Shown: positions 1 through 64,000 of the stretch, piece by piece
Layout of the letters: every line of letters starts with the position of its first letter
Numbering within the stretch: the first letter of the stretch is position 1
The notes under the pieces: generated by a model
The model's input: the letters and a program-made list of their open reading frames with translations, nothing else
The model's database searches: none
What the model was told of the DNA's origin: nothing
Translations under genes and position numbers: made by a program
Assembly (NCBI GenBank): GCA_007570785.1
Contig: ML661900.1
Span: 6,457,108-6,521,107, forward strand
Direction: 5' to 3'
Source of the DNA: Antilocapra americana
Lineage: Eukaryota > Chordata > Mammalia > Artiodactyla > Antilocapridae
Length of the DNA: 64,000 nucleotides

Positions 1-655
1 CTCAGAAATCACATAGACCAGCCTTCTCTTTTTGTAGTTGAGAAAAATAAGGATCAGATAAGTGAAGTGACTGGTTCAGTCTTGAAAATAAGTGGTTAAG
101 AGCCAGGATTGGCATTTAACTTATAGCTCAGTTTCATAATGATAACCACAATACAAATGTAAACTGTATGTGCACACTGCAATAAACTGGAAAAGGAGGG
201 AGGAGGTGAGAGCAGGCAGAAGGCCAGAACTCAAATGTCTTCATGTCTGACCTCTGTTGTGAACCTTGGGAGTGATTGTGGACAGCCCAGCAGATGGTTT
301 GGAGGACTTGAATGCAAACCCTTTACAGCCTCTTTGCTGTGTAGGTACTGAAGGACCTGTCTAAGCTGAGCAGTGTGGGAAGGCTCCTGGAGGTAGGAAC
401 ATTTGAACTAAACTTTGAAGGTTGGCTACAATTCAGGTGAGGAGCAATAGTTGAACTAGTAGGCCTAGCCTGGGTCAAAAGGTGAGTCCTCAACGTTTGT
501 AGGACTACAGTTAGCATGAAGATTGGCATCCTTTCAAATGTGGGTAGAATGAGAGCTAAATATCTTATTCAAGACAGCTGATAGAAGTGCTTAAAAGCAT
601 CAGGCATTAATCATCAGTATCAAGAGTGAGAAAATCAATTATCTGAGGCGGTGGT
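1..655. other. No identifiable feature
   Basis: Unassigned sequence. I recognise no repeat or exon. The 68-codon minus-strand ORF here looks like chance. Confidence 0.5.
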
Positions 656-866
656 AAAGTGAAAGTGAAGTCGCTCAGTCATGTCCAACTCTTTGTGGCC
701 CCATCAACTGTAGCCTACCAGGATTCTCCATCCATGAGAGTTTCCAGACAAGAGTACTGGAGTGGGTTGCCATTTCCTTCTCCAGAGGATCTTCCCAACC
801 CAGGGGTCAAATCTGGGTCTCACACATTATAGGCAGATGCTTTACGGTCTAAGCCACCAGGGAAGT
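656..866 (-). mobile_element. Bov-tA-type SINE
   Basis: The reverse-complement SINE body is clear: gtccaactctttgtggccc at one end, agtactggagtgggttgcca in the middle, and the tRNA-like promoter end gcttaga..ccaccagggaag. Confidence 0.88.
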
Positions 867-928
867 GGTAGGAATGACTCAAAAATGTTGCCATTTATAA
901 AGTTAAGTTTTGCCCTGAGTCTGGGTGT

Positions 929-1500
929 TTTGTTGTTGTTCAGTTGTGTCTGACTCTTTGTGAACCCATGGACTGCAGTACACCAGGCTTCCCTGTCCTT
1001 CACCATCTCCCAGAGCTTGTTCAAACTCATGTCCATTGAGTCGGTGATGCCATCCAACCATCTTGAACTCTGTCATCCCCTTCTCCTGCCCTCAGTCTTT
1101 CCAAGCATCAGGGTCTTTTCCAGTGAGTTGGTTCTTTGCATCAGGTGGTCAAAGTATTGGAGCTTCAGCTTCAGCATCAGTCCTCCCAATGGATATTCAG
1201 GGATGATTTCCTTTACGATTGACTGGTTCAATCTCCTTCCAGTCTAAGGGACTCTCAAGAGTCTCCTCTAGCACCACAGTACAGAATCATCAATTCTTTA
1301 ATACTCAGCCTTCTTTATGGTCCAACTCTCACATCCATACATGACGACTGGAAAAACCATAGCTTTGACTCGAAGGACCTTTGTCAGCAAAGTAATGTCT
1401 CTTCTTTTTAATATGCTGTCTAGGTTTGTCATAGCTTTTCTTCCAAGGAGTAAGCGTCTTTTAATTTCATGACTATAGTCACCATCTGCAGTGATTTTGG
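929..1500 (-). mobile_element. BovB 3' fragment
   Basis: The plus strand is the reverse complement of the BovB 3' end, matching 15745-16310 of the full-length copy. It starts at the terminal gttgttcagttgtgtctgac block and stops at the block ending gtgattttggg, in the C-terminal coding part. It is 5'-truncated. Confidence 0.88.
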
Positions 1501-2204
1501 GTGTTTATATGTATGCAACTATATTCTGGGATCTGTTTCTGTGGGAGACCAAGACAGTTTAAAGACTGGTTTAATAACAATTCCTGTGTTGATTCTGGAA
1601 ACTGAATATGAGCTTAGAGGAAATATCTGGTGAAGAGCAGAGGTTAGCACTCATGAAGCTAGTTGCTCTTTGAGGGGCTTGTGTTAGTGAATAAATTACT
1701 TCGGAAATTACATATACAGATGTTTCCTGCCTAATATGACCTAATATGAGACGTTGGCTGCCTCCCTTGCACCAACCCCAAAGATGTCACATAAACACAT
1801 TTGATGCACCTAATAACATGGCAGTAAATGAATGAAGGGATGAATGAATAAAAGATCCGGTGGAGGCAGAGTGTGATGGGGTTGCAGGGTGTATGGTGGG
1901 GTAGTGGAGGAGTAACTGGGGGACATGAAATGTAGGGGGAGAGAGTGTGTAGAAGGAGAAAGGATCTGGTGCCACATGGGAAACGGAAGTTTTCTAGTTG
2001 TATCCTGCTCATTCTCTTGCATTGCTGGAGCAGAAAATTGCTTGCCAGTCTTAAAAACAGCCTTGCTGTCCCCACACCAGCTAGAAGCATCAGGGAATAT
2101 CACGGAAGTACTGGAACCCACCTGGATAGAAAACAGATAATAATTAGGGCAGCAGAAGACCTGGAAAGTTCCTTTTCCAGGCCTCCCCAACCCCATAATA
2201 TAAA

Positions 2205-2447
2205 AAAAGCTAAGAGCTTGAGTTCTAAAGCCAAACAGTCCAGATTTTAATCTTGCCTCTACCATTTGCTTCTCTGTGACTTTGGGGAAGTTATTTTCTT
2301 TCTCACTGGCTTTGTTTTCTTATCTATAAAATGGCCATAATAATACTACCGAACTCATAGGGTGACTTAAAAGATGAAACACATGTAAAAGTGCTTAAAC
2401 CTGGACTAATAGGTACCAAGTGCTCAAGAAATATTAGCCATTATTTT
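2205..2447 (+). mobile_element. MIR SINE
   Basis: It has the MIR core (cttctctgtgactttgggga, then tatctataaaatggccataa, then gtgcttaaacc). Confidence 0.7.
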
Positions 2448-2639
2448 GAAAACTGGAGGAACTTCCCTTGAGTGTCACTTTTTTAGGGATTTGGGGAGTG
2501 AATAGGGAATGGTGGAGTCCAGAAGTATGTTTTCCACATATTGACTATTTTCCTAAGTTCACCAGAAAAGGCGCAGGCAAGAACTTGAACTTTCACCCTT
2601 TATTCTGGACACCTATTATCAGCCAAGGCAGTTGAAATA

Positions 2640-3200
2640 TCCAGGGTAATATGAGTCATAGGGAAAAGATGACAATAAAGTATACTCTCAAAGAAAAGCT
2701 ACCAAAGAAAAACATACAGCAAAGGATGTAGAATTCATAAATCAGACAGAATCAGATTTAAAAATAAGCATAGGAAATACTCTCAATAGGATAAGGGAAA
2801 TTTTTGGAAAACATGAACCAGGGACAAAGAAAAACTGACTGAAGATGCTAAGAGTGAAAAATAGAGTTGTTGAAATAAGGAACTCAGTGGATTATTTGGA
2901 TAACAGAATGGATAGAGCTATAAGAATGAACTGAGAGCTAAGGTTAAGAACTGTCCTGGAAGATTTTAAGAAAGATTAAAACAGTTGACACTATAAAAGT
3001 GAAAGCCAAGAGAGATGGAGGATAAAAATATAAGTTAATATCTGTATATTAGATATCTCGGAAGAGAGCAAAAATAAATATAGGGGAGAAGAAAAAGCAA
3101 GAATTTTTCAGAATTAAAGAAGGATACGATAGATTTTGCAGTGATGGTCCCCAGGTTATTTCAACTTGTTATTCCATGACCTGTGGCATTTTTTCCCCTG
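2640..3200 (+). mobile_element. Old HAL1/L1M-like ORF1 region, part 1
   Basis: A-rich sense sequence that resembles the ORF1 region of old L1/HAL1 elements (gaactcagtggattatttgg, then cagaattaaagaaggatacg). The family assignment is from memory and uncertain. Confidence 0.45.
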
Positions 3201-3203
3201 TAA

Positions 3204-3280
3204 TTGTTGTGTCTGACTCTTGGCAACCCCCCAGACAAGAATATTGAAGTGGGTAGCCATTCTCTTCTCCAGGGGATCTT
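3204..3280 (-). mobile_element. Partial Bov-tA-type SINE
   Basis: Two blocks of the SINE remain (tgtctgactcttggcaac, then agacaagaatattgaagtgg to aggggatctt) with an internal deletion. It lies next to another copy in the opposite direction. Confidence 0.75.
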
Positions 3281-3308
3281 AAAGCTTTAAAAATATTATC
3301 AAAATACT

Positions 3309-3514
3309 GGGTTGCCCAGGTAGCTCACTGGTAAAAATTCTACCTGCCAATGCAGGAGATGTGGGTTTGATCCCTGGGTTGGGAAGATCCCCTGGAGAAG
3401 GAAATGACTACACACATCAGTATTTTTACCTGAAGAATTCCATGGACAGAGGAACCTGGGGGGCTATAGTCCACGGGGTCGCAAAGAATCAGACACAACT
3501 GAGCAACCAACACT
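3309..3514 (+). mobile_element. Bov-tA-type SINE
   Basis: A sense copy from the tRNA-like head (gcccaggtagctcactggta) to the terminal cagacacaactgagcaacc. It interrupts an older HAL1/L1M-like segment. Confidence 0.88.
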
Positions 3515-3770
3515 TTTTTAATCATAAAAATGAGGGTAAAATAATCTCAGACATACCAGGCTCCAGAAGATTTAACACAAAAAACTGCTTGAGAAAATAA
3601 ATTAAAAATTATTTCAGCAAGAAAATAATTAAAATTAAAGGCTGTGGATGTGAGGGTGAGAAAGAAAAACAACAGTAAATTTAAGTTTTGTCTGAATGAG
3701 CACTTAAGAATGAAAGAGAAAATGGAAGAGAGGGAGGAAGGGAGCGGGCATATTCTTAACAATCCTGAAG
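3515..3770 (+). mobile_element. Old HAL1/L1M-like ORF1 region, part 2
   Basis: A continuation beyond the SINE pair (ctcagacataccaggctcca, then gaagatttaacacaaaaaac), typical of old L1/HAL1 ORF1-region remains. Confidence 0.4.
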
Positions 3771-3807
3771 TAAAATTTTGAATGAGAGTAATAGGAAGAG
3801 ACTAACT

Positions 3808-4010
3808 GACATCATGGTTCAGTGGTAGAACTCTAGAGCCAGATGCTCTGGGTCTAAATCCTGCCTTGGCCATTCTAGCTGTGTGATTTTAGAGGAGTTA
3901 TTTAGCTTCTCTGGGACTCAGTTGTCTCACTTGTAAAATAGGATTTATGAAATAGAACCCACATCATAGTATTATCTTGGTAATTAAAAGAGCTTAGTTT
4001 TAAAGTCCTT
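3808..4010 (+). mobile_element. MIR SINE
   Basis: The blocks ggttcagtggtagaactcta, agctgtgtgattttagagga and tctcacttgtaaaataggat follow the MIR consensus order. Confidence 0.75.
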
Positions 4011-4440
4011 GGGCTCATAAACCTGGTTTATAGTAAGCTTTCAATAGATGTTTGATGTTGTTATTAATATGGGAAAGGGGCTAGAGAAAGATGGGAAATA
4101 AGCAATGAAGATAAATGATCCAAAGAACCATATTACTTTAGATAGAAAAAAAAAAACATTTTGAAGAAAATGACTTGAATGGTGTGCGGATCCTGGATGC
4201 CAAGTACCAGGGACAGTGCCTCACCCGCTTAAGGCGTTCCAGGGAGGGCCAGGTGCTCACTAAGGAATGGCTCACGGCTTCTAGGTAAGTACAGCCCCAG
4301 AAATAGGACCCAAAGGTGTAAAGGTTCCTGAGCCTGTGTGTGGTACAGTCGCAGGAGGGCCTCTTATTTCCAAAGGGAAATGTGATCTTGAAAGATGATG
4401 GTCGGCAAGAGGGACCCAGGAAGCAATTGCCAGAGGGGCC

Positions 4441-5435
4441 TTTTCTTAAAAAATTTTTAAATTAACTTTTACTGGAGTATAGTTGCTTTACAATATTGTG
4501 TTTCTAGTATACAGCAAAGTGAATCAGCTATATATATATCTCTCCCCTCTTTTTTGGATTTCCTTCCCATTTAGGCCACCACAGAGCACAGAGTAGGGTT
4601 CCCTGAGCTATACAAAAGGTTCTTATTAGTTATCTATTTTTTATATAGTATCAATAGTGTATATATGTCAATTCCAATCTCCCAATTCATCCCACACCCC
4701 CTTTCTCCCCTTTGTGTCCATAAATTTGTTTTGTATCTGTCTCTGTTTTTCAAATAAAATCATCTATACTATTTTCTAGATTCCACAGATATGCATTAAT
4801 ACATATTTGCTTTTCTCTTTCTGATTTCACTCTGAATGACAGTCTCTAGGTCCATCCATGTCTCTACAGATGATCCAATTTGGTTCCTTTTTATAGCTGA
4901 GTAATATTCCACTGTATATATGTACCACATCTTCTTTATTCATTCCTCTGTTGATGGAAATTTAGGTTGCTTCAATGCCCTGGCTAGCGTAAATAGTGCT
5001 GCTGTAGACATTGTGGTACGTTTGTCCTTATGAATTATGGTTTTCTGTGGGTATGTGCCCAATAGTGGAATTGCTGGGTCCTATGGTATTCTATTTTTAG
5101 TTTTTTAAAGGAATATCCTTACTGTTCTCCTTAGTGGCTGTATCAGTTTGCATTCCCACCAACAGTGCAAGAGGGTTCCCCTTTCTTCATACCCTCTCCA
5201 GTACTTACTGTTTGTAGATTTTTTGATGATGGCCATTCTGATGTATGTGAGGTGATACCTGATTGTAGTTTTGATTTGCATTTCTCTAATAATTAATGAT
5301 TTTGAACATCTTTTCATGTCCTGTTTATCTATCAGTGTGTCTTCTTTGGAGATAAGTCTATCTAGGTCTTCTGCCCATTTTTTGATTGGGTTGTTTGTTT
5401 TTTTGATACTGAGCTGCATGAGCTATTTGTATACT
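4441..5435 (-). mobile_element. L1 3' end with ORF2 C-terminal remains
   Basis: The plus strand is antisense L1 3' UTR (ggagtatagttgctttacaa, then tttgtgtccataaatttg) running into ORF2. A minus-strand reading at 5419-5105 gives an L1 ORF2 C-terminal segment ([19 protein letters not shown], then HCWWECK). It is truncated and frame-broken. Confidence 0.9.
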
Positions 5436-6329
5436 GAGAGGGGCCTTTCTGAATAACCTGCTCTGCAAAGAAACTTCAGGACTCTCACAGTCTCTAGGTG
5501 GAGGGCAAGAGGAGAGAGAAACCTAGAAATTACTAAACTTGGATTTCCCACCAGTTCAGAGAGATGGGGACCTCAGAGTCAGCTTCATTAAAGCTGACTT
5601 CATGATTTTTGAATGTTCTAGCTTGTGCAGTAGGATTCAGATGTCTGTTGCAAAAGCAATTCTTTAACTTCCTTGTTTATTCTACATTTCTTCCTCTTCC
5701 TTCAACCCAACCCTGTAGTAGTCACATTTGAAATCATCTCTAGGAAGGAATGCATACTATTTTCACTGGATTCAGGAAATGGTGTTAATTACTAAAATAT
5801 CTTGCAACTACATCTGAATATTTTAATCACATTAATGTCCACGTGGGCTCCATCTTGGCTACTATCCTAAGGTTCCAAACAGTGTTTTCTTAGAGTGATG
5901 AGATCTTTCTGCACCCTAACTTGAATGTCAGGTAAGAAGACATTTTGGGTCTCAATTCAGTAGGAAAGGTGATCATGATCAGAATTCAGGACCCTCTTAC
6001 AGACCTTCTTGAAGAGGTCATCACCACCACCACTACCATCATTCCCCTGGTTGCACCTCTGATTCAAAAACCAGTTCCTATTTTTAAACAATATCTATTG
6101 GCACCAAACACTTCCCTCCTGTACTAATAATTTCACCAATAACTTTAAATCTCTGATCATTCCAATTATTTTGTAGGGCCTAGCCACTATTTGAGAAATG
6201 CTCACTCATGCAGAACTTCCATTGGACTTTCAAAATGTATTATCGTGAAATACCAACTAGTATTGTGTTACCCACTGGCCAATTTCATATTATAGCTCCA
6301 AAAGTCTATGCTCTGAATGTTTTATTGTG

Positions 6330-6515
6330 CGATTTTGAGCTACTTAACCTCTCCATACAGATAAAGATATAGTTTCTTTATCTGTAAAGCAGAGGAAGTT
6401 AACAGGATTGATCTTTTATGATCATAATGAGGTTTAAAATAAGATGATACATGTAGAGCATTTAGAAAAGTGACTGGCTTATGGTATTTTACAGTAAGTG
6501 CTTAACAAAATTTTT
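6330..6515 (+). mobile_element. MIR SINE
   Basis: The MIR core blocks (gattttgagctacttaacct, then tttctttatctgtaaagcag) and a 3' part with taagtgcttaac are recognisable. Confidence 0.6.
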
Positions 6516-7307
6516 TACTCATGACGTTGGTGGAAAGGGAGATATTTTTATTGGACAGGGTCCAATAGGGAAAATAGAAGTCATGCTATGTAGCCTGGGC
6601 ATTACAAGTCTTAATATAGAGAGTTAGGGGGTCGTACAACCACTGGAATTGCTAGGGGAGCCAAGGTTCAGTGAAATCATCCCCTAAACCTCAGTCTGAA
6701 GTATTTACTGGGAGTGGGGGCTGTGCTTCTCATGAGCTCACCAGAAATCATGGTAATCCTCAACAATTTCTGGGGCATCCCCACCAATGATTTCAATCTA
6801 AGTCATGATGAAAGTACAGATATCAAGAGCTTGCTAGGAAGATGCAGCAAATCCCAGGTTGCCACTTCCCACAGAGAGCAAGGTCTCACCTTCTCTCCCA
6901 CCTATATTCTCAGATGGGAACCTCTAAGAGGTAGACTCCAGCCAGCAGCCAGAGGGAAGGGGATTCTTGGATATGTAGTTCCAATGTTTTGTTTACATCC
7001 ACACTAAAGCATTAACCAGAGTTTTTCTCAGGTGGCCCGCTGAACTGGTTTCTCTTCTTTTATATTCACTCCACATAAAGCAGAGAAAAGAGTCTAGAAA
7101 CAGGAAGTCCAGCATTAAGTGAGATTTTACCATAGACTTCTTTACCTAGACTTCTTTTTCTTTTTTAATCAGAAAGAACACTTCCCATGGTGTGGGGGTA
7201 TATTTCTTATTAAAATAATGTTGGCTTGTATTTATACATCAACTTTTAGTTAGTGAAGAATTTCTATGACTATTATCTTTTGCTTCACAACAATGCAATG
7301 AGGTGCC

Positions 7308-7308
<1 letters not shown>

Positions 7309-7333
<25 letters not shown>
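7309..7333. repeat. (TA)n microsatellite
   Basis: A perfect AT dinucleotide run of 25 bp at the border of an L1 fragment. Confidence 0.95.
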
Positions 7334-7334
<1 letters not shown>

Positions 7335-7340
<6 letters not shown>

Positions 7341-7694
7341 TGCACAGAGTTGATTTACAATGTTATGCTAGTTTCTGGTGCATATCAAAGTGATTCAGTT
7401 ATATCTTTATCTATTAACCTATTGATGGACATTTAGGTTGGTTCCTTGTCTTGGCTATTGTGACTAGTGCTGTTATGAACATTGGGGTGCATGGATCTTT
7501 TCAAATTAAAATTTCCTTCAGATATATGCCCGGGAGTGGGATTGTTAGATCATATGGTAACTCAATGTTTATGTTTTTAAGGAGACTCCAAACTGTTTTC
7601 TTTAGTGGCTGTTACTTTTCCATCAACAGTGTAGGAGGGTTCCCTTTTCTTCTCACCCTCTCCAGCATTTGTTATTTGTTGAGCCTTGTTTTGG
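7335..7694 (-). mobile_element. L1 3'-end fragment
   Basis: Antisense L1 3' UTR and ORF2 tail, as shown by gttgatttacaatgttatgc, tggacatttaggttggttcc and cacactctccagcatttg-like blocks. An internal deletion or breakpoint near 7694 joins it to sequence from the 5' part of an L1. Confidence 0.75.
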
Positions 7695-8490
7695 GTACTA
7701 GTATATGCTCTATCCTAGAGAATATTCTATGTGTACTTAAAGAGTGTGTATTCTGTTTTATATATATATATATAATGTCCTGAAAATGTCAATTACATCT
7801 AACTGTTCTATTGCATAATTGATGATCTCTATTGCTTTATTGATATTCTGTCTGGAATATTTGTCCATGTATATCAGTGGGGTGTTTAAAGTCTCCCACT
7901 ATTATTGTATTCCTATCAATTTCTCCCTTTATGTCAGTTAGTATTTGTTTTATGTGCTTAGGTGCTCCTATATTCAGTGCATATTTGCTAATGAGTATAA
8001 TATCCTCTTCACGTACTGATCCTTTTATCATTATACAGCATCCTTTATGGCTTTTATTTTAAAGTCTATCTTGTCTGATATGAGTATTATCACCCTCACT
8101 TTCTTGTCATTTCTGTTTGCATGAATTATTTTTTCCTTTCCCTCACTTTCCCACAATCTATGGGTGTCCTTCATCCTAAGGTGTCTTGTAGGCAGCATAT
8201 TGTAGGCCCTTGTTTTATTATCCATTCAGCCACTCTGTGACTTTTGATTGAAGCGTTCAGTCCACGGACATTTAAGGTAATTATTGATAGATATGTATTT
8301 ATTGTCATTTTAATCTTTGCTTTCCTCTTGATTTTGTATTTCTTCTTTGTTCCTTTCTTTTCATTTTTGTTTTTCCTTTTGTGGTTTGATGGTTTTATTT
8401 TGTATTATGCTTGAATTCTCTTCTTTTTGGTTTCTGTGAATCTGTTGTATGCTTTTGATTTGTGGTTGCTCTGTTTTTTCAAGTATTCTG
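7695..8490 (-). mobile_element. Old mammalian L1 5' region, part 1
   Basis: Antisense sequence typical of the 5' region of old L1M elements (tctcccactattattgtatt, then tttaaagtctatcttgtctg, then acatttaaggtaattattga). It is interrupted at about 8491 by a Tigger-like transposon and resumes at about 9468. Confidence 0.8.
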
Positions 8491-9467
8491 ACATAGTAAG
8501 TCCCCCACATACTAACCTTCAAGTTATGAACTTTCAAAGGAATGACTGTGTGTTTGCATGTCCAATCACGTAAGTTGGTTCATGTGTCTGGCGTATGTGG
8601 TCACGTGTGTGCATCTTCTACAAGTGGTTGTGCTTTTGTGTTGTTGTTGTTCAGTCACATCTGACTCTTTGTGACCCCATGGACTGCAGCACACCTGGGT
8701 TTCCTGTCCTTCACCATCTCCCAGAGTTTGCTCAAACTCATGTCCATTGAGTCGATGATGCCATCCAACCATCTCATCCTTTGTCACCCCCTTCTCTTCT
8801 TGCCTTCAATCTTTCCCAGCATCAGGGTCTTTTCCAGTGAGTCAGTTCTTCACATCAGATGGCCAAAGTATCAGAGTTTCAGCATCAGTCCTTCCAGTGA
8901 ATATTCAGGGTTGATTTCCTTTAGGATTGACTGGTTTTTATCTCCTTGCCATCCAAGGGACTCTCAAGAGTCTTGTCCAGCACTGCAGTTCAAAAGCATC
9001 AATTCTTTGGTGCTCAGCCTTCTTTATGGGCCAATTCTCACATCCATACATGGCTACTGGAAAAAGCACAGCTTTGATTGTCTGGGCTTTTGTTGGCAAA
9101 GTAATGTCTCTGCTTTTTAATATGCTGTCCAGTGCTTTTGTGTAGTTTACAGTACTGTATAGAATACAGTAATACATTACCTTTATTTCAAGCCCACAGT
9201 GTTCAGAAGCAAGTGTAAAAGCAGTGGTGAGGTAGCTGGTACTGCTCAGATGCATCAAGTGATAACAATGCAAACAAAAGTGAAAATAATTGAGAGGATG
9301 CAGTGAGAAGAAAAGATGTTACCTCATTCTTTTACAGTATTACAGTACTATGTAGTTGATCATGTTAGTTGGGTACCTAGGCTAACTTTGTTGGACTTAC
9401 GAACAAATTGGATTTAACAAACATGCTCTTGGAATGGAACTCATTTGTACGCAGGGGACGTACTGTA
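8491..9467 (+). mobile_element. Tigger-like (Tc1/mariner superfamily) DNA transposon, internally deleted, split by BovB
   Basis: The ends form imperfect terminal inverted repeats. The left reads agtaagtcccccacatacta; the right, reversed, reads agtacgtcccctgcgtacaa. The right half keeps a degraded transposase start (aagtgtaaaagcagtggtga, then aacaaaagtgaaaataattg, giving KVKIIE). The rest of the transposase is deleted. The BovB copy at 8641-9131 interrupts it. Confidence 0.8.
8641..9131 (-). mobile_element. BovB 3' fragment inserted in a Tigger-like element
   Basis: This is a 5'-truncated BovB 3' end (about 490 bp) with an 11-bp target-site duplication, gtgcttttgtg, at 8630-8640 and 9132-9142. 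The duplication lies in the Tigger-like sequence that continues on both sides. Confidence 0.9.
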
Positions 9468-10185
9468 TTTTATCTCTTTGATTTCAACTGAAGCATTGTA
9501 GACTCAAACAGTATCAAAATATCTACATTTTCTTAATCCCCTCCCCCATATTTTATGATTATGATGCTCTCTTTTGCATTTTCTTGTTCATCCTGATTAT
9601 TGTAGTTATCATCATTTTCACAAACTTTTAAAAACATCTCTGTACTTGCTTATCACTTTCCAGGAGTGATTTTCTCTTTATCCTATAGATTCTTGTTTCT
9701 TTTCTACTTAGAGAAGACCTTTCAAAATTTCTCTTAGGATATTGCTGCATTCTTTTAGTTTTGCTTGTCTGCGAAATTCTTTATCTTTTCTATTCTAAAT
9801 GATAATCTTGCTGGGTAGAGTATCCTAGGTTGCATGTTTTTCCCTTTCAGAACTTTGAATATATTTTACCATTCCCTTCTGGTCTATAGTGTTTCTGTAG
9901 AAAAATTAGCTGGTAGATAGCCTTATTAGGGAGAGAGGGGTTCCCTTGTAATTAACTCTTTGTTTTTCCTCTTGCTGCCTCTCTTTAATCTTTGCCATTT
10001 TAATTATAATACATCTTTATGTAGATCTGTTTGCGTTCATCTTATTTGGGACCCTCTGTACTTTCTGTACCTGGATAACTGCTTACTTCTTTATATTTGG
10101 GAAGATTTCAGCCATCATTTCTTAAAATATATTTTTTAATCTCTCTTTTACATTCCTCCAATGATGTGGATTTTATTAATCCTGG
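9468..10185 (-). mobile_element. Old mammalian L1 5' region, part 2
   Basis: This continues the L1M 5' region beyond the nested transposon (gataatcttgctgggtagag, then gatagccttattaggg, then tttgggaccctctgtacttt, then cattcctccaatgatgtgg). Its continuity with 7695-8490 shows that the Tigger-like element inserted into it. Confidence 0.8.
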
Positions 10186-12460
10186 GACACAAGTGTGAAA
10201 ACCAAGACTCAGAGATTCTAGTAGCCAAGACTTCTTTAGAATCTGCCCTACCACTATATTCCTTAGTGAAATAAATGAATAAATAAATGAAACAAACAAG
10301 TAAGAAGAGCCTAGTTGTCCCAAAGTTAAAAAAAATCCAAACCCCAAATTTTAGAACTATGTTACTAATATTAAATATGTTCAAATATATAAGTCATAAA
10401 TATCTTTTGTCAAGTTATAATCAGACTGAGAGAATATTAAGTGCAGACAGGATTATACAATCCAGTCTCTTTAGTCCATGAAAGCTAAACTTCTTTCCAA
10501 GACATATCACTTGAAAATAATGGATTTAGAACTTAAATTTAATGGCCTGGACTCCAAGATCCAGTGGTAGTTCTTGACAAGTTGACATAAACTTGGTGTA
10601 TTACAATGGTGGTTTTTGCTTCTGAGATTACCTCCAAGTTTTTGTATTGTTGTTTCTCCGCTGCCCATAAGAATTAAGGATATCAGATTCCTTTATACTA
10701 GACAGTAACTCTTTGATTAAACTCGGAGGCCCGAGCACAAAGTTTTGCCAACAGTAATGTAATCCAGGGCAGGAAGTTAGCCTGAATAGGTTCTAAGGAA
10801 GATAGTTAAAATGAGCCTCAAACATGCTGAAAACAGCTTCACCAATTAAAAGGCAATTAAATGTGTAATAAATGGAAATGCTACAAAATTGTTCTGTTAA
10901 AAAGTCTAAATGAGAATTGCTGGGGTGTGCTCACTGAATGAAAAATGTGTGCCAAGAAGGTGGTTATACCCATTTTTAGCTGACTTGCTTGCTGCTCCAC
11001 AATACCAGTGAGGCAGCTTTCAAAATGATGGCTCAAAAACAGTTCTTTCCAGAGTGTGAGAGAGTGGTGTCATTTCTGCTGGGCCTGGCCTGTAGAGAAA
11101 GGAATGCAAAACACACAAATGTGAGTGCGGTGGCGACGAGAAGGAAACAGTGAGAAGAAAACTGCTTGGCAATTCTGCCTTGATACAAAATCTGTGAATC
11201 TGAGCGTTCAGTGGTTTGAGGGGTGGGACAGAAGCAGAAGAACATGAAAAGGATGTTTTGAACCAGGAAAATGAGCTAATAAAAACTTTATACAGATTGA
11301 AGCAATCAATACTCCTCCTTTTGGAGTAGTGCCATCTCATCTTTTCTGTCTGATTTCATTACTCCATAGTTCAGGGAAAATATGCTCAGGTTAAATCCTG
11401 ATATATCAAATATTTATCAACCAGTTGTATATTATAGGCTTCTCTCAGGCAGATAACAGGATGAAACAGTCATCATTCAATCAGAGGAACAGAACCACTA
11501 GTCATCATGGAACAAAGTGTTTGTTATAGAAACTAGACTTAACTCAATTATGGTAGGTTCTGAGGAGGGTGAAGGTCCAGAGGTGAAGTTGAAGGATCAG
11601 AGGAGTCAATATCCAGATGGTATGAAATGCCAGGTATGTCTGACCTTTGAAATGGGACTTAGAAAAGGAGAAGGTCATGGGAGGCCTGGGGAAAGCTGTG
11701 CTAGTAAGCGTGTGGGGAGGACCTGGAGCTATCTTTGGTCAACAGGATCAGCAGTCAGGAAGAAAAGTAGGGGAGAGTGAGGACAAGCTGGACCCTGCTG
11801 GCACTTTGGCATATTTATGACCTTCACCAAATAAATCCCATGGAAGTCACTCTCTTGACTAACTCTCAATGAGAACCATAGAAGGAAGGGATTTTAACAG
11901 ACAATTTAAAGGAGTTGGTGCAGGACAAACTACCCCACAGGGTAAGCAACGGGCATTGGCAAGATCTGGTTTGGAGCTGAGACTTCAGGTTGCAATGCAG
12001 GGTGGGAGAGAGAGTAGGGAAGGACGGAGAAGGAAAGGAAGATCCAGAGCCCAGTCAAGATGTCAGAGGGGCAGGTCATGGAAAAGTTAGGTGATCTGCA
12101 CGGGTACATTTCTGGGAAGATACAACTAGCTTTATTTCATTGTGGTTGCAATGCTTATTTAAAGCACCCAGCTATGTTGCCTTGAAGGATGGGCATGTGT
12201 TCCTAGATGTTGAAAGAGTTCTCATCAATTAGAACAGCTTGTAACCTGGTCTGTATATATCAAGACTTCTCCCTGTCAAAGTACCAGGACAGGTGACAAC
12301 ATACAGAGTTGGCTGGAGCCATGCAAACTCAAGTATCTCTCAATAACAAAGACATTTCTTCTACCTCAAGTTTGAGTGACAATAAAAGGAGGTGCTTTAG
12401 AGGGGCTCAATCACATTATGGATGAATTCTGTACAAGCTTAGGTAGGTAGGTAGGTAAAG
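10186..12460. other. Unassigned intergenic sequence
   Basis: No exon or recent repeat was recognised. ORFs of 60-106 codons are present on both strands without recognisable domains and overlap each other, as expected by chance. Confidence 0.5.
12441..12457. repeat. (TAGG)n short tandem repeat
   Basis: Four aggt units next to the Bov-tA at 12465. Confidence 0.85.
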
Positions 12461-12464
12461 ACTT

Positions 12465-12676
12465 GCTCAGTGCTCAGTTGCTAAGTTGTGTCCAACTCAT
12501 TGCAACCCCATGAACCGTAGCCGGCTAGGCTCCTCTGTCCCTGGGATTTCCCAGGCAAGAATACTGGAGCAGGTTGCCATTTCCTCCTCCAGGGGGTCTT
12601 CCCAACACAGGGATTAAACCCTGTCCCCGTCTTGGCCGGCAGCTTCTTTACTACTGAGCCACCTGGGAAGCCCAGA
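12465..12676 (-). mobile_element. Bov-tA-type SINE with target-site duplication
   Basis: A complete reverse-complement copy flanked by taaagactt at 12456-12464 and 12677-12685. It lies next to a short (TAGG)n run. Confidence 0.9.
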
Positions 12677-13082
12677 TAAAGACTTACAGATATGTAAAAT
12701 AAGCAGTATACTAATAAAATGACAATGCGTTCACCAGCCACCATTTCTTTCTAAATTAAGCATTTAACTACTAACTCAGGTTATTATACTAATTCAGGTA
12801 TGGACACTTGCCCTGGAATGGATAAGAAAATATTTTCATAGAGGTTGTCCTAGATCCTGCAGGTAGTAAATTAGAATACCAAACCCATGTGAGGGCAGGC
12901 TTAAGGTTACAAATTCTCAGAGGAAACCTTCTGTAAAATTTCCAACCAGAATCCATGTCATCCAAGCCAGCTTCTTTGTCTTCCTTTGGTGAGATGACCT
13001 TTTTTTCCCCCCTTGTATCTTTTCTCTAGGATTTAGGCCTTTGAGGGACCTGAATTTATGTAGGGCCTCCCACAACCTCAGC

Positions 13083-13190
13083 AGATATGAGTTTGAGCAA
13101 ACTCCAGGAGATAGTGAAGGACAGGGAAGCCTGGTGTGCTGCAGTCCATGGGGCTGCAGAGTTGGACATGACTTAGCAACTGAATGACTC
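13083..13190 (+). mobile_element. Short BovB 3' terminal fragment
   Basis: It matches the last 100 bp or so of BovB in the sense direction: gatatgagtttgagcaaact, then gacagggaagcctgg, then gacatgacttagcaactg. Confidence 0.8.
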
Positions 13191-15046
13191 CCGTGACTTA
13201 TTTTGCATGGGCCTAAGGCTTTGTCTCCTTCCCCAGCACTACCATTAAGATCTAAATCTTAGTTCCTAGTAAATGGGCTCCTATTTTGGTTTACAGCTCT
13301 GCTTACAGGACCCTCTTGGGGTTTCTCTACTTCCTTCTGAATTCAACCAAGCCTTTAAAAAATACTTGATATGTTTTGTGCTATATTTCTAGGCATTTTG
13401 TGTGAGTTGTTCAGTGATTTAAGAATTACAGATCTCTGGGCAATGAAGTTGCTAAGATAATAATGGAAATGTCCTCTGGCTGCTGCACAGAAGTGGAAGT
13501 GTGTGGCAATATCCTCAACCCATTATTCTATATGTATCATATGGTCAGGGTTCTTTGATATTGTGAAAGACAGCTTTTGTTCTCAAGCTTTCATTCTTTT
13601 ATTGAATTTATTGATAGTGAGAAACCTAATCATGCCTTATCTCTTTGAAGGCAACGGATCAACCAGTCCTTGGTTTAGTTGTCAGCTTCGGCTTTGACAC
13701 TCCAGATTAATGATCTGTTCAACAATGGAGATAATCTCTTGGGAATTCCTGGATCTAGGAAACTATCTGCTCTTCTCTCTGGGTACATTGAAGATAACCC
13801 AGGCCCACAAGTCAGTACATAGAATAAAGGCACAGGAGTGGAAAATCAACTCCCCCAACCCCCATTCCTAGCTGGAAACATTTACATGGAGACCTTGACT
13901 TGCTCTTCCTTTTCATTTATTCAAATACTTCTTGCCTGAAAGTAATAAACATCTCTTACCTGAGAAAGAGTGCACAAGTGGAAAATGAAATATATTAAAT
14001 CAATAAATATTTATTGTGCATCTTCTTTGTGTTAGGCTTGAGAAAGAAAGGCCTCATAAAACAGATCAGAGGGCAGAGGAGACTGGCAGATTATGGGCTG
14101 CTCCGGACCCATGCTTGCTAGTTGTAGTAGATGTGGTTCTCACTGAGGACTGAGGAACCCCAGGGAATGTCCTCTTGCATGTATGCAGCATTGAAGAGTT
14201 GAGATAGGTGTCTGGGGTGGGAGTGGGGGTGGGGGCAAATGTACTGCCTTGGTCTTCCAGAAGAACTTTCTGTTGAAAACCTGATTCAACAGTCAGAAGC
14301 TCCTATAAAACCAGATAATGTATGCAATGAAAGTCACAATTCTACTCTTTCTGTGACAGCACAACTACATCTTCAGGAGGATAGAAAATAAATACAAATA
14401 ATGATTATGAATGCTGTTTTGTACTTTAAAGCTACAAGTGTAACTCTTCTTTATTTATTTTACCATTTTATATTCCTTTACAGTCCACTTGAGTGATGGG
14501 TGAGTATAGGCTTCTCAGTTCCCTCATGCTCTGACACTGGCACAAAGCCCCACAGCATCTCAACATCACCATCCATTCTCCTTGTTTCTCCATCACCTTT
14601 GAAACATGGGTATTCAACCAGTGGTAGCATAAAGTGTTCTAAGCACAGTCCTTTCGTATCGAAGCTTTATAGAATGTTGGTTCTCTCTACTAAGGAAGGG
14701 TACTTGTGAGTAGGGACAACATGAGATTATGCAATGTGATGGAGTATGGTCTTCATGAGGTTAGGTCAGTATCTACCAGTGCTGTATATCCAGGATGGTA
14801 GTTTCCAGTGCCTGGAAAATAGTCACTGCCCAGCAAATACTTGTTAACAATATGAATAAGTGAGTGAATGAGCAAGTGAATGGGGAAAGGAGGAGAGCTG
14901 TAAGAAAGTCTATTGCAGAGAAATTTAAGAAACATCTCCCCACAAGTAGGATCTTTGGGGTAAGGAGGTATACTAACTACATTTTCTTATTTTCTATTTT
15001 TTTGATGTTCTGGGATCTGGGGTCTCACTAAATGCCCCTCCCAGGA
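13191..15046. other. Unassigned intergenic sequence
   Basis: No gene seen. 14745-14880 ends in a gaataagtgagtgaatgagc tail that may be the end of an old MIR or L2. Confidence 0.45.
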
Positions 15047-15243
15047 CTTGTTGTTTAGTTGCTAAGTCATGTCTAACTCTTTCGTGACCCCATGGACTAT
15101 AGCCCACCTTGTGATTTCCCAAGCAAGAATACTGGAGTAGGTAGCCAGTTACCTTTTCCAGGGGACTTTCCAGATCCAGGGATCAAACCTGCATCTTCTT
15201 CATTGGCAAGTGGATCCTTTACCGTTGAGCCACCAGAGAAGCC
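15047..15243 (-). mobile_element. Bov-tA-type SINE
   Basis: A reverse-complement copy from ttgctaagtcatgtctaact to gagccaccagagaagccc. Confidence 0.88.
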
Positions 15244-15727
15244 CTTCTTTGGGGGTAAATAGCTTTCTTATGTTTTCAGTTGAAAGAATACAGATCTTCT
15301 GCTTGCTAACAATGAAGTTCATCTAGGTTGCTGACACTTGAGAACAGTTGGACATAAACTCAGGCCCTGAAGCTATGCTCATGAAGAAAGACAGGGAGTT
15401 AAAGCTGGCACGAAGTCAGAAGAAGTGTGCAGAAGAATATAACACATGCTCCTTTTGCAGTGTCTCAGCATCGTCAGTGGTCTTGGCAGTAGCAACAGCA
15501 CCACTGGGCAAAATATATTAAAAGGTCACACACAAAGTGTCCTGCTGAATACTGCAGAAGCAAAAGGACTGACACTATAGTCTCAGCTTCTGTAATTCCA
15601 CCTGATATGGGCCACTACACACCACTATTAGCTGTGTCCGCACTTCCCTTCCCCTGCTAAGAGATACTGCCAGCCCTCCCCCTTGCCAAGATCCTAGTTA
15701 AATCATAGGTTGATTACATACAAAATT

Positions 15728-18700
15728 CAGTTCAGTTCAGTTGCTCAGTGGTGTCCGACTCTTAGTGACCCCATGAGCTGCAGCACACCAGGCCTCCCTG
15801 TCCAACACCAATTCCTGGAGCCCACCCAAACTCGTGTCCATTAAGTCAGTGATACCATCCAACCATCTCATACTCTGTCGTCCCCTTCTCCTCCTGCCCT
15901 CAATCTTTCCCAGCATCAGGGTCTTTTCCATTGAGTCAGCTCTCCACATCAGGTGGCCAAAGTATTGGAGTTTCAGCTTCAACATCAGTCTTTCCAAGGA
16001 ACACCCAGGACTGATCTCCTTTAGGATGGACTGGTAGGATCTCCTTGCAATCCAAGGGACTCTCAAGAATCTTCTCCAACACCACAATTCAAAAATATCA
16101 ACTCTTCGGCACTCAGCTTTCGTTATAGTCCAACTCTCACATCCATACATGACTACTGGAGAAACCATAGCCTTGACTAGATGGACTAATGTTGGCCAAG
16201 TAATATCTCTGCTTTTTAATATGCTGTCTAGGTTGGTCATAACTTTCCTTCCAAGGAGTAAGCATCTTTTAATTTCATGGCTGCAATCACCATCTGCAGT
16301 GATTTTGGAACCCCCCAAAATAAAGTCTGCCACTGTTTCCACTGATTCCCCATCTGCTTCCCATGAAGTGATGGGTCCAGATGCCATGATCTTAGTTTTC
16401 TGAATGTTGAGCTTTAAGCCAAATTTTTCACTCTCCTCTTTCACTTTTCCTCTTTAGTTCCTCTTCACTTTCTGCCATAAGGGTGGTGTCATCTGCATAT
16501 CTGAAGTTATTGATATTTTTCCCAGCAATCTTGATTCCACCTTGTGTTTCTTCCAGCCCAGCGTTTCTCATGATGTACTCTGCATTTAAGTTAAATAAGC
16601 AGGGGTACAATATACAGCCTTGACGTACTGCTTTTCCTATTTGGAACCAGTCTATTGTTCCATGTCCAGTTCTAACTGTTGCTTCCTGACCTGCATACAG
16701 GTTTCTCAAGAGGCATGTCAGGTGGTCTGGTATTCCTATCTTTGTCAGAATTTTCCACAGTTTATGGTGATCCACATAGTCAAAAGCTTTGGCATAGTCA
16801 ATAAAGCAGAAATAGATGTTTTTCTGGAACTCTGTTGCTTTTTCAGTGATCCAGCGGATGTTAGCAATTTGATCTCTGGTTCCTCTGCCTTTTCTAAAAC
16901 TAGCTTGAACATCTGGGAGTTCACGGTTCACATGTTGCTGAAGCCTTGCTTGGAGAATTTTGAGCATTACTTTACTAGCGTGTGGGATGGGTGCAATTGT
17001 GTGGTAGTTCGAGCATTCTTTGGCATTGCCTTTCTTGGGATTGGGATGAAAACTGATCTTTTCCAGTTCTGTGGCCACTGCTGAGTTTTCCAAATTTGCT
17101 GGCATATTGAGTGCAGCACTTTCACAGCATCATCTTTCAGTATTTGAAATAGCTCAACTGGAATTCCATCACCTCCACTAGCTTTGTTTGTAGTGATGCT
17201 TCCTAAGGCCCACTTGACTTCACATTCCAAAATGTTTGGCTCTAGGTGAGTGATCACACCATCGTGATTATCTGAGTTGAGAAGGTCTTTTTTGTACAGT
17301 TCTTCTGTGTATTCTTGCCAGCTCTTCTTAATATCTTCTGCTTCTGTCAGGTCCATACCATTTCTGTCCTTTATTCATCTTTGCATGAAATGTTCCCTTG
17401 GCATCTCTAATTTTCTTGAAGAGACTTCTAGTCTTTCCCATTCTATTGTTTTCCTCTATTGCTTTGCGTTGATTGCTGAGAAAGGCTTTCTTATCTCTCC
17501 TTGCTATTCTTTGGAACTCTGCATTCAGATGGGAATATCTTTCCTTTTCTCCTTTGCTCTTCACTTCTCTTCTTTTCACAGCTATTTGTAAGGCCTCCTC
17601 AGACAGCCATTTTGCTTTTTTGCATTTCTTTTTCTTGGGGATGATCTTGATCCCTGTCTCCTGTGCAATGTCACGAACCTCTGTCCATAGTTCATCAGGC
17701 ACTCTGTCTATCAGATCTAGTCCCTTAAATCTATTTGTAACTTCTACTGTATAATCATAAGGGATTTGATTTAGGTTATACCTGAATGGTCTAGTGGTTT
17801 TCCCCACTTTCTTCAATTTATGTCTGAATTTGGCAATAGGGACTTCATGATCTGAGCCACAATCAGCTCCCAGTCTTGGTTTTGCTGACTGTATAGAGCT
17901 TCTCCATCTTTGGCTGCAAAGAATATAATCAGTCTGATTTCAGTGTTGGCCCTCTGGTGATGTCCATGTGTAGAGTCTTCTCTTGTGTTGGTGGAAGAGG
18001 GTGTTTGCAATCACCAGTGCATTTTCTAGGGAAAACTCTATTAGCCTTTGTGCTGCTTCATTCTGTACTCCAAGGCCAAATTTGCTTGTTGCTCCAGGTG
18101 TTTCCTGACTTCCTACTTTTGCATTCTAGTCCCCTACAATGAAAAGGACATCTTTTTTGGGTGTTAGTTCTAAAAGTTCTTGCAGGTCTTCATAGAACCA
18201 TTCAGCTTCTTCAGCATTACTGGTGGGGGCATCGACTTGGATTAACGTGATATTGAATGCTTTGCCTTGGAAACGAACAGAGATCATTCTGTTGTATTTG
18301 AGATTGCATCCAAGTACTGCATTTTGGACTCTCTTGTTGACTATGATGGCTACTCCATTTCTTCTAAGGGATTCCTGCCCACAGTAGTAGATAAAATGGT
18401 CATCTGAGTTTAATTCACCCATTTCAGTCCATCTTAGTTCGCTGATTACTAGAATGTGGACGTTCACTCTTGCCATCTCCTGTTTGACCACTTCCAATTT
18501 GCCTTGATTCATGGGCCTAACATTCCAGGTTCCTATGCAATATTGCTCTTTACAGCATTGGATCTTGCTTCTATCACCAGTCCCATCCACAACCGGGTGT
18601 TGTTTTTGCTTTGGCACCACTCCTTCATTCTTTCTTAAGTTATTTCTCCACTGATCTCTCCATTATCATATTGGGCACCTACCGACCTGGGGAGTTCATC

Positions 18701-19027
18701 TTTCAGTGTCCTATCTTTTTGCCTTTTCATGCTGTTCATGGGGTTTGCAAGGCAAGAATACTGAAGTGGTTTGCCATTCCCTTCTCCAGTGGACTACATT
18801 CTGTCAGACCTCTCCACCACAACCCAGCCATCTTGGGTGGCCCCACACGGCATGGCCTGATTCGTTGAGTTAGACAAGGCTGTGGTCTGTGTGATCAGAT
18901 TGGCTAGGTGTCTGTGATTGTGCTTCAGTCTGTCTGCCCTCTGATACCCTCTCTCAGTGCCTACTGTCTTACTTGGGTTTCTCTTATCTTGGACGTGGGA
19001 TATCTCTTCATGGCTGCTCCAGGAAAG
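15728..19027 (-). mobile_element. Near full-length BovB (RTE-clade) LINE, decayed
   Basis: This is a non-LTR retrotransposon read from about 19027 (5') to 15728 (3'), about 3.3 kb, close to the known full length of BovB. The 5' UTR (19027-18620) contains the block shared with Bov-A SINEs (18735-18790). An apurinic-type endonuclease domain follows (18620-18126, with GTWNVRPMNQGKLEVVKQEM at its start and FIVGD at its end). A linker comes next (17816-17328), then reverse transcriptase (17356-16428) containing FIDYAKAFD and the catalytic FRYADDTTLMA. A C-terminal region runs 16444-15737. The reading frame is broken. A TAG at 18126-18128 stands where the family has tryptophan after IVGD. Frame changes occur near 17340, near 17030 and near 16440. 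The copy is therefore inactive. A possible 7-bp target-site duplication, caaaatt, is at 15721-15727 and 19028-19034. BovB is known in ruminants and squamates through horizontal transfer and supplies the enzymes that mobilise Bov-tA SINEs. Confidence 0.93.
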
Positions 19028-19839
19028 CAAAATTAATAGCTAAAAATAAGTTCAATTTACAGAAATAAAGCACTATAAATATATAAAGATAAAAAGAGGT
19101 GAACATAGGAATACAGAGTTTTGTATCCAGTTAAACTGAAGTGTTTTCCAACAGTAAAAGGAGGAGGAAGTTGGTTACTTAGGGAGAGGGGTTAGGGAGG
19201 GAAGAAGGAGGTCTGATGGAGTAGGAGTTAGGAAACACAGTACTGAATAAAACTTGCCCAGTCATAAATTCCCTTGAGCTGGGCTCTTTGAAACATCCCC
19301 ATTAACCAAAATAAAGCACCCACAGATGTTCACCCAGTCTAAGCAGTTGATTTTCTGAACATCTAAATGTCTCCATTATGAAAAGGGATACTTTCTCATT
19401 CAGAAGCAATAATGAGCTGTTTCCCGTTGATTCCATTGAGAGGGAGGCTAGGGAACTTCAGTAATTTCTTTCCTTTGTGATATTACTGTGATTGTAAAGT
19501 TAAAAGCTAATGTTAACTGTTAAAGAGATGCCCATCCACCTCCACCCACACACTCATGCCATGTCTGAGGTAATTTTTGTGCTGAGTTCCTGTAAGTTCT
19601 CACTCCCATAAATTTCTAACTTCAATCTGATTTATCTTTCCCAATTCCATCCCTGAGTGTTTTTAAGATACAATGACCCTAAGGTTTAACAAATGCAAAA
19701 CCACCACATTTTTATTTCTGAACCTTTCTGCTCACTTAAATCCGTTTTCTTGGCTTTTCCAACCAGTTCTCTTGCTTCCTAAGGTCATTTCTCATGTGTC
19801 CTTTAAGAGAATCCTCCTCATTGTTAACTTTAAATGTTG

Positions 19840-20080
19840 TTGTTCTCTGGCACCATCCTTGGCCTCTCACCTTCTCCCTTTACTCACTGTCCCAGGAGAT
19901 CTCATCCCTTCTCATGGAGTCAACCAATCTTGAGGTTAGGCTCCTCCCCCAAATTCATCATCCTAAAGCCAACTACTCTATGGGCATTTTCAACCCAAAC
20001 TCAAGATGTCTAAAGGTGCTCCTTCATCTTCTTTTCCAAGTTGATTCTCTTTTCCAAACTTCTCTCTTTTTTTTTTTTTT
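19840..20080 (+). mobile_element. Possible L2 fragment
   Basis: It follows the order of an L2 coding-region relic (tccttggcctctcaccttct, then tctcatcccttctcatggag, then aacccaaactcaagatgtct). Confidence 0.5.
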
Positions 20081-20124
20081 GTTTTGTAACCTCCATCCAG
20101 TCAGGCACTCAAACTAGAATTTGA

Positions 20125-20330
20125 TCCACATGATGGTATGATAACCTAGCTTCTTCACTCCTACTTGGAAAAACTCTGAAGGAACCACGTCTGTTCTAGA
20201 GTTCTCACACGATTGACTGAAGCCTTTGTTTATTTATTTATTTAGATTGTATCATCGCTCAGCTCCTCCCTCTCCCCAGTCCTGTATCCTTCTGCTCCCA
20301 AGAATGTTCTCTAATAAATGTCTAGTTTGT
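20125..20330 (+). repeat. LTR-like direct repeat, copy 1
   Basis: A segment of about 205 bp that recurs at 21244-21435 in the same orientation. It contains cttcttcactcctacttgga, ctccctctccccagtcctgt and an AATAAA. About 250 bp downstream, agtggtgccctgagtgaccc resembles a retroviral primer-binding site. An old endogenous-retrovirus LTR is likely, but no family was recognised and no gag, pol or env remains were seen. Confidence 0.5.
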
Positions 20331-20996
20331 CTTGTAGGCAAACTTTGGTTCTTTTCTCTCCCTTACTCCTCATATCTTTAATTTTATTTTTCTCCTAACA
20401 ATGTCTTTAATCTGTCTCTGAAAGACCATCTGAAGTTTCAGAGTGCCAGTGGAACTACACCCCAACCCCCTACTCTCACTCATTTACAGGTTCTGTTTCT
20501 GAGCTCTCTTCTCAGTAAGTCTCCTGCTTGTAAATCTCCATGTCAGAATTGGTTTTCTGGTAACCCTACATATGATAAGTGGTGCCCTGAGTGACCCAAG
20601 GAAACAGACTCTATAATGAGATCTTGGAGATGAATTTGTCACTGTCAACTCTATAGCCATTTAACTTCTCCCTTTACTCAGTTTTGCTTCCCTCACTCCC
20701 TTAAAGATGTTATTCCTGAGGCCACTCCCCGGTAAACTTCCTGTCCACAGATATCTGTCTCTGTCTCAGAATCTGCTTCCCATGAGACCCTTTCCTTGAC
20801 AAACATTGAACCACTTGCATGGCACCTACATGCATCACTGTTTCTTTCCTCATTGCTTTTCTCCAGGTGGGAAACCCTTCCGCCCTTGTGGTGGATGCTG
20901 TGATCTGTTGCCCAGATCCCCTTCAGGAAAGAAAGGCTGATTTCCTCATCACCTGGAATCACTGCTGGGAAACATCCCTCTTTTGAAGAAAATGGT

Positions 20997-21201
20997 GGTG
21001 GTTTAGTTGTTAAGTCGTATGCGACTCTTGTGACCCTGTGGACTGTAGCCTATCAAGCCCCTCTGTCCATGGAATTTTGCAGGCAAGAATACTGGAGTGC
21101 ATTGCCGTTTCCTTCTCCAGGGGATCTTCCTAACCCAGCAATAGAACCTGGGTCTCCTGCACTGCAGGCAGATTCTTTACTGACTGAGATATCAAGGAAG
21201 C
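20997..21201 (-). mobile_element. Bov-tA-type SINE
   Basis: A reverse-complement copy. It sits between the two copies of the LTR-like direct repeat. Confidence 0.88.
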
Positions 21202-21243
21202 ACTGATTCATCCTGAGTCATAACTCCTTCTGGGGGCAGCCCA

Positions 21244-21435
21244 GTCCACATGATGATAGTATGATACCCTGGCTTCTTCACTCCTAATTGGAAAAACTCT
21301 GAAGGAACCATGTCTGTCCTGGAGTTCTCACAGGATTGGCTGAAGCCTTTGTGTAGATTGTATCACCGCTCAGGTCCTCCCTCTCCCCAGTCCTGTAGCC
21401 CTCTGCTTCTGTGAGCATTTTCTAATAAATGCCTC
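21244..21435 (+). repeat. LTR-like direct repeat, copy 2
   Basis: A second copy of the segment at 20125-20330. It differs mainly by point changes and lacks the ttattta run. It ends in AATAAATG and runs straight into an AT-rich tract that starts with a perfect 11-bp hairpin. Confidence 0.5.
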
Positions 21436-21530
21436 ATTTATTAGAAAATAATAAATTTTTATTATAAATAATTTTTATTAAATTTATTTTTTTAAAAATA
21501 ATTTTTATAATGAAAAATAATTATCTACAT
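21421..21530. repeat. AT-rich tract with a perfect hairpin
   Basis: tctaataaatg (21421-21431) and catttattaga (21435-21445) are exact inverted repeats with a 3-base loop. An A/T-only low-complexity tract follows. Confidence 0.7.
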
Positions 21531-22608
21531 GCTGATCCCTACCATAAAGTCTGCTTCCTGATGAACCCAATCTGTAATGTCCCTCTTTTCCAACATAATT
21601 CTTAGTCATCCTTTAACAGCTCAGACCAGAGGCCCCTATATCTAAAACCTTCTCTGACTATATATACCCTTACAATCTTCCCTTCCAGACTGGGTGAGTT
21701 TGCCTTCATAAGTGTTTCCATGACATCCTGTATATGATTCTATCACCTCCATCACAGAAATTCTCTCTTTCTGTCTGTCTCAATATTTATCCATTCAACA
21801 CGGTATTCTCCTGCATTGAACTGTGTGATTTTTATGTTGCACAACTGATTATCCCATAGCCGAAGAACAAGTACTAAATTATGCATTAGAGATCTGAATT
21901 GTATTCTCAGCTCTCCTAGTAAATTTTCTGTTTGCCCTTACCTCTCTTGTGTCAATTTGTATAACAATAAAATACAAACCAGTCATCTCCATCCTTCTTC
22001 CCTTACCCAGTGAGTTTTCAATCTCTCATTATCCTTGTGATTAAAGGACTCCAGGCAGAACTCTTTCAGGGGTGGTTAAATATACTCTCCACTTAATGTT
22101 CACTCATGCAGCCTTCCATAGGGTCAACATGAGAGCTAACTGTTTGCAAGGAGACAGGTACAGAGCACCAGGCCAGGGATAAGCTCATATCAGCATGGGT
22201 GAGGGATTTTCTCTGGCAGCCCCGATTTAATGTTTAATCCAGATCATTAATTAAGCACATTTAAATATAATTAACACTTATGCTTTTGTAGCACGTTGCA
22301 TATAAGCACATTCCTAAACCACAAAAGAAATCCTTTATTGCACCATGAAATCCAATTTAGGTTTGGAAAATTGTAATTCTATATACACACTAAATTAAAG
22401 TAGTGAATTGGCAGTTTGATTTATGTAATGACCCTTTATGCATTTGATTGGTGTGGGTCCATTCCCTGGGCACCTGTGTAGTAATATTTAGCTGTTAAAT
22501 GTTCAAGGCAGAGGCTTTGACTTCTTGGAGGGCTCAGCAATGTAAAGTCACCTTCTTTAGAGCTCAGCTTAAAACGGTAATATGTAGTGACAATTTATTG
22601 AGCTCTTG
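21531..22608. other. Unassigned sequence with an ATTAA-rich block
   Basis: There is no repeat in most of this stretch. 22205-22470 is an AT-rich, homeobox-site-like block (see findings). Confidence 0.45.
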
Positions 22609-22829
22609 ATGCAAAGAAATGACTCATTGGAAAAGACCCTGATGCTGGGAAAGATTGAAGGCAGGAGGAGAAGGGGACAACAGAGGATGAGATGGTTGGA
22701 TGGCATCACTAACTTGATGGATATGAGTTTGAGCAAACTCCGGGTGATGGTGAAGGACAGGGAAGCCTGGCGTGCTGCAGTCCGTGGGGTCACAAAGTCA
22801 GACACGACTTACCTACTGAACAACAAGTG
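22609..22829 (+). mobile_element. BovB 3' fragment
   Basis: This is a sense-strand BovB 3' end that starts in the coding tail ([17 protein letters not shown]) and ends in the terminal gacacgacttacctactgaa block. It is 5'-truncated. Confidence 0.88.
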
Positions 22830-22844
22830 TAGGTCAGGCTGTGT

Positions 22845-23215
22845 GTTGGCCACTTTATAGCAATTACTTTACTCTTTCTAATGCAAAATGTCTTATCCCT
22901 TTCGTACAGATGGTGAAACTGGTGCTTACACTGGTTACTAGAGAGCTGGATGTCAACTTATATAGGCTATGAGAACCAAGAGAACTAATCTCTTTTCAAA
23001 TTTGCATTTAGTCACAACACATTGGTAGCTTAAAATCAGCCCTGGTGGGAGTATTTGCACCACAAAAATTGGCACGTTTTACAAATTAAGTTGTTTTTTT
23101 AACATTTTGTTGTTAAACATTTACTGTCACACCACAGTTTGCAGCTAAAAACCAGCTGAGCCAAGATTCAAACTCACATCTATCTGTCTCCAAACTCTTG
23201 CTCTGCTCCCCTGTG
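22845..23215 (-). mobile_element. Possible MIR SINE, interrupted
   Basis: Antisense MIR-like blocks at 22845-22960 (cagatggtgaaactggtg) and 23130-23215 (gagccaagattcaaactc) are separated by unassigned sequence. Confidence 0.4.
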
Positions 23216-24159
23216 TTAGGAGAAGCCACAGGCTGATGTAGTACCCAGCTCTTTCCGAAGGCTCTGAAGCTCTCTCTTCTGAATAACCCCCACCCCCACC
23301 ACTTTCCAACTAAATTCTGCTAACTCAGAATAGGAAGGAAAGTTCAGCCAGGGGCTATCCAGAATTCCCTTTATTCTGTTTTAACTCTTGCCAAAAAGGA
23401 AAGTCCAGTGGCGAAACTGTTAGAGAAAAACCAAAGAGACCGAGATAATTTGGATCCTGTTTGTTCAGTTTCTGTGAATAAATGCAAAGGAGGAACTGAG
23501 TAAACCATTAGTTCCCAAATGCTTTGAGGAGCCCCACTGGAGAGCTCTTTTTCTTGGCAGTGAGGAGAAGGACCCCATGGAGGCCTTAATCAACACCATC
23601 TAATTAAGGAGATGGAGTTTAATCTCTGGGCCAAGTGTCCATCTGCTTCCCATTTCCAATCATTTAGCACACATTAAAAGTGAACACAACATAAACTCGG
23701 AACAACCTCAGTGATGCGTTACGTTTCCAAGACAGGCGGAAGATTAGAAACTAACTTCAAAAGAGGTAACAAGAGAATGGACCAAATGTCCTGCTAAAAA
23801 CCTGGAATGGACTGGAGTCAGATATAGAGAAAATGACTGAATAAATAATTTTGCTTTTAATGACACTGGACTCTCTACTGGCTGAGATCAAGCCTAAAAG
23901 ACAATATTTCATAAATTTGCATATTCATTTTACATGTATTTTATAGTGTTTTGGTTCCATCCTTGACTTTAAATTGTTCATTTTTTTTTTTGAGGATAGA
24001 GATCATACCTATTAAGTCTTTATAACAATATGTTAAATATTTTTTTTTGCACAATAAATAGATTCTTGGAATGGGTTGCCTGGTGGTAGTCTCAGACTTG
24101 CAGAGCAACACTCCTCAGGGCCTTCCCTCTGTCTTCACACAATGGCAACTTTCCCACAA

Positions 24160-24570
24160 TTTTTTTTTCTTTACTTTATTGTATTGGTTTTGCCATACAA
24201 TGACATGAAACCGCCATGGGTATACATATGCTCCCCCTCCAGAACCCCCCTCCCTCCTCCCTCCCGATTCCCTCCCCCTGGGACATCCCAGTGCACCAGC
24301 CCCGAGCATCAACCCTGGGCTGGCGATTGATTTCACATATGGTAATTAACACGTTTCAATGCCATTCTCCCATATCATCCCACCCTTGCCCTCTTCCACA
24401 GAGTCCACGAGTCTGTTCTATACATCTGCGTTTCTTTTGCTGTCTCGCATGCAGGGTTCTCGTTACCATCTTTCTAAATTCCATATATATGCGTTAGTAT
24501 ACTGTATTGTTGTTTTTCCTTCTGGTTTACTTCACTCTGGATAATAGGCTCCAGTTCCGTCCACCTGAGT
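24160..24570 (-). mobile_element. Ruminant L1 (L1-BT-like) 3' end
   Basis: A poly-T (24161-24169) is followed by the reverse complement of the L1 3' UTR: ttggttttgccatacaatga, a C-rich tract, and tctgttctatacatctgcgt. It ends at the block gttccgtccacctgag, the same region present at about 36225-36250 in the plus-strand copy. It is 5'-truncated. Confidence 0.9.
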
Positions 24571-24602
24571 TCTTGAGCTTTGCTCTTGCTAATTCTGCTT
24601 CA

Positions 24603-24787
24603 AGGGCTTCCATCTTCTAGCCAAAGCAGGACATACAGGTTCTATTCCTGGGTCAGGAAGATCCCCTGGAGAAGGAAATGGCAACACACTCCAGTATTCT
24701 TTCCTGGGAAATCCCACAGGCAGAGGAACCTGACTGGCTCCAGTATGGGGCCACAAGAGTTGGAAATGACTGAGCGACTAAACAACT
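24603..24787 (+). mobile_element. Bov-tA-type SINE, diverged head
   Basis: The body ggaagatcccctggagaagg and tail gaaatgactgagcgactaaa are clear. The tRNA-like head is degraded. Confidence 0.85.
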
Positions 24788-25947
24788 CTACTTCACCGTA
24801 AGGGAGTTTGGATGATCAGGCTGGAGCTGACACTGTTAGCACAAGGCAGTGTCCTGCTCATAGCCAACACAGAAACTACCATCTGTGACCCTGTGGGACC
24901 CACTGCCTTCTCGGTCAGTACAGGATGTGTGCACTGCCTGTTCAGGAACAGCCCAGGCCAAAAGGCAGGTATGGAAAGATAGAAGACAAAGACTCTTTTT
25001 CTGACAAATCTAGGAAAGTGTGGTCCAGAGGAAGTATTTGCCCTCTGAAGACTAGCAGTGAACACATTAGCAACATTAAGAACTGTTCTTTCAAAATAAC
25101 CAGGATTTTGAAAGAACTTTAGTCATAAGGTGGAATGGGAAACAGCTTCATTTCCCATTTCTCCCATGAATATCTGCTCTCTGATATGGTTTTTCCTTAC
25201 CACTTAGATAAAATCTACAGCAGATTCTCTGATTTTTCAGTTCATTCTCAGGTAAGGAAAAGTTTTGTGGCCACTACATATTACAAAATTAATACTGCCT
25301 ATCTTGGAAACTAAAATTTCTTTTTTTAAATTTATTTTTTATTGTAACAAATTCAAGAAAGATAAGAGTCAAAACTCCTATTTCCCATTATCCCTTAAAG
25401 AATAATGCTTTAAACTCTTCTGTCCCCCAGTTTGGCATTGCTGATGATAGACCACTTTCAATGGAAAGGAACATGAGGTGGGAGCCACTGAGTGGTTGGA
25501 TTTTTCTTTCTTAATTCTGCCATCACCCTACTCCACTCACAACTTGCTAGTTGGGACTTCTGTTCCCCTCCAGTGTTGGTGTGGTGAGGAGGGACAAGAA
25601 GTTAGGAAGGTCTTACCTGATGGGTGAAGTCATGAGCTGATACTGCTGTATCCCAGTTTGGCAGATGTTCAGTGCTCTCTTGCTTTAGTGAGAACCTCCA
25701 GTAGGTTCAATGTTGCTCATTTCTGATCTCAGGGTTTTTGGTTTTTTTTTGGAGATGCTGTCATATTTATCATAGCTTGCTGAAAGTTCATTTTTGTTAT
25801 GAATGACTGTTGAATTTGATAAAATTGTTCTGTATTCATTGTGATGATCAAATGATCTTTTTTCTTTAATCAGTTACTATGTGAATCACATGGACTGATT
25901 TTTAAAACGTTAACAATTGCACCCTTGTGCAATTGTGGATTCACTCA

Positions 25948-26141
25948 GGTGGTTTAGTTTGCTAAGTCATGTTTGACTCTTTGTGACCCCAATAACTACC
26001 AGGCGCCTCTGTCCATGGGATTTTCCAGGCAGCAATACTGGAATGGGTTGCCATTTCCTTCTCCAGAAGATCTTCCCCACCCAGGGATTGAACCTGGGTC
26101 TCCTGCATTGCAGGCGAATTCTTTACCAACTGAGCCACCAG
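25948..26141 (-). mobile_element. Bov-tA-type SINE
   Basis: A reverse-complement copy from gctaagtcatgtttgactct to caactgagccaccagc. Confidence 0.88.
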
Positions 26142-26547
26142 CATAGCTCACCAGGATAACCAGGATGTTATTATCCTTTCCTAGATGATTGGATTCAATT
26201 CACTACTACATACTTTTGAAGAAAACTGACATTTTTCTATCTTGCAATGTCTCTATCAGGTTTTGTTATTATGGCTATGATGTCTTCATAAAATTACTTG
26301 AGAGGTACATACTCTCTTTATATTCTCCGGAAGAGTTTATGTAAGACTACTGTTATTTTGTCCTTAGATGTTCAGTAGACTTCACTAGTGAAAACATTAA
26401 CTTGGAGATTTCTTTGAGGGATGAATCTATTTTGGATTGCTCTGTGGGTTCTTTGGAGATTCTCTCATCACTGGGGACTATTCATTATTCACCTGTGAAC
26501 CTCTGCTTCAGGTGATATACTTTCCAGTCAGCTGCCAAAGACCCCTG

Positions 26548-26928
26548 TGTTAGTCTCCTTGTATTATCATAACAAAATATCACAGACTGGGTGGCTTAAA
26601 TAACAGACACTTATCTTGTCACAGTTCTGGAGGCTGAAAGTCCAAGATCAAGGTGCCAGCAGGGCTGGTTTCTGGTGAGGGCTCTGTTCCTTGCTTATGC
26701 ATGACCACCCTTTCATTGAAGTGGGCTTTCCTTTGTGCACGTGAGGGAAGAGAAAGAGCTCTGATCTCTTCCTGTAAGGACACCAGTCCTATTAGATTGG
26801 GGCCCCACCCTTATGACCTCATTTAACCTTAATTATCCCCTCAAGGCCCTATGTCATATGTATTCACATTGAGCTACAACATATGAATTTTAGGGGACAC
26901 AATTCAGTCTGTTACAACCCCAGTTCTC
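26548..26928 (-). mobile_element. MaLR (MLT1/MST-like) solo LTR
   Basis: The reverse complement reads as a mammalian MaLR LTR: a start like actgaattgtgtcccctaaa, a middle ggactggtgtccttacagga, and an end with cagcctccagaactgtgaca and ttaagccacccagtctgtga. No internal region is attached. The exact subfamily was not determined. Confidence 0.65.
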
Positions 26929-27480
26929 TATGACAGCCACACAGAATCTCTCCAATTCTTTCCCCACAGCTCCTCTAGGTGGGCTCATGGGCAAAGTCCC
27001 TCTAAGATGGTTCTGGTTCTCTCTCTCTCATTCTCTCTGCCTCTCCTTTTACCTCTAGTGCACAGAAAATGTCTTCTTCTTAAGTTCTTCTATAGCAGGA
27101 ATTAAACTTACTCCCAAACAAGGGCCTCATGATGCTTCTGCTAGCCTCTAGTACCTACAGATTTCTAATCTGTCCAGCAAACACCAAGAACTGCTCTCCA
27201 AGGGGCTCACTTGAAGCCCTCTGTATGACCTTCATAACACCTTTGTCACTAAGTTTGAGGGTAAGACATCAATCAGCCTCCCTCATGGAGGAGATAAAGA
27301 TGTCCATAGCTCACTAACCTCCAGATAAAAGCCTCTCTCCAAATCTCACCTTCCCTTTTGGTCTCTTCAACCTCTTCATAGGCTGGAGATGAGTAATGGG
27401 CTAAGAGTCCCAGAAACTGGCTTTCACATACTCCCATTTCCAGTTCTGCTTAAGTGGTCTAGTAGCACCTTTGCCAATAA

Positions 27481-27940
27481 GGTCCATCTAGTCAAAGCCA
27501 TGGTTTTTCCAGTAGTCATGTACAGATGTGAGTGTTGGACGATAAAGAAAGCTGAACACAGAAGAACTGATGCTTTTGAACTGTGGTGCTGGAGACGACT
27601 CTTGAGAGTCCCTTGGACTGCAAGGAGATCCAACCAGTCTATCCTAAAGGAAATCAGTCCTGAATATTCATTGGAAGGACTGATGCTGAAGCTGAAACTC
27701 CAATATTTTGGCCACCTGATGTGAAGAACCAACTCATTTGAAAAGACCTTGATGCTGGGAAAGATTAAAGGCGGGAGGAGAAGGATGACATGAGATGGTT
27801 GGATGGCATCACTGACTTGATGGACATGAGTTTGAGTAGGCTCTAGGAGTTGGTGATGGACAGGGAAGCCTAGCATGCTGCGGTCCATGGGGTCACAAAG
27901 AGTCAGACACAACTGAGCAACTGAACCAAACTGAACTGAG
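27481..27940 (+). mobile_element. BovB 3' fragment
   Basis: This is a sense-strand 5'-truncated BovB. The RT C-terminal part (MVFPVVMYRCECWTIKKAE) is readable in one frame to about 27724, followed by the 3' end ending ctgaaccaaactgaactgag. Confidence 0.9.
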
Positions 27941-28351
27941 TACCTACAGTCTTGAAGTGTCTGCTGACATTGAGAATGTGTTTCATCTTCATCTGCTGCC
28001 ATATTAGCTAACTATAAAAGTCTATATACCAACAAGTTGTATAGACAAAGAATACAGAGATGGACAAACATTTTAGAGTGGGACAATTTCTAAATAATAC
28101 ACATCAACAATTTTTAAAAATACATTACAAAATTTAAAAGTCTATCATTATCCCTCTTTCTGAGTTTATCTCAGAACTTAAAAAATGCCACCAGCACTCA
28201 AAGTAGACAGTTTTGCATCTTCTGGTGCCAGACTCACACTGATCTCTATTTAAATCTTCCTTTGAGAGTGAGGAACTAGGAGACTACATTTGTGTTATGA
28301 CATCTCTTGCTCAGATCTCATGTCCCCTACTCCAGTATTAGAAATATACTG

Positions 28352-28372
28352 CTTTTTTTTTTTTTTTTTTTA
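28352..28372. repeat. Poly-T run
   Basis: About 20 consecutive T. It could be the tail of a minus-strand retrocopy, but the sequence after it (28373-28730) was not recognised. Confidence 0.8.
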
Positions 28373-28734
28373 AACTGGGCCCTTTACTCATGGTTGCTTA
28401 AGAGGCTTTGGCCATTGTGCAGAGGAAATAGATGAGAGCTATAAGGAGTGAATGTAATCAGAGACTTTAAAAATTTTAGGGCAGAAATGAGACTCTACCC
28501 AGAGTTGGAGAGATGGAGAAAGGCATTCCAGGTCTCAACTAGAGGAGGAGCAGAGGGAGGGGTTTCCATGGCTGGGCACAGGAGGCAACATCCAATTGAG
28601 TGAAGTGTCAGAGCAGAAAAATTGGTGGAGTAGAAATTTATAATTATCCATAAGCTTCTGAACCTTGACCTATCTAGTTTTGAGGTTATTTGAAGATGTA
28701 TGAAGCTATTATGGACACAACTGTTTTTCTTTAA

Positions 28735-28789
28735 TTGAAGTATAGTTGGTTTACAATGTTGTGTTAGTTTCAGGTATACAGCAAAGGGA

Positions 28790-28826
<37 letters not shown>

Positions 28827-29966
28827 TTTTTCAGATTTGTTTCCCATATAATTATTATAAAATATTGAATATAGTTCCTTGTGCTATACTATAGATCCTT
28901 GTTGATAATCTATTTTGTATATAGTGCTTTGTATATGTTACTCCCAGATACCTAATTGATCCCCCACCCCAGCCTTTTCCCTTTGGTAACCATAAATTGG
29001 TTTTCTATGTCTGTGAGTTTGCTTCTGCATTGTAAATAAATTCATTTGTATCTTTTTTTAAATTCCACATGTAAGTGATAGCATATGATATTTGTCTTTC
29101 TCTGTCTGTCTGACTTTACTCAGTGTGATAATCTCTAAGTCCATCCATGTTGCTATAAATGCCATTACTTCATTTTTCATGGCTGAGTAGTATTCCATTG
29201 TATATGTATGTGTGATGTGTATCTCTATATATATGTTTATATATATATACACACCACATTTTCTTTATCCACTCATCTGTCTATGGGCATTCAGGTTGCT
29301 TCCATGTTGTGGCTATTATAAATAGTGCTGCAATGAACACTGGGGTGCATAAGTCTTTTCAAATTATGATTTTCTCTGGATAAATGCCCAGGAGTGGGAT
29401 TTCTGGGTCATATAGTAGTTTTATTTTTAGTGTTTTAAGGAACCTCAATACTATTCTCCATAGAGGCTGTACCAATTTACATTTCCACTAACAGTGAAGA
29501 GGGGTTCCTTTTTCTCTACAACCTCTCCAACATTTATTATTTGTAGACTTTTTGATAATGGCCATTCTGACTTGTGTGAGGTGATGATGATACTTCATTG
29601 CATTTGATTTGCATTTCTCTAATAATTAGTGATGTTGAGTATCTTTTCATGTGCCTTTTGGCTGTCTATATGTCTTCTTTGGAGAAATGTCTATTTAGAT
29701 CTTCTGCACATTTTTTCAGTTGGGTTGTTTGTTCTTTTGATTTTGAGCTATATGAGCTATTTGTGTATTTTTGAGGTTAATCCCCTGTCAGTTGCATCAT
29801 TTGCAAGTATTTTCCCCCATCCTGTAGCCTGACTTTCTGCTTTGGTTATGGTTTCCTTTGCTGTGCAAAAGCTCGTAAGTTTAATTAGACCCCATTTGTT
29901 TAGTTTTGTCTTTATTTCCATTACTCTAGGAGATGGATCCAAAAACATATTGCTGTGGTGGATACA
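28735..29966 (-). mobile_element. L1 3' half with ORF2 C-terminal remains
   Basis: Antisense L1 3' UTR (aagtatagttggtttacaat, then an AT run, then ccctttggtaaccataaatt) continues into ORF2. Minus-strand readings give YTMEYYSAMKNEVMAF (about 29200) and KTKLNKWGLIKLTSFCTAKE (about 29900), both from the L1 ORF2 C-terminal region. It is 5'-truncated near 29966. Confidence 0.9.
28793..28824. repeat. (AT)n microsatellite
   Basis: A 32-bp AT run within the L1 3' UTR at 28735. It is likely polymorphic in length. Confidence 0.95.
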
Positions 29967-30724
29967 CTTGATTTTAAAACTCTGGAGTTCTTTGTTATGC
30001 TACGGTGGTCTGGTATTAGGGGAACTGTTTATGCCACCAGAAGTTCCCTATAAATTCCAGTTTAGTGACAAAGGATCTATGGCTGATGAGTCCATTCCCA
30101 TGGTTTTACATGGAGAAGAAGCAGCAGTGGATGTAGGATGTACACAGAATACAATTTTGAAAGTTTCAAAATGTTTGGAAGATTGCATTGCAAGAACTAG
30201 CTTGTCATTACCTTAAAATGTTCTTAAGTTCTCCCACTTAATTTACTTGTTCAGAGTTTGGGTGCTGCAACCCAGTGACCACTATGGGTGAGGCATTACA
30301 TTGGCTCCAAATAGGTGGCTTTGCTTATGGAGAGAACACAACCAGCCATCGTAGGGAACAGTTGAAATAATCATATATATCATAGGAGATAGTCACCATA
30401 TACTTTTGCAAAAATACATTTTAAAACTCTATTTTTTCTTTTTCAAGATGATCTGTGCTTCAGAATATAGCTTAAAAGAAGAATTGATAGCATGGGCAAT
30501 TACTCAGGTGATGGTGGATTATTACAGGCCAGTGGAGCAGTGGAAGCAAGCTAGGCTCTTTTGACTTTTGAGGGGTAGTGGATGAAAGGGTAAGAGATCA
30601 GGAAGAGGTTAAGAAAGACAATAAGGGAGGTCAGTTCCTCACATCCACTGTTTGTCTATACTCATTTCAAATGTTAGAGAAAGAAGTTGCTCTGAAATGA
30701 AGAGTTTAGCAGACAATTTTGGTG

Positions 30725-31345
30725 TGAGTCACTGTAACAAAAGCACCCCAGACTCAGTGGCTTAAACTGTGTGTGTGTGTGTTAGTTGCTCAGTCATGTC
30801 CAACTCTTTGCAACCCTTTGAACTGTAGCCCTCCACGTTTCTCTGTCCATAGGATTCTCCGGGCAGGAATATGCAATGGGTAGCCATTCCCTTCTCCAGA
30901 GGATCTTCCTAACCCAGGGATCAAACCTGGGTGTCCTGCTTTGCAGGCAGATTCTTTACCATCTGCCTGCAGTAAAACCACCAGGAAAGCCCAATAGGAA
31001 TTTATTGTTTCACAGTTCTGGAGGCAAGAAGTCCAGGTGTCTACTGGGTTGGTTCCTTCTGAGGGCTGTACCAGGAGGAAAGGAGCTTAACAGGTCTGTC
31101 TCCTTGGCCATCTTCTTCCTGTGTCTCTTCAGATCAGCTTTCCCCTATGAGGGGCTCTGAGTCTACATACCCACTTTTTATAAGGACACAGTCATATTAA
31201 GTTACACTCTAATGGCTTCATTTTAACTTGATTGCCTCGGTAAATACCCTATCTCCAATTAAGGTCACATTCTGAGATATTGGGGGTTAGGACTTCAAAA
31301 TATGAATTTTTGGTGGGGAGAGTCACAGTTGAACCCATAATGAAC
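30725..31345 (-). mobile_element. MaLR (MLT1/MST-like) LTR split by a SINE
   Basis: This has the same general LTR type as 26548-26928 (cacagttctggaggcaagaa, then ttataaggacacagtcatat, then gggggttaggacttcaaaat). The Bov-tA at 30783-30992 divides it. Confidence 0.65.
30783..30992 (-). mobile_element. Bov-tA-type SINE inside a MaLR LTR
   Basis: A reverse-complement copy that splits an MLT1-like LTR. A short GT run (30770-30782) stands at its A-tail-equivalent side. Confidence 0.88.
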
Positions 31346-31479
31346 ATATATGAACCCACAATCCTCAGTGACGCATCCTGATTCATCCTTGAGGCTCCAG
31401 GCTCGATCACATAGCTTACTCGTTCACAGAAGGGACGGGGAAAACATGAGTCAGGCCATTTGACTTTACTCCCCATTCT

Positions 31480-31585
31480 GCCCCTCATTATCCATATGGC
31501 CCCGAGCAAGCCCCTTCTCTTCTCTCAGTCTCTGCTTTGTCATATAGAACATAAAGGAATTAGTTCTGACCTTCTATGGTTTTAA
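31480..31585 (+). mobile_element. Possible MIR fragment
   Basis: ccgagcaagccccttctctt followed by tctgctttgtcatatagaac follows the MIR core order. Confidence 0.4.
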
Positions 31586-33049
31586 AGAAAACTGCAGGAA
31601 AGAGTCGGGATGCTGGCAACCTGTAGATGCCCAGTGGAACTCAGAGACAGACTTCTGTCTCACAGAACCACTGCTCCTGTCCAGGCAGAGATGTTAAGCC
31701 AATTAACACTGGGGTCAGGGTAAGTTTCCTTTGAGTACTAAGCAGATTTTCAGGTGGTCCAGCTCTCTCAAAATACAAACTATATATTTTCCTTGGTTGA
31801 CTTTGTTCCTCTTGTAAGCCGATGAGAGGATTATTGCTGAGAGGCTTTATTTCTGATCTTTGGGGAGGCAAAGGAAAGTTAAATAAGAGGACTGAATCAA
31901 TACAGCATCATTTCTGCTCACAAGGACTTAGGCTCATAGGCATGAAAATTGGAGCTGTCAGTGACACCTAGACCAAGTCCCTTGTTTTATAGCAAGGGAT
32001 ACCCGAGACTCAGAAGTTCCTCAGTATCACACCATTGTGTAGAGGTAACATCACGATTACAATCCAGCTGTTTGAGGCATGATGCTTTGTTTCCTCCATA
32101 GAAAGGAGAGTATGTTCTTGTGTCTATGGAAATTAATATTTGACAAATCATTTCTGCTTTTTGGGCTGACAACTCTAGGAGTGTCTGCCATGCTCAAAAA
32201 CCAAGAACCAACTGTTCTCCCACTTTGCTAACAGCAGCAGTGTGGTGGTGGGGCCGGAGGTGAGGCAACCCTGTTAACCGACCTGACCATTTTCCCTGAA
32301 GACTGGAATTTGGGTTTAGCAATTCCAATGTAGACTTGGCCCCCCTTCAACCCTTAAAGCTGTATTGGCCATCTTCTATCTACCAAGTAGGCTAACTGGC
32401 ACACAAGGATGGTTGTTGGGGAAGAAGAAATGGAGATGGAGGGACTCCTCTCTCTGGTCCCAGGGGCTTTCATATCCCAATGCAGTCCTCTCAGAGGCTC
32501 TGCTGCTTTCCTGTCTCTAAGGTCTATGAAACAACCACTTCTCAATATGAAGCATCCTCCTTTTCCCACCCCGCCTTAAACTGGTTTGAATTGAATTAGT
32601 GCTGTTACTAATATGGTACCTTCTTATCTTAGGAAAAGAGTCATCTTTAGGAGTTGAACACACATTTTATTTCCAGTTAGTTTAATGGACATGCGATCAC
32701 AGAGGACTAATGATCTCTTCAGCTCCTTCTGAAAGCCTACAGAGTAGCCATCTTTGTCTCTCTCATCCAATTAATTGCTACATCTGGACAGTTTGTCTTT
32801 CATAAGGATTCTCAAACCTATTGCCCTTATCTGTAACTAATGTCAATGACTTTAGGACCTTATTTCGTTATGCTGGTCATTTGCAATAATCTCCCAACTC
32901 AAGTCTTAGCTCTTATTTTCAATGTATTGTCCCTTCAGATGCAGCTCCTAAATCTCACTTACTCTGACCCTGTCTTGAAGTGTTAAAGTGGCAGAACTTG
33001 AGCCACCAACAGGACAGGGCTGGGAAGGGGCTAAAATAGTAGATTATTT
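31586..33049. other. Unassigned intergenic sequence
   Basis: No exon recognised. 31890-32070 has weak antisense MIR-like blocks. Confidence 0.4.
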
Positions 33050-33640
33050 GCTATTGGAACACTACCAATTACCGTACGTTTAGTAGCTTAAAACTACATA
33101 CATTTCTGTATGTGAAACTACATACAATTCTGTAGGTCAGACAAGCAACTAGCCAGGTTTTATGCTCAGGGTTTCCAAAGGTCAAGATCAAGATGTTAGC
33201 CAGACTAGGCTTTTAGTGGGAGGCTCTGGGCTAGAATCTTCTAAGCTACTGAGGTTGAATTCAGTGCCTTTGCAGCACTGAGATCTCCACGTCCTCGATG
33301 GCTATCACCTGGGGGGTCACTCTGCTCCAAGAGGTCACCCACATCCCCTGCCCCTCCATCTTCAGAGCTCATTGGGGCATCAGGGCCTGCTCATGCTTCC
33401 ATCTTTGACTTGCCCTTCTGCTACCAGCTGGAGAAAACTCTGCTTTTACAGGGTTCATGTGGCTAGGTTAGGCCCACTCTTTCTGATTAGTAATCTTAAT
33501 CACATCTGCATATGATATAGCATAATCATGGGAATGGTATTTTGTCATATTTATGGGTTCTACTTACATTCTCAGTGGAGAGATTATACCAGGCCAAGGG
33601 TCACTGGGGTCATTCTTAGAATTCTGCCTGCCATATACAG
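33050..33640 (-). repeat. Old interspersed repeat, family not assigned
   Basis: Blocks such as gtagcttaaaactacataca, ctgctcagggtttccaaa-like sequence and gaattctgcctgccatatac recall an old mammalian LTR or DNA element in antisense. I cannot name it. Confidence 0.35.
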
Positions 33641-34479
33641 GGTCATGGGTGAGACTGCTCACCTCAGCAATTTGGGAGAGGTCAGATGTGCGCAGTGCAA
33701 TGGACTTAAGCGTGGTTAGTGACTTGAGTCTGAGAGAAATCAGGACAGCCGTGGGGTCAAAACTGGAGATGACAGCTGAACTTCTTCTGCTTGTGTGTTT
33801 GTGATGGCAGAGGCAGTACAAGGAAAGAGAGTAGTGGGAAGGAGATGTGCCATGAAGGAAAGGCAGCGGAGAGTTATTTAGCCTGATGAGCAGATGGCCT
33901 AATGGGTCTAGAAAGAGCGTTTCTTTTTCCTGGGGCAACCAGAGCTCCGGGAGTCATTCTCCTGACCAAATTTTTCAAGAGTTTTCCCATATCCCTCAGT
34001 CTGGCATTCAAAGCCTTCCCTTTACAATTTTCAAGTTGCATTTCAGCCTTATTTCTCACAGATCCATCTAAGGCATCATCTCCTGAGGTCTGGTACATGG
34101 TGAAATTGGTAACATGGTGGTTGATGCCACTCAGTTGTTTCCCAAGTGGACTCACAGGGCGTGCTATTTGCTTGCTGAATTTACAGTGATCAGGGTCCAT
34201 CTCCAGTCTTGAGGCCTGCACATTTGATTTTGTCAGCACCTCTAAAGAAGGCCAGGCCTGGGGTAGAGTTCAAACAGACACTAAAAATATTTACCACTTA
34301 TGTCTCCCTTGCCACATGTACTGATCATTGCCTCTCCTCCACTGGTTAATCTCTGCTCAGTCTGGAGCATCTAGCCTCTCAGCTTTGGCTCAGGAGGTAC
34401 TCTTTCCTGAGCCCTTGTGAATGCTCCCCTTTCCCAACAACTGTAGCAGAACAAACTGCCAAGTGGTAGGGCCAGTGAA

Positions 34480-34509
34480 AAGTGAAAGTGAAAGTCACTC
34501 AGTCATGTA
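34480..34509 (-). mobile_element. Tiny Bov-tA terminal scrap
   Basis: Only the gtgaaagtcactcagtcatg end block typical of these SINEs is present. Confidence 0.5.
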
Positions 34510-34958
34510 GAGCCAAGGAGGAAATGAAAATGCAGTCCTTTTGTTCAGTATGATTAAGGATTTTAAGATGGTGTTTGCAGAGTATTGAAGTCACTGTGAA
34601 GATTAAATTCAGTGAGCTGCCCTCACTTATAGGGCTTCCCTGCTTCTCTCCACCCTCATTCCTGTTCATATCCACTTAGTAGGTTCTCATAAATTGCTAC
34701 TGAATGACAACTAAAACTCTCATATGTGCTGGAATGACATGGAACTCTCAAAAGTTCTCTAAATTCATGAACTTTGCCTTGAATTAAGTCTTGGTTTAAT
34801 GCATGCTATAAAAATGATAACAGATGTGTCTGATGCTGCAAATAAAGGATGGCAACTCATCCAGCCTTTGAAATATGGAATACTGATGGGCCAGATCATG
34901 GAAACTACAAATGGTAGGGACCTAGGTCCACCAAGGACCTATTTTTGGAGCTATAAGG

Positions 34959-35215
34959 AAAAGGAAAAGACAGTGCATTCTAGGTTTCTTGCCATATTTA
35001 CCCAGCTTAAAGAGCAATCATTTGATTCTACCCTTGAACTTGATTGTCAAGGTGATATCCTTTTAAAGACATTTCCTGCTCCAGAGAAGATAGATAATGG
35101 GGCCCTACCCAACTCTGAGTCTGTGCTGGGGGTGTGAAGGAGAGAGCTATGTGTGGGGCTTTGAATCCACGTCACATCAGACCAGGCATGGGTCAAATCA
35201 TGTCACTCAAAGTGG
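34959..35215 (+). repeat. Large perfect inverted repeat, left arm (257 bp)
   Basis: It starts aaaaggaaaagacagtgc and ends cactcaaagtgg. The reverse complement is present without any difference at 37050-37306. The arm is ordinary non-repetitive sequence. A-rich sequence follows at 35235-35280. A perfect 12-bp palindrome, ggacctaggtcc (34918-34929), stands 29 bp outside the arm. Confidence 0.97.
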
Positions 35216-36069
35216 GAAGGAGAGCAAAGTGAAAAAGTGAACAACAAAAACAAAAAAAAACCCACCTAGCAAAAAAAAATCAAGGCTTTTAGACTTTGGA
35301 CACTCGCTTTTTCTAAGGGTGCCAAAGGTATACTCAAAAGCACCTTGGCATGGTGGCTGGGTGGAGGAGTAGGAGAGCATGGGACAGAAGTTCTGTCTTT
35401 AAAATGTTTGTCTAATGAGCTTGGTTAATTAGCAAGGTTGCATTGTGCCTGCCCCTCCTGGGTCTGACAGGACAGTGAGAATTATGAAATGGCCTCTGGC
35501 AGATGAACAGGGATAGCCTCCACCATCTGTCTTCCAAATGATCCCATAGGTACAGCTATTATTTCAGCCAGACACTGGCAGTCAGGCAATTGTTCACAGC
35601 CTCTGTGAAGAATAGCGGCTGTCGAGGGTTTGGTAGGTGTTACAACTTCCCACAGGCCCGTTTTCAGGTTGTCTAAGACATTAAAACACAGAAGGGACAC
35701 GGCCTGTGACTGACCGGGAACTTTGCGTGGCCTTTTCTCCTCTCCTCTGTCCACCTACTCTCCCCCTTTATGCCCTTCTTCCCCACTCCTCTCCCACTTC
35801 TTCTCCTCACCCTTTTCTCCTCCTTTCTCTTTTTTTCTCTTCCTCTCACAAAACTACACAAATATCTTGGGAGAAAAGTTACTGCTGCCTCCAGGAGGCC
35901 TGGAGTGAAGAGAAGTGGGTGTTGAGATAGAGTCGGCAAAGGAAACTAGACGAGAACCTCTGCAAACTTGGCCAGAGGTCAGTCCGGAATCCTTGGTGGA
36001 ATCCCAGGGAGGGAGAGACACAAAGAGAAATTCCAGTTCACAGAAGAGATTCCCTCAAAGACGCGCAGC

Positions 36070-36650
36070 CACGTGTACCCCAATGTTCATCGCTGCATTG
36101 TTTACAATAGCCAGGACATGGAAGCAACCTAGATGCCCATCAACTGACGAATGGATAAGAAAGCTGTGGTACATATACACAATGGAATATTACTCAGCAT
36201 TAAAAAAAAAATTCATTTGAAGCAATTCTACTCAGATGGACGAAACTGGAGCCCATTATCCAGAGTGAAGTAAGCCAGAAGCAAAAACAACAATACAGCA
36301 TATTAACACATATATATGGAATTTAGAAAGACGGTAACGAGAACCCAACATGCGAGACAGCAAAAGGAATGCAGATGGTATAGAATAGACTCGTGGACTT
36401 TGTGGATGAGGGTAAGGGTGGGATGATATGGGAGAAGGGCATTGAAACAAGTTAATTATCATATGTCTAATCAATTGCCAGCCCAGGATTGATGCTTGGG
36501 GCTGGTGCAGCGAGATTTCCCCGGGGGGAGGGAGGAGGGAGGGGGGTTCTGGAGGGGAAGCATATGTAAACCCATGGTGATATCATGACAATGTATGGCA
36601 AAAACAATAATAAAAAAAAAAGAAACAGAGGATCAAAAAAAAAAAAAAAA
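36070..36650 (+). mobile_element. Young 5'-truncated ruminant L1 (L1-BT-like) with 13-bp target-site duplication
   Basis: This holds the end of ORF2 (cacaatggaatattactcag, giving MEYYSALKKK) and the L1 3' UTR, then an A-rich tail. The direct repeat aaagacgcgcagc occurs at 36057-36069 and 36648-36660; its last AAA merges with the tail. Close agreement with the antisense copy at 24160-24570 and an exact duplication point to recent insertion. The tail is split. A first A run (36612-36621) is followed by 13 other bases (36622-36634) and a second A run to 36650. Confidence 0.93.
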
Positions 36651-36698
36651 GACGCGCAGCATTAAACATTACTTTGACTATGGCTAATAGGTTGGCTA

Positions 36699-36905
36699 GG
36701 GCTTCCCTCGTGGCTCAGTGGTAAAGAACCCTCCTGCCAATGCAGGAGACATGGGTTCGGTCCCTGGGTCAGGAAGATCCCATGAAGAAGGAAATGGCAA
36801 CCCACCCCAGTATTCTTACCTGGGAAATCCCATGGACAGAGGAATCTGGTGGGCTACAGTCCATGGGGTCGCAGAGAGTCAGACATGACTCAGAGACTAA
36901 ACAAT
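36699..36905 (+). mobile_element. Bov-tA-type SINE
   Basis: A complete sense copy with the head ggcttccctcgtggctcagt. It lies about 40 bp beyond the young L1 and within the spacer of the large inverted repeat. Confidence 0.92.
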
Positions 36906-37049
36906 AGTAACGACAACAATAAGCTGGCTAGAAGACACAGAGTCTTATCAAAATCCCCTAAAAGTAGGAGTGGATTTGAGCACGCTAAATAGCTTTCCAT
37001 TGGCAAATGCACTTGTTTATCAGTGTTTTAATTTTCATTCCTTTATGGA

Positions 37050-37306
37050 CCACTTTGAGTGACATGATTTGACCCATGCCTGGTCTGATGTGACGTGGAT
37101 TCAAAGCCCCACACATAGCTCTCTCCTTCACACCCCCAGCACAGACTCAGAGTTGGGTAGGGCCCCATTATCTATCTTCTCTGGAGCAGGAAATGTCTTT
37201 AAAAGGATATCACCTTGACAATCAAGTTCAAGGGTAGAATCAAATGATTGCTCTTTAAGCTGGGTAAATATGGCAAGAAACCTAGAATGCACTGTCTTTT
37301 CCTTTT
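37050..37306 (-). repeat. Large perfect inverted repeat, right arm (257 bp)
   Basis: This is the exact reverse complement of 34959-35215, compared by eye across all 257 positions. Identity stops sharply at both ends. The 1834-bp spacer contains unassigned sequence, the young L1 and a Bov-tA. Confidence 0.97.
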
Positions 37307-37699
37307 GGTAGTGCTTCCAGTCTTATAATTTCCCTCTCTAACTCTTTCTCTCCTTTCTTTCCCCAACTCTCCACCCACTGCCACCATCCTGCTCATTGTA
37401 ATGCTTCAAAACAAAACAAAACAAAAATCCTTCTCCTTGGCTGCTTCAGCTGCAGGAGGTGTCATACATTAAACTCACTGTATCTAATTAGACAGTGTAA
37501 ATAGTGTAAATTGTTTCCTTGTTTCAGCTTTGCCAGGAAGAGAATCTGAATACTGTATGGGGAATATTGCTGAGATGCCTGTGTGACTCACAATCAACCT
37601 AAAGTTTCTTCTACTAAGATTTCAGTGACCTCTTTTCCTAGACAGCATGATTTTTTCTTTTTTGGGGAGGGGCTTTGGCTTTGGGAATAGATAAAATAT

Positions 37700-37925
37700 T
37701 TTTATTTATTTATTTTTCCAAACCTTAAACTTTAAATTTTGTATTGGAGTATAGCTGATTGACAGTGTTGTGATAGTTTCAGGTGCACAACAAAACGACC
37801 CAGCTATGTGTATACATGCATCCATTCTCCCAAACTCCCCTCCCATCCAGGCTGCCATATAACATTGAGCAGCGTTCCCTGCACTATGCAATGTCTTTGT
37901 TGGTTATCCGTTTTAAATACAGCAG
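37700..37925 (-). mobile_element. L1 3' UTR fragment
   Basis: Antisense L1 3' end (ggagtatagctgattgacag, then gtttcaggtgcacaacaaaa, then caggctgccatataacattg). Confidence 0.82.
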
Positions 37926-38016
37926 GACAGAGAAAGAGTCCTTTAGGCTGGTCTTTTTTTTTTTTTTGAGAAGAGAAGGTGTGGAAAAGCATTTCAGTAA
38001 CATTTGTCATTCATGT

Positions 38017-38335
38017 ATGCTACGAACTGAATGTTTCATATGTTGAAACCAAGGTAAGGCTTGGGGGACATAGAGTTAGATTAATTCATAGGGATGGAGC
38101 CCTCTTCATGGAATGAATTCCCTTATAAAGAAAGGAAGGAACAGGAGAGCTCACTCTCTGCCAAGTGAGGAAATGGTGAAGAGGCAGCCTGCTACAGAGT
38201 GGGAAGGATCTTCACCAAGAGTCAAGGCTGCCTGGAGCCTTGTTTTTGAACTTTCCAGCCTCCAGAGTTGTGAGGTATAACATTGTTTAAACCACCCAGT
38301 TTTGTTATAGCAGCCCGAGCTAACGGAGACAGTGT
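38017..38335 (+). mobile_element. MaLR (MLT1/MST-like) solo LTR
   Basis: A sense LTR with ggatggagccctcttcatgg, cccttataaagaaaggaa, cagcctccagagttgtgagg and ttatagcagcccgagctaac, typical of MaLR LTR ends. Confidence 0.7.
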
Positions 38336-38547
38336 GTTCATGCAGTAGGTAAACACACGTATGTTATTTACTAACGTGTGCTCTTAGTTATGCAGACATA
38401 ATTGAAATTCAGTCTCAGTCCTCTAGGAGATGGCTGTTTAACAAGGGCAAGCCACATTTATAATTTACAGTGGAATGTGCCTTAGTATCAGGAAAAGCAA
38501 TGGAAGTGTGTAAAAAGAGGTGGTCACTTCAGTTTTGTTGCTGTTGT

Positions 38548-38932
38548 GCAGGCAGTCACTCAGTCGTGTTTGACTCTTTGCGACTTCATGGACTGCAGCA
38601 CACCAGGCTGCCCTGTCCTTCATTATCTCCTGGAGCTTGCTCAGACTCATGTCCACTGAGTCGGTGATGCCATTCAACCATCTCATTCTCTGTTGTCCCC
38701 TTCTCCTTCTATCTTTCCCAGCATCAGGGTCTTTTCCAGTGAGTTGGCTCTTCACATCAGGTGGCCAAAGTACTGGAGTTTCAGCTTCAGCATCAGTCCT
38801 TCCAATGAATATTCAGGACTGATTTCCTTTAGGATTGATTGGTTTGATCTCCTTGCAGTCCAAAGGACCCTCAAGAGTCTTCTCCAACTCCACAGTTCAA
38901 AAGCATCAATTCTTCAGCACTCAGCCTTCTTT
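38548..38932 (-). mobile_element. BovB 3' fragment
   Basis: This is a reverse-complement BovB 3' end from the terminal cactcagtcgtgtttgactc block to the coding region near aattcttcagcactcagcc. It is 5'-truncated. Confidence 0.88.
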
Positions 38933-39084
38933 CTCTATGAATAGTATAAAAAGGCAACTTCACCTTAGCAAAAAAAAACAAGAAAATTGGGGAATTTGGG
39001 GGGAAGCAGAGATATTGAGTGAAACCCTGAAAAACAGACCATATTTGAATGCGGATAGCATTCTGGGCCCAGCATACATTGTGA

Positions 39085-39260
39085 CCAAAGGCCAGGAGGT
39101 GAGAGAAGCAATGGCCTCCTGCAGTAGAATTATGATGGTGCTATCATATGTGAAAGTGAGGAGTGGGTTGCGAAGGTGGTTGGGTTAGGTCACATAGAAT
39201 CTTGCATGCCAGACTGAGGAATTCAGATTTTATTTTGCAGATAATGAGGGTATTCTCAAG
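39085..39260 (+). repeat. Old interspersed repeat, family not assigned
   Basis: The order gtcacatagaatcttgcatg, cagattttattttgcagata, tgagcagaaaagtgacatat is that of a common old mammalian repeat I cannot name with certainty. Confidence 0.35.
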
Positions 39261-39989
39261 ATTTTTGAGCAGAAAAGTGACATATATGAGGGCTTTCAAA
39301 ATGGTAGCCAAAGAACAAGATGTTACCTACTGATGTTTTTTGTTTGGCTCAGATGAGATGGTTCATGCACATATGGTTTCTCTTTGAAAAAGTTGGAGGA
39401 TCTAGTAGGACCCACCTGCTTCCCATATAGGTGAAACTAAGTATAGGCATGCCATTTTAGCATGTACACTCATCACGTTCAGTTAGCCATTGTCCACATC
39501 ACTCCTGACTGCCTTCTACAAACCTATTTCATTCCATTTTGTTCTCTCTTTGGCCTCTGTTGGCCTAAGAATATGTGAGCTCTGACTTAAATGATCAGAT
39601 ATGGTTTCTGAAGATGAATCTGACTATACTCTCAGGCAGATTTGGATAGGAGAGGCTGGGAAATGCTATTGCAATTCCTAATCTCTGGTACAGCTCTGAG
39701 TTCATTTTGGGCTCTGTTCAATTTGTGTGTTTGCCTTTCCCACCTGAGTAAAAAGTAGAACTATTTGAGACTGAATATGAATTACCATATTATGCAAAAC
39801 ATATTGCATATAGGAGATGGTTGATAGATGCTGGCCAGTTAGAGTGGTTCAGGTTCCCATTGGTGAGGGTCAGAGCTAGGTCAGAGACACTGATGGAAAA
39901 ATTCATGCAGGAATGACTGTATATAAGAAGTATGATTGCCAGATTTCCACTAATTGAAGGAATCATAGTCATAAAAATATTAACTCTCC

Positions 39990-40080
39990 TAATGGTTTAA
40001 CAATAAAATTTTATCCCCACACAATCCTATGGGATATGTACTATTATTCCTAGTTTATGACTGAGAAGAGGGAAGGAAAA
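39990..40080 (-). mobile_element. Possible MIR fragment
   Basis: Antisense blocks (acaatcctatgggatatgta, then tagtttatgactgagaagag) resemble the MIR middle region. Confidence 0.4.
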
Positions 40081-40259
40081 TCAAGGAGAGCTGGGTTTTC
40101 AGCCTGAGTAGGATGTTAAGAGAAGGAAAACAGGCTTGTGAGGAGAGAAGATTTCAGATTTGGACCTTTTGAACTATGTGGAAATTTCCAGCAGGCAGTC
40201 AGAAACTCAGTTCTGGAGTTCAGGAGAAAGGTCAAGTCTACAGTAATATTATTGTATAC

Positions 40260-40335
40260 ATGAACAGAAGAACCTAGCAGGCTACAGGCCATCGGGTTGC
40301 AAAGAGTTGGACATGACTGAGCTACTGAGCGAGCG
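40260..40335 (+). mobile_element. Partial Bov-tA-type SINE (3' part)
   Basis: Only the last 75 bp or so of the SINE (gaacctagcaggctacaggc to catgactgagctactgagc) remain, followed by a short AC run at 40336-40352. Confidence 0.75.
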
Positions 40336-40627
40336 TGCAAACACACACACACACAGAAATTAGCTTGTGAATTAAATCAGAAAGGAGAGAGGGGAAGGAC
40401 AGAATTTTTTAGAAAAATATGCCATTGGGGGTGGGAAGAAGGTAAGTTGGAAAGCTCGAAAATGGAAGATTCCAGTGTGACCATTGGTGTGTGAGCACTG
40501 GTCATTGGGTGGGTTGGGATGTCCCTGAGAGAGCAGTCCCAGCAGCGTGATGGGGAAAGAAATCAGACTTGTAAGGCCAAGTGAGCCGAGACCACTCACT
40601 CTTGATGTCTGTTGTGCAGAGGTGGTA

Positions 40628-40843
40628 TGCTCAGTCATTCAGTCATGTCCAACTCTTTGTGACCCCGTGGACTGCAGCCTGCCAGGCTCCTCCGTCCATG
40701 GAATTCTCCAGGCAAGAGTACTGGAGCAGGTTGCCACTTCCTCTTCCAGGGGATCTTTCTGACCCAGGGATCAAATCTGTGTCTCTTGTGTCTACTGCAT
40801 TAACAGGCAGAGTCTTGTCTTTACCACTGTGACACCTGGGAAT
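40628..40843 (-). mobile_element. Bov-tA-type SINE
   Basis: A reverse-complement copy from cattcagtcatgtccaactc to tgtgacacctggg. Confidence 0.88.
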
Positions 40844-41204
40844 TAAGGGATGGCAAGAAGGTGGTATTTTAATGGTAGTGAAGGCAAGAAAACGTTTTCA
40901 ACAAATTTCATAATAAAGGTGGCAAATCTTTGTCCTCTGTGAGAAAGAAAAGAGAAGCAGGAAAGATTAGAGATCTAAGAAATGAGGTTATTATTGATGG
41001 AATAAGAAGGAAGTGGGATGAAGGGCTCCAGAAGCGGGGTCCTCATTAAACACGTGTAGGTGTATTAAGATCAGGAGTGCAGGAGATGCAACAGAACTTA
41101 GATGGGGAGGTGGGGAAAGGGAAATGATTTTTAAACAGGAAAGTCCTGATCTTAGCAAAGTAGGAAATTAGATCAATTGCCAAAAGGCAAGTGTTAGGCA
41201 AAGT

Positions 41205-41390
41205 GTTGGTTTCGAGGTCACGTATGATTCTTTGTGACCCCAAGGAGTGTAGTCCACCAAGCTCCCCTGTAGGCAAGAATATTGGAGTGGGTTCCTATTC
41301 CCTTCTCCAGGGGATCTTCCCGAGCCAGGGATAGAAACTGGGTCTCTCCTGCATTGTGGGCAGATATTTTATTGTCTGGGCCACCAAGGG
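41205..41390 (-). mobile_element. Bov-tA-type SINE
   Basis: A diverged reverse-complement copy (gattctttgtgaccccaagg to gggccaccaaggg). Confidence 0.82.
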
Positions 41391-42564
41391 ATTTGCTGAA
41401 ACAGGCTGGGGGAGAATGGTTACAGGCTGGAATAGATACTGTGCCAAGTTGCATGAGACTCTGAGATGTTATATCAGGCCGGAAAAAGAAACCATGCTGG
41501 TTATTGGAGTAGGTAGAATTCAACATAAATAACTGATAATTAGTTCAAAGTAGTTAACTGCTAAGGGTGCCAAAAGCAGCAGGTGCGGTGTTCACAGAGT
41601 CCAGCTCCAGCATCACAAAGCAGGGCGCAAAAGCATGGATTTGGACCCGAGAGACGATTAACTGACAACTGGCACAGAAGAATGAAAGGGTTGCCAAACA
41701 CAGCAGTTAGTGCTTAGAAAAGTATTATTCCTTCTTTCCTTTCCAGATTCAGAATCCCAGAGAATAGAAAGGACTCTAGTCAAGGAAAATGCATTGCCAT
41801 AGAAGGTGGATGGGAACAGCGGAGCGTCTGACTGTATGAAATATAAAATGGGAATGTACAAAGCAGAGTGCATTTACTTGTTGGTTTTGGGGAATTAAAT
41901 GACCCCCGATGACTGCTTTCTGCCTTCCAGAGTTGGAAAAACTGACCAGGAATTCAGCTATTCTAATGAGTGAGCTAAGACACATCGATCTGCCTGTGGG
42001 TACAGTGTAGGGTGGTCGCAAGAGGCTGGTGGTTGAAGACCCAACAGCATGAGCCTGGGGCTGAGTTGGGGGCAGGTTCAAGTGATTCTAATCTTGATAA
42101 ATGTTGAGAGCTTGCTTTCAAAAATATAGTCTCAGTTTTTACTCCTATTCCATAGTATTTGATTATCAAGTGCCATCAAGTCTCTGATTGCCCCTTTGAA
42201 AAAATTTTGCATTTCTCTAACTATGAGTGAGGCAGACATATTTTCATGTGTCTGGTTATTTGGATTTTTTGCCCTGTGAATTTCTACTGGTCCCACATGG
42301 GAGCTTTAAGTGGAGGGCAGGTTCGTATATGTAATAAGAGTGTCCTAAAAGCCTGGTAAAATCCTAGGTCCCGATGCAACCTGGTGAACTAAATAGGCAC
42401 GGTTCCTGACCTCTCAGGGCTGGGTGTGGGCAAGACAGTAAAGAAAGCAAATGTATAAATACACATCTCCATCAGTTCTCAGAAAGGAGAGAAGAGATGC
42501 TGGGAGAAGGAAAGGCAGGGGATCTCCTTTAGATATGGGATCAGGGAAGTCTTTTGAGGAGACA

Positions 42565-42850
42565 TTTAAAAATTCATTTAATTTTTTGTAACTTTAAGTT
42601 TTTTATTTTGTGTTGGGGTACAGCTGATTAAAAGTGAGGTAGTTTCAGGTGAACAGCGAAGGGACTCAGCCATACATATACATGTGTCCATTCTCCACCC
42701 AACTCCCTGCCTGTCCAGGCTGCCACATAACACTCGGAAGAGTTCCATGCGCTATACAGTAGGTCTTTGTTCATTGTCCATTTTAGATATAGTTGTGTAT
42801 ACATGACCTTCCCAAACGTCCTAACTATCCCTTCCACCTGGCAACCATTC
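42565..42850 (-). mobile_element. L1 3' UTR fragment
   Basis: Antisense L1 3' end related to the copy at 37700 (ggggtacagctgattaaaag, then gtccaggctgccacataaca, then ggcaaccattctaaatctgt). Confidence 0.82.
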
Positions 42851-43805
42851 TAAATCTGTGAATGCCTGACAAGACAGTTAAGTGGAGACTTGATAGATAA
42901 GAAAAGCTGAGCCATGAGGAAATTTGGGAAAAGAAGTGTTCTTGGCATCAGTGATACCATGTGAAGGTTTTCAGTTGCAAAAGAACCTGGCATGATTGGA
43001 GAAGAGAAAGATGGGCAGGCCACTGAACGCACAGTGAGTAATGAGGCCGGATTTAATTCCCTGTCCTGACTGAATTCAGGGGGAGAGACCTCTTAACAGG
43101 TTTAAGCAGACCTGAGCATTATAGTCAAGGCTTGCTTTTTTTAGATAAAAAAACCCCACAGTTGAAAGTTCAGACCAATGTCTGGTGCGGGTATGTTTGT
43201 GGAATTAAGGCTTCTAAGGTTGACATCCGCCCAGGGCCGGCGCTACTGTTGACTTGTCACAGAGACCAGTTTGAATGGCTTCCAAAAGAAGAATCGGTCC
43301 TTTCCCCTAACTTCCCCCTCTCGTCACACCCACTTTGTAAAGTTGGCACTTGGTAGAGTTAACTGCTCTCCCTCCGGTGGCAACGCCAGCCTCCTTGGGC
43401 CTCTCATCCACTCTTATTCTACCTCAGGGAGGCGGAACACCGAACGGGGACCTGCAGGAAGCCCAGGCAGGGTTGGGGGTGTAGACTGTGGTCCTTGTGA
43501 GGTCCTCAAACTCTCTCATCTAACATAGCTGGTGAGGGGCAGGTACATGAGGGCAGCTGTGTGTGTGTGTGTTGAGGGGGTGAGGACTCACCTGTAGTAA
43601 AGAATCTGGTGGAGCCCAAAGAAAAAGAAGCGTGAGTAGGTGGCTTAGACCAACTCAGCATTAAGCCTGGGTGGAGACAGGCCCACGGTTCCAGCCCTTT
43701 ATCTTGCTTTTTCTAAAGGGGAAGTAAGGCCAGTGAGACACCCCCAAGGGGAGTATAGAGGTGATTGTCCCAGTCTCCCTTCGTTGGGATAATAATGCTG
43801 TTTTC

Positions 43806-43866
43806 TAGTGAGTGGAACAGGGACAGGGAAGTCTGGCAGAGTCAGACCCAACTGAACAACAACAGT
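43806..43866 (+). mobile_element. Degenerate BovB 3' terminal scrap
   Basis: Only the last bases of BovB are recognisable (gacagggaagtctggcagag, then gactgaacaac-like) and an internal piece is missing. Confidence 0.5.
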
Positions 43867-44549
43867 GAGTGGAGCTGAAGGGTGCAGTCATCCCTGCGTC
43901 TGAAGGAGCACCCTCCTATTACATCCTTTAATCAGTATCCTGTCTCCCTCGAATAACTGTCATTGTTTTCACACTGACTTGTGAAATCCCAGGACTTGGA
44001 CCGTTTCTGTGGTCCTCTGTGAGTCTCACACTAGGACACCCAGACACAGTAAGGACATGGATGTACCCTAGCTCATCCTTGGCCCTGAACAGAGTGTGTT
44101 TTATTATGTTCATGAGTCTTCCCAGGTGGGTGGAGAGCAGTTTCTATATTGAGAGTTACTACAAAGCTTCTATACATTGGGAGGTACCTGTGGTCCTCGG
44201 GAGGACTGCATCCAGGAGGCTTGACCAGGAGTGCTCTCTTCGAGTCCCTGAAATGCTCTCTGAGTCCTTTCCCTCATGGTTGCCTCTACGCCTGGCTGTC
44301 CCTTTCCCTGAGCAGTTTGGGACCATCTCTCACTCCTGCCTTTGTTTCACTTCCCAGATGGCAAGCAGCCTCCAGCTGTCTGTGGGGAATTTTTTTCCTT
44401 GGGAAGAGAGGGTAGAGGAGGTGATGGCACCATCTAGTACTATAAGGATGGACCTGTAGAAGAAAGAGGGGTGAGATATAAAGGAATCCCTTCAACACTG
44501 GGTGGAACAGTTGAAGATCAAGGTTTGAGTAAGTAACCCAACTTCTTTA

Positions 44550-44730
44550 GCACTTGGCACTTCCCAGTGCTCTTTTGAGGTCCACACATCTCATTTTACT
44601 TATCGAGACTCCGAGGCAGCCAGCAGGTAGGTTATTTTCCTTTGAAACATAAAAAACCAGGCACAGAAAAATTATGTAATTTGCCTATGGACAAAAAGCT
44701 AATGACAAAGCCAGGAAGCTCTCTGTTAGG
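44550..44730 (-). mobile_element. MIR SINE
   Basis: Antisense MIR-like sequence (cacatctcattttacttatc, then ttatgtaatttgcctatgga, then gacaaagccaggaag). Confidence 0.55.
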
Positions 44731-45499
44731 AGAGATTTTAAGAAGAAATATGCATGGCCTGTAATTTGTTTAAAAAATAATGCATAGTGCAATTTTTAGG
44801 AAAGTAAAGTTTGGGATTTGGGATGGGGCAGATCCACTGTTATAACTAGCTTGATCCTTCTTGTCTGGAGAGTCCTTTACAAATGCTGGGTTTGCTTCGA
44901 CATCATAAATAATAGCACCATGACAACAGTGGGGAAATAGTATGCTGACATAGTTTTTCTGGGGCCTTCTTTCCTTCTTTTAGCTGAATGTCGAAAGATA
45001 TTTCCAGAAAAGAAATGCTGTACATATGCAGGCCAATCTTGAACTTCTTTTTAAAGAGTGATATGAATTTCTGCTTAAAGGGCACATCAAGTAATGGCCA
45101 TACCATAAAATCATCCATTTCCTTTCCTGTAGTTGATGGCACAGACACGAAAGCCAATGTCTGTCAGCCCTCTTTCTTGTGAATTTAGTCTTTTTGGAAA
45201 TTTCCTCCAGAAAATGGTCACCCCTGGGTGCCTTTAGGCTAGAGGCCTCTCCTTTATCCCCAGGCTGGGGTACATGAAATGTCAAGGGATCTATGTCCAT
45301 AGATCATCAAAATGACTGAAGATGCACAGAATGTCTGCCCCTCTGCCAACACGGATTTAAGAAAAACACATCCATTCTCTAGCCAGCAGCATGGTCTGAC
45401 AGATGTCACCAGCCCGCAAGGTTTACTGTTTTATTTTGGATCCATCACAGAGACCAGCTTGTAGAACGAGCCGACATACATGGAGCCTTACGTGCCAAG

Positions 45500-45665
45500 C
45501 ACAGAGCTAAAGGCTTTACACTCATTATTTCATTGAATCCTTATGATAACCTGTAGATAGCCACTCCCATTTTAAAGCTAAGAAAACGGACACAAAGAGA
45601 GGCAATAACTGAGGGTCCGCTGGTAAGACTGCAACTCAAAACAGGGCAGGACCACAGCGCAATGC
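45500..45665 (-). mobile_element. MIR SINE
   Basis: Antisense MIR (ttatttcattgaatccttat, then cattttaaagctaagaaaac, then aactcaaaacaggg). Confidence 0.65.
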
Positions 45666-47479
45666 TGCTCCCAGTGCACCCCAAGAGGGCGCCCTGCCCG
45701 CGTCTGCCCCTGTTAAAGGCGAGTTTCATTTTTCCTCCCCTGGGGCGTCGCGGGGAACACAGCTCCTACGTTGGTCTTTCCCACAGTTTCTTTCTGTCCA
45801 AATGCTGAGGCTGTTTCCATACTGGGAAGTCTCAGACCAATGTACATGTGTCCACCAGTATCCGTCACTACCTTCAGGTCTGAAAAAAGCAAAACTCCTT
45901 GAAGGAAGCTGCTGTACCGTGAGTAATCGAAGCACGTTTGATGGTAGGGACCAGGTACTCCTTGCTGGGGCAGTGAAAGAAAGGATTGGTTTAAAGAAAA
46001 ACTAACAGAAAGCTTCAGGTTTCAATTACCTAGGCTGTGGTCTTATAATTAACCAGAATTTGGTGTCCATGATCGGAGCATGTAGTAGAAATTTTCTTCA
46101 GAAACGGAATCATCCAAGCCATGCTTTAGCTCTCAGGGTAAAGCTGAAGACTCATGGGCTCATTTTCCTTCTATGTCATCTGACAGACTAGCGTGGCAAA
46201 GCAGTTGGGGTACAATGTCACAGGACAAAAGATTCTGTTGAGTGTTGACAAGCAACACCCAGGCCTTGCAGGAAGAGCGATGCCTGTCCAGCCTCGGACA
46301 CATCTAGCTATGAATGTGGGATAGCCGCATTGAAACAGGCATCTTTGAGCACTTAAAGAAAAAGAATGTGTTTCATAGGAACGTCTCCACTCGGTCTGAG
46401 AGAATCCACAGCATTTAAAATGCCTGACAGACAACAGGTGAGGGCAGAGACAGTACACCTCGGTGGTCACTTTCGAGTCTCTCGGCTCCATCCTCGCTTC
46501 CTGTGGGAAGTGGCTTTGCCCCACCAGCCTACCTCCGGCAGTGCCCAGTGGGATGGGCCATCGAAACAGCCCCCTGAAGACCTGTGATGACTCATCAGCA
46601 GAAAGAAGAAAAGGTGGCAGAAAACTTCAGGGGTCGGGGTGGGAGGGTGGTGGTTTGGGAAGTGAAGATATGACTCAGGAAATCCTGAGGCTCCAGATGA
46701 GGCTCAAGGGAGAAAACATAATGCGGGTCAAGGCAGAAGGTTACACGGTGGCAGTAATCGAGCTTAAATGCACGTTATGTTTAATTTCCTTGACAGCTTT
46801 AATTTGCTGGTTTAAATCTAGCAAGTGTCTCGGGAAGCAAGGCACTCCACTTTCCCAGCCTGCTGGAGCCATTTTATTGTCTTTGCAAAAGACGAGATGC
46901 CTCGGAGCACCAAGAAGGCAAATTTGGGAATAAAATATGTATACATTTTTCAAAATCTCCCCAGGTAACTGTGATATGAAGCCTGGAGGGAGGAACTCCC
47001 CTACACTCCTGTCAACCAGCGCTGTAGTACAGGCCGCACCTTAGGACGGGTTAGCTTAAAGCAGAATTTGAGAAGGTTTGGTAAGCAAGATGAAGGGCCT
47101 GGAATGGTGAGAGGGGGTGATGTCTAAGCAGAGATCAGTTTTGCATGAGACTGGCTCTGGCTGTACAAAGTTATTTTATGTGTACATATACTTTCTGGAT
47201 TTTCACAAAGCTAACCAAAAGGAAATCCATCTTCTATATGCTCTTATTAAAAGACAGCTGTTTGCATACTTATGTTTAGAGAAATACTTACCTTGTGGGT
47301 GGGATGTGTTCGTTTTTGACGTCTGTCTTTGTAGCTCTCATGCTCTGATCATGGCCCACCTGAGGTACTTTCAAATTTCACTGACCCCTGGAAATACTGA
47401 CTCCTGCCAGTCTATGTCCAGATGGGCAAGAAGGGCTCACTAAGGGGCTTCAGGGGACTGCAGCAGGGCAGCTCAGCTC

Positions 47480-48050
47480 TTCTTAAAATTTCTGTTGGAG
47501 TATTGCTGATTCATAATGTCTTCATTTTAGGTGTATACAAAGTGATTTAGTCATACACATGTTCATTCTTTCTCAGATTCTTTTCTCATATAGATTATCA
47601 TAGAATATTGAGTTGAGTTCCCTGTGCAATACATTAGGTCCTTGTTGGTTATCTACCATATATATTGATAGTAGTATGTTAATCCAAACCTCTGGATTTA
47701 TCCCTCCCCTCTCCCACGTTTCCCCTTTGGTAACCATAAATTTGTTTTTGATATCTGTAAGTCTGTTTCAGTTTTGCAGATAAGCTCATTTGTATCATCT
47801 TTAAAGATTAGATTCCAAATATGAATGATATCATATTTGTCTTTCTCTGTCAGATTTACTTCACTTAATATGATAATCTCTAGGTCCATCCATGTTTCTG
47901 CAAATGGCCTTCCTTTGTTCTCTTTTATGGCTGTGTGTATATGAACCGGGTCTTCTTTATCCGCTCCTCCGGTAATGGACATCTAGGCTGGTACCATGTC
48001 TTGGCTATTGTGAATAATGCTACAGTGAAAACTGGGCTGCGTGATCACTT
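47480..48050 (-). mobile_element. L1 3' end with ORF2 tail
   Basis: Antisense L1 3' UTR (gttggagtattgctgattca, then ccctttggtaaccataaatt). The ORF2 tail is readable on the minus strand at about 47900 (TWMDLEIIILSEV). It is 5'-truncated near 48050. Confidence 0.85.
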
Positions 48051-48412
48051 CCAGTGCCAGTTGTGTGCATACATATGTGGATGTGCATACTTACGTTCCG
48101 TTACCACCTAGGTTTGCCCACTCCAGGGGAAGAGGCACACAGAATGAATGCCAGCAGGAAATCACAGGGGAATACTTGCATTTGTTAGACATTTGTTTCT
48201 GGGATGTTTCTCCTCCCTCTTCTCTCTACCTCACCCTGCCCTCAATCTGCTTTCTTAGGCAGATGATGATGGATATCAACACAGTTGAACAACGCAAGGT
48301 CAGAGCCACTTCCCAAATAACCAAAAATCTGCCTGTGACTTTACATGTGCCCATCACTTGACACATATGTGGTTGGTTAAGTCTGGATTCAGTCAGTTGT
48401 GGATCCTGTAGT

Positions 48413-48626
48413 ACTGTTGTTGTTTAGTTGCTAAGTAGTGTCTATTAGTAGTTGCTATCACAAGCCCATAGCCCACCAGGCTCCTCTGTCCATGGGATTT
48501 CCCAGGCAAGAATACTGGAGTCTGTTGCCATTTCCTTCTCCAGGGGATCTTCCTGCCCCAGGGATCGAACCTGCATCTCCTGCATTGGCAGGTGGAGTCT
48601 TTACCACTGAGCCACTTGGGAAGCCC
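48413..48626 (-). mobile_element. Bov-tA-type SINE
   Basis: A reverse-complement copy, well preserved from the catgggatttcccaggcaag block to gagccacttgggaagccc. Confidence 0.9.
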
Positions 48627-48629
48627 CTC

Positions 48630-49534
48630 GTATACTGTACTTTGCAACTATAAAAAAAAAAAAAATCCACATATATGTGAACCTGGGTAACTCAAACCCA
48701 AAGGAACAACTGTAATTTTTCCTAAGCGTGTTCTCATTGACAGCAAGGAGGAAAGGTATTATTGATTTTAAAAAGATACTTGTATTAATTCTCCCATAAA
48801 ATTTGAGTCGGTTGCGGTACAATTGCTAACAAAAATTTTGTTAAGAGTAAAGATCATCTTTGCAAGTAAATGGGTTTATAATTAGTTCACAAGAACAGTG
48901 CCTTTAAATACCTAATTATAATAACTTACAGCCAGGTCATCGTCTAGCCAAACCATCTCTCTATCCCTTTTTTCTCTTGAGAGCGGAGGTGGTAGCCTTT
49001 CTCTTCCACCCGTGGTTCTCCTAGGAAATATTTCAGTCCGCCTGCTGCCCTAAGTGTCTGTGCCAAACCAGCCGCCACCAAAGTCACATCCCTTGAAAAC
49101 AAATGGGGCAATGTCGTAAGCTGCATTTGCTTTTGCATAAAAATAAACTGACATAATTTGATCAGGTCTTCTTTCCAATTTAAAAGGACATGAAAATAGT
49201 CTGCTGAAGGAGGCCACATGGGGTAATATGGTCTTGGGCACATCACTAATATCAGCAGAAAGCAGTTAATCTACTTAACTGCTTGCCCATGAGAAGAAAT
49301 AAAAGATCTTAACTCTTATTGTCTAAATTAAGGCTAGTTAGCTCTTTAGTCTATTTTTGCATTTCAAGTTCTCCCATTGGAATGTCCAGAGGAAATGTTA
49401 TCTGCAGGCTAATCCCAGTTCTTGGTCTCCTGGGGGCACACAAGAGCTTCCCATAAGCATCAAAAAAATGCGATGATGCCTATCTATCTGGTAGTGTTTT
49501 AGAGATTTCCCCCAAAACTGAGAAAAACGAACTT
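48630..49534. other. Sequence downstream of the STXBP6 3' UTR
   Basis: Free of recognisable repeats apart from an A run at 48650-48664. It may include further 3' UTR if a more distal poly(A) site is used. Overlapping minus-strand ORFs at 48944-49246 have no recognisable domain. Confidence 0.4.
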
Positions 49535-52500
49535 TCATCACAGAGTTAAAATATTTAATGACAAAACTAGAGTTTGCTGTAATAATGAATCACAGAGCAG
49601 GTGTCACTCGTCTCTGAAAGGAACAAAAATTATGTTTGACATCTTAGAGAACTTCTGAAGGATCAGTAACTGTACAACAGACATCAGCAGTGTTACAATT
49701 CTAAAAATTGAAAGCGAAACCTATCTTTAATATTGTATATTGAGGGCATTCTGTGTAAGTATTTTTACATAAATGCACAACCTTTGTTAGCCACAAAAGT
49801 AGTATTAAGACAGATTTCACTGAAATTTTAAGACTAACACATAATCTTTTTTTTTTCAGAGCTTAGAAAAAGTTAACTACTGCTCTTGTTACATTTTACA
49901 AATACATTCTTTAATATGAAACATTAACCTGAATCACTACTTCCTGCACACAGGTACCTAATAGTACTAGGGAAGAACACTACAGCTACAGCCAGGAAGA
50001 AGTGAGCGCACTCGGAAGACTATGAGTTGTCAGGACAATCTAAGAAATCCTTCACAGGAATGTATTTCCAAAGCTCAATAGTGAGGTGCAGAAACGAAAC
50101 AAAGAAATTAAATGTCTTTTAGCAAGCCACTGAATTGGTCCCAAATGAATTGGTACCACATAATGGGAGTCATTTTAGCAATTTCCTCTAGGTTAGATTG
50201 TATTAATACTTTGTATCGATGCACCTTCTACAAAAGGATACCAAAGAGCCTCACATGTGTCATCACAAGGTCTGCTTTTCTGCAGTCAGGAGGTCTAGAG
50301 GAGACTGGGGTTGCTGTTGGCCCTCTCTGCGGGTGGAGGCCTAGGTAGGACTTGGACACAGGGAGGTCAAGGGCATGACCACAGCCTGGAGGCAAATCAG
50401 TGGAGGAAGCTAGTAATGGTGCAGATAGACTTTCTTCAAATCAGGATATAAGGCTGAAGTTTAAAAGGATAAACAGAGAGTGAGGAAAGAGGGGAAGATG
50501 TGGAATACTTATATTTATGAAGGATAATTATCACAAGTTTACCAGAGAGGGGAAAAAAGAATCTCACACTTCACAGTATGCTTATGACCTCACCCTCTGC
50601 TACTTTAGAAGCAGCTTCACAAACACGGTTGTTAAATACTTGGCGACAAATTTTATTTTTGCGTTTGGTTGATTGTCAGGGGTTTGAGATTTACTCTTCT
50701 AATTATTTATATCAGCTATCTATCTCTGAAGCTAGAATTCAATTCGGGAAGATGTATGTGTGTGCCCGTGCATGCTTTTACTAAACAGAGGTCTGCAAAG
50801 AAAACCTATTTGGTGTGATATTTTCAGCTTTTCTTAGAAATTATAAATGCTTCTAATAGTACTCACCAGATAATAAGTTCCTTGTTTCTTTAAAGTTTTA
50901 AGACACCAAAAGAAAAGTACGAAATATTATAGTAAACTTATATAGTTTACCCTATAAATTCTACAGAGAGTTTCCTTGAACTGGATCATCTCCCTAAGAG
51001 GATTCAGAAATTCTTCTCTGGCAAATTTCATCTCCCTTTTGACACATACTCACTAAGATCATTCCCCCCCCCCCACCCCCGCCCCCATAGCCCGATTTTC
51101 TATCTCCCTGGGAAAGCTTTAGCAGGAGAACTTAAGCTATTTAAATCAGCATAAATAATCCCCAAATCATCCTATGCTGCTATGTAGAAGCTACAATACA
51201 CATGGCCTCAGTCGGCTCAGTAGGTAGGAAGGAATAGAAAGGGTCCTGATGATCCAGGCAGCTTAAAAATCAATGCATCACAGCGGGAGGCTGAGAATGG
51301 ATCTGGGATGTGCAGCTTGCTTCCTTGTTTCAGAAAGACAAAGCACAGCTTTTATATTTAGCATTTTAACCCTCTAAGAAACTGAACTCTCAGACTGAAA
51401 ATCTGGGTCCATGTTAAGTGATACAAAACCAGGAGCTGTAATGAACCACCTTCATTCATTCTGACTACAATGTAAAGGCTTCAAGACTATACTGTTCTAT
51501 GTCAGATGAGGCAAGTTGCAATTGCCATGAAATGCAATTTGTCAGGAAGCCCGCACTTTCAAATTACATTAAATAAACAGACAGCAGTAACAACACCAAA
51601 GCCTCCAAAAATCAGATATTGAGAACTGAAGGCCATTTCATAAGGACATCATGAGGGTGTCTCCAAACAGGTATGTCTTTGTGAAAAGAAAAGACTTTAA
51701 AATGTGTTATCTTTTCACATTATTTACACAGACCTTTATCTGGACAAATCAGTTCTTGATAAAAATCCAAGCTCTTTTCAAAACCAGCTACCATAATTTG
51801 GGACAATGACAAAGAAATGTTCATGAATTCACATTAGTTTTTAAATAGGCTTTTCCTTCGGTCTTTCACCTCAAATTTTTATTCCTCATACAGTAATTCT
51901 AAATAATCAGCCTGGAAACAAGTAGTGGAAGAATTTAAACTGTGGCTCAGAAAGTAGATTTCTATCTGTGATTCTTGTTTTTTTGAATGCTGGTGATGGC
52001 TCATGCAGAAAATTACTACACAAATAGCAAAATCAAAGACTGCTGTTTCTCCTGATAAATCCAATTGTTTTCCATCATACAGATTAATGTCTCAGGATAT
52101 AGAATCTTAACCTTCAAATTAAGAGTAGCTAAGAGCCTAAGTGAAACCAACCTGCTTGACTTTTATTTCCAACCAGGAACAATAGCATCTAATGTCATGT
52201 TAAAATGTCTTCCTGCTTAATATCAGGGAAAAAAAATAAGGTTTAGACCTAGCTCAATATATCATTTGGTCCAAATTTCAAACTACCAAAAAAAAAAAAA
52301 ACCTTAAAAAAATACATACGAACACACGCATACACACAGTCAGACAAAAATGAAGCTGATACTATGCAGCATTTCTTAGCAAGATTATTAGGGAAATATA
52401 TTAATATAAACACACCATCTTTTCTCTCATGTTAACATCTGAAAAGGAAAAACAATCTAAATGTCCGTATGTTGGTGTGGGGGTTGGGGGCTGGAGAAGC

Positions 52501-52581
52501 AAGCGGAGGTCCGGAGTTTCTTGTAAAAACTGCTGAACAAACTTCAGTTTCTCTTAAGAGGTCTCTGGGAGAGGCAATTTC
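49535..52581 (-). other. STXBP6: STXBP6 3' untranslated region (3' limit uncertain)
   Basis: This stretch follows the STXBP6 stop codon. It is AT-rich and almost free of the SINE and LINE copies that crowd the rest of the window, as expected for a conserved long 3' UTR. Possible poly(A) signals on the minus strand are AATAAA at 52162-52167, 51878-51883 and 50652-50657, and ATTAAA at 49910-49915, 49726-49731 and 49553-49558. The lower limit given here assumes use of the last of these. Several sites could be used for alternative polyadenylation. It also holds a C-rich run (51064-51083), which is a G-run in the transcript, and A/T homopolymers near 52280-52310. The real 3' end cannot be fixed from sequence alone. 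Confidence 0.55.
51064..51083. repeat. C-rich run
   Basis: An almost pure C run with one or two A or G, inside the STXBP6 3' UTR. On the transcript strand it is G-rich. Confidence 0.85.
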
Positions 52582-52605
52582 TCAACATTTGTGCTTCATG
52601 GCAAG
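52582..52605 (-). CDS. STXBP6: STXBP6 last coding exon (C-terminal seven codons and stop)
   Basis: On the minus strand the sequence after a good acceptor (tctctccttag) reads CTT GCC ATG AAG CAC AAA TGT TGA, which is LAMKHKC and a stop. This is the C-terminus of amisyn and continues in phase 0 from the AAG that ends the SNARE exon at 58447. The coding part is only 24 nt, so an ORF search cannot find it. The rest of the exon is 3' UTR running to lower coordinates. Amisyn ends in this short basic/cysteine tail and has no transmembrane anchor, unlike synaptobrevin, so it acts as a soluble SNARE-like regulator. The intron between the two exons is 5841 bp and contains three Bov-tA SINEs and a MIR. 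Confidence 0.93.
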   Translation of the reverse strand, partial: LAMKHKC

Positions 52606-53499
52606 CTAAGGAGAGAAAGGGACAAATGTGAGATGTTATCCGCAGTGGGGGGAGTTCACGGGCTGCTTCCTTCCCAAATCCATGCTGAGCAGCAGCGCCA
52701 ATATTTTATCTGCTGCGGCAGATCACCACTGCTGCTCACAGTGGCACCAACGTGTAACATTCCCTACGCAGCCCACCGAGCACTGCCAGTTACTGCTCCT
52801 TACAGCAGTCTTGTCGGTGCAGGGGTCCAGGGCGGCTGGTGCCCTGTGGTATCCCTTCCTGCCCCTGAGGGAACAAACGGAAGAGGCAAAGTATAGGCAG
52901 AATGAATGACCCACCCAAGCAGAGCTACAAAGGCGTCTGGGCTTCCAGGTTACTAGTTATCCAGGAAGACCACTCTTCAGTTTTAAGTATTTACTGACAT
53001 CTCAAAGTGTTAAAAATCACCAACTGTAGAGAAACAATCTGCAATAATCCACGTAATATCCTGGACGTTCAACCAGGTTCCAGGCACTTGACAATTAAGA
53101 CTGCGTAACCAACCAGGACTGAACAATAGATCAAATTCAAACCTTGACTTACTGCTCCCTCTGGTATTTGAAAAATGTGGTTCATTGAAATGTTAGATCT
53201 TTATAAATGGAAACACCAAATACCACTGTATCATTTCAATAGTTTCCCAAGCCCAGCTGGAGCCCATGATGATGTATTTAAGGAAATGTATGCAGGTACA
53301 AAACGTAAAATTAAATCTGACATTGCCTTCCTTAGCCAGATCCTTTCCAAGGAGCCGGTACACTGATGTGAAGCAGAAGGCAGAGTGGAAGCTGAACTGT
53401 GCTTCCTTGGGTGTCTATAGAGTTTGATATTAGGGATTAATCCCTGGGGTTGGAGCTGGACTGGAGGTAGTTACATTGTTAAATTAATCTCTACTTGGG

Positions 53500-53685
53500 G
53501 GCTTCCCTGGTGGCTCAGATGGTAAAGAATCTGTCTGCAATGCGGGAGACTCACGTTCGATCCCTGGAGAAGGGAATGGCAACCCACTGCAGTATTGTTG
53601 CCTGGAGTATCCCATGGACAGAGGAGCCTGGCGAGCTACAGTCCATGGGATCGCAGAGTTGGATACGACTGAGCGATTCACACAG
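53500..53685 (+). mobile_element. Bov-tA-type SINE with 12-bp target-site duplication
   Basis: A sense copy flanked by tctctacttggg at 53488-53499 and 53686-53697. It lies in the last intron of STXBP6, antisense to the gene. Confidence 0.93.
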
Positions 53686-54532
53686 TCTCTACTTGGGAAA
53701 GTTCAGCTCAGAGAGCCTCAGGTACCTGTGTCGGGTGAAGCCAGCCTAAGTGAAGCCCCTACAGACCTTTTGCAGTGCTGATGCCAACAGCACATAAGCG
53801 TCAGTGCTTGTGAAGCCCTGAGGGTGTCCAGACTGACATGCTAAGTGCTGTGGGTTTTTGCCAAGAAGATGGCAGTGGCTCCTAACTCCTGACCTCCACG
53901 AGTTGATAGTCCAGGAACCGTGGTGGGGAGAAACGGCAGATCCAGGACTCTTCCTCTGATCAGCCCCACTCCCCAGCCACCTTCTGAGCCCCTCCACTGT
54001 AAGGTCTCCACTTCTTGCTCTGTCTCTAGTTTTAATACATTATTTAGCAATGCGAATCATTCAAATCAACACAGAGTTGTTAAGTGTTGTGCATAATGAA
54101 CACCAACCATAAATATTTGATCAGAGCTGCTGTCTTGTTGTTCACTGAGCTATTAACCTTCAGCTAATGGGCTTGTGCCAATTTACTCACAGTCATTCAT
54201 CCTTGGGCGAGCGTGCTGCTCCTCACACCAGCCCGATTACCTCTCCCATGCAGCTGGGGTTGGAACTAAGGGGAGCCTCAGCTGGGCGGGGTGTGCCAGC
54301 TCAGTTTCACAGAAATACAGCTGGTTTGGACAGTTTGCTATTTGACATATTTCTGCAGAAAGTGGCATCACTTGTATTCTACCTCTTTTTTTTTTTTCTT
54401 TAATTTCCTGGGAGTTAGAAACTTTAGAATATGAAAGGTAGGTGCTTTCCATAGGCACAAATATGCTTATGACCTTTAGCTCTAAGGTCACAAGTGCTCT
54501 GTCCCTCAGTTTTCCTCGTGTCTATGAAACTG

Positions 54533-54712
54533 AAAAGTGAAGTTGCTCAGTCGTGTCCAACTCTTTGCGACCCCATGAACTATATAGTCCATGGAATTCT
54601 CCAGGCCAAAATACTGGAGTGGGTAGTCTTTCTCTTCTCCAGGGGATCTTCCCAACCCGGGGTCTCCTGCATTGCAGGAGAATTCTTTACTAGCTGAGCC
54701 ACAAGGGAAGCC
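54533..54712 (-). mobile_element. Bov-tA-type SINE
   Basis: A reverse-complement copy from agtgaagttgctcagtcgtg to gagccacaagggaagcc, in the last intron of STXBP6. Confidence 0.88.
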
Positions 54713-54898
54713 GTGGCTATAAATATCTCCAACTCAAATGCTTATGAATTAATGTAAAGGGTAAGTTAAAAATTTCCTTTCACTATATTCTGTTTTCTTA
54801 TCTCATGGAAAGCTTTCTCTTTCAAAGCTGTGTAAAGGACTCCATCTAAATAATAATGATAACAGTAATAATAGAAAAGACTGTTACTCATACAGGAA

Positions 54899-55093
54899 AA
54901 GTGAAAGTGTTAGTCCTTCAGCTGTGTCCGACTCTTTGCAATCCCATGAACTGTAGCCTGCCAGGCTCCTCTGTCCATGGGATTCTCCAGGCAACAATAC
55001 TGGAATGGGTAGCCAGTCCCTTCTCCTGGGGATTGAACCCGGATGTCTTGCATTGCAGGCAGATCCTTTACCATCTGAGCTGCCAGGGAAGCC
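54899..55093 (-). mobile_element. Bov-tA-type SINE with target-site duplication
   Basis: A reverse-complement copy flanked by catacagg at 54889-54896 and 55094-55101, in the last intron of STXBP6. Confidence 0.9.
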
Positions 55094-56554
55094 CATACAG
55101 GGGGTTCTTTAAGAGGCCTGGACTCTTGAGGTCCCTTCTGGCACAGACGCGCAGGGAGCAGATGACTGGAGTAGGGATGGAGACAGTCATTCTCTGCCAG
55201 GGAGGGAAATGCCACCTACCACTCGCTCCCCCACAACTGTGGGCTTGTGCAGAACAGGGCAGATCACTGTTCTTTTCTGCAGGAAATGTCATCTGAGGAT
55301 GCCTAGGTGTGGTATCACTCTCGCCTGCTGACTCACCAGCCGAGGCAGGCATCAAAGCACTGCACACACTATACCGTTGTGCTCTTTGAAGTGGCGGAGA
55401 GTGAGCAGGCCTGCTTTGTGGCTGAGCTGGACTTTGCTAAGGTCCGAGGCTGTGCCAAGCTCATCGCTCAGGAAGGAACTGCGCTTCCCCAAGCCAGGCT
55501 GAACAGAGCTGTGGGAAGAGAGGCCTACAGAAGCCTTTCCATCATCTTTACAGGAGACAAGCACCCACGTATCTTGATGGCAGCGTCCTGCAAAAGTGAT
55601 CTACTCTCTAATGTACCTGGTAAGCCAAAAAACCCAGAGATGCTCTTCTGTTGCAGTCCACCCAGAAAGCGTGCCTTCCTCTCCAGCCGAGGTGGCATGT
55701 GCTTGTTCAACCAGGGAGCCCAGAGGAATGCTTGCCCAGAACTGCCTTTCTTGTCAGGGCTCTGAGATGAGCACTGTGTCTTGACTTCTAAACACAGCCG
55801 GTACTTTTGAGTCAACACAGCCGCGTTTGGGGTGGTGGAAGGCCTGGGTTCCTCCTCTGAACTCTCTCCTCACCAGCAGGCCTGGCGGAGGCTTGGCCAG
55901 TGAAATGACATCTTCATGGTCAGCCTACGCCATGGGACAAATCAGGAGTCCTAGTCCCTGGGAAGATAGCCACACCTTGCCTAGAGAGGTCAACCTCCTC
56001 GTTAGGGATACTGCCAATGCCGGTGATTCATCAGCACACATGCCCAGTTGTAGAAAACTGCAACCCTGGTTAGGATAGTGTCTCTCACACTCCCTCAAGC
56101 ACACTAACAGACACTAGCAGCCCATTCCCCCAACCCTTACACCACTCACAGAGGGGGAACGCAAAGTAAGTGGAGACTGCCCCCTACTGCATCTTCTCCA
56201 CGGAAGTAGGTACTAGCTGGTGCTAGTTCTCCCAGCAGTCAAAGCCAGAGCCCCCTGGGCCTTTGGTGGCCTAATCAGTCTCTGCTCTGACAGACAGGTC
56301 CCCTTCTTAAGGGCTGCTCTGTGTTCAGAAAGTGTTGGCACTCAGCAGGAGGCCCTCCCAACCCCACATTGGAGGGCACAGATCTTCACCACCAGCCCCT
56401 CCCCATCCCTGGGCGGGGGTCCTCAGTCACATTTCTCCAGTCCCCCTGACAGTGCTCATCATGAAACAATGGATTAGAGCAGGCTCAGCAGAAACCATTT
56501 TTATGGAAACAATTATAATGAATATCAATTAAGATTTATATGCACCGGCTACTA

Positions 56555-56740
56555 TGCTAACTGATTTATGGGTTTGAATGCATTCAATTCTCTCAACACT
56601 TTAGGAGAAAGGCATCATTATTAGTTAGCAGTCCTTACTGATGAGGAAACTGGGGCTTAGAGAAATTAAGCCCCTGCCCAAGGTCACTGAGGTGGTAAAT
56701 TAAAGAGCAGATGTTACCTACATACTGTACTGCCTTCCCA
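56555..56740 (-). mobile_element. MIR SINE
   Basis: Antisense MIR (gatgaggaaactggggctta, then cccaaggtcactgaggtggt), in the last intron of STXBP6. Confidence 0.75.
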
Positions 56741-58446
56741 ACCACCTAGCACACTTGGCCACAGTATCAGGGAAACTGGGTGAGCAGGGCCAAGAATTCT
56801 GGCCATCTGCTTAGGTTATCCAACTCCACATCTGCACGACCTTCTCTGAGGTGGGTACTGACACGGGTGACCTCCAGGTACTGTCTACTCTGCGTTAGGA
56901 AGAGTGATTTCACAGACTTCCTTGGTGACCTGGTTCATGGTCTAATCATGAACCTTAATTCTTATTTTAGCAGAATGTTATCAATGTACTATCAAATGCT
57001 CTTTTCTGTAGGACAAGACAGAGACGTGCTAGAGTATCACCTTTCCCGCAGTTGAAGACAATTAAAAAATAATTCCCTTTAGCCTTTTCTTCCCCGATCA
57101 ACAGTGTTCACGTGTTTCCCCAGACTGTCACTGTCCTTCCCTCCCTTAAATCACTACAGCTGCTGCTTTAAATGCAGTTGGGTGGGAAATTCTAGCATCT
57201 CCACTCCATCATTATTTCTCTATTATGAAGGCTGCAGAAGGGCTGTAGGGAACCGTAATTCTGAGCTCGTTCCCTCTGTGACAGCCGCGGCAAACCAGGC
57301 TCTGGCCCCTAGCAGGGCTGCCTGCATTTTCAGCCAGGTTTGAGCTCCAAATGGGCCCCTAAGGCTGCAGTACAGTAAGACACTGTTGTGACACCTCAAG
57401 ACAGGTCTGTGCAAAGGGGGTGCAAGGGCAGGTAAGATGCAGCCACAGGATCTGGACTCACGGTGGGGCTTGGGCTTAAGCTTTGGGAAGGGGCCAGCCC
57501 AGCTCAGCTGGAGAGATTGTTCCTGTTACTTTTCAGGTTGTCCATTTCTGTTTTCTCAGCAAAAGTGGGCTTTTCTTTTGAAGCAAACTCATTTTTTTCT
57601 CCCCCTAAAGGTCACCTGAAAAGCCTGTCTTGAAAGGCCAGATCATGTCTCTGACACGCCACCATTATCAGCAAATGTAGTTTCTGGAAACCTAAATTCA
57701 AATCACCAGCCAGAAAAGAACTGCCCTTTGATCCAAAGCACAAGAACAGTAATAAATCCTCTTTATCACCTGACCAACAGGGCCTCTCTTTCCTGTCGTT
57801 TGTGACTGCCTTAGACAGCTGGCTGCCAATAACAACTTCCCTTTCTGAAAGGCACACCATCTTCAGTGCATACCTGGGGTATGTGGGAAAGGCCATTTTC
57901 TGCACCCAGAGCAGGTGGAAATTTTGCAGGCAGCTCTGTATCGGTCAGCCTTAGAGGCTCAAGGCCCCTCTGCAGGGGACACCAGCCCCGAGGTGCCCAG
58001 GGACTACAGTTTGCTTTTTACATGATAAAGAGATAAGAACACAGGATGCTAGGCTCATGACCAGAAAGCAACAACATGGAAAAGTAAGCGCAAGAGCCCA
58101 CAGTCCTCTTTGAAACCCTGGCCAACAGAGGAGGGATATTCTTAGACCTGCCACCCCCGCCCCCCATCTCCACCCTGCTCCCTGAAACTAGAGCCTTAAA
58201 CTTCCGGGTAGGACCGAAAGATGGTCCACAATTCCCAAAGATATGGGGTCAGAGTTAGGGATGAAGCCAGCGGAAAGGAGATAACGGAACATGTAAAAGA
58301 ACTCTTCCACCGCACACACAACTTATGAAGTAGCAGAAGGAAACTGTACAAAGGGGCAAAAAAAGGCTCTATTCTGTACCTCATCATGGCAAACATATTG
58401 AGAGAAAGTTTTGGAGCTGAGCGCTCCGTTGCGCTGAGAGACCCAC

Positions 58447-58604
58447 CTTGTGTGCAGTTTCCGCAAACTGCTGGGCGCTGTTCTTCAGGTCTTCCGTCTT
58501 CTCTTCCGCTCGGCCTAACCGCTCCCCGCGCTCGTTCAAGGCCTGGCTCGCCTTCTGTACTGCGCTGGTCACGCTGTCCGCCGCTGAATGGAGGATGCTG
58601 TTTC
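58447..58604 (-). CDS. STXBP6: STXBP6 (amisyn) penultimate coding exon, SNARE-like domain
   Basis: Read on the minus strand, this 158-bp exon encodes 52 complete codons starting NSILHSAADS and ending QQFAETAHK. That is the C-terminal R-SNARE-like coiled coil of amisyn, a cytosolic syntaxin-binding protein that forms SNARE complexes with syntaxin and SNAP-25 and restrains exocytosis. The acceptor is a pyrimidine-rich tract ending in cag immediately above 58604, and the donor is AAG|gtgggt below 58447. The exon starts in phase 1 (GA completes a glycine codon begun in the previous exon) and ends in phase 0, which fits the next exon at 52605. Heptad-spaced hydrophobic positions and many E, K, Q and R residues fit a SNARE helix. 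No stop or frameshift is present. The exon is richer in CpG than its surroundings. The identification comes from recognising the protein, not from a search. The exon encoding the central part of the protein was not found up to position 64000. Confidence 0.95.
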
Positions 58605-58673
58605 CTGAAAGAGGATGGCAAAAGCATCAGACACTAACTCAGCTGACCTGCAATGACAGTATCCCCTCCACGG

Positions 58674-58890
58674 GTGCTGCTAAGTCGCTTCAGTCATGTC
58701 CAACTCTTTGTGACCCCATGTGTAGCCCGCCTGGCTCCTCTGTCCCTGGGATTCCCCAGGAAAGAATGCTGGAGTGGGTTGCCATGCTCTCCTCCAGGGG
58801 GATCTTCCTAATCCAGGGATTGAACCCATGTCTCTTATGTCTCCTGCATGGGCAGGCGGACTCTTGACCACCAGCGCCACCTGGGAAGCA
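58674..58890 (-). mobile_element. Bov-tA-type SINE
   Basis: A reverse-complement copy starting about 70 bp above the STXBP6 SNARE exon acceptor, so it lies close to the intronic splice-site region. Confidence 0.9.
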
Positions 58891-60206
58891 AGCAAGGTGG
58901 GTCAGACTCTGGAAACGCTTTGAGGGTCTATGAAACAAATCGGCTTTCTGACTCGGTCTGACTTATGCACTCGGAGAAGAATGCCCACTGCCTGCAGGAC
59001 CTGGGCAAGTGCTGAAGGCGTCTCTGCACGCTGATGCTGGCAGCACTCATTTCCATTCTGTTCTGTCTGGTGGGGCTCAGAGGATGGGGTCCATCTGGAT
59101 TTAGGAACTGATGGAAATCCTAACAAGTTCAGAGAATGAGGCAAGTTCAGTGAGACATATCTGGATTGTGTGAGCATTTCCTCTTGAGCTGGGTTTAAGT
59201 GAATCACCACAGGAAAACTGGGGGTCCAGAATGTCTCTAGATACGATGCTCTGTATTCCTTTCAACTCTTCCCTTCCATTTTACCCCTTCCTCCCTAAAT
59301 GTACGGCCCCATGCAAGAGGCTGTGGATCAGAGTTCACAGGAGGTACGTCTGTTCCCAACCTTGAATCCCAAGCCATGGCCTGGTTGGTTGGTCTCAAGT
59401 ATATGAAATATGGGGCCTCAGCACTGCACAGAGCCAGCAGGCAGAAAACTGAGGGCAACCTGTACTAGAACACACTTAGCACTCCCAGACTCATGAGCGA
59501 TGACCCTGAGAAAGTTCAAAACAGCATCACATTTCAGATGGTTATGCATCCCTGACATCCCACGTATCAGGACTAGAAAAGAGAATTCAACAGTGAAGAA
59601 CTGGCAGATGCGTAACCCACTGAGACCTAGCAACTTGCAAAATTACAACCAAAGGAGATTTATAGCTGTATTTTGTTAACACTGAGTGGAAGATATTTAA
59701 ATGGCATTTTATGTAATAGCTTTATGTCTTTGAATAAGTTTATTACATCATTTAACTTTGTATCTGGGATGGATACATTGAGCCACAAACAGCTTTTAAC
59801 AGAAATGTCATTTCCATGGGTCTCAACTGCAAAGGCTTCCTAATTTCGCCTCTGTGGGAACAGCCTGTGGTTTATGGAAAAGGATCTCAGGCAAAGAAAG
59901 TGCCTGGCCCAGAGGAAGCACTTTGTAAATTGTTTTCCATTTTTCTTCTTTCAGGGTGGATTTCAAGGGCTTCCATCATGCACTAAGGGGAGGAGAATGG
60001 AGTTAACTTACTGCTACTCAGATGCAACTCCCACTGCAGGAGTCAAGATACGTCAGCACAGATTAGTAGGGACCAGAAGAGACGTGGCTCTGGAGAAACT
60101 GATTAAATACTGGGTTGGAATGGAAGGCTGAGGTCTTCAGAACAGATTTAAGAGAAGAAATCTGGTTTCCCTTTGCTTTCATATCATGGTTATGATTATA
60201 GCCCTG

Positions 60207-60413
60207 AGCTTCCCTGGTGGTTCAGGTGGTAAAGAATCTGCCTGCAACTGCACAAGACCTGGGTTCGATCCCTGGGTCAGGAAGATCCCCTGGAAAAAGG
60301 GAATGGCAATCCACTCCAGTATTCTTGTCTGGAGAACTCCACGGACAGAGGAGGCTGATGGGCTATAGTTTATGGGGTTGCAAAGAGTCAGACATGACTG
60401 AGTGACTAACACT
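60207..60413 (+). mobile_element. Bov-tA-type SINE
   Basis: A complete sense copy from gagcttccctggtggttcag to gacatgactgagtgactaac. Confidence 0.92.
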
Positions 60414-60429
60414 TTCACCACTGCTTAAT

Positions 60430-60605
60430 ATCTGAATAGCATTTGCAATCATAATGCATCTTTACAAATTTAATCTCATTTGATTGTCACAAAAATTTTA
60501 CTGAGAAGGCTGAAGCTAGGTGAGGTTCAGTGACTTCCATGAGATCCTATCACTAGGGAAGTGACATAACGAGCACTAGAACCTGGTTTCCCAATGACTT
60601 TTCCT
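60430..60605 (-). mobile_element. MIR SINE
   Basis: Antisense MIR-like sequence (aatctcatttgattgtcaca, then gtgaggttcagtgacttcca, then agaacctggtttcccaatga). Confidence 0.6.
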
Positions 60606-61047
60606 TATTCTGTACCTTCCTCTTTGCAGGTACGGCATCAGTCACAGAAAACCATCACTGTGACAGAGTTGTGAGCAGACCAGCAGAGACAGGTCATGAC
60701 AAGTTATTTCCCAAGGTAACACCTGACTGTTTCTGTCATAAAGATATTCCTTTTGGTAAATGAAGAGTTATTATCTAAGCTGCATTGCAAGCCAGGTGTT
60801 CCCTAGCAAGAATAGGCCAAAGAGATGGAATGGGAAGATGGAGAAAGAACTGAAGGTGCAGAGGGGTTGCAGGGGAGGGTGGGGCACAAGAAAAATCTCC
60901 TTCCCTTCCTTCTTCCTTCTGCATGCCCACAGCTTAGCAACCAGAAGCTAGAGAAAAGATGGGGCGGGGCATCTGAAACTCCATAGCCAGGAACAGCTGC
61001 ATTAAACCAAAGGGACTTTTAGAATTAGCTACCAAAATTTTGGTCAA

Positions 61048-61252
61048 GGGCTTCCCTGGCGGCTCAGATGGTAAAGAATCTGCTGGTAGTTCAGGAGACA
61101 CAGGTTCAATCCCTGGGTCAGGAAAATCCCTTGGAGAAGGGAATGGCAACCCACTCCAATATTCTTGCCTGAAGAATTCCATGGAAGAGGAGCCTGACGG
61201 GCTATAGTCCATGGGGTTGCAAAGAGTTGGACATGACTGAGCGAATAGCACT
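61048..61252 (+). mobile_element. Bov-tA-type SINE with target-site duplication
   Basis: A complete sense copy. The flanks accaaaattt (61031-61040) and accaaaaattt (from about 61257) look like the target-site duplication. Confidence 0.9.
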
Positions 61253-61739
61253 AGGCACCAAAAATTTAAGAGGGTATATAACCATATTGGATAGTTTTTC
61301 CCCATCAAACTGACCCTCATGATGCCCTCAAAGTTAGACTCTCCTTGAATGCTGCAGAAGCCACAGTGGTTTCCAGTCATGACTTCCTTAATTTTGTACG
61401 AGATAGCAGGTCAGCACTGCATCCGGTGTTATGATATTGTTTAACCAGCAGGTGTTATAACTAAGAGAGAACCAAATGCTGTCTTCATTATTCAGTGATG
61501 ACACTGCCAACCACTATCAATAAAAAAAAAAAAAAATCCACCTTCAGTTATTTTCAGCCACGAGGATGGGTTTGAAATGTCCTCTCCTGGCTTCAATTCT
61601 GCCTGTATTCCAAAGGCTTGGTGAAGTCCCATCGCCTTTCTCTAGCTTGAGGTCAGTTCCACAATCAGCCTCCTAAGAACTGTCTCTAACCTCCTTAGGT
61701 GACTGGTTCAGTACAGTCAAGGGCAATTCCTCCACCTCA

Positions 61740-62900
61740 TTTCTTCACCTGTAGCTGCACTGACTTCCCGGCTGGACTCTCAGGGCACCCTTTGACCCTG
61801 CTGACCATACCCTAAATCTTGAATCTTCCTCCTCTAGGTCTCCTGAATCTTCAGTCTTCCTTCTCCTGCCTTCTTACTCTCTCCCTCTAAGGACTTGCGA
61901 ATGCTATAACCCTAGGGTTCTGTCCTTGGCCCTCTTCTCTTTCTCTTTCTGCAGACTCTCCCCGTGGCAATTTTACTCAGTTCACAGCTCCAATGACCAA
62001 ATTTCTGTGTTTCTTCTTATTTTTTTTCCCTAGGTTGTGCTGCTGAGACTCCAGGTCCATGTTTTTTTACCAGGCAACTCCAGGTGAGTCGTCTTGAATT
62101 TAGTATGTCTATACCTGACCCCATTATCACACCTGCTTTCCCTGTGGGGTCCCCTGTTCAGTCAGTAACCCCACTATTCTGCCCAGCATGCTGCTCAAAC
62201 CAGAAATCTGGGAATTGAGTCCGGATTTCTCCCTTGTGTTTACCACACACAGCTAGAGGTCATTTGCTATCCAGCTTGCTCCTCTCTGCCCTCTTTGCTG
62301 TCTTCATTATCTCTGTATACTGATCCAATCCCTCTTGCCTTCGGAATGACAGCAACAGCCTTTGCTCCTTAGGCGTCCCCACACCTTTTCTGATCCGTTT
62401 TCCACACATTTTTACTGAAAATTTTTAAAAAGGCAAATTTGTGACCATCTTTTCACTGATTCCAAGATAAAAATGAGACCTCTGCCCTGCCGATCTCTTT
62501 GAGCTCATCTCTTAGAATCTCATTCAGTTTTTCTTCTATCTAGCAATCCCCAATCCCATGCCTTGCCAAGTTACCTAAATTTTCACAGATGTATCATGCA
62601 TCTTTTACCTGTATGCTTTCATGCTTCCGCTACCACTGCTTCTCATCTTAGCCTTCTCACTTACTTCTATGTGCTTCAATACACTTCAGAGCTCTTTCCT
62701 AGGAAAGCTTGTCATGTCGAGCCCACCCTAAATCATTGTTGCCCCGAAAATACACATTATAAGCCTGTCTATTTCAAATGGTGCGTTTATTATAATGCAT
62801 GTAATTGTTGGGTATCTACTCTGAGCTCCTTGAAGCAGGGGCCTTTCTCACTTCTGTATTCACAGAATATAGGAGACACTAAAAAATGTTGGCTGACTTA
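61740..62900 (+). mobile_element. Possible L2 remains, including the 3' end
   Basis: Scattered L2-like blocks in sense order: gttctgtccttggccctctt (61918), ctcaaaccagaaatctggga (62193), and the 3' end ctgagctccttgaagcaggg followed by aaaaaatgttggctgac (62820-62897). It is strongly diverged. Confidence 0.5.
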
Positions 62901-63229
62901 AAGCAGGAAATATATATCACCCTTCTAATGATTTCTCCATGGCTTAACAGAAGGTTGGATACATGATTGATGCTGTTACATGATCTAACTAGGTCCTAAA
63001 ATCCTAAACTTGCCAAATGACTAAGGATTTAGTCTGTGTCTAATGCAGCCAACTATCTCATCTAGAGGTGGTGTCAAGAGATCAGTGAATTAAGTCAACA
63101 ACAAAATGCAAAAATGGGAATGCTTCTGCTATAGTAAAGAGAGAATTTATATTAAAAAATCTGTTGCTACCAGCTTTAAAATAAACAACTATAAGGTATA
63201 AAAATAGCAATAGCTTTTAAACCCAATGC

Positions 63230-63475
63230 AAAAATAACAGTTGACTGAACACTTATTATGCTCTATGCTCTTACTAAAATCTGTTCCTCACAGTAACCTT
63301 ACATGATGGCACATCATTGATCCCATTTTTATAGATGGCAGCACCAATGGAAACAGAGAGGGTAAGTGATGTGCCAAGGATCACATAGTAAGTGAAGAGC
63401 AGAGCTAGAGTTTTAACCCAGGAAGCCCAGCTCCGGAGCCAGTTCTCTGACTTACTGTTATACTGGCTCTCCATG
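63230..63475 (-). mobile_element. MIR SINE
   Basis: Antisense MIR (gaacacttattatgctctat, then gtaagtgatgtgccaaggat, then agcagagctagagttttaac). Confidence 0.75.
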
Positions 63476-63917
63476 GGAATGTTCTTGTATCTGAGGTTAG
63501 TAAGTCTGTATTAACTGTTTGGAATGGAGACTTCAGTAGAGCAGTTCCTAAAGCATTTCTTAAATCCACAATACAAAAGAAAACATCTTATTATTACAAG
63601 CTAAAGAAAAACTTACTATAGAAAATTTAGGATACATATTACTATAAAAAGGCAATAAAATCGTGTTAATATTCAATTCCTTAGAGATAACCATTTACAT
63701 TTACAGTACATTTTGTTCTGGTAATTTTTCTGTATATATTTTTCTAAACCAGGGTTGAGACCATACTGTATATTTAGTACTATATCCTATTGTGGATACT
63801 TTCCCATGTCATAAAAAATTCTTTGAAAATACTATTTGTAATGGCTACCTAACACTGTTGTAATTTATTCAACTGTTTCCCTTTTTGATAGTGAGTACAT
63901 GTCCAAAGGTGTTTGCT

Positions 63918-63938
63918 CTTTCCTTCCTTCCTTCCTTA
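63918..63938. repeat. (TTCC)n short tandem repeat
   Basis: Four to five ttcc units. Confidence 0.85.
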
Positions 63939-64000
63939 TGTGTTTGTGCATGTTTCACATGTGCACTGTTATATTTCAGCTTCGGTATACAGGGCATTGT

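Follow-up and report, generated by a model that had tools for sequence, protein, structure and literature searches.

A perfect 257-bp inverted repeat in repeat-strewn DNA, with its right arm in an ancestral setting and a left arm that is most likely an inverted copy of it

How do two stretches of DNA come to be exact reverse complements of one another at a distance of 1.83 kb, and which of the two was there first? These are the questions raised by a locus in the window (the whole 64-kb stretch of DNA that was analysed, presumably ruminant-like judging from its repeat families). The original prediction described here a perfect inverted repeat of 257 bp in which identity stops abruptly at both ends, and both points were borne out, the arms agreeing in 257 of 257 bases around a spacer of 1834 nt and the adjoining base being mismatched at each end of both arms (Table 1). 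Under a simple random model ca. 1e-141 such pairs are expected, and a chance origin of the repeat is therefore negligible. The arm had also been said to occur nowhere else in the window, and a BLAST search of the arm against the window (word size 7) did recover these two copies only, the next-best match being 33 nt long at 79% identity (E = 0.045). Along similar lines, all other duplications in the window were said to carry mutations, which holds as far as they were examined: the other self-matches have identities of at most 86.5% (among the matches listed, the 60 longest), and on no other antidiagonal do exact 25-mer matches sum to more than 62 nt. For the claim that the arm is not a known transposon the support is indirect, consisting of the lack of a third copy in the window and of any Rfam family at the arm in a scan of the window. 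Three explanations had been put forward for the perfect identity, i.e., a very recent duplication, gene conversion between the arms, or an assembly error. We believe that a recent duplication in repeat-strewn DNA is the best supported of the three, and that gene conversion is less needed.

Table 1. Features of the inverted repeat and its spacer (positions in the window).
Feature	Position	Strand	Basis or remark
Left arm	34959..35215	+	Most likely the derived inverted copy; 257/257 reverse complement of 37050-37306; left-hand setting followed by 0/4 outside proteins (P0001-P0004)
Right arm	37050..37306	-	Copy in ancestral setting; P0002-P0004 cross 37306/37307, P0001 crosses 37049/37050
Spacer	35216..37049	.	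1834 nt between the arms
J1, left flank to left arm (most likely derived)	34958..34959	.	Junction letters
J2, left arm to spacer (most likely derived)	35215..35216	.	Junction letters
5'-truncated copy, presumably L1-like	36058..36660	+	12-nt target-site duplication AAGACGCGCAGC at both ends
SINE copy	36698..36904	+	Many copies in the window

The polarity of the duplication comes from sequences outside the window, predicted proteins from metagenome gene sets that are apparently animal DNA read as protein. The query spanning the left outer junction, a frame of 124 aa, yielded one protein among five candidates (P0001), and the query across the right outer junction, a frame of 68 aa, yielded three among three candidates (P0002, P0003 and P0004, with 88, 84, and 73% identity to the frame, respectively). 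All four have diverged from the window sequence. The three right-hand proteins read from the outer end of the arm through 37306/37307 into the right flank; they also match the left arm, as expected, but over 39 residues only. In the right flank P0002 agrees with the window at 26 of 28 residues and P0003 at 21 of 24, levels that 0 of 20,000 shuffles attained in each case; the two codons adjoining the junction, of which one agrees and one differs, are left out of both figures. P0004 contributes an in-frame piece of seven residues, all identical (reached by 3 of 20,000 shuffles); over its first 13 residues the match to the right flank lies in another frame (10/13, E = 0.002). The product of the left-hand query, P0001, aligns only to the arm part of that query. 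When compared with the whole window it runs from the right arm across 37049/37050 into the end of the spacer, with 19 of 28 residues identical there (again reached by 0 of 20,000 shuffles) and one window stop codon within this stretch. The best agreement with the left-hand setting was 3/28 for P0002, 4/24 for P0003, and 5/28 for P0001 (P0004 was left out of this comparison). The last 39 residues of P0002 and P0004 do not differ, and the two may come from one species or from close ones, so that the four proteins do not necessarily stand for four species.

Taken together, P0001 on one side and P0002 to P0004 on the other indicate that the end of the spacer, the right arm and the right flank are contiguous outside the window, which contradicts the right arm as the insert. 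The right arm is in its ancestral setting. We compared four ancestral states, namely an insert at the left, an insert at the right, and an inversion filled in at the one or the other end. Both right-hand junctions are accommodated by an insert at the left alone, and the left arm is thus most likely the derived one, a later inverted copy placed between 34958 and 35216; we infer this insertion from the right arm, which is in its ancestral setting.

As to how the copy was made, we consider it quite probable that a single recent germline event inserted it at this site by a templated process, of the FoSTeS/MMBIR or the synthesis-dependent end-joining type. At 34958, the end of a break or a nascent strand that had stalled would have switched to the opposite strand ca. 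1.8-2.3 kb downstream, 257 nt would have been copied backwards from 37306 to 37050, and the copied strand would have rejoined at 35216 with no more than 2 nt of homology. Template switching at a fork, or synthesis-dependent end joining, is expected to yield just such a product, a short inverted copy whose template lies about 2 kb off and whose junctions have next to no homology. At J2, the dinucleotide GG closes both the arm and the left flank, which gives 2 nt of microhomology if flank and spacer were once joined directly. At J1 the microhomology is 0 nt, assuming a clean empty site. With 0 nt at one junction and only 2 nt at the other, replicative switching and end joining are not separated.

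An inverted second copy near its source is one feature of a templated inverted local duplication, and this is what is found here. Comparable structures have been catalogued in our own species: in the available text of a survey of 1,019 humans, once mobile-element insertions are set aside, inverted duplications make up the commonest class of inversions (277 of 733); their median length is 284 bp, and most have 1-15 bp of microhomology, from which a replicative origin was suggested (PMC12350158). The present case is alike in size (257 vs. a median of 284 bp) and in its little junction homology, but J1 is without any microhomology, J2 having 2 nt; besides, that catalogue deals with variants among many people, whereas here we have one assembly and a polarity drawn from outside sequences (PMC12350158). 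For MMBIR/FoSTeS the microhomology at the junctions is quoted as 2-5 bp (PMC2621351). The inverted copied stretch and the scarce homology are alike, the 2 nt at J2 falling within that range and the 0 nt at J1 outside it. In contrast to the events described in that source, as far as its available text goes, there is a single small copy here with no further switches, and the mechanism is read from the product alone (PMC2621351). A limited search of the livestock literature found no description of an inverted duplication of this kind in cattle. There is no sign of a gene or of a regulatory role, and we regard the repeat as an inverted duplication without known function.

The main rival is that the assembly is wrong in the left copy only, an explanation that we hold to be unlikely and nevertheless the most serious of the alternatives. 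The left arm would then derive from a chimeric or fold-back read, or from a bad gap fill at 34958/35216, and perfect identity is just what such an artefact would yield. There is A-rich low-complexity sequence directly to the right of the left arm (ca. 35240-35280), and none of the independent sequences found carries J1 or J2. The one protein retrieved with the frame across J1 matches its arm part only, and the empty site, i.e., the left flank joined to the spacer, returned zero candidates when searched as a frame of 70 residues. However, the absence of J1 is weak evidence, as the right arm is likewise without an identical match outside (the best being 88%). The copy is also cleanly bounded, with unique DNA on either side, and a missed sequencing adapter gives a palindrome without a long spacer, which counts against an artefact of that sort. 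Moreover, hundreds of genuine inverted duplications of similar length are catalogued in humans (PMC12350158, in the text available). The left arm is probably present in the animal rather than in the assembly alone.

It is improbable, to a clearly greater degree, that the inverted duplication is older and that its arms were homogenised by gene conversion. Closely spaced inverted arms can convert, and at two residues, with Lys for Gln at the first codon of the arm and Leu for Ser, the arms agree with each other and depart from each of the three outside proteins in one alignment (A1). If these differences arose on the branch of the window, they either came before the copying event or spread through conversion. 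However, mutation before copying accounts for them equally well, and an origin on the outside branch is possible too. Were the arms as old as the split, ca. 10 differences between them would be expected and 0 are seen, a rough estimate that takes both differences as having arisen on the window side and that fails if conversion acted. Conversion would also be expected to leave decay at the ends of the arms, yet identity reaches the last base at each end, which would favour recency over conversion. Using mammalian rates of 2.4e-9 to 1.2e-9 per site per year, 0 differences over 514 sites (2 x 257) place the 95% upper limit of the age at 2.4-4.9 Myr, a bound that presumes independently evolving arms. 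This suggests that, in the absence of gene conversion, the duplication is less than ca. 2-5 million years old.

The least likely by far is a small staggered-break inversion, a known maker of inverted duplications around an inverted segment, in which the spacer would have been flipped and the breaks filled in on both sides to leave inverted copies at its ends, for either polarity of it breaks one right-arm junction and needs that junction to be new, while those of the arm with the right flank (P0002-P0004) and with the end of the spacer (P0001) both occur outside the window.

The spacer itself contains ca. 1 kb without a listed repeat, the 3' end of the presumed L1-like element and one SINE copy, the latter two both clear of the arm boundaries. 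Positions 36230-36625 of the former are 86% identical to 24166-24570. Its target-site duplication, at 36058 and 36649, includes two CpG sites and is identical on both sides, which suggests that the element entered the spacer rather recently. The SINE, which we take to be of the Bov-tA type, has an imperfect 12-nt repeat on its two sides (TAGGTTGGCTAG / TAAGCTGGCTAG; region 36686-36930), and judged by it is perhaps older than the L1-like copy. Another stretch of note, 37202-37396, consists of part of the right arm and the adjoining right flank; it has 88, 84, and 73% translated identity to three outside sequences, although there is no evident gene in it, and is possibly a slowly evolving noncoding stretch.

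Elsewhere in the window, frames on the minus strand of 15740-18662 carry a Pfam reverse transcriptase domain (RVT_1, 16431-17129) and, at 18129-18662, a match to an endonuclease family below its cut-off. We read the region as a broken non-LTR retrotransposon, presumably BovB. Ten reading frames chosen from 25, the arm's own excluded, were scanned with Pfam and two matched, both of them mobile-element remnants. One of the SINE copies (21001-21204) includes a tRNA-like stretch at 21127-21198 (31.4 bits against an Rfam gathering score of 29); a scan of the window by ARAGORN with the bacterial code found no tRNA gene. We rejected an RNA element as a reading of the repeat, this tRNA-like stretch being the sole Rfam match at gathering score in the window and lying away from the arms. 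Terminal inverted repeats of a transposon were rejected too, as the right arm joins both of its neighbours in outside sequences and there is no third copy in the window. Neither viral contigs nor genome contigs contained an exact 25-nt pattern of the arm (0 matches in each). The DNA of the locus had no match in phages (distant search), plasmids (near and distant searches) or E. coli genomes (distant search). Patterns from P0001 and P0002 against viral contigs, and from A1 against genome contigs, gave 3, 72, and 112 matches, respectively, with 0 confirmed relatives.

There is finally the question of what such a pair of arms can do once in place. The original prediction was that they can drive recurrent inversion of the spacer, and the geometry would permit it. 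Recombinogenic long inverted repeats have been characterised by a stem >30 bp, an identity >85% and a spacer <2 kb (Wang and Leung, quoted in PMC4319165), a combination found in only 35 of the 138 inverted repeats near deletion breakpoints in the available text of that source. With a stem of 257 bp, 100% identity and a spacer of 1834 nt, our repeat lies within all three limits, and it differs from that class in being a locus with no observed deletion, inversion or breakpoint. Nothing found points to an inversion: in P0001 the right-hand end of the spacer is oriented to the right arm just as in the window, and by this comparison that end is not flipped. Later instability of the locus is possible. 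We would give little credence, about as little as to homogenised older arms, to the stronger version in which the left arm is young and still polymorphic, perfect 257-bp pairing flips the 1.83-kb spacer, and both orientations segregate. At this locus, a kind of structural change that has been catalogued in humans is seen in one clean case, in which donor and insert can be told apart. If real, it would also be a ready test site for the recombination of perfect 257-bp arms 1.8 kb apart in a mammalian germline.
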